Of a DNA stretch of 64,000 nt, positions 1 to 64,000 are shown in pieces. The translations under genes were made by a program, and so were the position numbers. Positions within the stretch are counted from its first letter, which is position 1, and every line of letters starts with the position of its first letter. Source of the stretch: Cepaea nemoralis (Eukaryota > Mollusca > Gastropoda > Stylommatophora > Helicidae); the NCBI GenBank assembly GCA_014155875.1, contig JACEFZ010004172.1, forward strand, positions 384,001-448,000. The letters run 5' to 3'. The notes beneath the pieces were generated by a model. It ran no database searches and had not been told where the DNA came from. It saw only the letters and a list, made by a program, of their open reading frames with translations.

Positions 1-218
1 CCTTCGAGCGCCGTAAATCAGTTTATTGTGGTTACAAATGTTTGTTATTCTTATTTATGACCACAACTCCGCTTCAAGATGCTCAAAGTATATTCCCTAT
101 CTAATCTATTAAAGTATGGCAGTAACACACATAAAAACTTGACAACACATTGGTTACACAGATTGACACAGACAAGTCACAACAAGACGTTTTCAGCGGT
201 GAAAAAATTTGCCGCTAC

Positions 219-250
<32 letters not shown>

Positions 251-1281
251 TTCTTTCATTGTTTACTAATTTTCACATTCTCTCCTCTCATTTATACATC
301 TTTCATACATCTTTCATTCACTTTCATACTCTCGCTTTGCTCAAACATTCACTCGTCATTAAAATATGGTTCATAGCATCAAATAAATGAACATTACATA
401 TTTACAATAAATGATTGGCTGAATTATAAAAGTATTCACGCCAAATGACTGTGCGGTTTGTTTGCACGTGTCATGTCTATACAAAATATGCAAGGTTGTG
501 AGGATGGTTTGTCACCGATCCTGTAATAGTAACTAACATAATTTGGTGTGCTGTTCTAAATTATCCTAAGGGAAATAATCTAACTAATTAATTTCATTTA
601 AGAGAATTGAGTTAACTACCTTAAAGTGTTATTGGTAAATGAAATGATGTTAATTCCTAAATGGTTGGGTTAGTTTAAAAATGATATTTTAGATAAATGA
701 ATTTATAAATGATTATGATTATGCGGTGATAAACTAATGTAATATCTAACAATTGTATTTCTATTATTGGTGTTACATTAAATGGGTTATTAACTAAATG
801 ATGGTGATTTCTAACTACCACATGGCATAAATAAAGTTATATATGCATTTGAACATTTTGCAATTCAATTATTCATAGAAAAATGAAGTTATGTGTACTG
901 TTAATAAAATAATAATATATATATATATATCACAGTTACATTTCTATATCTAATTACACTAACTGAAGTCCTCCTTTCAGGTGTGAAGATGGAGCAATGT
1001 TCTTTGTAGACTATTCTTATAACATAGTTCATTTCGCCAAAGTCTTCTATGCTCTCCTTCATGGATAGTGTATAAATATAGTTCCCTACTAACTTATGTA
1101 GGTTCACAGCTAACACTTCAACGTTAATATAGCTTATGTGTGTGTCAGCGCATGTTACTTCTGCGTCTGTTCGTTTCACTCTTCATGGCACTGTTACTTT
1201 CACACAGTTTACATGTTTGGCGATGATAACGCACTTACAGTGTATCTTAATCACCACATACGGCACTGATTTACTTAACAT
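1..1281. other. AT-rich spacer, no gene recognised
   Basis: This stretch is AT-rich and holds simple-sequence tracts, including (CT)n at 222-254 and (AT)n near 911-931. I searched it for the second LTR of the gypsy element that ends at 1282 and found no match to the LTR at 5032-5652. The open frames here are low-complexity and resemble no protein family I know. Confidence 0.6.
222..254. repeat. (CT)n microsatellite
   Basis: Uninterrupted CT dinucleotides run for about 33 bp, followed by degenerate CTTT units to about 270. A threonine/serine/leucine-rich frame across it is a by-product of the repeat. Confidence 0.9.
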
Positions 1282-2445
1282 TTACAGTGTCACTGTTTCT
1301 GGTGATCTCTGGTCGATCTCTTCCTGCAAATCAGGTATTTCAATGGTTGACGGTCGACTCAAAGTGTCTGCCAAAGAGTTCAATCTTCCCTTTAAATGCT
1401 GGATGGTAAATGCATAGTTCTGCAGAATCAAAGCCCACCTGTAGACTCTGTTATTCTGGGGAATGCCAGACTGCATCACAGACAATGGAGAATTGTCGGT
1501 TTCGATCACAAACTGTGCTCCTGCCAAAAATCTATGAAATTTCTTAACACAATAGATTAAGCTGAGGCCCTCCAATTCTGATGCTGAGTATCTGGATTCA
1601 GCAGGGCTAATTTTCCGACTTACGTACATTACTGGGTGGAACTTCCCTTCGTAGAACTGTCCTAGTATCCCAGATATGGAGATAGCACTCGCATCTGTAC
1701 GTAAAAAATAGGTAAGGTTTTGATTAGGCAAACGCAGGATAGGTGGAACGCTAAATAGATATTTCAATTTTGATAACGCGCTAATTAATCCTGCATCTTG
1801 TACAGATAATTTAGCTGAAGCTTTTAAGATGTTAAAAAAAACACTGGTGATTTCCGCCAGATTTGGAATAAATTTACTATAGTAATTTACAAGACCTAGT
1901 AAACTTCGGACCTGTTTCTTGGTCGTTGGCATTGTCAAATTCAGAATCTTGGTCACGATTCTGTCATCTGTTCTTAATTGGCCCCTGCAGATGGTATGAC
2001 CTAGGAAGTCAATCTGTTCCATGTCCAACTCTACTTTGGTAGGCTTGACTGTAAGCCCAAATACTCGCAACCTGTCGAAGACTTGTCGTAGTTTCAGTAG
2101 GTGTGATGTCCAGTCTTCCGTATGAATACATATGTCATCTATATATGTAGAAATATTGGTCATCCCATGGAGAAGATCCCTAGTTAGACGGACGAAAGTT
2201 GCTGGAGCGTTGCGAAGGCCAAAAGGAAGAAAGCGCCACTCATATAGACCTAAAGGAGTGGAGAAAGCTGTTAAAGGAATAGAATTTAATTGCATCGGGA
2301 CCTGCCAATAACCTTTCGTGAGGTCAAGCTTGCTAAATATGCGAGATGTAGACATGTCCAAGATCAAATCCTCGCATGCTGGGATTGGTTCAGCATCAAT
2401 TTTGGTTATTTTGTTTAACCGTCGATAATCGACGCAGAGTCGATA
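1282..2445 (-). pseudogene. Gypsy reverse transcriptase core and RNase H
   Basis: The frame open from about 2440 (first Met at 2367) down to the stop at 1282 holds the gypsy RT palm and tether. Motif A reads FSKLDLTKGYWQVPM near residues 11-25. The template-grip segment FGLRNAPATF follows, the catalytic YIDD box is near residue 76, and FLGHTI follows. The RNase H begins with the metal-binding FLRTDAS and ends with ADTLSRP. In the intact family this polymerase copies the element RNA into cDNA and RNase H removes the template. The first RT motifs (GIIQKS..YPFPIVLVAKKG) sit in the other frame upstream, so a single frameshift near 2420-2450 breaks the polyprotein. The catalytic residues are intact but the gene is not. 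Confidence 0.9.
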
Positions 2446-3985
2446 GTTGAGCCCTTTTTGGCGACAAGGACGATAGGGAAAGGATACTCTGACTGAGATT
2501 TCTGAATAATTCCACTCGACTCGAGAGATAGTAATTCTTTGTCGAGATTCGACCTATAGTTTAGAGGGATAGAATAAGGTCGACACTTTATTGGAGTGTT
2601 GTCAGTCAGAATAATAGAATGTTCTATTCTGTCTGTCTTTCCTGGGATGTCGGAGAAAATGTCTCTGTATTCCGTCACTAACTCTATCATCTGTCGTCGT
2701 TGATCGTCTGTAAGTTTGGTTTCTATCTTTATGCTGTCAATGGTCGCAGTCGTGTCTATAGTATGGACTGGTAATTCCATCTCGTCTTCGTCTGTCTCGT
2801 TCAATACTGTTGTGGTACTAGCTGCGTGTGCTGTTACCTGGCTAAGTGTGTTTGCGATGTCGCTGTCGTGTGTCGCCCTACCTAGTGTAGTTGTGTTGTG
2901 TACGTCTGTCGTCCGATTACTTTGTGTTGGTGCATCTTGTTCGTCTGTCTGTTGCTCTTGTCGTGAAAAGTATGGTTTCAGCATGTTGATATGAAATATC
3001 TTTAATTTTCCTTTTATCGATATTTCATAATCGACATCTGATATTTTACGTTCAACGTTGAATGGCCCTTGCCAAGATGTTAGTAACAAATTACGTTTAT
3101 CAGGTAGTAGAAGCAAAACCTTCTGATTTGGTTCAAGGTGTATAGTTTTAGCACGCTTATTTGCATAGTCGCGGTACATCTGTCCTTTCCTCTCCAAAGA
3201 TGTCTTGGCTATTACACACGCTTTCATTGTTCTATCGCGTGTCTCCGTTACCATCTCATACGGTGTTACTGCTGTTGGTTTGTCTGGTAAGCTAGTAATT
3301 AGCTGATAGTAAATGGTTAGGGGTCCTCGAGGGTTCGCCCCATAAACTAACTCAAAAGGTGAGAAACCCGTACTCGAGTGCGGAATTTCTCTATGGGCAA
3401 ATAGCACTGCTGGCAATAGTGTGTCCCAATCAGATGGGTTCTCCGCTGTTACTTTAGCCAGCATGTGTTTGAGATCCCCGTTAATTTTCTCTATGATCAC
3501 GTTGCTCATTGGGTGGTACGGGGTACAGAAATGCTGCTCTATTCCTAACAATTTTGTTAAGGCTTGCGTAGCAGCCGAAATAAACTGCGTTCCCCGATCT
3601 GATAAAATAGATCCTGGGAAGCCAAAACGAGAAAATAGGTGCAAAAATACATTTGCCACATTTTTGGAGGTGATGTATTTCAGTGGAATAGCTTCGATCC
3701 ACCTGGTGCATAGATCCACGAGAGTAAGTATAAATCGGTTTCCTTTGCTTGACACCTGATTTAGGGGTCCAACAATATCGACCGCTACACACTCAAATGG
3801 TCTAGATGCTAATAATGACCGTTGAACTTCGGCCGTCACATGCTTTCCCTTTCGTACAAGATGTTGACAAATAGTACATGAACGACAGAAAAATTTTATG
3901 TCAGTACAGAATTTAGGCCAGTAGAAGTGTGACAAAATTCTGGCTAGCGTTTTGTCATAGGCCAAATGTCCAGCAAACGGTGGAC
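2415..3985 (-). pseudogene. Gypsy integrase with linker into RT N-terminus
   Basis: A 516-residue frame (Met at 3965, coding sense extending to about 3985) begins with the H2C2 zinc finger (GHLAYDKTL...CRSCTIC). The DDE core follows: D in VAVDIVGPL, D in LSDRGTQF, and E in VIIEKINGDLK. The C-terminal GPF/Y module (SWQGPFNVERK) is next, then HINMLKPYF. An acidic threonine-rich linker of about 90 residues runs straight into RT N-terminal sequence. That linkage of IN to RT in one frame is the direct evidence for IN-before-RT order. It also argues against two tandem elements, because no LTR or gag lies between them. Upstream sequence is gag N-terminus fused by deletion. Confidence 0.9.
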
Positions 3986-4162
3986 CTCTTTCATTTCTTT
4001 TTGATGCTGCCTTTCTAATGCTCTTTCGTCTCTCTCTAGAGCAGCCTTCTTTTCCATTCGAGCTATTTCTTCTTTATACTTTTGATCCGCCCACTTCTCT
4101 AACTTCTCTCCAGTGTGGCCCATTTGTTTACCTGCCTGGATACAATCACTTAGTGACGCCAT
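3985..4162 (-). pseudogene. Gag N-terminal remnant of the gypsy element
   Basis: A Met at 4162 starts about 60 residues with a short hydrophobic opening (MASLSDCIQAGKQMG). A highly charged coiled-coil-like stretch rich in Glu, Lys and Arg (EKKAALERDERALERQHQKEMKE) follows. This composition is typical of the N-terminus of gag in mollusc and arthropod gypsy elements. Near 3985 the sequence changes into the integrase finger in another frame, so capsid, nucleocapsid and protease have been deleted. Position just inside the leader and PBS supports gag identity; the assignment rests on placement and composition more than on a conserved motif. Confidence 0.6.
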
Positions 4163-5016
4163 TTTGTGGCTTAATGTTAGTTCAAAATGATATCACAGTA
4201 ATATTCACACAATGGTTTGTAATTATGTGTTAGTAAATATACATCTTTATTGAAAAAGAAGATGCATGATTAATTTAGAGCATACCAAAATATTCTGAAA
4301 ATATACTCATCTAATTCTTTGGAAAATACGGTTCTTGGGATGTTCCACCGCTGTCTTCCACACTCACAAAATGATTGACTTGAGAACACAATGGATGCTT
4401 CTGTTTAGTAGAGCATCAATAATTTAGACACATGCATATGTTGTACATACAAATTTATCTTTCATGCGGCTGATGAATGAAAAAATGTGATAGATAATGA
4501 TAAATGGTGTTAATGAATGATTGGTATGATAGGCTGAATGATTGTCATGATTCGTAAGATGATTCGTCGTATGACAGTCGATGTCGTCTTGTCTTCACTT
4601 TCTGACTAGTTTGGTATAACTTCGTTCTAAGGCTTCCGTTCAGTAGCTAATCTATTTACTGAATATGAAGAATTGTGACATTGATGGCTGTATCACACAA
4701 AATGAAATGTACACGATGGTTTGCTTGATAATATAAACTGATGATTGTATACATTTTCATTTCTTTCCTTAGAATAACACACTTCTTCAATTTTCGTCGA
4801 ATCTCACAATTTGTAACTTAATTTTGCTTCATTGTGGTTCAAGCTCCACAAATGGTATGATCGTAATAATTCACAAGAGAAAATTATTTCTGCCATATAT
4901 GCAAACAAATTTACATTACTTTCAAATATTTTAACACAGCAATGATGTCGAATCTTGCTTGTTGAAGATGGTTCAGAACTTTCTGATACCAAGCGCCCGT
5001 TGACGTTGGTTCAGTG
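4163..5016 (-). other. Leader between PBS and gag of gypsy element
   Basis: About 850 bp of AT-rich sequence lies between the primer-binding site and the gag Met at 4162. No open frame of note is present. It would be the untranslated leader/packaging region of the minus-strand element. Its length is greater than I expect for gypsy leaders, so part may be secondary insertion. Confidence 0.5.
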
Positions 5017-5029
5017 ACTTCTGACACCA
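5017..5029 (-). promoter_or_regulatory. Primer-binding site (tRNA primer)
   Basis: On the minus strand TGGTGTCAGAAGT begins two bases after the LTR terminus CCCCA. TGGTGTCAGAAG is a common gypsy PBS complementary to a tRNA 3' end. Its placement fixes both the LTR boundary and the element orientation. Confidence 0.75.
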
Positions 5030-5031
5030 AT

Positions 5032-5652
5032 TGGGGTCCTGCCTGTCAGCAACTTGCTTGCGACAGGTCTTTCAGGACTCCCCTACTTTTGCACCGCACG
5101 AAATAACAACTCGTGTCATTTGCAAAAGGAATGCAATTTATTTAGAGCTGGCAATTTATAAGCTCTGCGAGCGGTATGCTTCATTGACATTAAACAACAT
5201 GGATATAATGAAGTGGTGAGAAATGATACTAGTAATCACAATCTAAATCTAAAGCCTAATATTTAACTATTGCCTAGAAACTTATAGCATTTGTCAAGAA
5301 CACGTCTACTCTCTAATCGTCTCCAGTCTGGTCTGTCCACACGCTACACATTGCGTGGTCAAGCACGGACGCTGTCTCCTCCGTGTATTAGCGAGTCTTG
5401 CGTGCATAGAGTCCCAAGCACGATGGCTCGTGAACTTGAGTAACCGGGTACTCCACGGTTACTCGTAAGGCCAAGCTTCCCAATGGCTTGGGGAAGCCCT
5501 CGCTCAACTGTCCTTAGTGCTCCCTTGGTTGACACAAATGTGTCCCCTTGTGAAGCTATTTATAGCGCTGGTGTGTCTCCTGTCTGGTGTCTCCCTACTA
5601 GACTTGTCTTAACTCTTATTAACTCTCTAAACCCTTATTGGAGATTCTGACA
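5032..5652 (-). repeat. 5' LTR of the gypsy element
   Basis: The 621-bp segment starts TGTCAGAATC and ends GGACCCCA on the minus strand (TG...CA). A TATA box CTATAAATAG sits at 5565-5556, about 90 bp in. A poly(A) signal AATAAA sits at 5142-5137, about 510 bp in. The PBS follows. The order promoter, poly(A) signal, PBS supports the minus orientation. No partner LTR was found in the window. Confidence 0.8.
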
Positions 5653-5663
5653 GGGGGGGGGGG
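5653..5663 (+). repeat. G11 homopolymer at LTR outer edge
   Basis: Eleven G residues directly abut the outer LTR end at 5652. C or G runs of similar length occur at 7052-7064, 15832-15844, 19118-19130 and 20135-20145. Confidence 0.8.
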
Positions 5664-6080
5664 ATGCTGTCTGAGAAGATGAAGGAAAACATGCCAAAAC
5701 CTATGCAGAACTTTGTCACAAAGATTAGTGAAGCAAGGCTAGATGATATGATCACACAAGCAGAACGTTATCTCACAGCACATGGGCAGGCTGGCTCGAC
5801 AAAATCTACATATACTTCTCACCCTGATAAGCCACAATATAAGAGTTTTAATAATAATTCTAAATTTAAGGACAGCACAGGATAAACTGCTGGACCGCAA
5901 AATTATGGTAATAATTTAAGACAGTTGTCTGAAAAATCAACAAATGTCAGCTACAGGATGGATGAAACTATACTGTAAATTTTGCAGGACTAATGATCAC
6001 CAAACTAGTGCTTGCAAAAGTAAACCTCACACACTGTATGCTTATTGTTTGACTACAGGAGTTAAACCACACCAGAGAAT
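5664..6080 (+). pseudogene. Gag C-terminal fragment with CCHC zinc knuckle, opposite strand
   Basis: On the plus strand, 74 residues from 5664 resemble the capsid end of gypsy gag (MLSEKMKENMPKPMQNF, then an Ala/Tyr helix and a Lys/Ser/Asn-rich tail). After a frame change, near 5965-6010, a zinc knuckle CKFCRTNDHQTSAC fits C-x2-C-x4-H-x4-C of nucleocapsid. The fragment points away from the adjacent LTR, so it belongs to a different or inverted gypsy element. The minus-strand element may have landed inside it. Stops and frame shifts make it non-coding today. Identity as gag is likely; the family is uncertain. Confidence 0.55.
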
Positions 6081-6104
6081 GAATTATGTTATTAATTAAT
6101 AATA

Positions 6105-6660
6105 GACCGCTAGTAGCCATTACATCTGATGGGAGATGCCTTGAAGAGATAAGAACAAGAATCCCTATGGCAAAGGTAGCCTTTTGCAAGATGGAAAACA
6201 CACTGACCAATAAAAAGATGTCATTTGCAATGAGAAAAAGAGTGTTGAGATGCTACATAGAACCTGTACTTTTGTATGGATGTGAAGCGTGGACGATGAG
6301 CAAACAGGTTGAAAATCATCTGATGGCTGATGAAATGTGGTTTCTGAGGAAAATGCAAAGAATACCATGGACAGACAGAAAAATCAATGACCAAGTTCTA
6401 CAAGAAACGAATGAAAATCGTAAACTGATTAGAGAAATTAGACATAGAGATTCACACATTTTAGGGCACGTTATGAGAAGAAATAAATTGGAGAACTTGG
6501 TGACAACTAGTGAGAATACGGGGAAGAGAACAAGAGGAAGGCAGAGAAGTAAATAACTGGATGGCTTGGCCAGTGGCACGATCGAGACAAGAACACTAAG
6601 CTGATCCACGTCGTCTTTAAAAAATGTGTGAGTATCCACAGACAGTTTTAAAAATTGTCC
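6105..6660 (+). pseudogene. LINE-C (RTE/BovB-like) RT C-terminal fragment
   Basis: The frame 6086-6556 joins at about 6105 to the C-terminal RT domain of an RTE-type LINE. It reads ITSDGRCLEEIRTRI, then YIEPVLLYGCEAWTM, FLRKMQRIPWTDRK, GHVMRRNKLENLV and an Arg-rich tail (TRGRQRSK) with an in-frame stop before LDGL. The YGCEAWT..RR.L/IPWT...GH..RR arrangement is the RTE/BovB C-terminal signature. The endonuclease and RT catalytic motifs are absent, so this is a 5'-truncated copy. Better preserved relatives lie at 33362-37330 (minus) and 40035-40925 (plus). Confidence 0.85.
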
Positions 6661-7380
6661 ACTGAATACTTTTACACCCTACTGTATAAAGCTAGAAGTG
6701 ACTGTACTGTATGATGTCGGAAGTGACTAATCGTCGGGTGTGGAGAAGTCGAGCTTAATCTGGCGCACTACAAACCGATCACTAACCAGTCGTTATTGTG
6801 TTACTTACTGGTCTCAGTCGTGACAGAGAAACCTGTGTGTTCAAATGTTTCACTGTGCCCTAATTAACTTATTTGGCATAACGTTATGATATTGCTAATT
6901 TTCTGTATTTTTAAGCTGTATTTCAATTTCACCACTTGTAGGTAGGTCTAAAAAAGTAAGGCCGAATCCCTATGATTTAATTATTCAGTAAAATTGTTTT
7001 AAAATATCTGAAAAGTGAAAACGTGGAAAAGCAAAACTAGGTTTAATCAGACCCCCCCCCCCCCTCCCCCATTCTCATATATACATATACATATGTACGT
7101 GTGTGTAAGGTTGTATGAATGTTTGTAGATGTATGTATGTGCGCTCACACATATCAGCCCATCCAGACTTTAGGACTCTTGGTACACACATAAGTGAGCA
7201 CAGGATATGAGTTTTGGTATTATAACCATCATACTTAGGTGCATACTTCATTGCTTTTTAATATTCCCCCACTAGGCCAAACTTTCAATGGCACTCACTC
7301 ATGCATTGTATGGACAAACACCGGGGCACTCCTTAGATTTTCAATCTTGGACTGCCATCACATCTCCATTGCTTCCAGAT
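6661..7380. other. Spacer with C-rich and TG/TA simple repeats
   Basis: No gene or element was recognised. It contains C13-T-C5 at 7052-7070 followed by ATAC/TGTA-rich simple sequence to about 7150. Confidence 0.6.
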
Positions 7381-7396
7381 TGATTGATTTATTGAT

Positions 7397-7841
7397 TTAG
7401 GAACCGACATCACAGCATTCGGGGCATTCCCATAAGCGCTCCGTCCCTATTCCCAGCAGCCAGTGAAGAGTTCCAACACTAATAGTTCCAGTAGCAATCT
7501 GATTATATGTCCGTCTCGCCTTTCCTCTGAGCGTCGAGCGTCGGCCAGATCCCCTCGTCACACCTCGCTGCCTCATTCTTACCAGACTATGGTGATCCAT
7601 TTGCTCCTCCGAGGTGTACACGTGCTCCCACAAGGCCGCAAACACGTCTGCGTTGTCATGCATCAATACTCCACCAAGTTTTGCCGAGCTAGCCAATCTG
7701 TCCGCCTGCTCATTCCCCAGCACACCGGCATGCCTCGGAGAAAAGATCCAGGTGATGCTTGCTACCCGTGATCTCCGAAGCGAAGCAAGCCACTCTGTAC
7801 GAAGCCTGCCTGTCCTCACCCTCCTCAGCATGCTTTTTGAG
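7397..7841 (-). pseudogene. LINE-A RNase H C-terminal half and tail domain
   Basis: The 144-residue frame reads SKSMLRRVRTGRLRTEWLAS, then WIFSPRHAGVLGNEQADRLA, the last RNase H motif with its catalytic Asp. A C-terminal tail ends near the Cys pair ECPECC. It is the direct continuation of the RNase H half at 11103-11308, where the sequence breaks after VTDSK. The plus-strand copy at 58886-59482 shows the same residues uninterrupted. RNase H in I-group LINEs removes the RNA template after first-strand synthesis. Confidence 0.85.
7836..7841. repeat. Target-site duplication TTTGAG (left)
   Basis: TTTGAG occurs here and at 11097-11102, flanking the LINE-B insertion. LINE-A coding sense resumes across the pair. 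Confidence 0.7.
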
Positions 7842-8083
7842 GCAGTCTCATCTCATCTCATCATGTTCCTCTTGTACCTTGCGGTGTCGAGGTGAAGCAT
7901 AAACTTCGTGAGAGTGCCCGATTATGGGCTTCATATATAGACATTCCCATGGACTCTGCTATTCCCTCCGTCCAACATTTACGTGGTCGGCCTCTTCCTC
8001 TGTTTCCATCTGGTCTGTACATCATTGCTTGTTGTGGCATGCTGTTGACTGGTAACCTACTTGCATGGCCAAACCATTTGCTA

Positions 8084-9660
8084 CTATAAATCTAGTGCTT
8101 CTATAACACCCACTTTAGTCCTGATTTCTTCATTTCTGATCTTATCTCTTCTTGATACGTTGAGTATTCTTCTCAGGAACCTCATTTCTGTTGTTGTGAT
8201 TTTTCTTTTCTCTTTTTCTGTCATTGTCCAGGTTTGGCATTGGTAGCATAGAGTTGGTAGGAAGATTGTGTTGTAAAGTGCTTTCTTAGTAGTTATTGAT
8301 ACATGTTTGTTCTTTAGTATTGGTGCCATTTGTCCAATGAGTTGATTTGCCTTATTGCACCTATTTTCGATCTCGTCTTCTGATCTGCCATTTGATGATA
8401 TTATACTTCCTAGGTACTTGAAACTCTTTACATGTTCGTTTAGGTGAATTGTAGGTGTTTGTTCTTCTTTAGTTATAGTCATTATCTCTGTTTTGTTTGT
8501 GCTAATTTTCATGTTATGTTCCCTACACATTTCGTGTGATCTTGTAATTCAGCTTCTGATTTTGCTATTAGTGCTTGGTCGTCCGCAAACAGGAGTTCTC
8601 TAATGGTTAGATTTGCAGATGGTTCTTCTTCTGTGTTCTCGTCATGCTGTATTCTTGCTGTCTCTGCTTGACAGGTTTCTTTACATATGTTGTCTATATA
8701 TGTTATGAACAAGAGAGGGGACAGGACACAACCTTGTCGTACTCCAGATCTTATTGTGAAGGGTTCTGAGTGTCCTCCAGTTGCTCTCACTATGCATTCA
8801 CTGTTGTTGTATAAACTTCTTCATAGGTTTGTTAGATGTGTACTCACTCCATATTGTTTAAGGATTTCCCACAGCTTGTTTCTATCTACTCTATCGAATG
8901 CCTTTTCTTGGTCGACAAAGGCTAAGTAGAGTGTTTCATTGAATTCGATTGATTTTTCTGTAAGTTGTCTAAGAGCAAAAATGGCACCTGTGCATCCTTT
9001 GTTTTTCCTAAATCCAAGTTGTGTTTCGATTAGCTGGGGTTCTAAAGTAGTTCGTAATCTTTTTTAAAGAATTTTGTAAAATATTTTCCCAGTATGACTC
9101 AACAGTGAAATGCCTCTGTATTGTGTGAGATAATTATGGCGTTTCCCCAGTCTCGTGGTGTCTATTGTTCTATTCAAACATGGTTAAATAGTCTATGTAG
9201 CCAAGCTGTTCCTACTTCTCTTGCTGCTTTAATTAGTTCATTTGGTATTTCATCCTGTCCCGGTGATTTGTTCAATGGGGCTAATCTGATGGCTTCTATA
9301 ATGTCTGGTTCTAGTTCTTCGGTGACATTTGTGTAGGTCTCTTGAATTCCTGTGACATCTGATGGGATGTTGAGAAGTTGTTCGAAATACTGCTTCCATC
9401 TTATTAGGATCTGTTTTTGTTCACTTTTTGGTTCTCCATTTTCGCTGTTAATTATTTCAGTTGGGTCAAAGGGTTCTCCTCTGGTTCATAGTGCACCTAT
9501 CTTTTTGTAGAAGTTTCTAGTTGCCTCCTTGTAGTTTTTATTTAGGGTTTCTCCATACTCTTCCCAGTCTTTTTGTTTTTCCCTCTTTACTATTCTACTC
9601 ACATGTCTTCTCGCTATTCTATATTCTCTGTAATCACATTCCTGTTTGCTCTTCAACCAC
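8084..9660 (-). pseudogene. LINE-B reverse transcriptase
   Basis: Minus-strand RT pieces read in order. A motif A segment, VDQEKAFDRVDR-like, is encoded near 8880-8940. Motif B is SGVRQGCVLSPLLF and motif C is LLFADDQALIAKS (both in the frame 8790-8509). The thumb/C-terminal domain (8530-8084) has FKYLGSIISSNGRSEDEIENR, the structural YQCQTWTM and EMRFLRRILNVSRRDK. The FADD catalytic box is intact. Frame changes occur near 8520 and upstream of 8790. The enzyme would prime on nicked target DNA and copy the LINE RNA in the nucleus. Confidence 0.8.
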
Positions 9661-9663
9661 TTT

Positions 9664-10711
9664 TTATATTTTTCCGTTTTTTTCTTTTACCGCTTTCTTT
9701 ACTTCTGCGTTCCACCAACTTCTTATTTTCTTTATCCGTGTTTTGCGTTTTTTCGTGGTTCCACATGTTATTTTTGCAGTATTTAAAATGCTTGATTTGA
9801 ACATCTCCCATTCCTCTTCCACTGTTTTTCTTTCTGTAGGTAATTTTACAAAGAGTTCAGTTAGTTCTTTCTCATAATTTTCCCTTACTGCCTCGTCTTT
9901 AAGGTTTTTTAAGTTTACTGATTCGCATGGCATGCATTTTCCTGCTCTTTGTTTTTTTCTTCTGATGGTTCTTATTGTTGCAACGACTGCTTTATGATCT
10001 GTGTTTATACTGAAATTGGACACTGCCCTTGCATCTAGTATATTTCTCTTTCTGTTATTTCTTGTTAATATAAAATCAATTTGGCTTTTAGTATCTAGAT
10101 CGTTCCATTTATACCAGGTGTATACTTGTGAATCTTTATGTTTATAGAATGTGTTTGTTATATAGAGGTCGCGTTGGCTGCAAAGCTCTATCAGTTTTAT
10201 CAGTCTACTTCCGTTATCATTCCATTCATTTTGCTGATCTACCAAATGCTCCCAGATGTTTTTCTATGCCCACTCTGTTATGTCCTAGTCTTGCATTGAA
10301 GTCTCCCATAACTATGATGTTGTCCTGCTTATCTATTTTATTTAGCACGTCATGTATGTCTTCGTAGAAGTCCCCGCATTTTTGCTCATTATTGTTTGCA
10401 TTACATGGTGCGTATATCTGTACATATGTTGTAATTGTTTGTTCTTTCATTCTCACTGTTATGATTCTTTCTGATATATATTTTATTTCTAGTATTCCTC
10501 TTGCTAGCCGTGGTTCGATGACTATTCCCACACCGTGTCTTGCCCTTTCTTGCTGTTCTACTCCAGAGTAAACAAACGTGTAACTGCTATGGAGCTCCTT
10601 GCATCCTTTCCCCTTTGTTCTGGTGTCCGCTATTCCCATCAGTCCAATTTTCCTCTCCTCCATTGTTTCTATACGCTCTTCTTCTTTACTATTAAAACCA
10701 CAGACGTTCAT
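9664..10711 (-). pseudogene. LINE-B apurinic-type endonuclease
   Basis: Two overlapping frames (10711-10226 and 10245-9664) form an exonuclease-endonuclease-phosphatase fold. The N-terminus is MNVCGFNSKEEERI, IADTRTKGKG holds the metal-binding region, and GVGIVIEPRLA follows. The second block has the catalytic MGDFNARLGHN, then TWYKWNDLDTKSQIDFIL and the C-terminal histidine motif NTDHKAV. This nuclease nicks target DNA for target-primed reverse transcription. A frameshift near 10240 separates the blocks. The first Met at 10711 is preceded by in-frame residues and may not be the native start. Confidence 0.85.
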
Positions 10712-11096
10712 TGTGCCTATTTTTTGAATCGCTGATCTATCTCGAAGTCCATTAACATTGCCGGGTTGATAGCCGTTTGGGTCAGTCCGTTTATACTTCT
10801 TAGTTTTTCTACGAGCAGTATGAAGATCCCCTGCCGGCTTTCTAGGCCAGTCGCAGGTTTAGGACACTAATCTGACCACAGGGAGTCCATCCCCTATGGC
10901 GAGCCATAGCCCCGTTAGCCCATGACCTCGCGGTCATGGTTGCCCGGTCTGCACCACGTGGAGGTGGGGGTTGACTTGTGTAGTCTGCGGGTCATCGGCA
11001 GGCTACTAATTTTCGCTCTTCACCCCTCCTGGGAGAGGCTAGCCGATCCTAACCCTGCTGGCTGCAGGGCCAGGCGCATTCCACACCTTACAGACC

Positions 11097-13507
11097 TTTG
11101 AGTCAGTTACAATCACAATGTGTGTATGCATCGTGTTCTCCATCCAGCGGAAAGCTGCACTGACCGCCTCCACCTCCATTCTTGAGCTAGATGCTGTGGC
11201 ATCATACGCCAGGCTCTCCTGCACCAAACATCGACCATTAGCTTTTTCTAAGAATCCCCAGGCACTTCTCCTACCTCTCAACACCGACCCATCCGTGTAG
11301 ATAATCACATCACCCGGGCGAGAATTATCCTGAATTAGTTGCTAGATTTCCACTTCCGTGGCCCCTGCTAGCCACTCCCTGCACACACGGCTCAATGTGA
11401 TTATAACTCTGCACAAGTCTAGACTGCTCCGTTGGCACTCTGACCCACTCCTCTCCTCGCCTAATGTTCTCCAAGGGGCACACCTGTCTGATCGTATCCT
11501 CCACCTGCGCCACCCATGATCTCCCTCTTATCAGTCTCTGACCCTTAACTTTGTCCAGCGCCTCATGTAACGGATGATCTGTGTCAGCAGCTACTCTGAA
11601 GTATACCTTAGCCTGCATCACCTTGTGCCTACCAGCAACAGTCAGCAGACCAAGGATGTAACGCATACACACTACTGGGGTATCTCTGGTGCATCCCAGA
11701 ATGACCCGCATAGCTTTGAGACAGTGAGCAGTCCTATTCCATAATCAATCACTGAGAGGATCAAGTGCTGGTATAGTGTGAAGAGCATTCTCTGCTCTGT
11801 GTCCATTGCAGCCATAGTTTTAAGTGCATTGAGTCCCTTTTGAGATCTTGTCACAACCGTCTCCACGTGGTCTTAGAAGGGCAGGCTCCTGTCAAATGTG
11901 ATTCCCAGATACTTCAGTTTGTACTCTCTGTTGACGCTTCTACCATCTATCGTGAGGCTTCGGGCATCATCTCACAATCCTGTTGTCCAGAGAGCACCAC
12001 AAAACAGCCTCCTTTTCCGGGTGGATCACAGCACTCATTTCAGTGCACCAATCAATCACTTTGTCTACTGTCACCTGCAGCTCCTGGGCTGTTTGCTCCC
12101 CATCTCTCCTCTGCCTATATGCAAGAACATCATCTGCAAATGTTAGTATCCTACCAACCCCTGGTGCTTCTAGGTTTGCAATCTTGCTCGTATACACATT
12201 ATACACGTATAATATATATAGTATACACGTTAAAGAGCACCGGTGAGATTGCAGATCCATGTGGCAGTCCCAGGGTTAAAATATGTGGCTCTGAGGTCCA
12301 TGCACGCAGACGAAGAGCATCCTGACGAGAATGCAGGACGGCTGCTATCAAGTTCACCAACTAGGGATTGACCCCGTTCTCCATAAGTGCGGTCATCAAA
12401 ATATCATAGCGAACTCTATTGTACGCATCCTCGAGATCAAGCGCTGCCGCCATCATTTCCTGTCTACTCTGGAACCCCTCATAAACGTCAAAGACAAAAG
12501 TGACTGCATTTGACCAGGTATCTTTTCCTGGCCTATAGGAACGGTCAATAACAACACCTCTTGGAAGAAGCTTCTCCCTTTCCAAAAAAATCATGCAGCT
12601 TAACAGCGACTATCTTCTCTAAAACCTTCCCAAGTGTATTTGAAGGGTGATGATCCTAAAGCCACTGAGCTTTGAATGATCCTTGAATGGTTTTGGGAGA
12701 GGGATGAGATAGCTATGTAACCAATCCTGCGGTACTGATGCTGTCCTAATGCAAGCAGTCGGCCATCTCCTTCAGGTCTGCATCGCTCAAAACCTTCATG
12801 TGGCCATACCTAACACCATTGGGCCCTGGTGCCGTGTCTTTTGCCTTTCTCAAAATATGTTTAACATCTTCAACCGGTATGATGTCTTCATAATGCCTAT
12901 TCTCCATTGTGCCAGATAATTCCTCTCTAACTGCATCCCTGGTATCCGCATCATTATGATTGGTCTGCTATAAAAATATCTAGAGAAACGCCTCCCTTTT
13001 CTTTGTCTGTTGTCACGCGTACACCATCCTCTTTATAAATTGTTTCCACTGTCATAGGCCGATTCTTTCCTTGCATTTGTCTGTGCAGTTTTCAGAATTT
13101 TCGCAGTGTTTTATCACCTCCAATCTCCTTCATAAAACATTCCCATTTTACGTTCTTGGCCTCTGCAGCACATCGCTTGAAATCCTCCACCTTGTCTTTC
13201 TTGTCATTTTCCGCTGTGTCCACTTCCTCTCGTGAGCTTCGGCGTGTCTGTCGCACTTTCCTTAGCTGCTTCACCGCAGCTCTCTTTGCTTTCCAAGCAT
13301 TGTCTATTTCTGATGTCCACCATGGTGGCTGTAATAAAGGAGTTTTAACAGTCCTGTTGCATGCCCCCTGTCTGAGGCGCCCAAGCAGGCTGTCGGTCCA
13401 CTCATTCCGGAAGGTCTTACGTGCTTTCCAAGCCTTAAACTTTCCTGGATTTAGAGATCAGGACTGAGCATGGCATGTGATCACTCCCATGGTCATTCAA
13501 AACAGTC
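11097..13507 (-). pseudogene. LINE-A RT and RNase H N-terminal half
   Basis: Reading minus: the post-endonuclease linker (about 13500-12900, including the frame 13274-13092), then RT. The RT has SYRPGKDTWSNAVTF and motif A AALDLEDAYNRVRYD (12594-12361). Motif C is ILTFADDVLAYRQ (12260-11967), and thumb segments such as LILSVIDYGIGLLTVSK (11866-11672) and VILGCTRDTPVVCMRYI (11711-11325) follow. RNase H begins with IIYTDGSVLRGRRSAWGF and breaks after VTDSK at about 11103 where LINE-B is inserted. At least four frame changes occur. The intact guide is the plus-strand copy at 57179-59482. Confidence 0.8.
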
Positions 13508-13521
13508 CACTTTACATCAAG
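13508..13521. repeat. 14-bp target-site duplication of the Penelope insertion (left)
   Basis: CACTTTACATCAAG here matches CACTTTACACCAAG at 16443-16456 with one difference. LINE-A endonuclease coding sense resumes across the pair. Confidence 0.85.
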
Positions 13522-13618
13522 TAAAGAAACTAAGTTAACCAAACTTCGTGCCTCTATCTCTACCCCTTCCGCCTCTTCTCTCTCGGCTCACCCTACCATC
13601 GTTTCCGACAATTTAGTT

Positions 13619-15109
13619 GTGTGCATACCTCCTGATCTCCCCCTATCAGCACCGGAGAAGCCGGTCCTTAGTAAAGGTCTCCGTTTCATACCTCTGCGTC
13701 CTTCTGGCGACAGATATGCACTACTGCAGGACGTCCTTCGTTTCCATCGCACTCTCAGGTTGCAATATCACTTCAGTAATCAACCTAATAAGGACAACTC
13801 CTCGGATCCCGCCGATCACTTCTCTCACCTTTCTAAACGCAGATCCACTTGGGTCCCCACTGCAGGAGCATCCAAAGCCTTAGATCGCTATATCGAGAAG
13901 ACGCTCTTCGACATAGAACAATTGAAATTCAAGCCACTAAGGCACTCGAACCTTACAGCGGAGGAACAACAGGCGCTCACACATTTGAAACGCTGTGATG
14001 ACATTGTTATCAAGCCTGCCGACAAGGGAGGAGCGTTAGTGGTTTGGAGGAAGGACTTGTATATACAGGATTGCAACAAACAACTTGGGGATGCCACTTT
14101 TTACAGACTACGGGCAGAAGACGGGACGGTCAATAACAACACCGAAGTCAAGAGGGTGACGAATGCCATCATCAGACAAGGCCTCTTGCCTAGCTCTGCC
14201 ACGTCGCTAATCATCCAAGATAGTTGCTTGGGCAAACCCACCTTGTACATGCTGCCTAAGACACACAAGCTAGGGAACCCAGGCAGACCCATCGTCTCGG
14301 CCTGCTCTTGTCCTACTGAACGGATTTCAGAGTTCCTTGACAGCATATTTCAGCCGTTGGTTGCTAGCCTCCCCTCATATATCAAAGACACCAACCACGC
14401 TATCTCCATCTTCGATTCCATCAGCTTCACCACCCCTTCTCAGCACCACATCTTTACTTTAGATGTGACTTCACTCTATACATCTATTCCTCACTCTGAC
14501 GGCCTTAAAGCCTTGGAATTTTTCTTAGACAAAAGACACGGCCCCACCATAGCCACCGGACCATTGCTGCGTCTGGCAGAGTTAGTCCTTAACCTCAATT
14601 CATTTGAGTTCAATGGGGACTATTTTGACCAGATCAGCGGGGTGGCCATGGGCACTAAGATGGGTCCGAGTTATGCCTGTCTGTTCATGGGCTATCTTGA
14701 ACACCAGGTATGGAGTCAATACACTGGTAGGCTCCCGGAGCTCTATAGGAGGTATATCGATGACTGTTTTGGTGTTTCAGACATGCCATTGTCTGATCTC
14801 CAGGACTTCATTGCCTTTTTCTCTAACTTTCATCCTAGCATCAGACTCACCTCCACTATTTCCTCGTCGGCTGTTAATTTCTTAGACATAACAGTTTCCT
14901 TAGGTTCTGCTGGCCTATGCACGACGGTTTACTATAAACCGACTGACTCACATGCATTCCTTCTCTATACCTCCTCCCATCCTCCCTCTTGCAAGGATTC
15001 CATTCCTTTCTCACAACTGTTACGTCTCCGACGGCTTTGTCATGATAATAGACTTCCGTCAAAAAGCCCACGAAATGTTGGATTTCTTCCGCCTTCGAGG
15101 TTACCCTGA
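13619..15109 (+). pseudogene. Penelope-type reverse transcriptase
   Basis: A 496-residue frame holds KPADKGGALVVW near residue 125 and PTLYMLPKTHK with GRPIVSA before residue 210. Motif A is LDVTSLYTSIPH, motif B is GVAMGTKMGPSYACLFMGYLE, and motif C is the catalytic YRRYIDDCFGV near residue 380; FLDITVSL follows. The KTHK and MGT.MGP signatures are specific to Penelope RTs as opposed to LINE or LTR RTs. Near 15046 the coding sense moves into the frame open from 14952 to 15428 (DFRQKAHEMLDFFRLRGYP and on). The upstream start is uncertain because 5' extension in the same frame meets stops in the leader. Confidence 0.9.
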
Positions 15110-15429
15110 GAATGTTCTGTCTACAGCTCTTCACCGCTGCCAGTCTGTTAGTCGTGCCGAGGCTCTCTCTTCCAGGCCGAAACCACGTAATAATAGACCT
15201 ATTCTCTCACTTACCTACCACTCTCATAATATTGCTGCCAAGAATATTCTCATGAGGCATCTACCCATCCTCCAGGCAGACCCGGTCACTCGCGATGTCT
15301 TCTCAGAGGCCCCACTTGTGGCATACAGGCGGGATCGTAACCTGAGGGATGTGCTGGTCCATAGCACTCTATCCCAATCCCACCAGTCTCTTCCTGGCAC
15401 GACTGCATGTCTTCGATCTCGCTTGTAAG

Positions 15430-15813
15430 ACTTGTCCATATGTCCTTCAAACCACAAGTCTGACTTTCCCTAAGACTACTTTCCACATCCGGGAGGGTTT
15501 CTCATGTACGAGTCGCAACGTTATCTATGCGATCATCTGCACACGTTGCGACATGAGGTATCTTGGGAAGACGGGCCTTCGTCTGGCGGACAGATTTAGA
15601 CAACATTTATCCGATATCGACAGTGGTGCCAAGAAACCGGTACCCCTACACTTCAACAGTTCCGACCACTGTGGGGTTGCCGACATACGTGTTACGGCGA
15701 TAAAATCGTGCACATCTCACGAACGCGATCGCAAGACACTGGAAAACCGTCTTATCTTCCAGTTGGGTTCACTTTCCCCTCACGGCCTCAATGTCCAACA
15801 CAGTTTTATTTAA
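15430..15813 (+). pseudogene. GIY-YIG endonuclease domain of the Penelope-like element
   Basis: In the frame 15349-15813 the last 125 residues carry a Cys-containing approach (CKTCPYVL). The GIY-YIG core follows: VIYAIICTRC then MRYLGKTGLRLADRFRQHL, where the usual YVG is YLG. The catalytic-type Arg is in the helix and a C-terminal Glu is in KTLENRLIFQLG. The domain nicks target DNA in canonical Penelope elements. It is out of frame with the RT block, with a frameshift near 15420. The stop is at 15811-15813. Confidence 0.85.
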
Positions 15814-15831
15814 GTCCCCTACGCCCCTTAT

Positions 15832-15844
15832 CCCCCCCCCCCCC
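15832..15844 (+). repeat. C13 homopolymer
   Basis: Thirteen C residues lie 20 bp after the GIY-YIG stop codon. Confidence 0.85.
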
Positions 15845-15871
15845 ATCTCCGCAATTGTATAGTCCACTTCC

Positions 15872-16100
15872 AAGCCAATTGCATGTCCTTCGCAGGACGT
15901 GGTAGTCAACACCAGCATTATCTCTGCTTTCTGTGACTTCCTGGTTGGTTTGCGTGGGATCACTTCTCATTGCGTTCTGAACAACCGTCACTTGTGCTAC
16001 TTTTTGATAGCAAACGCTTGTTGGTCTGCATCCATATTGCCCACAGCAGCGTTTCGAACTTGGCGTACGGAATTGCGAACTGCATCCGTTACATCACCCC
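15872..16100 (-). repeat. SINE-like repeat family S, copy in Penelope 3' region
   Basis: On the minus strand this matches the family also seen at 19287-19519 (minus), 53905-54090 (plus) and, for the 3' part only, 54355-54480 (plus). Shared landmarks are GATGCAGTTCG near the 5' end, TTCAGAA..CAATG in the middle, and a 3' end with AATGCTGGTGTTGACT then TCCTGCGAAGGACATGCAA. It lies between the GIY-YIG stop and the Penelope 3' boundary. I could not see clear target-site duplications here. Confidence 0.55.
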
Positions 16101-16442
16101 AGAGTTACACATCCATATTTTTCCATTCGCTTCTCTTGGGCGCACCCCGATCCCCCCAGCGCCGGTTCCCTCACCGGTTGACTTAACCAATCACCGAGTT
16201 TCTGGCTGTACTGACCTTTAGTCAGTTGACCCCGTTAACGGTCCACCCATGGATACCAGTTCCAGCTAGGACACAGATAAGTTATTTGTACATTCATGTA
16301 GTGTCGATCGTGTATTTGTTAGTCTATTTTTGTTTGTTTGTTCTGTGCTGACGAAGGCTTTGGCCGCAACGTCCATTGTTTTTTGTAGTTGTGCTTTGGT
16401 AAAGCTCTCAACCTACTTCTCGTTTTTCAGTGATTCATTCAT

Positions 16443-16456
16443 CACTTTACACCAAG
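16443..16456. repeat. 14-bp target-site duplication of the Penelope insertion (right)
   Basis: CACTTTACACCAAG pairs with 13508-13521. Confidence 0.85.
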
Positions 16457-17035
16457 GACTGATGACTGGGAGAAAAGTGCCAAATTAATAGCAGTGTCTG
16501 CATCGCCAGGCCTCATTGCCATTCTAGTCGGCCTTCCATCATTTATGCAGACCACATCGGAGTCCACCATGACATCCGCAAGGGCAATTCCCTGTCGACT
16601 TTCTCCACGACTGTCCCAATCTCTGCACCTTGCATTGAAGTCTCCACATATGAGTAGCCTATCACCTGGTAATTCCTCCAGTTCCTTAAGCCAGTTCCAT
16701 TCTTCCTTTCTGACAAAACAGTCCACTGTGGCATATACATTTATGATGTTCCAACTTAGGCCACCAATCTCCATTTGTATACCCTGGACCTCTCTTGCAC
16801 TGTGTGATTCCACTGGCTCAAGTCAAGTACCACATGCTTCACTCCTTTCTTCACCAGCAGACCTTGCCCATGTCTCTTCTGCAAAGTGGGGTTTATATAA
16901 CTGACGTACCCAGGGCAATGGTATTTGTCTGTATATTATGTCCTGGAGCATGAGGACATCAAAATCATATATTAGCCTCTCCAATACTGGACCTCTGCCT
17001 GGCACTACGACAGTTCCAGTATCCCACTCCTACAT
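16457..17035 (-). pseudogene. LINE-A endonuclease, N-terminal part
   Basis: Frames 17005-16823 and 16813-16442 give the first half of an apurinic-type endonuclease. From the 5' end come WNCRS-like residues near 17010, then DVLMLQDI and GGLSWNIINVYA. The catalytic LLICGDFNARCRDWDSRG and CINDGRPTRMAMRPGDADTAINLAL follow. Coding sense stops at the Penelope insertion and resumes near 13507 with the NDHGSDHMP histidine motif. A frame change occurs near 16815. Confidence 0.85.
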
Positions 17036-17264
17036 GGTTGAAACGTAGTCTTTCCACTTTTCGTCTTGTTCTCCTGGCGCCTGCCCTCCTATTTCTATGC
17101 CTTCTCACACCATTTCCTCGCCAGATTCCTGTCTTACCTTCCTCCTCTTTTTGTCATGCACCACTTTCACTCATTTACCTGGGATCTTCACTGAATCGTT
17201 ATCATCCCCTACCCTACGTAGACTCCCACGGCTGGCTGTCTATATAAAAGTATCAAGGTGATCA

Positions 17265-17940
17265 AGGCTATTCAAAGCTGAAAGTCTACAAAGCAGTTGT
17301 ATTATCCACACTGCTATATGCTTGTGAAACCTGGACTGTTTATCAGCGACACGCTAGGAAATTAAACCACTTCCACACAGTCTGCCTTACGAAGTTACTG
17401 AAGATTAAATGGCAAGACAAGATCCCAGACACTGAAGCCCTAGAAAGAGCGTCCATGCCCAGTATCCACACTCTACTAATGAAGGATCAGATTCGCTGGG
17501 CTGGTCACTTGACTCGCATGCCAGATCACAGGCTCCCTAAACGAATTTTTTTTATGGCGAGTTGCGTTGTGGTAAACGCTCCCAAGGCGGCCAGAGGAAA
17601 CGCTTTAAAGACACTCTGAAAATCTCACTGAATGCTTTTGGAATTCATCATGACACCTGGGAGACTGCAGCCAGAGACCGAAATTCGTGGCGTGCATCAT
17701 TACGCAAGGGTGCAGTCACTTGTGACGCAACCAGGACTGCAAGAACTGTGAAGAAAAGACAGAAAAACCACCTCCTGAAACGTAAAGCATTCTTTGTCCA
17801 CACTGTCAAAGAACATTGCGAGCCAAAATAGGCCTTATCAGCCATCTTAGAACTCACGGCTCCATACTTTCAACCCCACTGGATGAAATGAATGGTCATC
17901 ATCATTCTCGATGGACAAACAACATAACATCAAGGTGAAA
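17265..17940 (+). pseudogene. LINE-E (CR1/RTE-type) 3' end with C-terminal zinc-finger-like tail
   Basis: Plus-strand coding sense begins KLKVYKAVVLSTLLYACETWT and runs through MKDQIRWAGHLTRM, GGQRKRFKDTLK and WETAARDRNSWRASLRKG. It ends in CPHCQRTLRAKIGLISHLRTH, a C2H2-like motif characteristic of this LINE family's C-terminus. A one-base frameshift lies near 17548, where a T8 run interrupts the frame. The copy is 5' truncated, with only the RT C-terminus present. A longer minus-strand copy with the same type of tail occupies 41115-44280. Confidence 0.8.
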
Positions 17941-17946
17941 TTCATA

Positions 17947-17956
17947 ATAGTATCAC
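17947..17956. repeat. Target-site duplication of the retrozyme (left)
   Basis: ATAGTATCAC is repeated exactly at 18511-18520, directly after the second copy of the retrozyme repeat. Confidence 0.9.
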
Positions 17957-17981
17957 TGATCCGGGACTGTTTCCGGATCCG

Positions 17982-18049
17982 GTCAGGGATATGCACTACT
18001 GACGAGCTCAAACGAGGGCGAAACTCGAGTATAGTGCTTCCATATTGAC
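17982..18049 (+). ncRNA. Type I hammerhead ribozyme, copy 1
   Basis: Stem I pairs GCACTA (17993-17998) with TAGTGC (18032-18037). Beyond an internal loop it also pairs GTCA (17982-17985) with TGAC (18046-18049). Core CTGACGA is at 17999-18005. Stem II pairs GCTC (18006-18009) with GGGC (18016-18019) around a six-base loop, with one G-U pair. GAAA is at 18020-18023. Stem III is very short: AC pairs with GT around TCGA, or the palindrome ACTCGAGT pairs between two molecules. Cleavage is expected after the GTA triplet at 18031. Every invariant core base is present. Confidence 0.9.
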
Positions 18050-18372
18050 GTGGATAGGCCTTAGGTTCATACCAGAATGCGATCGGCGTTGCCAGTAGTG
18101 GGTTGTGCTCAATATTTAAATTTCAAATCCCGAAACGACCACATAATCAATTTATTATTGCTCACTGGATTTAGGAGGCCTGGTGTTCCTTGCCAGTGAG
18201 AAGTCCTGATCGTTCGGGTCCCATCGATTGACGGACGTCGGTCGCGGCGATTGGGCAATCTTGAGCATAGCCTACGATGGGTAGCGTTGTGATGTTCTGC
18301 TGTGATAATTTGGTGTGTCCAGTGTGTGCCGCGTGGTTACACACCCGCGATCCGGGACTGTTTCCGGATCCG

Positions 18373-18440
18373 GTCAGGGATATGCACTACTGACGAGCTC
18401 AAACGAGGGCGAAACTCGAGTATAGTGCTTCCATATTGAC
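18373..18440 (+). ncRNA. Type I hammerhead ribozyme, copy 2
   Basis: Identical to copy 1, offset by 391 bp. Stem I 5' strand is at 18384-18389, core CTGACGA at 18390-18396, and cleavage is expected after A18422. Two same-strand hammerheads allow excision and ligation of the monomer between them. Confidence 0.9.
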
Positions 18441-18510
18441 GTGGATAGGCCTTAGGTTCATACCAGAATGCGATCGGCGTTGCCAGTAGTGGGTTGTGCT
18501 CAATATTTAA

Positions 18511-18520
18511 ATAGTATCAC
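18511..18520. repeat. Target-site duplication of the retrozyme (right)
   Basis: ATAGTATCAC, an exact match to 17947-17956. Confidence 0.9.
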
Positions 18521-18813
18521 AGCCTGGGATTCTGAAATAAGTAGCAGAATATTTTTTTTCAAATTTTAATTTTCTCTTCATAATTCTCATTTTTTCCTTT
18601 CAAAAAAATTCTTTTCACCCTGTTTATGCCTTAATTTAAGTCACTGGAGGGTCTTCTCCGTAATTATATATTGTGTTTTGGGTATGTATTTGTTTGCTGA
18701 TGAAGGCTAGTCCTTGTATTGTTCGTAATTCTGTTCTGTAAAGCTGCATTACTTTGTGTTATTTTTATACTGTTTACATTTCCACAGCTTTACCGCAGTT
18801 CCATTAATTTTAT
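18521..18813 (+). other. Spacer, possible Penelope 3'-end relic
   Basis: AT-rich sequence. GCTGATGAAGGCT near 18698 followed by TGTAAAGC resembles GCTGACGAAGGCT...GGTAAAGC in the 3' region of the Penelope element (about 16347-16405). The similarity is short, so the relation is only suggestive. Confidence 0.25.
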
Positions 18814-19880
18814 TCATAGGATAACACCACTGGTGAGCATTCCGTGCCTTTTGTTTTGGATCGACCAACGAAGCTTCGTCAATGTTTCACAATAAAATTC
18901 TGATGTTATTGTGGTCCCTAGTGTCATGAATTCCATCAAAAAAGTGCCCTTGCGGTCCCAGAACACTGCAACCATCATTTTTCTTTGCGAAAATGTTTGC
19001 TTGAATTTGTTGAGCTTGCTTGGAGAATGATTATGCACCCACTGTTCTGAATATCCCTTCGTCTCTGTATTCATGAAGTGAATACCCATGTCTCGTCCTC
19101 AGTCTGTTGATAAATGACCCCCCCCCCCCCTCCCCCCGAAAGGAACGACAAAACTGAGCCCATTATTTGAGCTTTGTTAACTTCAGTCAGCTGCTTTGGT
19201 GGTACCCACCGTGAACAGAATTGGTGGTAATCTAATCTCTCTGTGACAATACAAAACAGACTAGTCATAGGAATTTGTGGAAATTCTGTAGTTAGTTGCT
19301 TGTCCTTTACAGGACATAGCAGTAAACCTCAGCATTTTTTGACTGTTCGTGATTCCTGAGCAAGTTTACATTCAACAGTTTGCCATTCCTTTCTGAACGA
19401 CCGAATCCCATACCATTTCATAAACAACCAACGTAAGGCAGTCTTCTGCCAAATCGCCTACAGCTGAGTTTCGTACGCAGATATGTGGGATTACGAACTG
19501 CGCCCATAACCTCTTCGCCACAGAGAAAGATCTGAAATTGTGAAACAGCGCTTTCCCACTACGAATTGGTCTACTTTTTGAATGGCTCATCTGTCACACA
19601 TGAATGTCATCCAAATCCACTCTCATCATGCACATCTTAACGCCCATCTTTGAATTCCCTGCACCAACAGAACTGTCACACATGTTATCACCATAAATAT
19701 GACACAACTGACGATGAATCTTGGCCGTATTTTCCCCTTCTGCTTGAAGAAAACGAATCACACCATGAATTTCCCAGCTGGTGGGAAAGACAATAACAGT
19801 GTCCATGTTTATTCGTTTGAAATTCGTGAACCACTGAACAAATACGACTATAGGTTTATGTGTAGTGAGGTAAAAAAAAA
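18814..19880 (-). mobile_element. mariner transposon remnant interrupted by a SINE-like repeat
   Basis: The minus-strand transposase is read in three blocks. The N-terminal helix-turn-helix is at about 19860-19590 (SWEIHGVIRFLQAEGENTAK). The linker (FTISDLSL) runs to about 19520. The DD34D core is at 19286-18828 (FPQIPMTSLFCIVTERLDYH, DETWV, then FMNTETKGYSEQW and VAVFWDRKGTFLMEF). The sequence ends after GMLTSGVIL, before the second Asp region, so the 3' third is gone. Repeat family S splits it between the linker and FPQ. A C13 run at 19118-19130 also disrupts it. Mariner transposases cut and paste at TA sites; this one cannot. Confidence 0.85.
19287..19519 (-). repeat. SINE-like repeat family S inserted in mariner
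   Basis: About 233 bp lies between mariner residues DLSL and EFPQ. On the minus strand it starts TGGCGAAGAGG, contains GCAGTTCGTAATCCC (a possible relic of a pol III B box) and ends TCCTGTAAAGGACAAGCAA. The interruption of a known coding sequence defines its limits and shows it is a mobile unit. It is related to 15872-16100, 53905-54090 and 54355-54480. Confidence 0.7.
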
Positions 19881-20055
19881 ACGACTGAATGATGAAAGCA
19901 GTGAACGGCGTCGCTATGGCAACTGGTTTATTTTTACCAGCCAATTGGCGATTGATTTTGGAATAGCTCTTGTATATATGATGACAAATGCTAACATACA
20001 AAGTAAGGAGTAAGATAAGAATGTGTTTTGTTACCAGATCGTTCGTCCCTCTATA

Positions 20056-20060
<5 letters not shown>

Positions 20061-20145
<85 letters not shown>
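20061..20145. repeat. (GA)n microsatellite ending in G11
   Basis: About 75 bp of uninterrupted GA dinucleotides followed by eleven G. The serine/leucine frame across it is spurious. Confidence 0.95.
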
Positions 20146-20984
20146 ATGGAGGGAGGCAGGAATATTAGTTGGTTTGCTGTGATATAACTAATCCATGCTA
20201 TGGAATATTCATAGCTGAAAACCCAAAAGATATACAACTGTTTAACACTGTAGTAACAGGCGGCAAAAATAAAGAAATTCTCTTGAATAGTAAGAAAACA
20301 GAAACCAACAACGGCTATATAAAAGAAAAATGTACTAAGTCAATAATATAGTATCAGATTGAAGATACATGAGTTTGAAAGCAGAACAGACACTAGGACA
20401 GTGGCATGGAGGAATATCAATAAAGTTGATCCAGAAAACCGAGATCTGTGGAGATACTTGAACACCTATGTCAGTTGGCAGAGCACAAAACGATGAACCA
20501 TGATGCAAAAGATAGAAGTGCTTGGCATGAGTTGGTTGAGGGATTATGCTTCACTAGAGGATAAAAGGCAGACAAATGAAATAGTAATCTATCATTTGTG
20601 TCTTCTCCTGGAAGCATGATTTTTCAATCTTGTTGGTTACTGGCTTCTTCAAGAACTCATTGTTCTAAAAGTGTTGGCAATGGAGCAATGAATGTTGCAC
20701 ATACTTTGAGAGAATCTTATCATCAGATGTACATTAGGATAGCAGACACGAAGCATCCCATGTATGAAACTGTAGATGGTACTAAGGGACTCTGGTTGAA
20801 GAGCGACGGTCTGGAATGGCACAAGAAAGAACTATCTGTCAAGCATATGGAATGGGCAGGTCGGCACATGCAAAAGAAGGTCATATTGCTTCTCTAACAA
20901 TGAAGCACTGCACAGTTAATAGTACACTGAGCTGTGCATACCAAGAATGGACAAGGACACTTATAGAAGTGTTCATGGAACAGC
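20146..20984. other. Spacer, weak LINE-like trace
   Basis: No gene was recognised. Near 20730-20850 a plus-strand frame reads YIRIADTKHPMYETVDGTKGL. It has the spacing of the LINE-A RT C-terminus (YLRVAVDRDHPLH...KGL) but is too short to assign. Confidence 0.3.
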
Positions 20985-22245
20985 CGATAGAAGACAACTC
21001 ATACTCTCTTCTCTTCAGCGTTCCGAGCCATTGAGGTTCTTTGCTGCAGATACAATCCGTCTCCATTCGTCTCTCTGGTTGACCTTCTCTTGCCACGTTG
21101 ATTCCATGTGCTTGTAGGTCTGTATATATATTATCTCTCCACCGTCTTCTTGGTCTACCGTCATTTATTTCCTGAGTGTAAGCGAGTTTTTTCCCCCCCA
21201 TTATCTTCCATTCTTTCTATATGCCCCAGCTATTGTAGTCTATTAGCCTTCATGATACCAGTGATTAGCGGGGACTTAAACAGATAATAAATGTCTTTGT
21301 TACTTCTTCTTTTCCACTCTCCACTTTGTGTATCCCTAATGGGTCCAAAGATGCGTCTTAAAATTGTGTTCTCAAAGGTTTGAAACAAGGCTTCGTCTCC
21401 TTTCGTTGTACTCCAGGTTTCAGAGCCATACAGCACACCTGGTCTAATCAGTGTTTTGGTGTTAGAGATAGCGCATTTGATTTTAGTAGATGTTGTATTG
21501 CATAGTATACCTTATTTCCAGAATTGATTCTAGTTTGTATTTCTTCCCTTATGATGTTGGAGCAGTTGAAGATTGTACCCAGGTATTTGTATGTTTCCGT
21601 TCTTTTAATGGTCATATTATCTATTTGTATGTGTCCAGAGTTTTCAGCCATTCCTTCTCTTGAAATTACCATATATTCTGACTTATCTTGGTTGAAAACC
21701 AGCCCCATCTGTTGGGCTTTTTCCTTTAAGTGTGTCAATATTTCCAATGTCTTTTGTTCATTTTTCCCTATATCTATATCATCTGCATAACCAAGCAGCT
21801 TGGATGTTCCTCCAATATCACATTCCTCATTTACCTTCCTTACAACTTTCTCTAGAGCCAGATTGAAGAGTAGTGGTGATAGTGCATCACCCTGTTTCAA
21901 GCCAGATGTTATTTGGAAAGGGTCTGATTTCCTGCCTTTATATGTTACTATATTATAAGTATCTTCCATGCATAGTCTGGTCATGTTGATTAACTTCCTT
22001 GGTATTCCAAATTCCTGCATAGCATTCCATAGACTATTCATATGGACACTATCATAAGCCTTTTTAAAATCCACAAAATTTTTATGGAGATCTCTTTTAT
22101 ATTCCCAATTTTTCTCGGCTATTTGTCGTAAGATAAATATCTGATCTATTGTTGATCTGTTTTGTCTAAAACCCGCCTTGTAGTTACCTAATACGTCTTC
22201 TGAATATGGTTTTAGTCTATTATAAAGACAAATGGACACTGTCTA
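20985..22245 (-). pseudogene. LINE-F (RTE-like) 5'-truncated copy
   Basis: The main frame (22239-21448, 263 residues) starts inside RT at RLKPYSEDVLGNYKAGFRQ. It contains motif A FVDFKKAYDSVHMNSLW, motif B SGLKQGDALSPLLFNLALE, the catalytic LLGYADDIDIG, and YKYLGTIFNCSN. After frame changes the C-terminus continues (LYGSETWSTTKGDE at 21436, then GRPRRRWRDNIYTDLQ near 21150) and ends CSKEPQWLGTLKRREYE near 21000. The endonuclease is absent, indicating 5' truncation near 22245. The 3' end of the same family forms the 70-bp insertion at 32657-32726. Confidence 0.85.
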
Positions 22246-22599
22246 AAAAGGGGAGTTTGGTATATGCTACAACATATAGCATGAGAATGGAAGTTGATAT
22301 GACAGCCTTCTGAGCGTTGGAGGTTAGCATAGCTAGACATTTATAAGATTCCCAGAGAAAGCTTCGGAAAGTGGAAACTGCCATCTTCTAGGTGGAGTGG
22401 CTAGGATCACGTCATGTATTTTCTTTTCAGTGCATGTGCAGGACAGTAAACAGACTTTCATACGCCTATGTGTCTGTCACTGTAAAATTAAAGGCAGTCA
22501 GCATAAAACCGACCATATTACTCATAGTTGTTGCTTGGTCTTTGAAAATATATGCTCATATACACCACATCCCTAACATGCATTAATGGCATGCAAATG

Positions 22600-22815
22600 G
22601 ACATACTTTAATTTACAATTTTACAACGGTAAAATACTGATGCTGTTTTAGTAGAATTTGTATGTGTTTTTAAACATTCCAATCACATATAAAAACATTT
22701 CAAAGGCAAAATACAATTATTTCATAACATCTAAGAGATATCTGATAACACAATGAATTTCAAGTGTCAATGAATTCTTCTTATGTTTCCAACATGTGAA
22801 TTAGCATACATTCAA
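22600..22815 (-). other. EXOSC1: EXOSC1 3'UTR with ATTAAA signal
   Basis: Downstream of the EXOSC1 stop the minus strand runs about 200 bp of AT-rich sequence to ATTAAA (complement at 22607-22612), a common variant poly(A) signal. The cleavage site was not determined. Confidence 0.5.
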
Positions 22816-22940
22816 TTAAGTGTAAATGGATTGAACAAAGCTGATATACTGTGGCTGAATTTTGGCAACCTTACGAAATTCTTCACTTAATGTTTTAGGA
22901 CACTGCATCTTACTCCAGCTCAAAGGCACCATGTTGACTC
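22816..22940 (-). CDS. EXOSC1: Exosome subunit Csl4/EXOSC1, last coding exon
   Basis: The minus-strand exon follows the acceptor TTTCCAG at 22941 and ends in TAA at 22818-22816. It encodes GVNMVPLSWSKMQCPKT, then EEFRKVAKIQPQY and a short tail. This is the C-terminal zinc-ribbon-equivalent region of Csl4 (the animal family has MVPISW.EMQCP and EFRKVA). It starts in phase 1 and completes the codon G|GA left by the exon at 39899-39980. Csl4 is an S1/KH-type cap subunit of the RNA exosome, acting in nuclear and cytoplasmic 3'-5' RNA decay. The frame is open and splice sites are consensus, so this is likely the live gene and not a retrocopy. Confidence 0.93.
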
Positions 22941-23489
22941 CTGGAAATATTACAACACATTACATCATAAAGTTTCAGGGCAGAAAACTGGAATAGATGA
23001 ATAGATGCACACTATTATGAAAATGCCACAAACATTTATACTTCTATTTCCATATTTCAACTCACCAATATAACTTGTCATGTTAAGTATTAGATTCCAG
23101 ACATATTTCTTAGTGTTTATTTGGTCCAGGCTAACATAGTATATTTATATTCTTATACAGTAACTGAACCGGCAGGGAGGCCTCGAAGTTGGTGGCAACT
23201 GAGATGTGCATGACCACCAGCCATTCTGGCAATCATCAGACTGCTTCAAGATCATGGGTAAATGATGTCCATCGAAGGTGTGCTTTAATTTTCATTCCGT
23301 AAGATTCATGTTCCACGGACATTTGAATCTAATTGTCATATCAAAGCCTGTCCATGATGTCAAACTGTCCAGCATCTTCTCTCTGTGAGCATTTAATGTC
23401 TTTCAAAATATCAAGCAAGCATAGGATGGCTTGATAAGTTTAATTTTCATCACAATATTCGACAACTAGACACTATGGAGAAAAGCTTA
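22941..23489. other. EXOSC1 last intron, proximal part
   Basis: Unique-looking AT-rich sequence between the last exon and the Tigger relic. No domain, RNA gene or repeat was recognised. Confidence 0.5.
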
Positions 23490-23986
23490 GTGCAAATAGC
23501 GCAGTAGTCGAAATTTTGAGAGATGACGATGATAAAATTGTTTCTAATTTAACTATCACTGAAGAAGAAGAAATTGGTGACGATAAAGGATCAGTTCTTA
23601 ACCAAAAACCTTAGAACTAGCCTCTCAGAAGCAGAAACAATGTTATCAAAGTGCATCGACTGGTTTGAAATGCAAGAGGAAGAAAATGCAACACAGATCC
23701 TACTTCTGCGTAAGATACAGAACATCACTGCAAAGACAGAAGGAAGTAACAGATTATTTTAAAGTAACGTAGGTTAATAGTATTACAATACATTTCTGTA
23801 CATTACTACTCTTTTATTGAAGTTTACATTGATCGTTTTGTAAAATTAAATACAATATGATTGTCCTAAGCCCACAGTGAAATCACGTTACTGTACATAT
23901 GTATTAAAAGATTTCTGTTACCTGTCTATTCGGTTATCCATCACAGCCATGGTCCGAACAGTTGACAATTAATCAAAGTTTTACTG
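23490..23986 (+). pseudogene. Tigger/pogo transposase C-terminus and 3' terminal repeat
   Basis: Plus-strand residues SEAETMLSKCIDWFEMQEE and LLLRKIQNITAKTE resemble the C-terminal tail of Tigger/jerky transposases, where paired acidic helices precede a QTDYF-type ending. The element ends TTTTACTG at 23986 followed by TA. That is the complement of the CAGTAAAAC terminal repeat of Tigger elements, with TA target. The rest of the transposase is missing. A 5' end with CAGTAAAACC is found at 55598. Confidence 0.65.
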
Positions 23987-23992
23987 TACTTG
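23986..23992. repeat. Target-site duplication GTACTTG (left) of SINE-like unit
   Basis: GTACTTG recurs at 24148-24154. Confidence 0.7.
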
Positions 23993-24147
23993 CTTCTTCT
24001 TCTTCTTCTTCTTCGTTCATCCGGAGTTTTTTTTTTTCCGGACGTGATTGCGTTGTGCCTGTTTACAGCAGAGCTGCGTTCTTGCGCCGTTAGGCCGACA
24101 CATCCGACTTCTGCGGGCATTTGTTGACAGGGTTAACCTTCCCGGGG
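23993..24147 (-). mobile_element. SINE-like unit sharing the LINE-D 3' end
   Basis: This 155-bp insertion is bounded by the 7-bp direct repeat GTACTTG. On the minus strand it starts CCCCGGGAAGGTTAACCC and contains a CATCCGG-type hairpin around an A run. It ends in (GAA)n. The whole unit matches the terminal ~140 bp of LINE-D (30109-30244) and the insertion at 52955-53101. It could be a SINE mobilised by LINE-D through a shared tail, or a 5'-truncated LINE-D. Two insertions starting at the same base favour the SINE reading. Confidence 0.7.
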
Positions 24148-24213
24148 GTACTTGTTTCAGATTGTTTCCATTCATTTGAAGTTGCATTTTGGTATACAAG
24201 TTTTCTTTGTACA

Positions 24214-25282
24214 AGGGGCGTTAAGAAAGTAATGCACCACATCGTTTTTCTCAGCTAATAATGAAAATGGAAGCATGCAATTTTGCACTTCAAATATGGC
24301 ATGCCGATTGTGTGCACCAAATTGCAACCCTACTGGCAAAATAATATGGCTGCCCTAAACCATTGAAGCGTGTTAGCAACTTGCGTTATAAGCAGCGAAT
24401 TGTGATAGAATTTCTCATTGCAGAGAAGGAAACTGTTGTGAACATTCACAAACATCTACGTGATGTGTATGGAAGTTTTGCAGTCAACAGGAGCACAGGC
24501 AGTTGCTGAGTTAAGAGAATCAAAGAATCAGGAAGTGGAGATACTGAGCTGCTTGATCAGTCATGCTGTGAACGTCCAGCCACAGCCACCAACGAAGAAA
24601 TGTTGAAATGCACTCTTTCTGATTGGCGCATCATTACTCAACAATTGGTTTTACAGCTGTCAGTCAGTAATGATAGTGCAAATGCAGTTATCAAAACTCT
24701 AGAATTCTCTAAGGTTTGCAAAAGATGGGGGTCCTCAAATCTCACAAATGACCACCGACTGCAAAGGAAAGCAATTTCTTCTTAATTGTGGAGTATTTCA
24801 ATGCTGATGGAGAGAAAATCTTTGGCTAAGATTATTGCAGGTGACGAAACCTGGGCATATAATTTTGAACCAGAGACAAAAAGACAGTCAATGGAGTGGC
24901 ATCATCCGCAATCACCATGAGGAAAGAAATTCAAGACCATTCCTTCAGCTGGAAAGATCATGATCACTGTCTTTTGGGACAATGAAGGTGTGAATCTTGT
25001 GGATGTTATGCCAAAAGGAGAAACAATCAATTCGCAAGCTTACATTAAGACATTGAAAAAACTCAATCAACGCTTTTGCAGAGTTTGGCCGTACAAGAAT
25101 CCAGCAGACCTGCTTCTCCTTTACAACAATGAGCACCCTCACTCAAGTCTGGCAACACAGGAAGCAACCACCAAATTGGATTGGACTGTACTACCCCATC
25201 CACCCTATAGTCGCAATATGGCACCCTCTGATTTTCATACAGTTTGGTCAACTTAAAGATGCACTCCATGAAACAAGGTTTG
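24214..25282 (+). pseudogene. mariner, 5' part: terminal repeat and most of the transposase
   Basis: The left terminal repeat (CAAGGGGCGTTAAGAAAGTA at about 24214) follows TA. The decayed plus-strand transposase includes DETWAYNFEPETK-like residues near 24840 and MITVFWDNEGVNLVDVMPKGE (24960 on). TINSQAYIKTLKKLNQRF follows, then NEHPHSSLA in place of the HDNARPH Asp motif, and a degenerate YSPDLAPSDF-type motif (YSRNMAPSDF) near 25210-25240. It breaks at ETRF in the 13-bp target duplication (25270-25282) where LINE-D inserted. The remainder is at 30258-30494. Confidence 0.9.
25270..25282. repeat. 13-bp target-site duplication of LINE-D (left)
   Basis: GAAACAAGGTTTG is repeated exactly at 30245-30257. 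Confidence 0.95.
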
Positions 25283-25430
25283 CCCCTCTGCTGTGTGTCC
25301 ACCGTGACGAGGTAGAGGGGCTTGTGCGTCCCAATGACCCCAAGAGCTATGCCGACGGTAGCACAGCTACTGGTAGGGCCACCCATGTCGGACAGGTCAA
25401 GGGAGAGGGACCAGACGAAGAGACACACAA

Positions 25431-25666
25431 ACCTGCTGCCTTGTAGGTAGACTGGGGACAGTCAAAGGCTAGGGAAAGCACCCCAAATACATGCTTGTCG
25501 AAATCGGATGTACTGAGCCACAGGCTTGACAAAGCAGTGCAACGTGAAACCTGCTGCCTTGTAGGTAGACTGGGGACAGTCAAAGGCTAGGGAAAGCATC
25601 CCGAATAAATACTTGTCGAAATCGGATGTACTGAGCCACAGGCTTGACAAAGCAGTGCAACGTAAC
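25431..25666 (+). repeat. Two 118-bp tandem monomers in LINE-D 5'UTR
   Basis: Unit 1 is 25431-25548 and unit 2 is 25549-25666. They are almost identical, each beginning ACCTGCTGCCTTGTAGG and ending AAGCAGTGCAACGT. They lie immediately before the endonuclease Met at 25674, the position where tandem promoter monomers occur in some LINEs. Confidence 0.9.
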
Positions 25667-25673
25667 TTAATTC

Positions 25674-26942
25674 ATGATGTCACAAATCAAAATTAATCGA
25701 TATGGTGCTAATCCCGTGAAGTCCCATCAGGCGGTGATAGTGTCGGGCCCCCTGCCTCGAGGGGGTCCACCCATGACTACTGGTGGTCACCTTCCCCTGT
25801 GCTGTGGAGTCAAGGCACAGAGGAGTAGGTTAAGAGCTATTGACCAAATACCCCGGACACTCAACATACTACAGTGGAATGCCGAAGGAGTTTACAAGAA
25901 GAAAGACTCCCTAACACATCGTCTTCATAAAGATAGAATAGATGTGGCATGCATTCAAGAGACACACCTCAACGCCAATCACAAATTCTCAGTCAGAGGA
26001 TATCAGGCCACACGTTTCGACCGCGAAGGACACAAAGGAGGAGTTCTAATACTTACACGAAATACAATACCTTGCAGCGAAGTATCTGTGATCTCTGACA
26101 ACCAAACGGAAATTATAGGTGTTGACATAATGATAAAGGACGTGAAAATAAGAATCTACAATCTGTATAGCCCAGCAGATAAGGACCTTACACTCTCAAA
26201 CATGAAATAACTGACACAAACTGCATTATTGTCAGAGACTTTAATAGCCGTTCAGAAAGATGGGGATACCCAGATACTGACAAAAGAGGAGATGAATTGG
26301 AGGACTGGGAAATAGACTCAAATCTCCATCTACTCAACAAAGCGGATGACACACCGAGCTTCTACTCCAGAAGATGGCTTACCACTTCTACTCCAGACTT
26401 AGCTTTCTGCACAGGAGACATCCTCCACAAAATCGATCGCCATGTGCTGGACCAATTAGCAGGTAGTGACCACAGACCAATCAAGCTTGAAATTAATATG
26501 GAGTATGTTCCACAGGAGCAAAAGCCCTTGCCCCGCTGGAATTACAAACGAGCAGATTGGGACAGATTTGCCATACTAACAGACAAATATTGTGAAAACA
26601 TAAATACACGATATGGCAACATAAAGCAAATGGTGGAAAGTCTAAACAGAGCGATAATACAGGCAGCCACTGAGTCCATTCCAAGAGGAGCGAGGAAAAA
26701 TTACAAACCATACTGGACTGAAGAACTACAAAGTTTGGAGGACAAAGTTGAAGATGCCAGGAAGACAGCAGAGAGAGAACAAACAATTGAAGCAAACATC
26801 TCTCTCAAAGCCATCTCAGCAAAATATAAAAGAACAGTAAATCAAACAACAAGAGATTGTTGGAGGGAAAAAACAGAAAACCTGAATTTTGACAAGGGAT
26901 GGAAACAAACTATGGAAACTAGTGAAAGCCATGAACAATGAA
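25674..26942 (+). pseudogene. LINE-D endonuclease and linker
   Basis: Frame 25674-26210 gives a Pro/Gly-rich leader, then the endonuclease start LNILQWNAEGVYKKK and ACIQETHLNANHKF. GGVLILTRNTIPC and IRIYNLYSPADKD follow. After a stop near 26208 the fold continues (IVRDFNSRSERWG-like near 26230, where the usual GDFN is RDFN). The frame 26297-26941 has LAFCTGDI, QLAGSDHRPIKLEI (the histidine motif) and a basic linker. It nicks the target for reverse transcription in the nucleus. The GDFN to RDFN change and the stop suggest this copy cannot initiate its own retrotransposition. Confidence 0.85.
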
Positions 26943-29525
26943 GGACCTAGAAACAAACAAATAACAATTAAACAAGGAAATGCCTTGCTTACAGGCAAAA
27001 AGGCTGCAAATGCACTAATGGAACACTATGCAAATGCAAACCACATTGATATTACAACCGAACAGAAGAAAGCAATCAAAGACAAACAGACACATCATAG
27101 AAATACAGAGACAGCAGCAGAATATATGATGGCAAATCTAACAATGGAAGAAATGGAACAGGCAATGAATACCCTAAAAAAGAAGAAATCACCAGGAAAG
27201 GATGGAATCACAAATGAAATGCTAATAGGACTAGGCACCAAGGCAAAGAAGAAACTACTAGCAGTCCTAAATAACAGCTGGAAGAGAGGAATAGTCCCAC
27301 AGGCATGGAAGGAAGCTATACTAATACCAGTCCCAAAGAAAGGAAAAGACCTGCAAGAACCAAATGGCTATCGACCTATCAGTCTACCTAGCTGTGTAGG
27401 AAAATTAATGGAACGCATTATCAATGGCAGGCTAACATGGCATCTGGAAGAAAACAAACTCTTAACACCACACCAAGCAGGATTCAGAAAATACAGATCC
27501 ACTGAAGATCAAATAACCTATATAGCTTAGGAAATAGAGGAAGCCTTCCAAGAGAAAAAGCACACACTAGCAGTCTGGATAGATTTAGAAAAAGCATTTG
27601 ATAAAGTATGGAAGGAAGGACTGAAAGTAAAACTGCAAAACATGCATGTTTGTGGACAAATGTATAAATGGATCAGCCACTACCTTGAGAACAGAACTGC
27701 CAGGACAAAAGTACAAGGACAAACAAGCAAAATGATGCTGCTGGAGCAAGGTGTCCCCCAAGGAGGAGTTCTTTCACCAACATTATTCCTAGCATATATA
27801 AATGACATCACAGAAAATTTTCCAGCCAGAGTACACACATCCTCCTTTGCAGATGACCTAGCCATATGGACATCTGAAGAATATATTAGTACAGCTAACA
27901 GCAGAATACAGCAAGCCTTATTAGCACTAGAGGACTGGTCAAAATCATGGCTAGTGAAGATAAGTGAGGAGAAAACAACATGCACAGTGTTCTCCCTCTC
28001 AAATAAAACTCAGCAACCTAAGCTGGTATTGAATGGAAAAATATTGCGCCATGAAGAAAATCCAAACTATCTAGGAGTCACCTTTGATCGTCGCCTGACA
28101 TGGAAGACACAGGTTGAGAAAAATCGAACAAGAGCAAGGCAGAGAATGGCAATCATGAAAAAGCTTGCTGGTACAACGTGGGGAGCAGATGAGAAAGTTC
28201 TCAAGAAGTTATATACTGGACGGGTGAGGCCAGTACTGGAATATGGCATTGCAGCTTGGGCAACAGCAGCTAAGTCAAACTTTAACAAAATAAGTAGAGT
28301 CCAAAACCAAGGAATGCGAATCATAACTGGAAGCCTGAAGACAACGCCTATTAATGAACTAGAAAAGATCACTTGTTTACAACCAATGCAGGATAGAAGA
28401 GATAGCAGAGCCCAGCAACAAGCAGAAAAATTTAGAAGATTGACAGACCACCCTATGTACAACAGATTTAATGGTTTTGGAAAGGGAAGACTGAAGCGTA
28501 GCAACTTTGTAGAAACTGCAAAACGAAGGATTAGGGCAGATCCTATATTTAACATATCAACAGTCAAGCCCATACACAATGCACACAAGTTCCCAGATTG
28601 GAGACAGCAGCAACTGCCTGAGATGATAGAAAACATTCCTGGTATTGAGAAAAAGAACACTCAGCATGAAACCGAAAGAAGAGAAATAACCCTAAACTAC
28701 ATAAAAGAACATTACCCAAGCAGGAATTGGACCCATGCATATACAGATGGATCAGCCAAAAATTCAATAGAGAATGGAGGAGGAGGAATTCTCCTAAATT
28801 TAAAAAATGGAGTGAAAAAAACACATTCAATGGCAACTGGAAAATTTTCAAGTAACTTCAAAGCGGAGGTAGAGGCTTTGAAAACTGCAGCAGAAATGCT
28901 CCTGATGGAGGAAAATAAAGAGAAGCAAATAGCTATCTTCACAGATGCAAAGTCAGCTGTCTCAATACTCAAGAGCAATAACAGCACAGAACTAACTGAC
29001 CTAAGAGCAGCACTCCATGGTCTATGCCAGAAATCCAAAAAAGTTGTAATACAGTGGATCCCATCACATTGCAGTATACCTGGAAACGAAGAGGCTGACA
29101 GACTGGCAAAAGAGGGCGGACGACTACCACAGCCTGACATAGACATAACCTATAATGAGGCAAAGAGGTTGATAAAAAGCACTTATAGAACCAAATGGGA
29201 ATCTGAGCATCCAGGCCATCAGAAGGATGATGCATATTACAAACTCGACCGAAGAGAACAAGTAGCAATCTTCAGACTCCGCACAGGACATAACAGGCTG
29301 AAATACCACTTGTTCAATAAACTAAAGATAGGAGATACTAATGAATGTAATTGTAGAACTGGAAAAATGACAGCAAAACATTTGCTGCAGGATTGCCCAA
29401 CGTATGCAGAACAGAGAAAGATATTTTGGCCCACACCTGCTTCATTTGAGGACAAGCTCTATGGAGATATCAACAAGCTCAAGTTGACCGCAGCTTACTT
29501 TAACTACATACAGGTTGACATTTAA
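26889..29525 (+). pseudogene. LINE-D reverse transcriptase and RNase H
   Basis: One frame from 26889 to 29525 is broken only by TAG at 27528-27530. RT shows SPGKDGITNEML, PNGYRPISLPSCVGK, motif A WIDLEKAFDKVW and motif B QGVPQGGVLSPTLFLAYIND. The catalytic box is SSFADDLAIW, followed by NYLGVTFDRRLTW. RNase H follows: AYTDGSAKNS, a Glu in FKAEVEAL, IFTDAKSAV and IPSHCSIPGNEEADRLA. A C-terminal Cys motif reads CNCRTGKMTAKHLLQDC, the zinc-binding tail of this LINE group. It overlaps the end of the endonuclease frame, consistent with one original ORF2 broken by a frameshift. Confidence 0.93.
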
Positions 29526-29560
29526 AGGTGCATGAAGACCCAGAGGCATGAAATGAAATA

Positions 29561-29830
29561 TTGCTTGGATAGCAAATCCATTATGTGGAAAGTCCAAATC
29601 GAAAGCTCGCTGTGTGGGCTTCATAAAAGGTGGAAAAGTGTCCTAGTGGCACGAAATGGAATATTGCTTGATAGCAAATCCATTACGTGGAAAGTCCGAA
29701 TCAAAAGCCCATTGTGTGGGCTTCATAAAAGGTGGAAAAGTGTCCTAGTGGCATGAAATGGAATATTGCTTGGATAGCAAATCCATTACGTGGAAAGTCC
29801 GAATCGAAAGCTCACTGTGTGGATGTCATC
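29561..29830 (+). repeat. ~102-bp tandem repeats in LINE-D 3'UTR
   Basis: TTGCTTGG(A)TAGCAAATCC recurs at 29561, 29664 and 29766, giving about 2.6 units of 102-103 bp. The minus-strand LINE-D copy shows the same arrangement at about 61228-61520, so the array predates both copies. Confidence 0.9.
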
Positions 29831-30108
29831 TGCAGACTGCATACTTCTGGTTTCCGGAAGAACAGCCTATGGTGAACGGAAGGCCCAATATACGGAAGTG
29901 AGGCTAAGCAGCCATGTGCAGGACGTGACGATTCCTTGGGTGAGCCCAGTACCAGAGCGCTATGTATCGGCTCTGCAAGTATGGAAGCCTCCTTGGATGG
30001 CGGGGAATGCCCATGGTCTGCCCCTGCCTTCCCTTGAGGGCTGACCAGGATCTTTGGCTGTTCTATATGGACCAGCTGGGATGGGGGATAACACCACAAC
30101 AGTGAGAG

Positions 30109-30244
30109 TCCCCGGGAAGGTTAACCCGGTCAACAAATGCCCGCAGAAGTCGGATGTGTCGGCCTAACGGCGCAAGAACGCAGCTCTGCTGTAAACAGGC
30201 ACAACGCAATCACATCCGGAAAAAAACTCCGGATGAACGAAGAA
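30109..30244 (+). repeat. LINE-D 3' terminal module shared with SINE-like units
   Basis: It starts CCCCGGGAAGGTTAACCC and contains the perfect hairpin CATCCGG / CCGGATG around an A-rich loop near 30211-30236. It ends in GAAGAA at the target duplication. This module alone forms the units at 23993-24147 and 52955-53101. Confidence 0.85.
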
Positions 30245-30257
30245 GAAACAAGGTTTG
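30245..30257. repeat. 13-bp target-site duplication of LINE-D (right)
   Basis: GAAACAAGGTTTG matches 25270-25282. Confidence 0.95.
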
Positions 30258-30494
30258 AAAATGATGAAGGAATTATTCATGCAGCGAAGAAATGGCTACA
30301 TGATCAAGACAAAAATCTAGAACGGGCAAAAAATACATGCACTTGTTTTACATCGGCATAAAGCCATACAAGTTGATGGGGATTATGTTGAATAATACCA
30401 ATGCTCATGCAACATATTCATGTATATTGTGTATACATTTCAAGCTTTTTTAATAAACAGCTCCTGAGAAAAACGATGTGGTGCATTACTTTCA
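30258..30494 (+). pseudogene. mariner, 3' part: transposase C-terminus and right terminal repeat
   Basis: Coding sense resumes with RFENDEGIIHAAKKWLHDQ, the mariner C-terminus that follows ETRF at 25281. After about 100 bp the right terminal repeat (TGAGAAAAACGATGTGGTGC near 30466-30485, then ATTACTTTC) is the complement of the left repeat at 24220-24265. Together the two parts make a complete though decayed mariner with LINE-D removed. Confidence 0.9.
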
Positions 30495-31621
30495 GAATAC
30501 CCCTCAAAATAACCAGTAGTTTTGACTTTCTGTTGCAATTATATTTATCATTTATTGTAAGTGTTGCCCTATGGTTGGCCAGGAATCCATGAAGAAAAAA
30601 TGAGAGTGCAAATGGCCAAACCACAGGCCCAGCAAGACCAGTGGGTGTCATGGGAAGGGGCCTTCAAAGGTCCATAATCTGGAACAACATATGACACCCT
30701 TGTGACTATGTTTTATTATCAAAATCACTTTACAATGTCTTATCATTAGCTGCTAATCTGACTAAATGGGGAAAGTCTGATGATGCAGCATGTCTTCTCT
30801 GTTGAGTGTAGCAGAACTTTGAACACATATCCACAGGTAAAGTAGCCCTGGGACAAGGCTGACTTACTAGGTGCCACAACATTATCACTGAGTTGGCTGC
30901 CATAGTGGATGCAGCGAGACTACAGGTGAACAAAAAAACCTAAGGCTGAGCCAATGTACTTTCTCAAAGCTGGGCAGAGAGTAAATGCAGGTGTACAAGA
31001 AAATGAACAGACTGATTGACTGTTGCTGCTCTTGTGGGTGCCAAGCTAGATTTTGACAAAACTGATATGGTGAAAGATAATTTCTGGAGAGGCTGGTTCA
31101 GCATGGCGAGGGGAGGTGATGATGAGCAGAAAGTGTGACACTTAACCCATAGAGGGAAATGCAGGTGGATGTTCACTTGTATCGATCTTGGCTAGCACAA
31201 AGGACTGGGGGTCGACAGTAGACCTGATATCCTGACATGTTCCATAAATCTCAGAAAAGATCAGACACTGCTGCCTACTCCTCATTGGCATGTCAGTTAA
31301 TGCTGAGTTGACTATTCTGTATGAACTGAGAACAGAGAAGCAGCATATTTACAATGAGGTAAAGTATGGTGACCTGGTTGACAGTCTCAGACATAATGGT
31401 TATGCAATTAGACTATTTGCAGACACGGCAGGTGCAAATGTTTTGGTTTCCATTCAACATACAATGAGCTTGAATAACTGGGACTAAATGACTGGTGAGA
31501 ATTCAGGCAATTAAATGATTGACCGAGGCTGTCAGGAAGCCTCATCCTGCTATAGAAGAACTGGAACAACCAATGGAAGAAATTTATGCAGTAATAAGAC
31601 TTGTGGATATAAGGCTTGTGT
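30495..31621. other. Intronic spacer, nothing recognised
   Basis: About 1.1 kb without a recognisable gene, repeat or RNA. Short frames, such as one at 31290-31487, show no family motif. Confidence 0.5.
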
Positions 31622-31812
31622 ACCTGCTGGCAATATCGACTTTTTGCTCACAAATGTTCGCCGATCTTATCAAAGATACGAATACATCACAAGGATACCA
31701 CTTAGCTCCGTTACACACTCGCCCACTGCCACACTACCCCACCATACGGTAGGATTTGAACCTGTCACATGATAGGGAACCCACTAGACACCCCAGTTAC
31801 ACATTGGTGATA
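31622..31812 (-). mobile_element. Possible tRNA-derived SINE
   Basis: On the minus strand a box-A-like TGTCTAGTGGG (31790-31780) and a box-B-like GGTTCAAATCC (31762-31752) lead into a body. The body's last ~68 bp (31689-31622) recur at 32132-32199. The A-B spacing of 17 nt is shorter than in a tRNA, so this is not an intact tRNA gene. No target-site duplication was identified. Confidence 0.4.
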
Positions 31813-32131
31813 TCCCACCACACCCCCCTATGACCAACTACGCACTCCCATACGCTGCCAACTGGTAACCTTACCAACGAAAAAGCCTCGAGATTCAACC
31901 CTGACACCAACCACGACATGGAGGGCCATCTTTACTTATTTCTTTAAGGCTTTCCTTTAACGAGATGAAATTGTATGATGCTAGTGTTTGGAAGCACTAT
32001 CTACCCCTTTCACCACTCACCAACCCTCCCCACACATCGTTCTTTGCGTTTATTATTTTATTCTGACACCGCTCGTGATTAAAAACAACAGATGGCGCCA
32101 GCGACCTCCCTCGACCCCGACACTGATATAC

Positions 32132-32199
32132 ACCTGCCAGCAATATCGACTTTTTGCTCACAGATGTTCGCAAATCTTACCAAAGATACGAATACATCA
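32132..32199. repeat. Second copy of a 68-bp repeat
   Basis: It matches 31622-31689 with about five differences, in the same orientation, offset 510 bp. It lacks the box-A/box-B head seen next to the first copy. Confidence 0.75.
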
Positions 32200-32339
32200 A
32201 CCCATAACAGCCCACACACAACAATCGATTATGCATAAATTATTTTCCCCCACTCCCCCCTTCTTTGAGCTTACTAAAAACTACTGCACCTCTCCACACC
32301 TCCCTCTAAATTCTTAGTAAATGTGGTCAACCATGTCAC

Positions 32340-32450
32340 AATCCGCCTTGTACAGACCCTAATGGACTACTTATGGAGCCCCCTTTTCTCCGCTAATCTA
32401 TGGGACACACTTGGGCAAGGTGGAGTACCCGTTTAGCCCCCCAATCATAG
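32340..32450 (+). repeat. Interspersed repeat shared with 45824-45925
   Basis: The stretch with ACTTGGGCAAGGTGGAGTAC near 32410-32430 matches the complement of 45824-45870, and weaker similarity extends upstream. It is probably a short interspersed element; class not determined. Confidence 0.5.
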
Positions 32451-32643
32451 TAAGGAACAGGCTTGATAATATCTGAGGAATATAACACAATTCATTCTGG
32501 TGGAGAGAAACAACAGCGAGGTTGTGGCAATATCTCTATTGCCTCCAATATCTTTCAACTCTCTTTATTTAGTGTCCATTCCTTATAGGTAACAATAGTT
32601 AGTTTGAATAATGAAGACACAAACAATAGATTTAAGTTAAAAT

Positions 32644-32656
32644 AACTAGATAAATC
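32644..32656. repeat. 13-bp target-site duplication (left) of a LINE-F tail insertion
   Basis: AACTAGATAAATC is repeated exactly at 32727-32739. Confidence 0.95.
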
Positions 32657-32726
32657 ACGAATGGAGATGGATTATATCTGCAGCAAAGAACCCCAATGGC
32701 TCGAAACGCTGAAGAAGAAGAAGAAG
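32657..32726 (+). mobile_element. 70-bp LINE-F 3'-end insertion
   Basis: The insertion contains ATCTGCAGCAAAGAACCCCA followed by ATGGCTCGAAACGCTGAAG and a (GAA)n tail. The first part matches the complement of LINE-F 3' end near 21005-21050 (residues CSKEPQWL.TLK). It is bounded by perfect 13-bp repeats, making it an extremely short 5'-truncated retrotransposition product. Confidence 0.9.
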
Positions 32727-32739
32727 AACTAGATAAATC

Positions 32740-33175
32740 CTTCAAGCTGAAATATACACATGTTCGCACAGTAATGCCAATTGTCTACCACAATAATTTT
32801 AAACTGACTACCATGTCTTTATGTTTGCATAAGACTGGCCTATGTAGATTAATCATTATAGCTTCTGCAAACTTTAACAAGCGACTATTTTGTGTATTAT
32901 ATAACAACATATATATGAACAATATATGAACACTCTGAGCAATAGTTAGGGCAGTTTTTAAAATCCTAAAACTTATTTCATTACTTTTATCCTACAGACA
33001 ATAGTTAACTTTGCAAAACCCTACTGATTTATAAAATTGTTGTATAGTTACAAATCATCAAGTGCTTTGGTGACTACCATTGGTGATTATACTTCTTCTA
33101 AAAGGATAATACGTATGCTGACACATTTCCACGTTTTAACAAAAGGCTATTGAGAATTTTCTTTCGCTGTATTTC
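32740..33175. other. AT-rich intronic spacer
   Basis: No gene, repeat or RNA was recognised in this stretch. Confidence 0.5.
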
Positions 33176-33360
33176 TGTGGGTGGGTGGATGTAGGTGCAA
33201 GGTGGGTGGGTATGTCTGTGTAGGGGTGTTTGTGGGTGGTTGGGTGGGAGTGCATGTGAACAGTGTTGAGCGTATGTGTGTATTAAGGGTGTTTGTGTGG
33301 GTGGGTGTGTGTGATTGTGTTATTGGATTTGGGCATGTGTGGTAGGGTGGGTGTAAGTGT
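33176..33360. repeat. GTGG/GTGT-rich low-complexity tract
   Basis: Irregular repeats of GGTGGGTG, TGTGTG and GGGTGT run for about 185 bp, strongly G/T skewed on the plus strand. They lie directly next to the 3' tail of LINE-C. Confidence 0.85.
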
Positions 33361-33443
33361 GTTTCAATCAATCAATCATGTGCAATGCCGGAAAGCGTGG
33401 GCGGTCATGACTCGCCATTTCACTCGATCACCAGAGTCGTGGA

Positions 33444-35034
33444 TCAGCTCAGTGTTCCTGTCTCATCCAAGCCATCCAGGTATTTTCCTCTCGGTCTTCC
33501 TCTAGGTCTGTTCCCTTCGATCTTGCCAGTTATTAATAAGTTCTCCAATCCATTTCTTCTCATAACATGTCCAACAATTTTTGACTGTCTACGTCTACTT
33601 TCTCTAATCAATTTACGATTTTCATTTGTCTCCTGTAGTACTTGGTCATTGGTTTTTCTGTCTGTCCAGGGTATTCTTTGCATTTTCCTCAGAAACCACA
33701 TTTCTGCAGCCATCAGATGTTTTTCAGCTTGACTGCTCATTGTCCAAGTGTCACATTCATACAAAAGAACAGGCTCTATGCATCCCCTCAACACTCTTTA
33801 TCTCATTTCAATTGACTTCTCATTGGTGAGAATGTTTTTCATCTTGCTAAAGGCTACTTTCGCCATGGGGATTCTTGTTCTAATCTCTTCAAGGCATCTC
33901 CCATCAGATGTTATGACTGTTCCAAGATAATTGTAACGATTTACTTGTTGAAGAATATTCCCATTTACTTGTATATTACATTGTGGTACTTCGTTCTTCC
34001 TAGTGATGACCATAACCTGTGTCTTTTTACAATTTAATTCTAACCCCAGTTGCTCACTGTATACAGCAACCGCATCTACTAATTGTTGCAGATACTGTGC
34101 ATTGTCTGCAATCAATACTGTATCATCTGCATTTCTAATGTTATTGATGTTTCGTCCTCCAATGCTGATTCCATTTATATCCTCTACATTTCTGAAAATA
34201 TTTTCACTGTATAGGGAAAGAGGATCTGGAGATATTACATATCTCTGCCTAACACCTCTCTTAATAGGTTGATATTGTCCCACTTCATTATCAATCCTTA
34301 TGGCAGCTCTTTGTTTCCAATATATGTTTTTATAAGTCTAATGTGTAGATGTGCAAGCATATTCACCATTTTGACATGTCGAACTCTATCAAAAGCCTTT
34401 GTGTAGTCAATAAAGCAAAGATGTATATCCTTGTTTACTTCTATAGCACGTTTAATAACTGTTTGCAGCATATACACAGCATTTACTGTACCCTTTCCTT
34501 CTACAAACACACATTGTTCTTCCCCTATTTCCGGTTGTATTTTCTTCCTCACTCTTTGCATGATAATTCATAGCAAAATCTTTGTGATGTGACTCATTAT
34601 ACTAATTGTTCTATGTTGATCACATTCCAAGGCTCCTGATTTCTTTGGGATTGCAATAAATACAGAGTTACATAATTCAGAAGGTATATCTCCAGTATCA
34701 TATAATGTGTTCAGCAGTCTGGTGACTTGCTCTAGTCCAAATTCTTCTAAAGCTTTAATCATTTCTGTTGTGATGTTATCTGAACCGGGGCCTTGCCAGC
34801 TTTCATATGCTTAAGAACATTTCGAACCTCCATCTTCAAAATTGGTGGTCCTTCATTATTAAATCTAATATCATATTGTTCTTCTCTGTTATCATCATAA
34901 AGGTATTTCACATAATCTGCCCATACATGTAGAATCTGATCTGTTTCTATTATGATTTTGCCATCTTTAGTTTTTAGACAGCCTGTTGATGTACTTGTTC
35001 TTTTATTAGTAAGTTCCTGAATTCGTTTGTGCAC
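33444..35034 (-). pseudogene. LINE-C reverse transcriptase and C-terminal domain
   Basis: RT pieces run 35034-34759, 34762-34568 (IPKKSGALECDQHRTISIM), 34561-34298 (motif A CFIDYTKAFDRVRH) and 34283-33798. The last has motif B RQRYVISPDPLSLY with the usual G of RQG changed to R, and motif C is NADDTVLIADN where YADD is expected. The C-terminal domain (33794-33444) has LLYECDTWTM, FLRKMQRIPWTDRK, GHVMRRNGLENLL and a GNRPRGRPRGKYLDGL tail. The changes in motifs B and C plus frame changes mean no active enzyme. Confidence 0.85.
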
Positions 35035-35146
35035 TAATTTGGTATTTTGCCTGTTGTGTTGTTTTTCAATTTCTAAGCACTTTTCCTCCAGCCATGCTTC
35101 TTTTGCCTCCTTACATAATATTCTGACTTGTCTGTGAATTCCTTCA

Positions 35147-36945
35147 TTATTTGGCAGAATTATTTTTGTTGAGTCTTCTTGTTTCCATGAGGTGTAAAAC
35201 TTCTTCAGTCATCCATTTCTTATGACCCACCTTCTTTAATTTTGGAATAGTTGTTTCTGCAGCCAAACTGATTGAATTCTTGAACATTTCCCATTGATCA
35301 TCCACATCCTGGAATATGATCTCTAGATCAGACAATATACCAAATCTGTTCTGTACTTCTATGTTGAATTTGTTTTGTATTTCCTTGTCATTATGCAATG
35401 TACACAAATCAAATTTAGTGTTTCCTGTTATATACTTGACTTTCTTCAACTTTATCCTCAATGTTCCTGTAAGTAATCTGTGGTCAATATAACAATCAGC
35501 ACTGGGAACTGTTTTTGCTATTGTTAGCACATTTCTAAATCTTCTGCTAATCAGAATGTATTCGATCTGGTTTCTAATCCTGCTATCAGGACACCTCCAT
35601 GTCCATAATCTTCTAGGGTGTTGCTTAAACCAGGTGTTTCCTACAATCATTTTCTGTTCTTTTGCCCACTCTACGAGTCTGTATTCTCTTTCATTTCTCT
35701 CTCCTAAACCATAGTTTCCTACTGTGTATCTATCACCTTGATTTCCTACTTCTGCATTGAAGTCCCCTATTATGATGTTTATTTCTGAATTTTTACATTT
35801 CTTTAAGGTAGACTCTATGTCATTATAAAATTCCTCTACACTATCTTCACTGGATTCTCCTGTTGGGTGCCATGTAGCGTCGGAGGCAAGAGTCAATGCT
35901 TTAGAATAAGATACAAAAATTGTGGCAAACAGTACAAGAGGAGTTAGAGTTAACTGGGAAGCGACATAATACGCAAGTTACTAGACGACGTCACAGCGTA
36001 CTACGTCACCAAAGTCAGTCAAGTTTTGGGATGAACATGGAGACGGGCGCACAAAATCACAATACTGAAATATCAACACCAATATTCCATTGAAAGACGT
36101 TATGGACATGACATCTAATACTCCAGCAAGACGAGGAAACAAGGGCACAGTCTGCATTACGGAGGACGATCAAAGATGAACGTTTAATGAGGAAAATGAG
36201 AAAAGTATCTTGCATCATAACGTGCTGGTCGATTGCCAACTAGAGGTCATGGCGTCAGCACACACATAGAGCAGCGTAAGTCATAGTATAAGAATCAGAA
36301 ACGTAAGGTAATTACAGAGCAATGGACCGTGTGATATTTATTCGTCATAAATTCAAGTAATAGAATGGAATCGAACTCGACAGCTGACATTGAATATATC
36401 TACCAATAATTATTTATTATATTTTCACCGGCTCTCCCATCAACATGGGAACGGTGACGTCTTAGAGTGTGCGAACGATTGGCATTAATAAAGTTTTTAT
36501 CTGACGTGAAACGCCATCATTGCTGCAATCATTTTTGTTGATATTGATTTTGGTTCCCATTGATCTGATTGGACAGCGAGCATAATATAAGAGAAAAACA
36601 TCTTAGCATTGGGGCGTATCCTTGAATAATATTTATGCTAAAAGGTCTGCCATTTAATTTAACTAGTAGAACTCTGTCCGACATGGCCCAATATCCTTGA
36701 ACAGATTTTGATTTTTTCCAGTCCAAAATAATTGCCACTCCCCTTTGTCGATCTTCACCTCCAGAATAAATAATCTTAAAATCTTCATCTATCTTGATGC
36801 CTGTTCCTGTCATCTTGTTTTGCACATCCCTAAAATAGAAATTTTTTCTCTTCCCTTTTCTTGCTGTATGTTCTCTAATTTTTCGTCGTCGTTTAACACC
36901 CTAAAGTTCTATGCTGCTAATTTTAATGTCTCTGTCCTTGTCTTG
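35147..36945 (-). pseudogene. LINE-C endonuclease, split by solo LTR
   Basis: N-terminal part (36945-36614): ILGMCKTR, FKIIYSGGEDRQRGVAIIL and RVLLVKLNGRPFSINIIQGYAP. C-terminal part (35862-35147): GESSEDSVEEFYNDIE, catalytic INIIIGDFNAEVGNQG, a WTWRCPDSRIRNQIEYIL segment, and YIDHRLLTG in place of SDH. Removing 35868-36608 and one copy of TTGGG restores continuity of the reading across GYAP and GESSED. Confidence 0.85.
35868..36608 (+). mobile_element. Solo LTR of an unidentified LTR retrotransposon
   Basis: This 741-bp insertion in the LINE-C endonuclease begins TGCCATGTAGC and ends ATCTTAGCA (TG...CA). It is flanked by a perfect 5-bp duplication TTGGG (35863-35867 and 36609-36613). It contains no open frame. 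AATAAA at about 36488 lies about 120 bp before the plus-strand end, which favours plus orientation. It has no similarity to the gypsy LTR at 5032-5652. A solo LTR is what recombination between the two LTRs of an element leaves behind. Confidence 0.8.
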
Positions 36946-37330
36946 CAATGATCAGTCTTTAGGCGAATCAAAATGTACTAGGCACTTTTAAAGAGGTAGT
37001 TTGCCGTTGCTTTCCTCTATGGCAGTGACCATACTGGTCGTGTAACCACAGCCATTGTCTCGCGAAAGAGATCCTCTGCCTGCCATCGCGAAACTTGAAA
37101 CCATAACTAACAAATATCTGTCGGCTGCCCTCAAAATTTCATCCACCACCTGCCTTCCATGGCTTCTTTTGAACACTTCCAGTAAACGAATATGAAATAA
37201 AACCACATAATCCACAGGAAAACAACAGCGTCCTCCGAAGAATAAATGCGCCACTTCGTTGCCATTTTTACTGGTGTCATAAAAAAAACTGTCAGAACTG
37301 TCTGTGTGCGCGAGTGAGAAAAGAGAATTG

Positions 37331-38407
<1,077 letters not shown>

Positions 38408-38411
38408 ATTA

Positions 38412-38961
38412 CGGGGGAAGTCAATAAGTAAGTCACAAATGGCTGTAGAAAAATAACTAAATATGATAAAAACTTGAAACCAGTTTTTTATACATAAATT
38501 GTCTCTTTATTTCTCAACATAATTTCCACCAACATCCCATCGTTTTATCAGTCCTCCCAAACTGGTTGCATAGAACTGTTTGCTCTGTTTTCAAAACCAC
38601 GTTTTCACTTCACATTCAACTTCGGCGTAATTCACGCCCTTGAGAAAATGTTTCTACCCAGATATGCACCGCTTTACGGGACAAACATTTGTCAGCATAA
38701 ACAGGAAGCATTCCTTATGAATGTCCTTTGCAGGCAGTCCTTTTGCCCACAAAAAACGCACAACAGAACATTGCTCTTTGGTTGTACACTCTGTAAGTAC
38801 AGTCACCATTTTGTTTATGTGCTGTGCATGAGACACCTAGTGCCACCTGACGATTGGGAATATAAAGTTATATGTTGCTGTCACCTAATGACACCTGTAG
38901 AAAACACCAACTACATTTACCTGCCATCCCACAGTGTGACTTACTTATTGACTCACCCTCG
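38412..38961 (-). mobile_element. Internally deleted mariner (MITE-like, 550 bp)
   Basis: The terminal inverted repeats CGGGGGAAGTCAATAAGTAA (38412 on) and, on the other strand, CGAGGGTGAGTCAATAAGTA (38961 back) match over 26 bp with three differences. Both ends abut TA (38410-38411 and 38962-38963). Inside, the minus strand keeps the N-terminal helix-turn-helix of a mariner transposase (KEQCSVVRFLWAKGLPAKDI at 38836-38654). It also keeps the C-terminal end (KQSKQFYATSLGGLIKRWD near 38530-38600), with the catalytic core deleted between them. It could move only with transposase in trans. Confidence 0.9.
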
Positions 38962-39009
38962 TATGACCCTTCTTTTTAATACTAGTGATAAGTTATGTTT
39001 GCATCTTAT

Positions 39010-39850
39010 CCTCTTTCAAAAACTTTAGATTACTCATTTTGTCTGTCTAAGAAATGTTCAGCAGTACTCTATAAGACCATAGTTCTGAGGTCTTAAATTT
39101 GTTGTTGCCTGTTTACAAATTGTCCAGAATTCACAGCCATATGTTAAAACTGGATTTATGTAACATGCAAACAATTCTTTGTCTAACCATCCCCAATGAC
39201 AGGCATTTATTGCATATGATGTTCTACAATTCATAAAATGCAAGTTTTGGCTTGTTCTTATCTCTTTGATCTTCAATCTGATGTTATCCATGTGCCTAGA
39301 TATGTGAATTTCTGTACTTGCCCCAAATTAATACCACAGATGTTTATAGTCCATTTAGGTATGATCCATTTCATCTTTAGTACCATGACTTCTATCTCTA
39401 TTATTCAACTCTCACCTCTATTATTCAAGCTGAGGCTAATTTTTGTCAAGTTTAAGTTGGCTGCGGCTTTCTTTAGATTTGTTCATATTGTCATCTGAAG
39501 GTGTATGAAGAAGGAAGGAGGGAAAAAACAATTATTTTCTCATGTTTCACACTGCTAAATGCTTTTACGTAGTCTAGGAAAACATAAGATCTGTTTTTAC
39601 TTCAATATCTGTTTCCTGAGAATGTATAAGGCATTGTTTGTGCACTTTCAATCTACAAATCCACATTGCGCCTCACCAATTTTTTGTTTAATGTTTCTTA
39701 CTCATCTCATAATTATTTTCAGTAACAGCTTTGTCGTATAGCTCATAATAAATTGTGCAGTGATCTTCACATTCTAAAGCACTTAGTTTTTGTGGCAGAG
39801 CTATAAAAATGGATTTTTAAAGGTCATTAAGGACCTGCCCGTTACTATAG
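39010..39850 (-). pseudogene. Degenerate LINE-C-related RT
   Basis: Minus-strand remnants include IALPQKLSALECEDHCTI near 39810-39760. The C-terminal signature NPVLTYGCEFWTI is in the frame 39291-39058, with LHFMNCRTSYAINACHWGWL before it. Several stops and frame changes lie between. It lies just beside the EXOSC1 exon at 39899. Confidence 0.65.
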
Positions 39851-39898
39851 AAATTGCTACTACATTACAAATACAGTAATGGTTAAATTCACACATAC

Positions 39899-39980
39899 CT
39901 GCTTCACTTGTGGCCATAACAACGCCCAATTCATTTTCAGCAGTGGTCAGCAAATAGGACAGAGAGTCTCCAAGGGACAG
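39899..39980 (-). CDS. EXOSC1: Exosome subunit Csl4/EXOSC1, internal exon (S1 domain end)
   Basis: The 82-nt minus-strand exon follows acceptor TGAATAG (39987-39981) and ends GCAG with donor GTATGT (39898 on). It encodes LSLGDSLSYLLTTAENELG then VVMATSEA, matching the Csl4 S1-domain strand region (animal family: ISLGD..SYLLTTAENELGVV.A.SEAG). It begins in phase 0 after the exon at 46479-46563 and leaves one base (G) that pairs with GA of the last exon to make Gly. The open frame, splice signals and fitting phases on both sides make chance very unlikely. Confidence 0.95.
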
Positions 39981-40034
39981 CTATTCAGATATGTAAGGAA
40001 AATGTATAATATACATGCTCATACACTTAAAATC

Positions 40035-40925
40035 TTGAATTAATGAGCAATATTATTCAAAACAAGCAGCCATAAGGATTGATAATGAAGTGGGACAATA
40101 TCAACCTATTAAGAGAGGTGTGAGACAGGGATGTGTAATGTCTCCAGATCTGTTTTCCCTATACAGTGAAAATATTTTCAGAAATGTAGAAGATATAAAT
40201 GGAATCAGCATTGGAGGATGAAAAATAACATTAGATATGCAGATGATACAGTACTGATTTGCAGACAATGAGCAGGATCTGCAACAATTAATAGATGTGG
40301 CTGTTGCACACAGTGAACTGGGGTTACAATTAAATTGTAAAAAGACACAGATTATGGTCGTCACTAGGAAGAAGGAAATACCACAATGTAATATACAAGT
40401 AAATGGGAATATTCTTCAACAAGTGAATCGGTACAATTATCTCGGAACAGTCATAACATCTGATGGGAGATGCCTTGAAGAGATTAGAACAAAGTAGCCT
40501 TTAGCAAGATGAAAAACATACTGACTAATAAAAAAGATGTCAATTGAAACGAGAAAAAGAGTGTTGAGGTGTTACATAAAGCCTGTACTTTTGTATGGAT
40601 GTGAAACTTGGACAATGAGCAGTCAAGCTGAAAAACATCTGATGGCTGTAGAAATGTGGTTTCTGGGGCAAATGCAAAGAATATCATGGACAGACAGAAA
40701 AACAAATGACCAAGTACTACAGGAAACAAATGAAAATCATAAACTGATTAGAGAAATTAGATGTAGACAGTCATAATTTTTTGGACATGTTATGAGAAGA
40801 AGTAAATTGGAGAACTTGGTGACAACTGGCAAGATCGAAAGGAACAGACCAAGGGGCTGATCCACGACTCTGGTGGTCAATTGAAATGGTGAGTCATGAC
40901 CGCCCATGCTTTCTGGCATGGCACA
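40035..40925 (+). pseudogene. LINE-C fragment, plus strand
   Basis: It starts inside RT at AAIRIDNEVGQYQPIKRGVR with motif B RQGCVMSPDLFSLYSENIF. Motif C has been damaged by a frame change near 40220-40260 (FADNEQD remains). LGLQLNCKKTQIMVVTRKK, YNYLGTVITSDGRCLEEI, YIKPVLLYGCETWTM and FFGHVMRRSKLENL follow. It ends in the family's 3'UTR (CCACGACTCTGGTGGTCAAT near 40862). It is 5' truncated, with at least four frame breaks. Confidence 0.85.
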
Positions 40926-41114
40926 TGGTGGATGGATTACTCAAAACACCGTGGGCATAAAAATACACAAGAAGGGCAGCTGATGCATGCAAAAGTAGAG
41001 CACTTCCTGCCATGCCTAAAAAGTATGTATGAATTAGATAACCAGTCTTCCGTTCTTCTGTCAATCAGTTCACACTGTCTTTACTTTGAATGACAACTGA
41101 AACAGTAGTAGTAA

Positions 41115-44100
41115 GCCTCTTTCAGTCCTGTAGGACTATAGAGTTGTGCCGCTTGGGTGGCACCTGACAGCACCGCTGGTGACTGTATAGTCCAATGCGA
41201 GAGTGACAATCTCTGTCAGTTTCTGCATCTGTAAGATGAGGTAGGTCCAGCAGTAAGTGACTGCATTTTATGCCTGTGCCTCTTATCCTCAGTCTGTTGG
41301 ATCAGATTGTGCCCAAAGAACACCAGTCCATTTTGTACATCTCTTCTCCAGGAACATGTGTCTGCTGCAACTCTTTTCCACGTACCTGGATCTATGCCAA
41401 GGGTTTTCATACCTCATTTACACACATCCTTGTATCACATTTGGGGTATTCTCGTTGGCCTCTTCCCTGTGGCTAGTTCTCCATATAAGAGATCTTTGGG
41501 AGTACGTTCATCCTCCATTTGAGATATGTGGCCCAGCCATCAGAGGCTTGTATGCTTGAGGAGGGAGTGCACTGTGGTAATATTCGCTCTTTCAAGCACG
41601 TGTTTGTTTGGTAAATGGTCTTTCCACGATATGCCCAGTATACGTCTCAAGACACCTCATGTGGAAGGAATTCAACTTTTTTTTTTCTGCCGTGAGTACA
41701 AGGCCCAGGATTGAGACCCATAGAATAGTGTGCTAACAACACAAGCTTTATATACTTAAACTTTTGTAGGCTCTGTTAGTCTATTATTCTCCCGAACTCT
41801 ATTAGTTAGCCTGGAAAGTGTTGTGGCTACCTTTCCAATGGGTCTGTCGATTTCTGTCTCTAAAGAAAGATTATCTGATATTATCGACTCCAAATTTGCA
41901 ACTCATGGACAACCTTCAATTCATAATTAGAAATTTTAATTGATGGAGGAGAATCAGCTTCTTGTTCCATCACCTGTGTTTTATTTAGGCTGATGGTGAG
42001 CCCAAAGTCTTTGCAGGCTGCTGCAAAACTATCTATGAGCTTTTGCAGATCTTCTGCGGCATGAGTAGACAGTGCTGCATCGTCTGCAAAAAGTAGTTTT
42101 CTTATGCAACTTGATCTTATTTTGGTCTTTGCCTTGAGTCTTCATGAGTTAAAAAGATTGCCATCAGATCTTGTATGGAGGTATATGCCTTCAGTGGCAG
42201 TCCCAAATGCTGCCTTAAGAGAATGGCGATGAAGATAATAAAAAGTGTAGGAGCAAGCACAAAAGCCCTGCTTTATTCCACTGCTGATGCTGAATGACTG
42301 GGATGTTGAGCCATCATATAAAATGGTCCCCTGCATGTTTTCGTGAAATTATTTCACGAGACTTAGCAGGGTGGGTGGACATCCTATCTTCTCAAGGATC
42401 TTTAAAAAGCCGTCTCTGCTCATGAGGTCATATGCCCCTGTGAGGTGGATGAAGGCAATATATAATGGTTTGTGCTGTTCTCTGCACTTCTCTTGGAGCT
42501 GTCTGAGTGAGAAAATCATATCGATGTGGACCTGTTGGGTCTAAATCCACACTGTGATTTGAGGTATTTTTTTTAAGCAAGAATGTGTAATCTTTTTAGG
42601 ATTACTTGGGTGAAAATCTTGCCTGTAATGCTGAGGAGGGAAATGTAGAGGTAGTTGTTGCAGTTGCTTCTGTCAGTTTTGTTTTTATAAATGGTAACAA
42701 TGTTTGCGTCCCTCATATCTTGTACTGATTTTTCTTTCCAGCAGAGCTGAAATATTGCATACAGTTCCAGGATGATTGTTTCTTTGCCATTTTTAAATTT
42801 CAGGTGGAATACTATCTTTTCCTGGTGTCTTGCTGGATTTGAGAGTGTCAGAGTGAGAGTGGCTTTGCTGACTTCTGTGAGACATGGTTCGTTATCCAGG
42901 GATTGCATGGTGGACTGTTGTTCAATGGCTTCCAGAGCTTCTCCGACAGTGTTCTCTACTGAGTATAGCTCTGAGTAGTGTTTTACCCAGCAATCCACTT
43001 GTTTCGTTCGATCTCTTATGATTACCCCCTCTGTTGATCGTAAAGGGGCCATCTTATTTTTTGATGGACAGACAGCTTGCTTGATGCCCTCGTACATTCC
43101 TCTTATATCTCCAGTGCCTGCACAAGTTTGAATTTGTGCAGAGAGCCAGCACCTGTTCACACATTTTCTTTCAGTCTGTTGTACTCTATTTCTGGCCGTT
43201 CACAGTGCCTGCAATGTTTTCTCTGAAGGTGATGTTTTTATACACTGAGAATGCATGTCTCTTTGTCTCCAGGATTGGGAGCATCTCTTCAGAGTGTGCT
43301 TCAAACCAGTTGGCTGACTTTGTTTGCTTCTTGCCAAATGTTGATAGTGCTGTGTTATAGATGGTGTCACGCAAATGACTCCATCTCTTGGTGGCAGTTC
43401 CATTTGTGGGGCCAGGCAGAGTCTCCGCCATAGCCTGGGCGAATTTGTTGACCATCTCTTTGTTTTGGGTGCAGTTGATGCCGGTGCATGGTCTTCCTTC
43501 TGTTCTGTTTCTGTAGATTCTCTTTGGCTTTATCTTCATCTTGCTGGAACGAGTGAATGATCGGTGTTGCAGTCAGCACTATGATAGCTGCGAGTCAGCC
43601 GTACATTTGTGGAGATTGCTACATTTAGTAAGCACCAGGTTGAGTTGGTGCCAGTTCTTTGATCTGGGATGCATCCATGACACCTTGTGTTGTAGTTTTG
43701 TGTCGAAGAAAGTGTTGGTCGCGCACAGATTATGATGGCTGCAGAATTCCAAGAGACGTCCATTGTCATTGATTTTCCCAACGCCAAACTGTCCTAGACA
43801 AGAAGGCCAAGATTTGTGGTCGGAACCAACCCAGGCGCTGAAATCCCCAGGATAAAAAGATGTTGCTTCTCTGGTGTTTCACTGACCACTTTGCTAAGGT
43901 TGTCATAAAACTTATCTTTAGATTTTGATGCTTAAATGTGATGGGACTTAAACTCTTATAATACTAACTAGGCCTGCTTCTGTCTGCAGTTGGAGCTTCA
44001 GTATTCTTTCAGTGCCATCGATTAGTGGAATGATGGACTTTAGCAGCTTATTTCTGATAGCGAAGCCAACTCCATGCTCCCTGATCTCTCCGCACGGCTT

Positions 44101-44280
44101 GCCATGCCAGTAGAAAGTGAAGTCCCTTTCCTTGATTTTTCCAGATTCTGAGAGTCTGGTCTCTTGCAGGGCGACAATCTCTATCCCCAGTCTGAGTAGT
44201 TCGTTGTTTATCACTGCTGTTTTATGGGTATCGACAATCTCATTTAGATCGTCTGAGATGTCAGGGGTCATGGCATCTCA
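41115..44280 (-). mobile_element. LINE-E (CR1/RTE-type), degraded long copy
   Basis: Minus-strand order: endonuclease (44271-43536) with IVALQETRLSESG and HGVGFAIRNKLLKSIIP. A linker (43539-43186) follows, then the RT N-terminus (43160-42573) with RSNCNNYLYISLLSITGKIF. The RT middle is 42336-42142 (FSISSGIKQGFCACSYTFYY, motif B) and then LFADDAALS-like residues near 42070. The C-terminus (about 41760-41216) has KTLGIDPGTWKRVAADTCSWRR, and the zinc-finger-like DCHSRIGLYSHQRCC is near 41200-41150. Every block is frame-shifted relative to the next. It is the same family as 17265-17940. Confidence 0.8.
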
Positions 44281-44499
44281 GAAAATGTAAATGAGATTGT
44301 CGATGACAGTACTAATTCTATAATAATCTTGCCATCGGTGGCTTTGGTTTAGCTGGACTATGCTCCATGAGGGGGTGGTTAAATATACTTTAATTTTTAG
44401 CAGGATTTGACTTCTTCTCAGCGACAGAAAATTTTACGTTGCCTTTCATTTATGTTGTCATTGACAAAAAACTTGTGCTCATCATCATGTGCCATGCTG

Positions 44500-45800
44500 A
44501 TAAGCCTGAGCAGTCATGTTTCACCATCTCACTCGATCACTCGAGTCGTGGATCAGCTCAGTATTTTTGTCTCATCCATGTCACGTGGCCAAGCCACCCA
44601 GATTTTACTTCTCTGCCTTCACCTTGTTCTCTTCCATATTCAATCTTGCCAATTGTCACCAAATTTATTTCTTCTCATAACGTGACCAAAACATTGTGAC
44701 AGCATACATCTAATTTCTCTAATCAGTTTAAGATTTTCATTTGTTTCTTGTAGGGCTTGGTCATTGGTTTTTCTGTCCGTTCATGGTATTCTTTGCAATT
44801 TCCCCAGAAACCACATTTCCACAGCCATCAGATGTTTTTCAGTTTGCTCATTGTCCATGCTTCACTTCCATACAAAAGTACGGGTTCTATGTAGCATCCC
44901 CAAACTCCTCATTGCAAATGACATATTATTGGTCAGTATGTTTTCCATCTTGCAAAAAGGCTATCTTCACCATGGCGATTCTTATTCTAATCTCTTCAAG
45001 GAATCTCCCATTAGATATTATGACTGTTCCGAGATAATTATACTGATTCACTTCTTTAAGAATATTCCCATTTACATGTATATTACACCGTGGTATTGCC
45101 TTCTTCCAAGTGACGAGCATAAGCCGTGTCTTCTTACAATTTAATTCTAACCCTCGTTGTTCACAGTGTGCAACTGCATGTACTAAATGTTGCAGATCCT
45201 GTTCATTGTCTGTAATCAATACTGTATTATCCGCATATTTAATGCTATTAATGTTTTGTCCTCCAATGATGATTCCTATCATATCTTCTACATTTCCAAA
45301 AATATTTTCATTGTACAGGGGAAAAAGATATGGCGACATTACACATCCTTGTCTCACATCCCTCTTAATAGGCTGATATTGACCTACTTCATTATCAATC
45401 CTTATGGCAGCTTGTTTCCAATATATGTTTTTTACAAGTCTAAGGTCTTTCCCATCAATTTGTAGATCTGCAAGCATCTTTATTGAAAGCCTTTGTGAAG
45501 TCAATAAAGCAAAGATGTAAGTCTTTGTTTACATTTATAGAACGTTCAATTAATGTTCTCAGCATATATGCAGTTCTTTGTTTACATTTATAGAATGTTC
45601 AATTAATGTTCTCAGCATATATGCAGCATTTACTGTAGCCTTGCTTTCTATAAACCCACATTGTTCTTCTCCGATTTCGGGTTGTATTCGCTTCCTAACT
45701 CGTTTCAAGATAATTCTTAGCAAAATCATTGTGATGTGGCTCATTTTACTAATTGTTTGATGTTGATCACATTCCAAGGCTCCTATTTCTTTGGGATTGC
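44500..45800 (-). pseudogene. LINE-C fragment, minus strand
   Basis: RT begins with IAIPKEIGALECDQHQTISKM (near 45790), EEQCGFIESKATVNAAYML and LHLCFIDFTKAF, where a small deletion removes the rest of motif A near 45480. The frame 45504-44926 carries KDLRLVKNIYWKQAAIRIDN, motif B RQGCVMSPYLFPLYNENIF and motif C KYADNTVLITDN (YADD changed to YADN). LGTVIISNGRFLEEI follows, and the C-terminal domain follows in other frames to 44740. The 3'UTR ends near 44500. A 53-bp tandem duplication lies at 45522-45627. Confidence 0.85.
45522..45627. repeat. 53-bp tandem duplication within LINE-C
   Basis: TCTTTGTTTACATTTATAG through CATATATGCAGT is present at 45522-45574 and again at 45575-45627. It is a local duplication absent from the other LINE-C copy at 34430-34480. 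Confidence 0.8.
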
Positions 45801-45823
45801 AATAAATATAGAAGTACATCAGG

Positions 45824-45925
45824 TAAGCGGGCACTCCACCTTGCCCAAGGGTGTCTTGCAGGCTAGAGAAGGGAAGGAGGCACCTTACTTCTCCTTTGAT
45901 AGGGGATACCCCTATCCCGCAATAA
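45824..45925 (-). repeat. Interspersed repeat shared with 32340-32450
   Basis: The complement contains CTTGGGCAAGGTGGAGTGCC, matching the plus strand near 32413-32432. The flanking similarity is weaker. Confidence 0.5.
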
Positions 45926-46478
45926 TACAAAGATGTCCAAAGATGCACAAAGATGAAATGAGTACGAATGACTGATTGCCAAAGTCTATGCATTGATTTA
46001 CTATTACAGTTTATGAGATAATGCTATGCTTTCCTTGCGCAAATCAGGTGAGGGGATTCTAACCTTTCCTAATGTTTCATTGTGACATCCTTAGCATCGC
46101 TACAATTTGATTAACAACAAAACATGTTCAACTTCCGTTTATCTTGCAAGTTTGTAATATATATACTCTTTTCTTATTTACTAATTATTGCCAATTTATC
46201 TATTTGAACATCATGATAGAGAATCTTTCTGGTGGGCTGTGATGAGAATAACTTTCTGAAAAGGACTTGTTACATAATCATGGTGATTATTCTCTAAAAC
46301 TTAGCCAATAAGCCTTTTATAAAAATAAAAATGTTCTGTTTCACATGATGATTAATACAACTAAACATATTGATTGAACAGTCATTGACAAACAGCTATG
46401 AAAGAAAATATTTTTAGCTTAAGATACTATCTCAGAAATTTCTCATCACATATCTGATGACCATTATCAAAAGGATAC
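45926..46478. other. Intronic spacer, nothing recognised
   Basis: AT-rich sequence downstream of the 46479-46563 exon in its transcribed direction. No element was identified. Confidence 0.5.
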
Positions 46479-46563
46479 CACTCTGGCCACAATAATGTCA
46501 CCAGGTCTGAAACATTTGTACATCTCAACTCTATCTTTTTCAGTTGCTCTGACATCTTCTTTT
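46479..46563 (-). CDS. EXOSC1: Exosome subunit Csl4/EXOSC1, internal exon (S1 domain core)
   Basis: The 85-nt minus-strand exon follows acceptor TTTTCAG (46570-46564) and ends at GTG with donor GTATCC. It encodes KEDVRATEKDRVEMYKCF then RPGDIIVARV, the most diagnostic stretch of Csl4 (human EXOSC1 has the KEDVRATEKD and FRPGDI motifs). Its first base completes the Arg codon AG|A begun by the exon at 54815-54903. It ends in phase 0, matching the next exon. In the exosome this S1 fold helps line the RNA entry pore. Confidence 0.97.
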
Positions 46564-46940
46564 CTGAAAATAACAATAACTAATTAAATGTTATAATTTA
46601 GAAGCAAACAAACAACCAACCTTTCAAATAAATCACAATAAAATAATTAAATAATTACTGACATATCTTTAGAAATTCTCCTATGTCATAAGAGAATGGT
46701 ATCATTAATAGGTATCCCTGAACATTGAGCCCATAAGTAACCATTAAAGACTAATAACAAGCCTCAACAACTGCTATTTCTGCAACTGTAAAGTATATTT
46801 CTGTCCGAGCATATTTCAAACCATACAAACATACAATAAGCAAAAAAAAAACAAATTACAGTCAGACAAACATGCAACCCACTGACATATCGAAGCACTG
46901 TCTTTTACTGGCATCATATTCAATTTCACAAAACAAATGT
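46564..46940. other. Intronic spacer, AT-rich
   Basis: Upstream intron sequence of the EXOSC1 exon at 46479-46563. No element or conserved structure was recognised. Confidence 0.5.
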
Positions 46941-46952
46941 ATAAGGGGCGTT
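46941..46952 (+). mobile_element. mariner terminal repeat, outer 12 bp
   Basis: ATAAGGGGCGTT matches the start of the mariner terminal repeat at 24214. The repeat continues at 51871 (AAGAAAGTATTGTACCACAT). LINE-B lies between. Confidence 0.7.
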
Positions 46953-47209
46953 TTCAAGATGGTGGTGTAAACCGCGTCGCTTTGATATGGAGATTTAATT
47001 ATGTGTTCTGTGCATGTTTTTTAACATCAATCTGTTCAAATAAGGATAAACCTACAACAGGTCCAGCAAACCGGTAAGGAATTTATTATTGCTCGAGAAT
47101 TATGGAGGAAACTGAAAGAAAAACGCAACTCTATCAGTGTTCGTGTCGGAAACACACCAAAGCCGATAAACAACAAGTGACTAACAACTGCTAAACTTCG
47201 AAATCGAAA

Positions 47210-47917
47210 GGAGATTTTCACGACTTGGAATGTTACTGGTCTAGGATATAAGGAACCAGCTCTCGCAGAGTTTATTAAAAAACCAAATATTCAAATATTA
47301 GGACTCGCAGATACTAGGAAAAAGGGGCAGAACGTGAAACGAACACATGAAGGTTACATTCTTATATGGAGTGGTGTTGACCAGCGAGCTACAGCTAAAC
47401 ATGGAGTGGGATTTTTGTTTCATCTAGACAAAGCGAAAGCTTTTATATAAATTTATATCGGAAAGGATAATACTAGTACAGATCAAAGAAGGAAATAGAA
47501 CAACAACTTTTATACAAACACACGCCCCATGTAACAACACTTACAGTGACGAAGGTAAAGACAAGTATTTTGATAAACTTGCAGACACGTTAAATAATGT
47601 CAGGGAGACAGATGAACTTATTGTGATTGGTGATTTTAACAGACGAATAGGCACGCGAAGAACACCATGGGATGATTGCACAGGGCCATTCAGCGACACA
47701 GAGACTAAATGTAACAGCAATGGTCAATATCTACTCAACATATGCTCAGAACACGGACTAATAATAGCAAATAGTTTTTTCAACATCGTCATAGCCACAC
47801 CAAAACCTGGTATAAATGGAATGACATAGACCAAGCATCTCAAATTGACTTTATTCTAATTAGAAAATCAGACAGAAGACTACTATTAGATTCAAGAGCA
47901 CTCCAAAATACAGGAAG
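47210..47917 (+). pseudogene. LINE-B endonuclease fragment
   Basis: Three frames give TTWNVTGLGYKEPALAEF, ILGLADTRKKGQNVKRTHEG and HGVGFLFHLDKAK. TFIQTHAPCNNTYSDE, the catalytic ELIVIGDFNRRIGTR (47623 frame) and WYKWNDIDQASQIDFIL near 47815-47855 follow. The order matches 10711-9664. Sequence stops at DSRALQN, where LINE-A-derived DNA begins. Confidence 0.8.
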
Positions 47918-48068
47918 CTACAGGTCAGGTAAAGATACCTGGTCAAATGCAGCCACTTTTGCCTTTGACGTTTATGAGGGGTTCCAGAGTAGACATGAAA
48001 TGATGGCGGCGGCGCTTGATCTCGAGGATGCGTACAATAGAGTTTGATACATTTTGATGACCGCACTG
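47918..48068 (+). mobile_element. LINE-A RT fragment (150 bp)
   Basis: Plus-strand SYRSGKDTWSNAATFAFDVY and AALDLEDAYNRV match the RT motif A region of LINE-A at 12594-12361 almost base for base, including CATTTTGATGACCGCACT. It has no 3' end and no tail, so it is not a normal 5'-truncated LINE insertion. It directly abuts the piggyBac relic. Confidence 0.85.
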
Positions 48069-49770
48069 AATTAGCGCCATGCGGATTTCAAACAAACGGC
48101 CTTACCGAAAGCCACCGAATCGTGTTATCCAGTTGTTTCCCTGATTTCAAAATGGCTGTGCTATGCGTGATATCGATTTGAGTGAGTTTCAGCGAGTTTT
48201 TTTCTAAAATTTTGTTAATTTGTGTCAGAATTGAAACTCCAGCATTTTCATGATGTCTGATGATAAAGAACAGGCTCCAAATATAGAGGATTATGACTCT
48301 GCCAGCGAATTTGGAGCTGAAAGTGATGTTTTCTGGATAAGCAGAGATGCTGAAGTGAATGATAGTGTGACTGAAAGTAGTGAAAACGATGTAGAAGTTG
48401 GTCGTGGAGGTGATGAAGGTACTTCTGAAGAAAGAAGTAGGCGTGGCACAGGAGACCAGAACATTTCTACAGCTGAAAATTCTGTTTGGAAATTGAGAAA
48501 GGCTCTTCAAAACGAACTTATTGAGCTTGACAATCTTCCTCCATACAAAGAACAACAGGTTGTCATGTCAGACACAACTGGTTTATGCCCAATGATTTTT
48601 TTCCTTGACACTGCCATAGATCTGATCATGTGTGAAGTCAACAGGTATGGTGAAAATCAACTCTCTCAGTATACAGGAAAGAGAGTTAACCTTATATCTA
48701 CTGTTCACTCCAATGAAGTAATGGACAAGACAGTTAGGAAAAGGGGAATTCTTGAGGGCAGAACAAGCCAGTGCTTGCAGAAAAATACAACAAAAGTATG
48801 GGCGGTGTCGATCACTTCGGCCAACTGAGTGCAAGCTACCCCTACCTACATAAATCCTATAAATGGTATCTGCCATTATATAATTATTTAGTTGAAACTG
48901 CTCTGGTCAATGGGCATATAACCTACAACACTGCCAACTCTACAAATAAGATCAATGCAAAGAGGTTTAGGCAGGATGTTATTGGACCTGCTGTTCTTCG
49001 GCGCAATGCAACACCTTCAAGGCCACAAGTCACGACATCACGACTTACTAGCGCCATTTTATTGAAAAATTTGACAAGCCAAGGTACAAACCAGACTACA
49101 AAGTGTGTAAGGCTGCAGGTAAAAGAAGCCAGACTTGCATGTACTGCCCAGATTGCAATACACCTCTATGCCTGACACCATGTTTCAAGTTATACCACAC
49201 GGTTGAGGATTATCAACTTTCCAGACAAAGACTCTTGCAGAGGTCTACAGCTACAACTTCAACCCCAATTAATGAAGGAGACAGCTCAGACTTCAACTTG
49301 AGGTAAGAATTTACAAATACTAATTACTAATACCACAGACACAACACATCAAACAAAAACCACAACACAGTGTAGAAATGAACAATTTTTATTTTCACTT
49401 TTTTTGGGTTACTTTTCAGTGTTAACATATTTGGTTAACCGTTAAATTAGTGGTCATATTGAGCTTATTTTATTCATTGCCAACCATGTCCCTAACATTT
49501 TATAGCTTTTACTTTGAAAACATTCACTAAAATATATGAAAAGATGATGGTTTTAAAACATCATCTAATTTTTCAATAAATAGCCATACAAATTCAAGAT
49601 GGCCGCCATGATCATGTGACAAATTTGCATAAAACATATTTCTTTTATGCGTAACAACCATTCATAACAGTGCTCTGAAAATGTCAACACCCTACGTTCG
49701 TTTTTAAATATTTAGTGAATTTAATTTAAAAACCAGTCATTTTTTTAAAAATCCGCAAACTCCCTTGGTA
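48069..49770 (+). mobile_element. piggyBac-like transposon, internally deleted
   Basis: Candidate terminal repeats share TGCGGATTT (about 48079-48087, complement at 49748-49756). Inside are the N- and C-terminal parts of a piggyBac transposase with the DDE core largely removed. Two frames (48250-48828 and 48771-49175), then a Cys-rich segment, carry it. No clean TTAA duplication is visible, so the boundaries are approximate. Confidence 0.75.
48250..49220 (+). pseudogene. piggyBac-type transposase remnant (PGBD-like)
   Basis: The N-terminal part (48250-48700) is acidic and Ser-rich, then shows MIFFLDTAIDLIMCEVNRYG, the PGBD dimerisation-domain helix. The sequence then jumps to STVHSNEVMDKTVRKRG near 48700, the region after the DDE core, so the catalytic Asp residues are absent. 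After a frame change NKSMGGVDHFGQLSASYPY and KWYLPLYNYLVETALVNG (48771 frame) form the C-terminal helices. A Cys-rich domain follows in another frame (CMYCPDCNTPLCLTPCFKLYH, about 49140-49200). Intact enzymes cut at TTAA; this one lacks catalysis. Confidence 0.85.
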
Positions 49771-49779
49771 ATGGAAGAC

Positions 49780-51865
49780 AATAATGCTCCGGATTGCTGG
49801 TCAGCAAAGTGTTAAAGATGAATTCAGTCAAGAAATCAAAATCCTACATAAGAACATCCCTGATGACCACTCAAGCGTAGATCAGGAATGGACAATTTTC
49901 AAGGCTGCCATGCTCGACACACTGGAAAATAAATGTGGAATAAAGAAAGTAGGGCAGGACATAAGATTAAGAACAGCCTGGTGGAAGAACGAAGTAAAAG
50001 ATAGCATACTCAAAAAGAAGGTTGTGTTCAAAAAGTGGATCACAACTAAATCTGAACATGACTACGTTACTTATAGAATAACACGATGTATTGCCAAACG
50101 ACCCTTAGCAAAGACTACCCAAGAAAATTTTATAAACGTGTCAACATAATGAGAAACAGATGAATGCTACAACCCAACCACCGTCATAAACAGCAAAAGA
50201 GGTATACCGATATTTAATCCACAACAAAGACTAGCAAGGTGGGCAGAATACTTTCAAGAACAACTTAACCCCACACATAACATAGAAAACCTCACTTTTG
50301 TGCTTAAAAGCAGGGACAGCAAGAATCAAATTTCATACCTGCAGAAGCCAAAGCAGTTGTACAGAAAAGTCCTAAAAACAAATCACCAAGTCCAGATGGA
50401 ATAACCACAGAAGCTATTCAGGCCTGTGGGGAAACAGGAGTTAAATGGCTAACAAGACTTTTTAATATAGCATGGGAAGAAAGACAAGTCCCAGATGATT
50501 GGCAACAGGCAATAATAGTACCAATATGGAAAAAGAAAGGCAATATGAAAGAGTGAGAAACATACAGAGGTATATCACTCCTGAGCCATATAGGGAAAAT
50601 GTATGCAAAACTATTGGAACAAAGAGCTAGACCCATAGTTGAACAACAGTTAAGCAAAGTACAATTTGGTTTTCGGAAAGGTAAAAGTTGCACTGATGCA
50701 TTATTTACACTTAGACAAATATGTGAAAAAACTATCGAATATAGTGACCAGCAGAATATTGTGTTTGTAGATCAGGAAAAGGCTTTCGATAGAGTAGACA
50801 GATACAAATTATGGACCATCCTTGAAGACTATGGGATACAAGGGCAACTGCTAGAAAACATCATAGCCATGTACCACTCGAGCCGAAGTGCAGTAAGAAC
50901 ATAAGAAGGTATACCAGATATGTTCAGTCAATACAGGAGTGTGGCAGGGTGTGTGCTCTCTCTCCTGCTATTTAATATCTACATGGACAGAATATCCAAA
51001 GAAGCAAGTCTTGGCAGAACAGATTCAGAAAATTTAGAACTCTTTACTCCAGATGAAACAACTGATCCACAGGAAATAAATGAACTTCTATTTGCAGACG
51101 ATCAGTGCTTGTTTTATAGTGACGAGGGCAGACTGCAAAATCATATTAATAATCTGAGTTCAACATGCAGGAGATACAATATGAGTATAAATACAGCCAA
51201 GACCGAAGTAATGCGAGTTAGCAGATCGCCGGGCCCACTAAGTATACAGATAAATAGCACAACTCTGAAACAAGTTAAAGAATTCAAATATCTTGGAAGT
51301 ATGATCACAGAAGATGGCAGATTGGACAGAGAAATCGAAATCAGATGTCAAAAAGCTAGTGCACTTACATATCAACTATCACCCTTACTGAAACATCCAA
51401 ATATACCCATGTCCGCAAAATGACAGATAATAAACAGCATATTCACACCAACCCTATGCTACCAATCTCAAACCTGGACTTTATCCAAATTACACCTTTC
51501 GCAAAATCAACACCTGCGAAATGAGATGCCTGAGGAGAGCTGCCAACTTAACAACCCGAGACCGAGTAAGAAATGCTATTATCAAACAGACTGTGGGATC
51601 AACACCTTGTGCCACATTTATTGAAAGACAGAATATCAAGTGGTTTGGCCATGTCGTTAGAATGCAACACCAGCAACTACCATCACTGGCCTTACATCAA
51701 AGATCATCTGCGATGAGACCACGAGGACGTCCAAGAAGAAAATGGATTGAACACATCAAAGACATTGTACAACCACATGGAATGACACTATCCAGAGCCG
51801 CCCACCAGATGCCGGAACGCAAATTATTCCTCCCCACGACGCTTGATGGCAGAAGTGGAAGATGA
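49780..51865 (+). pseudogene. LINE-B endonuclease tail, RT and C-terminal domain
   Basis: 49784-50149 is the endonuclease-RT linker (VDQEWTIFKAAMLDTLENKC, RTAWWKNEVKDSIL). RT: SPDGITTEAIQACG near 50395, YRGISLLSHIGKMYAKLLEQ (50565), FGFRKGKSCTDALFTLRQIC, motif A VFVDQEKAFDRVDRYKLW (50599 frame), motif B AGCVLSLLLFNIYMDRISKE and catalytic LLFADDQCLFYSD (50920 frame), then FKYLGSMITEDGRLDREIE. The C-terminal frame 51521-51865 has MRCLRRAANLTTRDR, WFGHVVRM and RPRGRPRRKWIEHIKD. FADD is intact but five or more frame breaks are present. Confidence 0.85.
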
Positions 51866-51870
51866 TGATG

Positions 51871-52035
51871 AAGAAAGTATTGTACCACATCAGTTTTCTC
51901 AGCTAATAATGAAGACAAAAGCATGAAATTCTGCAGACTTCAAATATGGCATGTGCCGAATGTGTGCACCAAATTCCAACCCAACCGGCCAAATAATATG
52001 GCTGTCCTAAACTGTTGAATTGAAAACTGTTGTGA
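51871..52035 (+). mobile_element. mariner 5' end fragment
   Basis: From AAGAAAGTATTGTACCACAT on, about 160 bp match the left end of the mariner at 24225-24370, including CAGCTAATAATGAA and TTCAAATATGGCATG, then CAAATAATATGGCTG. No transposase coding region follows. Confidence 0.85.
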
Positions 52036-52941
52036 ATTGTTGAACAAAGATTTTCTAGAAACAAGAATGGTTGGAAAAGAAGCTCCTCTCTTTCTAGTAT
52101 CTGGAGTCTTACATGCTCTTAATTTACTACTTTTTGAAAGCTAAAATATACATTCGAATGAAAGTATTTAAAGCACGAGGGCAATAAATAAAATCTCAAC
52201 CCAGTTTATAAGAAGTGCATTACATCATCTATTCATCTTTTTTTCTTCTGCCTTTAAAATCCAATATAGCACAGTCCCTCAACTAACTCATGCCAGGCCT
52301 TATGTAGTCTTGCTCATGATTGATTGGATTTTGCAGCTAGTTTTCTATGGGATGAGGAAGCCAGTCTCACACTTACACTACTTAGTTGCCTCTTACGACA
52401 TCTGTTCATGTATGGGTCCAAAAAGTTACCTAATAAAACAATTAATATTATGCACTCTAGATTTATCTATGTAGGCAGGGATTACATGTGTTCTCTATTT
52501 GATTACATAACCATACTATTATTCTTTAGTCATTGGTCTTGCTATTATCTGCAGCCTTATTGCCAAGATAAGTCCACTATCTTCCCCGTTCAATGCAGGA
52601 GCTTCATTTTCAGCCCTGAATTCCCTGGCCATGCAGATCTCCATAAATTTGACAATCCTGTAGGACGTGTTCAGGGATTTGACCGAATTCCACATTCTAG
52701 ATGATGTTGAACTTAGTCTTTCATACACTTCTAGTGTTCTGCACTGTCTCCAAAAGAGATGAACAGTTAGTGAAGAACACTATCTTGCCTAGTGCTTTTA
52801 GGTCTGATGAATACTAGATGTTACATTGAAACTGGATGATGTCCTTTGGAGGGAATAGTCATTCTGACGACCTTGCCACGGTTGTGTCTCATGAAAATGC
52901 CAACTGCATTCTTGACTTCCCATTATACTGATTAGCCTGTG
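52036..52941. other. Intronic spacer, nothing recognised
   Basis: About 0.9 kb of AT-rich sequence in which I see no protein motif, RNA gene or repeat shared with other parts of the window. Confidence 0.5.
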
Positions 52942-53114
52942 TATGCACGTTTCTTCTTCTTCTCCTATTTCTGTGTTCATCTGGAGTCTTTTTTCGGATG
53001 TGATTACGTTGTGCCTCTTTACAGCAAGCTACAATTCTTCGCCTTTAGGCCGACACATCTGACTTCTGCGGGTTTTTGTTGACTGGGTTAATCTTCCCGG
53101 ATATGCATGTTTCT
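52942..53114 (-). mobile_element. SINE-like unit (52955-53101) with 13-bp target duplication
   Basis: TATGCACGTTTCT (52942-52954) and TATGCATGTTTCT (53102-53114) flank a 147-bp unit. On the minus strand it starts TCCGGGAAGATTAACCC and ends in a GAA-rich tail. It is a diverged copy of 23993-24147 and of the LINE-D terminal module, beginning at the same position. Confidence 0.8.
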
Positions 53115-53153
53115 ATTACACCGAGTTGTATTTATTCACAATATTTCTTGAGT

Positions 53154-53438
53154 TCAGCTGATATTTTCCTCCCCGGCATCCATGCAAATGAACATGTTTG
53201 GATGGCAATAGATAGGCTCATCAAAATCAGTTAGCATTTCTACATCTACAAGTTTGTCGGGAAGAAGATCCTTGTGTTTGTAAATAACTTCACAAGATAT
53301 GGATGAAACTTTCTCGTTAACTTGTTTATAAATGCATTTTGCAGTTTGGCATGCAATGGGTGGTGAGGCATGCGCAGAACCTCCCCCTATAAACAAGTCT
53401 TTCCTCTTATCTGTCTGTATCATGTTCATGAAAAGCAA
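53154..53438 (-). CDS. Unrecognised 94-residue open frame
   Basis: A minus-strand frame with a Lys/Asp-rich start and a long Val/Asp/Leu segment (CEVIYKHKDLLPDKLVDVEM) followed by DFDEPIYCHPNMFICMD. It has no signal peptide, membrane segment or motif I know. Its composition is less repetitive than chance frames nearby. It could be an exon-like piece of a host gene or a transposase fragment; I cannot assign it, and it may be non-coding. Confidence 0.2.
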   Translation of the reverse strand: MLFMNMIQTDKRKDLFIGGGSAHASPPIACQTAKCIYKQVNEKVSSISCEVIYKHKDLLPDKLVDVEMLTDFDEPIYCHPNMFICMDAGEENIS

Positions 53439-53904
53439 AAAGCATGAAGTCTGAACTAACGTTTGAATATTGTGTGATATAGGTGACAGCTTGCAATTTA
53501 GTTAGGCAACCACTAATCACAGCACCAGTCGTATGAGAGAACTCAGCTCAATAGGAAGTAAACTCTAGTCTCTTAATGAATAAATTGTTATGGCACACTT
53601 AAAAGAAAAAAAATAGCTTAAAAAACAAGGACTTGGTTCCCTATTGTGGATGATATGTCAATCACCAAGAACAGACAAAGTGTAAAACTTTTCTATTGCC
53701 CCTCATTTACATAATTTATCTTGATAAGAGTTTTAAAAAAATTTATCAGGAGCAAAAGCATTTTAAATAAGTAACATTATAGTGTAATTAAATCATCACT
53801 TGGTTTTCTCAGTGTATGTGCAAATATTTTGTTTAATTGATAAGAAAAAAAGTTAAGAGGACGTCACAGTCAACACCAGCATTTTTTTTGCTGTTGCTGG
53901 CTCC

Positions 53905-54090
53905 ATGGCAAAGAATTCACGGATGCAGTTCGTAATCCCGCACCACATGTTCGGAACACAGCTGCGAGTGATTTGGCAGCAGCCAGCCTTGCCTTGGTTT
54001 TTTACGAAATGGTATGGGTGTTGGCCGTTCAGAAAGCAATGGCAAACTACTGAACGTAAACTTGCCAAGAGATCATAACAGCAAAAAAAA
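53905..54090 (+). repeat. SINE-like repeat family S, plus-strand copy
   Basis: It contains GATGCAGTTCGTAATCCCGC, GATTTGGCAG, ACGAAATGGTATGGG and GGCAAACTACTGAACGTAAA, and ends in A-rich ATGCTTTT. These match the complement of 19287-19519 along its length. A short inverted piece of the same family's 3' end (GTCAACACCAGCATT) lies just before it at 53870-53884. Confidence 0.7.
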
Positions 54091-54354
54091 AAAAATGCTT
54101 TTAAGAAGAAAAAAAAAAAAACTAAAAAAACAGTAAAACAGCCGAATATGATAACTGTCTGTGTAGCTACCTTATCTGAATCTATTGTTAGAGAGGTATC
54201 TTTTCGCCTCGCCACACCCCCACATTAGAATACCTACCTACATAACTGATGTCGACATGGTCGAAAGGATAAGAATACTTGCTCTTTAACCTCCACTTAG
54301 CTGATGGTGAGGAAGGCATTTCAACCCCTACGCTGGCTTTAAGTTGGACTTAAA

Positions 54355-54480
54355 CATAGACTTCTTGTTCAGAAATCAATGGCAAACTACTGAACGTAAA
54401 ATTGCCTAGTAAATCAACCTGGGATTGATTACAATGTCCTGCAAAGGACATGCAACATTTTAACCAACATAACACTTATA
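54355..54480 (+). repeat. Repeat family S, 3' part
   Basis: ATGGCAAACTACTGAACG through TGTCCTGCAAAGGACATGCA matches the last half of family S. It is preceded by a segment (54290-54355, TTCAACCCCTACGCTGG) similar to 55970-56035. Confidence 0.65.
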
Positions 54481-54814
54481 GTATGTATGTGATCCTGGCA
54501 TATACACACATTAGGATCCTTGCCAGTGTTAAAGAGTTCATGCTCTGTGATTTTTCTCCATGTGCGATCTATGGAAGGAGACTGAGCATCTAAGGGATAT
54601 CCATATTTACAGTGATTCTTTACAAATCATACAAAACTAGGAAAGCTAAATTTAGAACAATTACACATTGTATTAATAATATATAGAATAGAATATGACC
54701 GGGCAAAGCATAAAATATGAAGTGCATCTGTTATGGAAGAGATGTGCAACATGGAATACAAATGTCTAGCTACTGAGCTTCTAAGATCTACTTTAATATT
54801 TGAAACCTGCTTAC

Positions 54815-54903
54815 CTCACCAAACCTCTAAACACATCAGTAAGAGGACTTGTCCCAACACAAGTAATTTCACATTTACAAAATCGTGGATTCACATTAGT
54901 AAC
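54815..54903 (-). CDS. EXOSC1: Exosome subunit Csl4/EXOSC1, internal exon (S1 domain start)
   Basis: The 89-nt minus-strand exon follows acceptor TCCACAG (54910-54904) and ends TGAG with donor GTAAGC. It encodes VTNVNPRFCKCEITCVGTSP then LTDVFRGLV plus two bases of Arg, aligning with the start of the Csl4 S1 domain (family: V..IN.RFAK..I..VG...L...FRG.IRKED). It begins in phase 0 and leaves AG for the A of the next exon. The N-terminal exons (start Met, L21e-like N-domain) were not found in the 9 kb to the window edge. Confidence 0.93.
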
Positions 54904-55507
54904 CTGTGGACGATTTATTTCAAATAGTATATAAAAATATGAACTAATTAAACTGATGATGTAACTAAGGTATACTGCACTCAGGACATGACCACATGTG
55001 CAGTTTCTATTACATGTGCAGGTGAAACACTTGTCTTGCCAAATGAATATACTAGAAGTGTGCATAAATACCTTCAGATGGGATACATATCTCGGTGGAC
55101 GTACATTTAGTATATGTGCGTCTACATAATTATAGGAAGTATTGTTGCGTACATGAATAAAATTATATTTTCCTGACGAGACTGAAGTGGACAGCCGTAG
55201 AAAAATATGGTTGATATGTGCATTAGCTGACAAAATCCGATACAGCATGAGGATTGCTAAATAACAACTGTGCCGGATCTTGTTACCCAGAAATGAATCA
55301 CAGTGTGTACGCAGATGTATGTCATGTCTGCCATATTGAATGTAATCTCACAGCCACAGTGACTGCCATTTTCATGCCGGATGCCGTGTTTGAATATGCT
55401 CCACTCTGCCAAAATTCTCAGTGCTGCCTCACTATATAGCATTATCAACATGGTCAGGAAAGACATGAGAATGGGACTCTGCAGGGGAAAACCGACATAG
55501 GCATATG
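54904..55507. other. EXOSC1 upstream intron sequence
   Basis: Unique-looking sequence upstream of the exon. I looked here for the preceding Csl4 exon (GAIVTCK-like residues) and found none. Confidence 0.45.
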
Positions 55508-55597
55508 CACTTGTGGTTGACATAGTTGAAACAGAGGTAATCTGCATTAATGATGGGAAGCCAACTAGAGTGGCAAGGAGACCTGGGGATGCAGATA
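55508..55597 (+). mobile_element. LINE-A endonuclease scrap
   Basis: VDIVETEVICINDGKPTRVA and RRPGDADT match the LINE-A endonuclease at 16500-16600 and 56560-56640. The match ends exactly where the Tigger terminal repeat begins (TA at 55596-55597). Confidence 0.75.
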
Positions 55598-55965
55598 CAG
55601 TAAAACCTTGGTTTTCATTGATTTTGGTTTTCGTCAATTTTTTCCCGCAAAAAATGTGTCTCAGTTTTCGTCAATTGCCTCAGCCTCAGATTTTGTGAGC
55701 GTACCCACGGGACCCCGCTGCTAATTTTGCAAAAACAAAGGGACCCACGCGTTCTTCCGCTCAGTTTGGTGTTGTTTCTTGTTGTGAGCATCACTTGCTA
55801 ATAAGTTAACCCTTTCCCGTTAGCTCCATCATGGGACCAAAAAAAGTATCCAGGGCCAGTAGCCCTTCAAAGAAGAGGGCCAGGAAAATGATTGAATTGA
55901 AGAAGGAAACCACTGAAAAAATTCGAGAGCAACTGAAGGAGGTTAGCATGGCCATTCTTAAACAA
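55598..55965 (+). mobile_element. Tigger/pogo-like 5' end with transposase start
   Basis: It starts CAGTAAAACCTTGG right after TA, the terminal-repeat form of Tigger elements. About 230 bp in, a Met (55830) begins MGPKKVSRASSPSKKRARKM, resembling the basic N-terminus before the CENP-B-type helix-turn-helix of Tigger transposases. The frame is cut short near 55975. The rest of the transposase is absent. Confidence 0.7.
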
Positions 55966-56097
55966 TTGGTGTGCTGATGCTGAGGAGGGGATTCAACCCC
56001 TACACCGGTCAGTTGGACTAAAATGTTGACTTCTTGTCCTTGACTTGGGGATGCCAGAAGGGGTAGAAGGAAAACGGATCGCTTGGGACTCAAAAAT

Positions 56098-57175
56098 GTA
56101 CGGGTTGGGTATTGGAATTGCCGTAGTGCAAAGCAACGAGGACCAATACTGGAGAAACTGGTCTACGATATCGATGTCCTGATGTTATAAGAACTGAATA
56201 CAAACTCTTTTAAGTGCCCTGACACCATGTTACATCAATTCAACTGGGCAGGGAAGACATGGGCAGGCTCTGGTGGTCAAGAATGGTTTACAGCATTCAA
56301 TATTGGATATGAGTGCGTGGGGCCAGGAGAGTAAAGAGGTGCTGGGAATGCAGATACAAATCGGCTGATACAGCTGGAACCTGATAAATATATATGAAAG
56401 TGGAGAATCTTGCATAAGCAGAGAGAGTTGGGACTGGTTGAAAGGTTCAGTGGACACTCCAGATACCAGGTATATGATATGCGGTGACTTCAACGCCCGC
56501 GCTAAGGAATGAGACAGGTCGGGAGAGAATAGACAGGGTACTGCTCTTGCTGAGACCTTGCTTGAGACGGATGTTGTCTGTCTAAATGATGGTACACCCA
56601 CTAGGCTAGCAATGAGACCGGGGGACCCTGACACGGCCATCGACCTGGCGCTTGTATCCCAAGATGCGGCATCAGATATAAAATGGAGCATCCTTGGAGA
56701 CCATGGAAGTGACCACCTCCCCTGTTCTGTGCTAATACCTAAGTCCAGCACAGTTAGAGCTATAAGAGCTCGCAGGACATTCAGTTATGAGCGCGACCAC
56801 TCTTCGCTCTTGGGGCGCCTTAGATCACAGGGTAGATCTAAACCAACAAGAAGAATCTTTACCCAACCACCATGGTTGACACCAGAGGTCGAGAATTCAT
56901 GGAGGGAAAAGATGGCGGCCATAAGGAGCTGGCAGAGAGTGCGGAGAGCAACCAATTCAGTTGACACAGAATTGGAAGAGGCTGAAAGGTATAAAAAAGT
57001 AAAGGTGCAGGATTTCAAACCCCAGGCAGCAGAGGCAAAGAGGATTAAGTGGGAACAGTTTATCAGTGAAGTCGGTGGGGATGTGACATTGGGAAAATTC
57101 TGGAGGCTGCACCGGCAGATGAAGAGACAGGGGACGTCTGGTACACATGGCACCATTTATGATGATAACAACTGA
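56098..57175 (+). pseudogene. LINE-A endonuclease and linker
   Basis: The start RVGYWNCRSAKQRGPILEKL (56100 on) is followed by DIDVLML with a stop, and the N-terminal half is scrambled by frame changes. A degraded CGDFNAR is encoded near 56480-56500. From 56558 one frame reads VVCLNDGTPTRLAMRPGDPD, DLALVSQDAASDIKWSILGD, the histidine motif GSDHLPCSVL and a charged linker to 57175 (PPWLTPEVENSWREKM). Nicking of target DNA would be its role in an intact element. Confidence 0.85.
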
Positions 57176-57178
57176 CCT

Positions 57179-58890
57179 ATGACAACTGACAAGGACAAAG
57201 GGGAGGATTTACTTGCGCGATTTTTAAAACAGACGGATCAGCAAGGTAGGGCTATTAGAGATAATGTCAGAGAAGCCTTGTCACAGGTCACCAGGAAGGA
57301 GGACTGTGAGATTAAAGTGGAGGACATTAGATGGGTACTGAAGCGGGCTAAAGACACAGCACCAGGTCCAGATGGGGTGAGATACTCCCATATGAGGAAC
57401 ATAAAGGATGGGGACTTGGAGGAGATGGCTCTTTGTTTCAACCTAAGCATCAATACGGCGGAAATACCCCACGATTGGCTGCATAGCTACCTGGTCCCAC
57501 TCCCAAAACCAGGTAAGGACCACTCCAGACTTAATGGATACCGAATCATAACCCTGCAAAACACATATAGCAAAGTCCTCGAAAAGATAGTAGCACGCAG
57601 GCTCCAGCAACATTTGGAAAGTCGGAATCTGCTTCCCCAGGGACTCGGGAGCTACCGGCCTGGAAAGGACACCTGGGCCAATGCTGCAACTTTTACATTT
57701 GATGTCAACGAGGGCTTCCAGGATAAACAAGAGACAGTGGCAGTAACTCTTGACCTGGAGGATGCATATAACACGGTTAGGTATGATCGGTTAATACACA
57801 CACTGCTGGAAATGGAGGTCTGCCCTTGCCTTGTTAGATGGGTTGTGGCAGTCCTTTATGAGCATAAGGTTGCACTGCACTTGGGTACCTGGACTTCTGA
57901 CCCCTGTACTATTACCCTGGGTTGCCGCAGGGATCTGCCTTGTCCCCGGTGCTCTTTAATGTCTACACCAGCAAAATCGCAGCTATTGAGACACCAGATG
58001 TGGGTAGAATCTTGACATTTGCAGATGATGTGCTGGTGTACAGACAGGGCAGAGACAGGGGCAGTTTGGCGAAAGACGTACAGGTGGCGGTAAACACGGT
58101 AAAGGTGACGGAGTGGTGCAGGGACGCAGGGGCCATTATAAACCCAGACAAGGCATCAGTTGTGTGGTACTCCCTGGATAACCGGATCGTCAAGGCAGAT
58201 GTCCCATGTATTATGTTGAATGGATGTCCTCTTATTCGAGAGAGTAAACTGAAGTACTTGGGTATCACCTTTGACAGGTGTTTGTCTTTTAAGGAACATG
58301 TGGAGGCTTTGGTGGTGAAGACTGGTAGGGGACTTAATGCATTGAGGGCTATGGCAGCAACCGGGGTAGATCAGAGGATGCTGTACAGGCTCTTTCAGCA
58401 GTTAATAATTTCTGTCACTGAGTATAGTTTGGGGCTGCTGACAGTATCAAAAAGCCAGCTTGAAAGGTTGGATCACATACAGAATGCTGCCATGCGGTTA
58501 ATCCTGGCGTGCACAAAGGACACACCAATTATCTGCATGAGGCATATCCTGGCGCTACCTACAATGACGGATAGGCATAGGGTCCTTCAGGCCAAATGGT
58601 ACCTGAGAGTTGCCGTAGACAGGGATCACCCGCTGCATGCAGCAATGGATATGGTAAAGGGTCTTAGACTAAGACGAGGCAGGTCCTGGATGGCACAGGC
58701 AGAACTTTCTATAAGTCAGGTGTGTGATCTAGAGACCATCGATCGTGAAAGAGAGTGGGTTGAAGTTCCGGAAGACATGACGGACTGGCACAATGTAATA
58801 ATAACATTGGCTCATGAGTGCAGAGAATGGGCAGCGGGCTGCACTGAGTTTGAAGTGCAACAACTGATCCAGAGCAACACAATAAGGTGA
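57179..58890 (+). pseudogene. LINE-A reverse transcriptase
   Basis: Two overlapping frames make up RT. The first (57179-58015) has TAPGPDGVRYSHM, YRIITLQNTYSKVLEKIVAR and motif A VAVTLDLEDAYNTVRYD. The second (57922-58890) opens with motif B LPQGSALSPVLFNVYTSKI and motif C ILTFADDVLVYRQ, then LKYLGITFDRCLSF and a long thumb. A frameshift near 57925 separates A from B. All catalytic Asp residues are present. TLQNTYSK and the RNase H tail point to the I/LOA/R1 group. Confidence 0.9.
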
Positions 58891-59482
58891 CATAGTCATC
58901 TACACTGATGGGTCAGTGGTGAGAAACAGACGTAGTGGCTGGGGCTTTATTGCAAAGGCTAATGGGCGAGTCATGAAAAAGGAGAGTCTGGCTTTTGAGA
59001 CTAGGCCCTCCAGCATGAGAATGGAGGTGGAGGCAGTAACAGCGGCATTCCGGTGGCTAGAGACTACTGCAACATACATTGTGTTCATTACTGATTCAAA
59101 GAGTATGCTTAGCAAGGTGGAGAAAGGAATGTTTCATGTGGAATGGCTCTCGTCGCTTCAGAGGTCACAGATTGTGAGAATTGTATGGATATTTTGCCCT
59201 GGCCATACGGGTGTATGGGGAAATGAACAGGCTGATAGGCTAGCAGGGAATGCACCTCTTGGTGGTATTTTGCCTATGGCCAAGGGGGAGGTGGTCGTGC
59301 GCTTGTGGGACCAGGTGGAGAAGGCGGAGGAACAGATTGAGAACCCATATGTGGAAAGAATGAGATTGCGGGGGATCGGTAGGGGTTCTGGAAGAATCTC
59401 AAAACTAAGAGGGAAGACCAGGAGAACTTTTAATCAGATAGCGGTGGGAACGATTAGTAGTATGACCTTCACTGGCTGTTGA
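58886..59482 (+). pseudogene. LINE-A RNase H and C-terminal tail
   Basis: The RNase H is open from 58886: DIVIYTDGSVVRNRRSGWGF (first catalytic Asp), RMEVEAVTAAFRW (Glu), VFITDSKSML (second Asp) and CPGHTGVWGNEQADRLA (third Asp). An Arg-rich tail follows (RGIGRGSGRISKLRGKTRR). The frame ends at 59482, just before a Cys pair that is present in the minus-strand copy (ECPECC), lost here to a frameshift. It is one frame away from the RT. All RNase H catalytic positions are kept. Confidence 0.9.
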
Positions 59483-59555
59483 ACGAGGGGACGGAGCACG
59501 TATGGGAATGTCCTGAGTGCAGTGATGTCGGTTCTTAACTCAACTCAACTCAAAT

Positions 59556-59839
59556 TACAACTACCTCTGAAGTCGGAGGAACTTCAAGAACATCAACAGC
59601 AGCTGAACAATGCTGGTGTTGACTGCAACGCTCTGTAAGAGATATGCAACTTAAAAAAACAAATCCCTAGAAAGTCTTATTGAGCCACTTCATGCTTCTT
59701 ATAACAGTTGGCTTTTAGGAACTGGGGATTCGTCTCCCTATTTCTTTTTTAAACATCCCAGTCTCTTTCTTATTTTTGTATATAATGTTCAAGTTTCATT
59801 AGCTTCTTTCATGCAATCATTGTTAGTTACTGTGGCAGT
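59556..59839. other. Spacer with possible repeat S tail
   Basis: Near 59608-59655 AATGCTGGTGTTGACTGCAAC and GATATGCAACTT resemble the 3' end of repeat family S. Otherwise nothing is recognised. Confidence 0.35.
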
Positions 59840-60770
59840 CCAAGGAATTCGCAACATTCATCTTAGGAACCTCATCTCTGTTGCTTCCAAGTTCTTCCTA
59901 ATTTGTTCATTTACATTCCAAGATTCACTGCCATACAGCAAATCAAGTTTAATATAGCACTTCAGCATTCTCTTTTTTGAGATTTTGAGACATTAAATGA
60001 TAGTGACGTACAGCATAAGACACTCTTCATTTTCTGAAATAAAGCGTTTGCTTGCCCTATTGTGCATCTTCCATCTGATGTTATAAATGCCACTAAGTAT
60101 TTAAAATTATCCACTTGGTTAAGAATTTTCCCTTCTATTTCCATTTCACATTTTAGTGTCACCTATTTTTCTTTGGTATCACCATTGTTACTGTTTTCTT
60201 GATATTCAAGGAGAGTCCTTTCTTTGCACTCTCTGTTACTACAATGCCCAACAATTGTTGTAGATCTTTTTCATTTATCCGCCATCAATACTGTGGCTTG
60301 TCTTTAATCTCTCATTATTACTTCGCTATAAGGGGAGAAAATATCTGGAGACAAGACCCGAGCTTTATTTGTTCACAATTACCCTCTTTATTTGCCATTT
60401 TAATTGCTGCTACTTGGTACCAGTAAATATTCTTTATTATTCTAAGATCTTTCCCATCAATGTTGATATCTTCCAACATTTTAATAAGTTCATCATGTTT
60501 TACTTTATCCAATGCCATAGTATAATCTATGAAGCATAAATATGTGTCTTTCTGCGTCTCTATTTATCTTTCTATTAGTGTCTTTAATGTACATATAACA
60601 TTGTTTGTACCTTTTCCTTCCACAAATCCATATTGTTCTCCAATTTCAATTTTTGTTTTCTTTCTTGTTTTTCTCATTATAATTATGAGTAGACGCTGTG
60701 TGACATGGTTTATGAGGTTAATTGTATGAAAATCTTTGCAATAAATTGTTCCTGGTCTGTTTGGTATACT
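59840..60770 (-). pseudogene. LINE-C-related RT, degenerate
   Basis: Minus-strand pieces: IGEQYGFVEGKGTNNVICTL (60680-60580), MALDKVKHDELIKMLEDI and KDLRIIKNIYWYQVAAIKMA (60518-60318), and EGKILNQVDNFKYLVAFITS with DGRC (60162-59962). SYLLYGSESWN-like residues lie near 59930-59900. The order and motifs parallel LINE-C at 34560-33700 but divergence is greater, so it is either an old copy or a sister family. Confidence 0.75.
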
Positions 60771-60774
60771 ACTT

Positions 60775-63700
60775 CTGCGTTCATCCGGAGTTTTTTTTTT
60801 CCGGACGTGATTGTGTTGTGCCTGTTTACAGCAGAGCTGCGTCCTTGCGCCGTTAGGTTGGCACATCCGACTTCTGCAGGCATTTCTTGACCGGGTTAAC
60901 CTTCCCGGGGGTTTCGTAAGACGTTTGACTCTCACTGTTGTGGTGTTATTCCCCCATCCCAGCTAGCCCATTTAGAACAGCCGAAGACATAACGGTCAGC
61001 CCTCAAGGTAAGGCAGGGACAGACCATGGGCATTCCCCGCCATCCAAGGAGGCTTCCATAATTGCAGGGCTGACACATAGCGATGTGGTACTGGGCTCAC
61101 TCAAGGAATCGTCACATCCTGCACATGGCTGCTTAACCTCACTTCCGTATATTGGGACTTCCGTTAATCATAGGCTGCTCCTTCAGAAACCAGAAGAATG
61201 CAGTCTGCAGATAACATTCACACTGTGAGCTTTCGATTCAGACTTTCCACATAATGGATTTCTATCCAAGCAATATTCCATTTCATGCCACTGGGACACT
61301 TTTTCCACCTATGATGACGCCTACATAGTGAGCTTTCGATTCAGACTTTCCGTGTAATGGATTTGCTATCCAAGCAATATTCCATTTCTTGCTATTGGGA
61401 CGCTTTTTCCATCTTTGATGATGCCCACACAATGAGCTTTTGATTTGGACTTTCCACGTAATGGATTTGCTAGCCAAGCAATATTCCATTTCATGCCTTT
61501 GGGATACTTTTGTTACCGACATACCTGTGGTATGAAGTGTGGCAGTCTAATTACTTCTTCATGCACCTTTAGATGTAAATCTGAATGAAGTTAAAGTAAG
61601 CTGCGGTCAACTTGAGCTTGTTGATATCTCCATAGAGCTTGTCCTCAAATGAAGTAAGTGTGGGCCAAAATATTTTTCTGTTCTGCATATATTGGGCACT
61701 CCTGCAGCAAATGTTTAGCTGTCATTTTACCAGTTCCATAATTACATTTCAGCCTGCTATGTCCTGTGCGGAGTCTGAAGATTGCTACTTGTTCTCTTCG
61801 GTCGAGTTTGTAATATGCATCATCTTTCTGGTGGCCTGGATGCTCTGATTCCCATTTGGTTCTGTAAGTGCTTTTTATAAACCTCTTTGCTATTATAAGT
61901 AATGTCTATGTCAGGCTGAGGTAGTCATCTACCCTCTTTTGAGAGTCTGTGAGCCTCTTCATTTCCAGGTATACTGCAATGACCACTGTATTACAACTTT
62001 TTTGGATTTCTGACATAGTCCATAGAGAGCTGCTCTTAGGTCCACTAGTTCTGTGCTGTTTTTGCTCTTTAGTATTGAGACAGCTGACTTTGCATCTGCG
62101 AAGATAGCTATTTGCTTCTCTTTATTTTCCTCCACCAAGAGCATTTCTGCTGCAGTTTTCAAAGCTTCTACCTCTGCTTTGAAGTTACTTGAAAATTTTC
62201 CAGATGCCACTGACTTTTTCACTCCATTTTTTAAATTTAGGAGAATTCCTCCATTTAATTTTTGGCTGATCCGTCTGTATATGCATGGGTCCAATTGCTA
62301 CTTGGCTAATGTTCTTTTATGTAGATTAGATCGATTTTTCTTCTTTCTGTTTCACTCTGAGTGCTCTTTTTCTCAATACCAGGAATGTTTTCTATCATCT
62401 CAGGCAGTTACTGCTGTCTCCAAGCTGGGAACCTGTGTGCATTGTAAATGGGTTTGACTGTTGATATGTTAAGTATGGGATCTGCCCTAATCTTTTGTTT
62501 TGCAGTTTCTATAAAGTTGCTACGCTTCAGTCTTCCCTTTCCAAAACCATTAAACCTGTTTTTTTTGTTAAAGTTTGACTTAGCTGCTGTTGCCCAAGCT
62601 GCAATGCCATATTCCAGTACTGGCCTCACACGTCCAGTATATAAATTTTTGAGAACTTTCTCATCTGCTCCCCATGTTGTACCAGCAAGCTTTTTCATGA
62701 TTGCCATTCTTTGCCTTGCTCTTGTTCGATTTTTCTCAACCTGTGTCTTTCATGGCAGGCAACGATCAAAGGTGACTCCTAGATAGTTTGGATTTTCTTC
62801 ATGGCGCAATATTTTTGCATTCAATACCAGCTTAGGTTACTGAGTTTTATTTGAGAGGGAGAACACTGCGCATGTTGTTTTCTCCTCACTTATCTTCACT
62901 AGCCATGATTTTGACCAGTACTCTAGCGCTAATAAGGCTTGCTGTATTCTGCTGTTAGCTGTACTAATATATTCTTCAGATGTCCATATGGCTAGGTCAT
63001 CTGCAAAGGAGTATGTGTATACTCTGGCTGGAAAATTTTCCGTGATGTCATTTATATATGCTAGGAATAATGTTGGTGAAAGAACTCCTCCTTGGGGGAC
63101 ACCTTGCTCCAACAGCATCAGTTTGCTGGTTTGTCCTTGTACTTTTGTCCTGGCAATTCTGTTCTCAAGGTAGTGGCTGATCCATTTGTACATTTTCCCA
63201 CAAACATGCATTTTTTGCAGTTTTACTTTCAGTCCTTCCTTACATACCTTATCAAATGCGTTTTCTAAATCTACCCAGACCGCTAGTGTGTGCTTTTTCT
63301 CTTGGAAGGCGTCCTCTATTTCCTGAGCTATATAGGTTGTTTGATCTTCAGTGGATCTGTACTTTCTGAATCCTGCTTAGTGTGGTGTTAAGAGTTGATT
63401 TTCTTCCAGATGCCATGTTAGCCTGCCACTGATGTGTTCCATTAATTTTCCTACACAGCTAAGTAGACTGATAGGTCGATAGCCGTTTGGTTCTTCCAGG
63501 TCTTTTCCTTTCTTTGGGACTGGTATTTGTATAGCTTCCTTCCATGCCTGTGGGACTATTCATCTCTTCCAGCTGTAATTTAGGACTGCTAGTAGTTTCT
63601 TTTTTGCCTTAGTGCCTAGTCCTATTAGCATTTCATTTGTGATTCCATCCTTTCCTGGTGATTTCTTCTTTTTTATGGTATTCATTGCTGGTTCCAATTC

Positions 63701-64000
63701 TTCCATTGTTAGATTTGCCATCATATATTCTGCTGCTGTCTCTGTATTACTATGATGTATCTGTTTATCTTTGACTGCTTTCTTCTGTTCGGTTGTAATA
63801 TCAATGTGGTTTGCAATGTGGTTCCATTAGTGCATTTGCAGCCTTTTCCCCTGTAAGCAAGGCATTTCCTTGTTTAATTGTTATATGTTTGTTTCTAGGT
63901 TCTTCATTGTTCATGGCATTCACAAGTTTCCATAGTTCGTTTCCACCCCTGTCAAAGTTCAGGTTTTCTGTTTTTTCCCTCCAACAATCTTATGTTGTTT
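60775..64000 (-). mobile_element. LINE-D second copy, inverted, cut by the window edge
   Basis: Minus-strand 3' half of LINE-D: the 3' terminal module with hairpin (60775-60912), a 3'UTR including the ~102-bp tandem units (about 61228-61520), RNase H (62294-61770) and RT (from 64000 to about 62400). RT shows SPGKDGITNEML, GYRSISLLSCVGK-like, QGVPQGGVLSPTLFLAYIND, YSFADDLAIW and MAIMKKLAGTTWGADEKVL. A deletion near 62570 joins KSNFN to KKNRFNGFGKG, removing about 60 residues. RNase H is frame-broken near 62290. It lies in inverted orientation 30 kb from the copy at 25283-30244. Confidence 0.9.
62837..64000 (-). pseudogene. LINE-D reverse transcriptase, partial
   Basis: Frame 63211-62837 contains MHVCGKMYKWISHYLENRIA, motif B GVPQGGVLSPTLFLAYI and the catalytic SFADDLAIWTSEEY, nearly identical to 27642-28010. 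Upstream residues to the window edge include motif A AVWIDLENAFDKVCK near 63290-63250 and the SPGKDGITNEM segment near 63660, in frames interrupted by stops. The endonuclease, if present, is beyond 64000. Confidence 0.85.

Follow-up and report, generated by a model that had tools for sequence, protein, structure and literature searches.

A probable animal retrozyme with tandem type I hammerheads in Cepaea nemoralis

We analyzed a 64,000-nucleotide stretch of Cepaea nemoralis DNA (the window) and found at 17958-18512 a 555-bp insertion (1.42 units, 50.1% GC) that is very probably a recent insertion of a non-autonomous animal (non-LTR) retrozyme. Its life cycle would comprise dimer cleavage, a circle, and probably the reverse transcriptase of a Penelope-like element. 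The original prediction of an animal retrozyme is well supported by the anatomy, namely, tandem type I hammerheads, a 391-nt unit, no coding capacity, a circle predicted to be self-paired, and a target-site duplication of 8 to 11 bp. We further propose, tentatively, that this retrozyme counts its copies: the hammerhead would be on only when one RNA carries two units that the rod-like body draws together, so that precursors are cut and the one-unit circle is protected.

Structure and ends of the insertion

The terminal repeats are 164 bp each, identical at 164/164 positions, with starts 391 bp apart (Table 1). Identity and spacing were as first described, while the length had been given as 162 bp. 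With 0 differences in 164 positions, repeat divergence is at most 1.8% (95% upper bound). Barring gene conversion, the alternative explanation for the identity, this makes the insertion young. Repeat identity and the exact flank duplication together support the recent mobility that had been proposed.

An 11-bp string, AATAGTATCAC, is common to both flanks and occurs at only these two places in the window on either strand. Its first three bases, AAT (18510-18512), also close the second repeat, which leaves a length of 8 to 11 bp for the duplication. What had been called a perfect 10-bp duplication is exact, but its length is not certainly 10. The three bases common to the 3' end and the target are what would be expected if the target primes reverse transcription. 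The second repeat is preceded by a C where the first is preceded by a T (17957), and this T is possibly an untemplated base. At its 5' end, the insertion coincides with the foot of a 9-bp hairpin. The first cleavage point (18031) lies 74 nt in from this end, and another 90 nt follow the second (18422). Since the repeat ends lie off the cleavage sites, the inserted copy would derive from an uncut transcript or from a circle read for more than one round.

The endlessly repeated unit has a longest stop-free run of 48 codons (plus strand) or 75 codons (minus strand) and is non-coding. By eye, there is no PBS next to the repeats, where the body starts with TTCAAATCCC and not with TGG, and no polypurine tract, the ACACACCCGC before the second repeat not being purine-rich. 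Within the 64-kb window, neither a tRNA nor a further copy of the retrozyme was found.

Table 1. Features of the insertion and of the neighboring Penelope-like element, in window positions
Feature	Position	Strand	Basis or remark
Penelope-like element	about 13468-16454	+	RVT_1 E 1.4e-7, GIY-YIG E 3e-5
Left target-site duplication copy, AATAGTATCAC	17946-17956	+	Exact string search, both strands
Extra T between flank and element	17957-17957	+	Direct reading; matches neither side
First terminal repeat, 164 bp	17958-18121	+	100% identical to 18349-18512
Hairpin GATCCGGGA-CTGT-TTCCGGATC	17958-17979	+	9 pairs in predicted folds
Hammerhead copy 1, type I	17993-18037	+	RF00163 and descriptor; predicted cleavage after 18031
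Putative 391-nt RNA unit, presumably released and then circularized	18032-18422	+	Cleavage sites 391 apart; circular fold
Unique body, 227 bp	18122-18348	+	With the remainder of the unit, the rod-like part of the predicted circle
Second terminal repeat, 164 bp	18349-18512	+	100% identical to the first
Hammerhead copy 2, type I	18384-18428	+	RF00163 and descriptor; predicted cleavage after 18422
Right target-site duplication copy	18510-18520	+	Exact string search; first 3 bases within the end of the second repeat

Hammerhead motifs and their predicted folding

Both hammerheads match the Rfam family Hammerhead_1 (RF00163) end to end with 33.1 bits (E 2.2e-4 each). This is 0.9 bit below the gathering score of 34, and at that threshold the window gives 0 matches. 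Using our own descriptor, which required the core, ≥4 bp in stem I, ≥2 bp in stem II, a closed stem III, and UH, we recovered exactly these two hammerheads from both strands of the window and 0 from five mononucleotide shuffles (one strand each). Direct reading confirmed the cores CTGACGA and GAAA, stem I GCACTA/TAGTGC, and stem II GCTC/GGGC that had been reported, along with the GTA triplets at 18029-18031 and 18420-18422. Stem I (6 bp) contains an internal loop and, distally, a GTCA/TGAC helix; stem II has 4 bp.

In the sequence GAAACTCGAGTA, helix III consists of a lone C-G pair, together with the core pair A15.1-U16.1, and is capped by a palindromic UCGA loop. The earlier description of two intact hammerhead ribozymes is thus right for the cores, but a helix III of one C-G pair is probably too weak alone, and for this reason a single hammerhead is predicted to perform poorly. 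A single 45-nt hammerhead gave an energy of -7.2 with helix III and -8.3 without it, compared to -11.5 for the best fold, in which core bases are paired. When two 45-nt hammerheads were cofolded, the minimum (-30.9) was exactly the double hammerhead. These models predict that a lone hammerhead misfolds and that two copies form a double hammerhead. A self-cleaving 391-nt RNA from this locus, as originally proposed, is plausible, and a one-repeat transcript could stay uncut although the element is functional. As described for the axolotl hammerhead HHR_Amex1, which has a one-pair helix III and a palindromic loop, single copies cut poorly and two-copy transcripts cut well (PMC7229834). A stable helix III is reported for most invertebrate hammerheads in the account of PMC7761336.

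In the minimum-energy fold of the 555-nt transcript (-210.4), the two helix III segments pair with each other over 8 bp (inter-copy helix III), the end of copy 1 pairs with the start of copy 2 as the inner stem I, and both stems II are present. Imposing the full double hammerhead on this transcript raises the energy by 4.2 kcal/mol, and imposing two single hammerheads raises it by 10.9. Pairing probabilities were 0.69 to 0.85 for the inner stem I, 0.71 to 0.77 for the inter-copy helix III, and 0.0 for the outer stem I; with 60-nt genomic flanks, they were 0.79 to 0.98, 0.78 to 0.85, and 0.0, respectively. In the transcript, a copy's own helix III has a probability of 0.0, and the first three bases of core 1 are mostly paired. 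When only the body was shuffled, the probability of the inner stem I fell from 0.95 to 0.36 on average, and 1 of 30 shuffles attained the level of the real sequence. The inter-copy helix III was 0.69 in the real sequence versus a mean of 0.68, with 18 of 30 shuffles reaching it. Stem I is thus sensitive to body shuffling and helix III is not, which implies that the body favors the approach of the copies at stem I. The inter-copy pairing of helix III would follow from the palindrome itself and not from the body.

The predicted ground state places the core of copy 2 to cut after 18031 and leaves 18422 without service. As modeled, this fold speaks against the unit being released simply through cleavage at both sites. 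Cutting should be better in a two-copy precursor than in a one-copy circle.

The 391-nt circle had a minimum energy of -147.1 kcal/mol versus a mean of -120.2 (standard deviation, 5.6) for 200 dinucleotide shuffles (z -4.8), none of which (0/200) reached the real value. Paired bases made up 70% of the real circle versus 66% in the shuffles, and the circle of the complementary (minus) strand reached only -105.8. Within the circle, stem I has a probability of 0.55 to 1.0 and the circle's own helix III one of 0.0. Published animal retrozyme circles are described as showing a high degree of self-pairing that leaves the ribozyme stem able to form (PMC7229834; PMC4918200), and the fold predicted here fits that description. 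All of these folds are of secondary structure only, ignoring tertiary contacts, magnesium, and co-transcriptional order.

Proposed life cycle, candidate helper, and competing readings

In the cycle that we propose, read-through transcription would yield a transcript that carries two hammerheads. Self-pairing of the body would draw the copies together, and the palindromic helix III segments (ACUCGAGU) would pair with each other. The core of copy 2 would cut the site of copy 1 (after 18031), and a cut after 18422 would then require refolding or another partner. A host ligase would close the 391-nt RNA to a circle. Having a single hammerhead whose helix III is one pair, this circle would cut itself poorly and hence last. 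A reverse transcriptase, most likely that of a Penelope-like element, would copy the RNA and insert the copy. Copy counting, if true, would answer for this element how the circle escapes its own ribozyme, which is an open question for animal retrozymes (PMC7229834). Dimer dependence would provide a simple reason for circle stability and would extend a weak helix III like that of newts to a mollusc. With its readable ends, this clean and apparently young copy suits a test of the Penelope-like helper and of the insertion route, i.e., uncut RNA versus more than one trip round the circle.

A Penelope-like element ends 1.5 kb upstream of the retrozyme on the same strand (Table 1). Compared to three relatives of 892 to 907 amino acids, it is without the first 130 to 150 residues and is spread over three frames with two frame changes; we regard it as a dead copy. 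It is nested in a minus-strand LINE, and the 8-bp AGGACTGA flanks it at 13460 and at 16455, with a third occurrence at 27617. Its frame has 10 named relatives among the 120 matches listed, of which 4 are gastropod (Physella, Biomphalaria, and Littorina twice). These are the most similar of the named matches listed, with 53 to 58% identity, and the others come from newt, crinoid, sea anemone, coral, and shark. By eye, the letters at 16348-16373 of the element contain what we take to be a likeness of a minimal hammerhead, with GCAA for GAAA. Rfam gave 0 matches at 16348-16373 at E up to 10, the descriptor gave none, and a motif search at up to 3 mismatches found 2 motifs versus 1.01 expected by chance. 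A hammerhead in this neighbor is a lead only. Similar letters at 18697 gave no hammerhead match.

About 120 bp past the retrozyme, 18631-18797 resembles the 3' end of the upstream Penelope-like element (score of 226 versus a maximum of 184 in 50 mononucleotide shuffles), and another Penelope-like element probably has its 3' end here. The regions 19400-20060 and, on the 5' side, 13400-13700 yielded no further stretch of this kind. Outside the hammerhead-like letters, the retrozyme and the Penelope-like element showed no similarity, the best match being a 14-mer. Because no sequence ties the two together, a Penelope-like helper at this locus is a guess by neighborhood and analogy. In the published account, Penelope-like elements are the authors' strongest helper candidate and occur in species with retrozymes (PMC7229834). 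The retrozyme and Penelope-like remains lie side by side here, as in the species of that account (PMC7229834).

The window is rich in retrotransposon remains. All named relatives are gastropod for the LINEs at 27531-29522 (11/11) and 33798-34337 (15/15; best Bradybaena, 66%), most relatives of either being without an organism name. Together with the Penelope-like frame, these named relatives make a gastropod host likely, with the caveat that transposons may pass between species. On the minus strand at 1282-4073, Ty3-like pol remains carry the integrase 5' of RT-RNase H, whereas Ty3 elements usually have these domains the other way round; the remains presumably recall the Gmr1 group. Tandem repeats of 102 to 104 bp lie past the reading-frame end at 29545-29822 and 61219-61511, in two LINE copies of opposite orientation that look like one family, and a 118-bp duplication (25429-25663) precedes the first LINE frame. 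One repeat is common to 15879-16095 (after the GIY-YIG frame), 19296-19513 (past the retrozyme; 63% over 220 positions), and 53919-54455 (minus strand). Uninterrupted GA arrays occupy 37757-37952 (98 units) and 20060-20135 (38 units).

The insertion can be read in other ways. It is possible, though we would not expect it, that it is a small non-autonomous Penelope-like derivative whose repeats are pseudo-LTRs and whose uncut RNA was inserted via internal initiation, with circles as by-products or absent altogether. The plan of Penelope-like elements is likewise partial-tandem with a hammerhead in each pseudo-LTR (PMC11167929), but the insertion has no sequence in common with the upstream Penelope-like copy. 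Ends 74 nt before and 90 nt after the cleavage sites do not fit the insertion of a linear cut monomer, and uncut RNA is described as the main in vitro template in one active Penelope-like element (PMC11167929); yet 1.42 units are equally expected from a reverse transcriptase circling more than once, as proposed in PMC7229834. The distance from the cleavage site to the end is similar in the two elements, i.e., 90 nt in the retrozyme and 81 nt in the upstream Penelope-like copy (if the hammerhead-like letters count), although two end distances are no statistic.

It is rather unlikely, in our judgment, that the element is the same but each hammerhead cuts alone, with loop-loop contacts rescuing helix III. 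In many invertebrate hammerheads, loop II contacts the internal loop of stem I, and the internal loop and distal GTCA/TGAC helix of stem I are the usual site for such interactions. The Rfam match also runs end to end, its sub-gathering score being the sole mark against it, and the mussel hammerhead, which lacks most of the archetypal contacts, is described as cutting slowly, at ~0.1 per min (PMC7229834). The energies of the 45-nt hammerhead nevertheless favor the core-paired fold over the hammerhead with or without helix III, and neither the transcript nor the circle gives a copy's own helix III a probability above 0.0, in tools that leave tertiary contacts unscored. A satellite unit that carries hammerheads by chance and was duplicated in tandem, dead now or inactive from the start, would suit the presence of only 1.42 copies and of no known promoter found, but it is highly improbable given the exact flank duplication at both ends, the identical repeats, the intact cores, and a fold energy beyond 200/200 shuffles.

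Other candidates were rejected. A plant-type LTR retrozyme or TRIM is ruled out by the type I hammerhead, the 8- to 11-bp duplication, and no PBS or PPT by eye. For a Pol III SINE, there is no A box at up to 2 mismatches, and the five B-box-like sites are all at 2 mismatches. A viroid or delta-like agent is made unlikely by no minus-strand hammerhead, by the minus fold (-105.8 versus -147.1), and by integration with a flank duplication. Pattern scans found 0 relatives in the viral contig collection and 5 prokaryote stretches in the genome contig collection; with chance at ~17 over 257 billion bases (a rough hand estimate), these 5 are at about chance level or fewer.

Relation to known retrozymes and Penelope-like elements

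As an animal retrozyme, the insertion belongs with elements that are described as having tandem type I hammerheads, units of about 150 to 450 bp, no coding capacity, no PBS or PPT, and, when present, a target-site duplication of >4 bp (PMC7229834). Its GC content (50.1% of 555 bp) is just above the published <50%, a value descriptive rather than defining (PMC7229834). Published units reach about 400 nt (PMC7229834; PMC7761336). Retrozymes of this kind are known from mussels, corals, and salamanders. Among the papers listed by the literature searches, none names a gastropod retrozyme, which is not proof of absence.

The mussel type (Mytilus galloprovincialis, 350 to 390 bp) resembles ours, by description and not by sequence, in its tandem type I hammerheads, near-equal unit size, non-coding nature, predicted self-paired circle with stem I formed, duplication of >4 bp, and mollusc host (PMC7229834). 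The element found here differs in its gastropod host, one-C-G helix III, only 1.42 units, and 50.1% GC. Axolotl and newt retrozymes (HHR_Amex1) share the one-bp helix III and the palindromic tetraloop; however, as described, they are amphibian, have units of 330 to 350 bp in very many copies, and have had dimer cleavage shown (PMC7229834). In our element the loop is UCGA and the dimer is predicted only.

Penelope-like elements with minimal hammerheads were reportedly the subject of work by Cervera and de la Pena in 2014 and Lunse in 2017. With hammerheads in their pseudo-LTRs, these elements are likewise partial-tandem, one hammerhead per terminal repeat, and dimeric cleavage has been proposed for them, according to PMC11167929. 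They encode RT and GIY-YIG, whereas the retrozyme here encodes nothing and has a 6-bp stem I and a 4-bp stem II. Plant LTR retrozymes, as described in PMC4918200, also have two hammerheads in direct terminal repeats and a circular RNA (putative in our case), but they alone have type III hammerheads, LTRs of about 350 bp, a 4-bp duplication, and a PBS and PPT. It is well supported that the present find extends the published retrozyme family (Cervera and de la Pena 2020), the point added being a predicted dimer type with a weak helix III.
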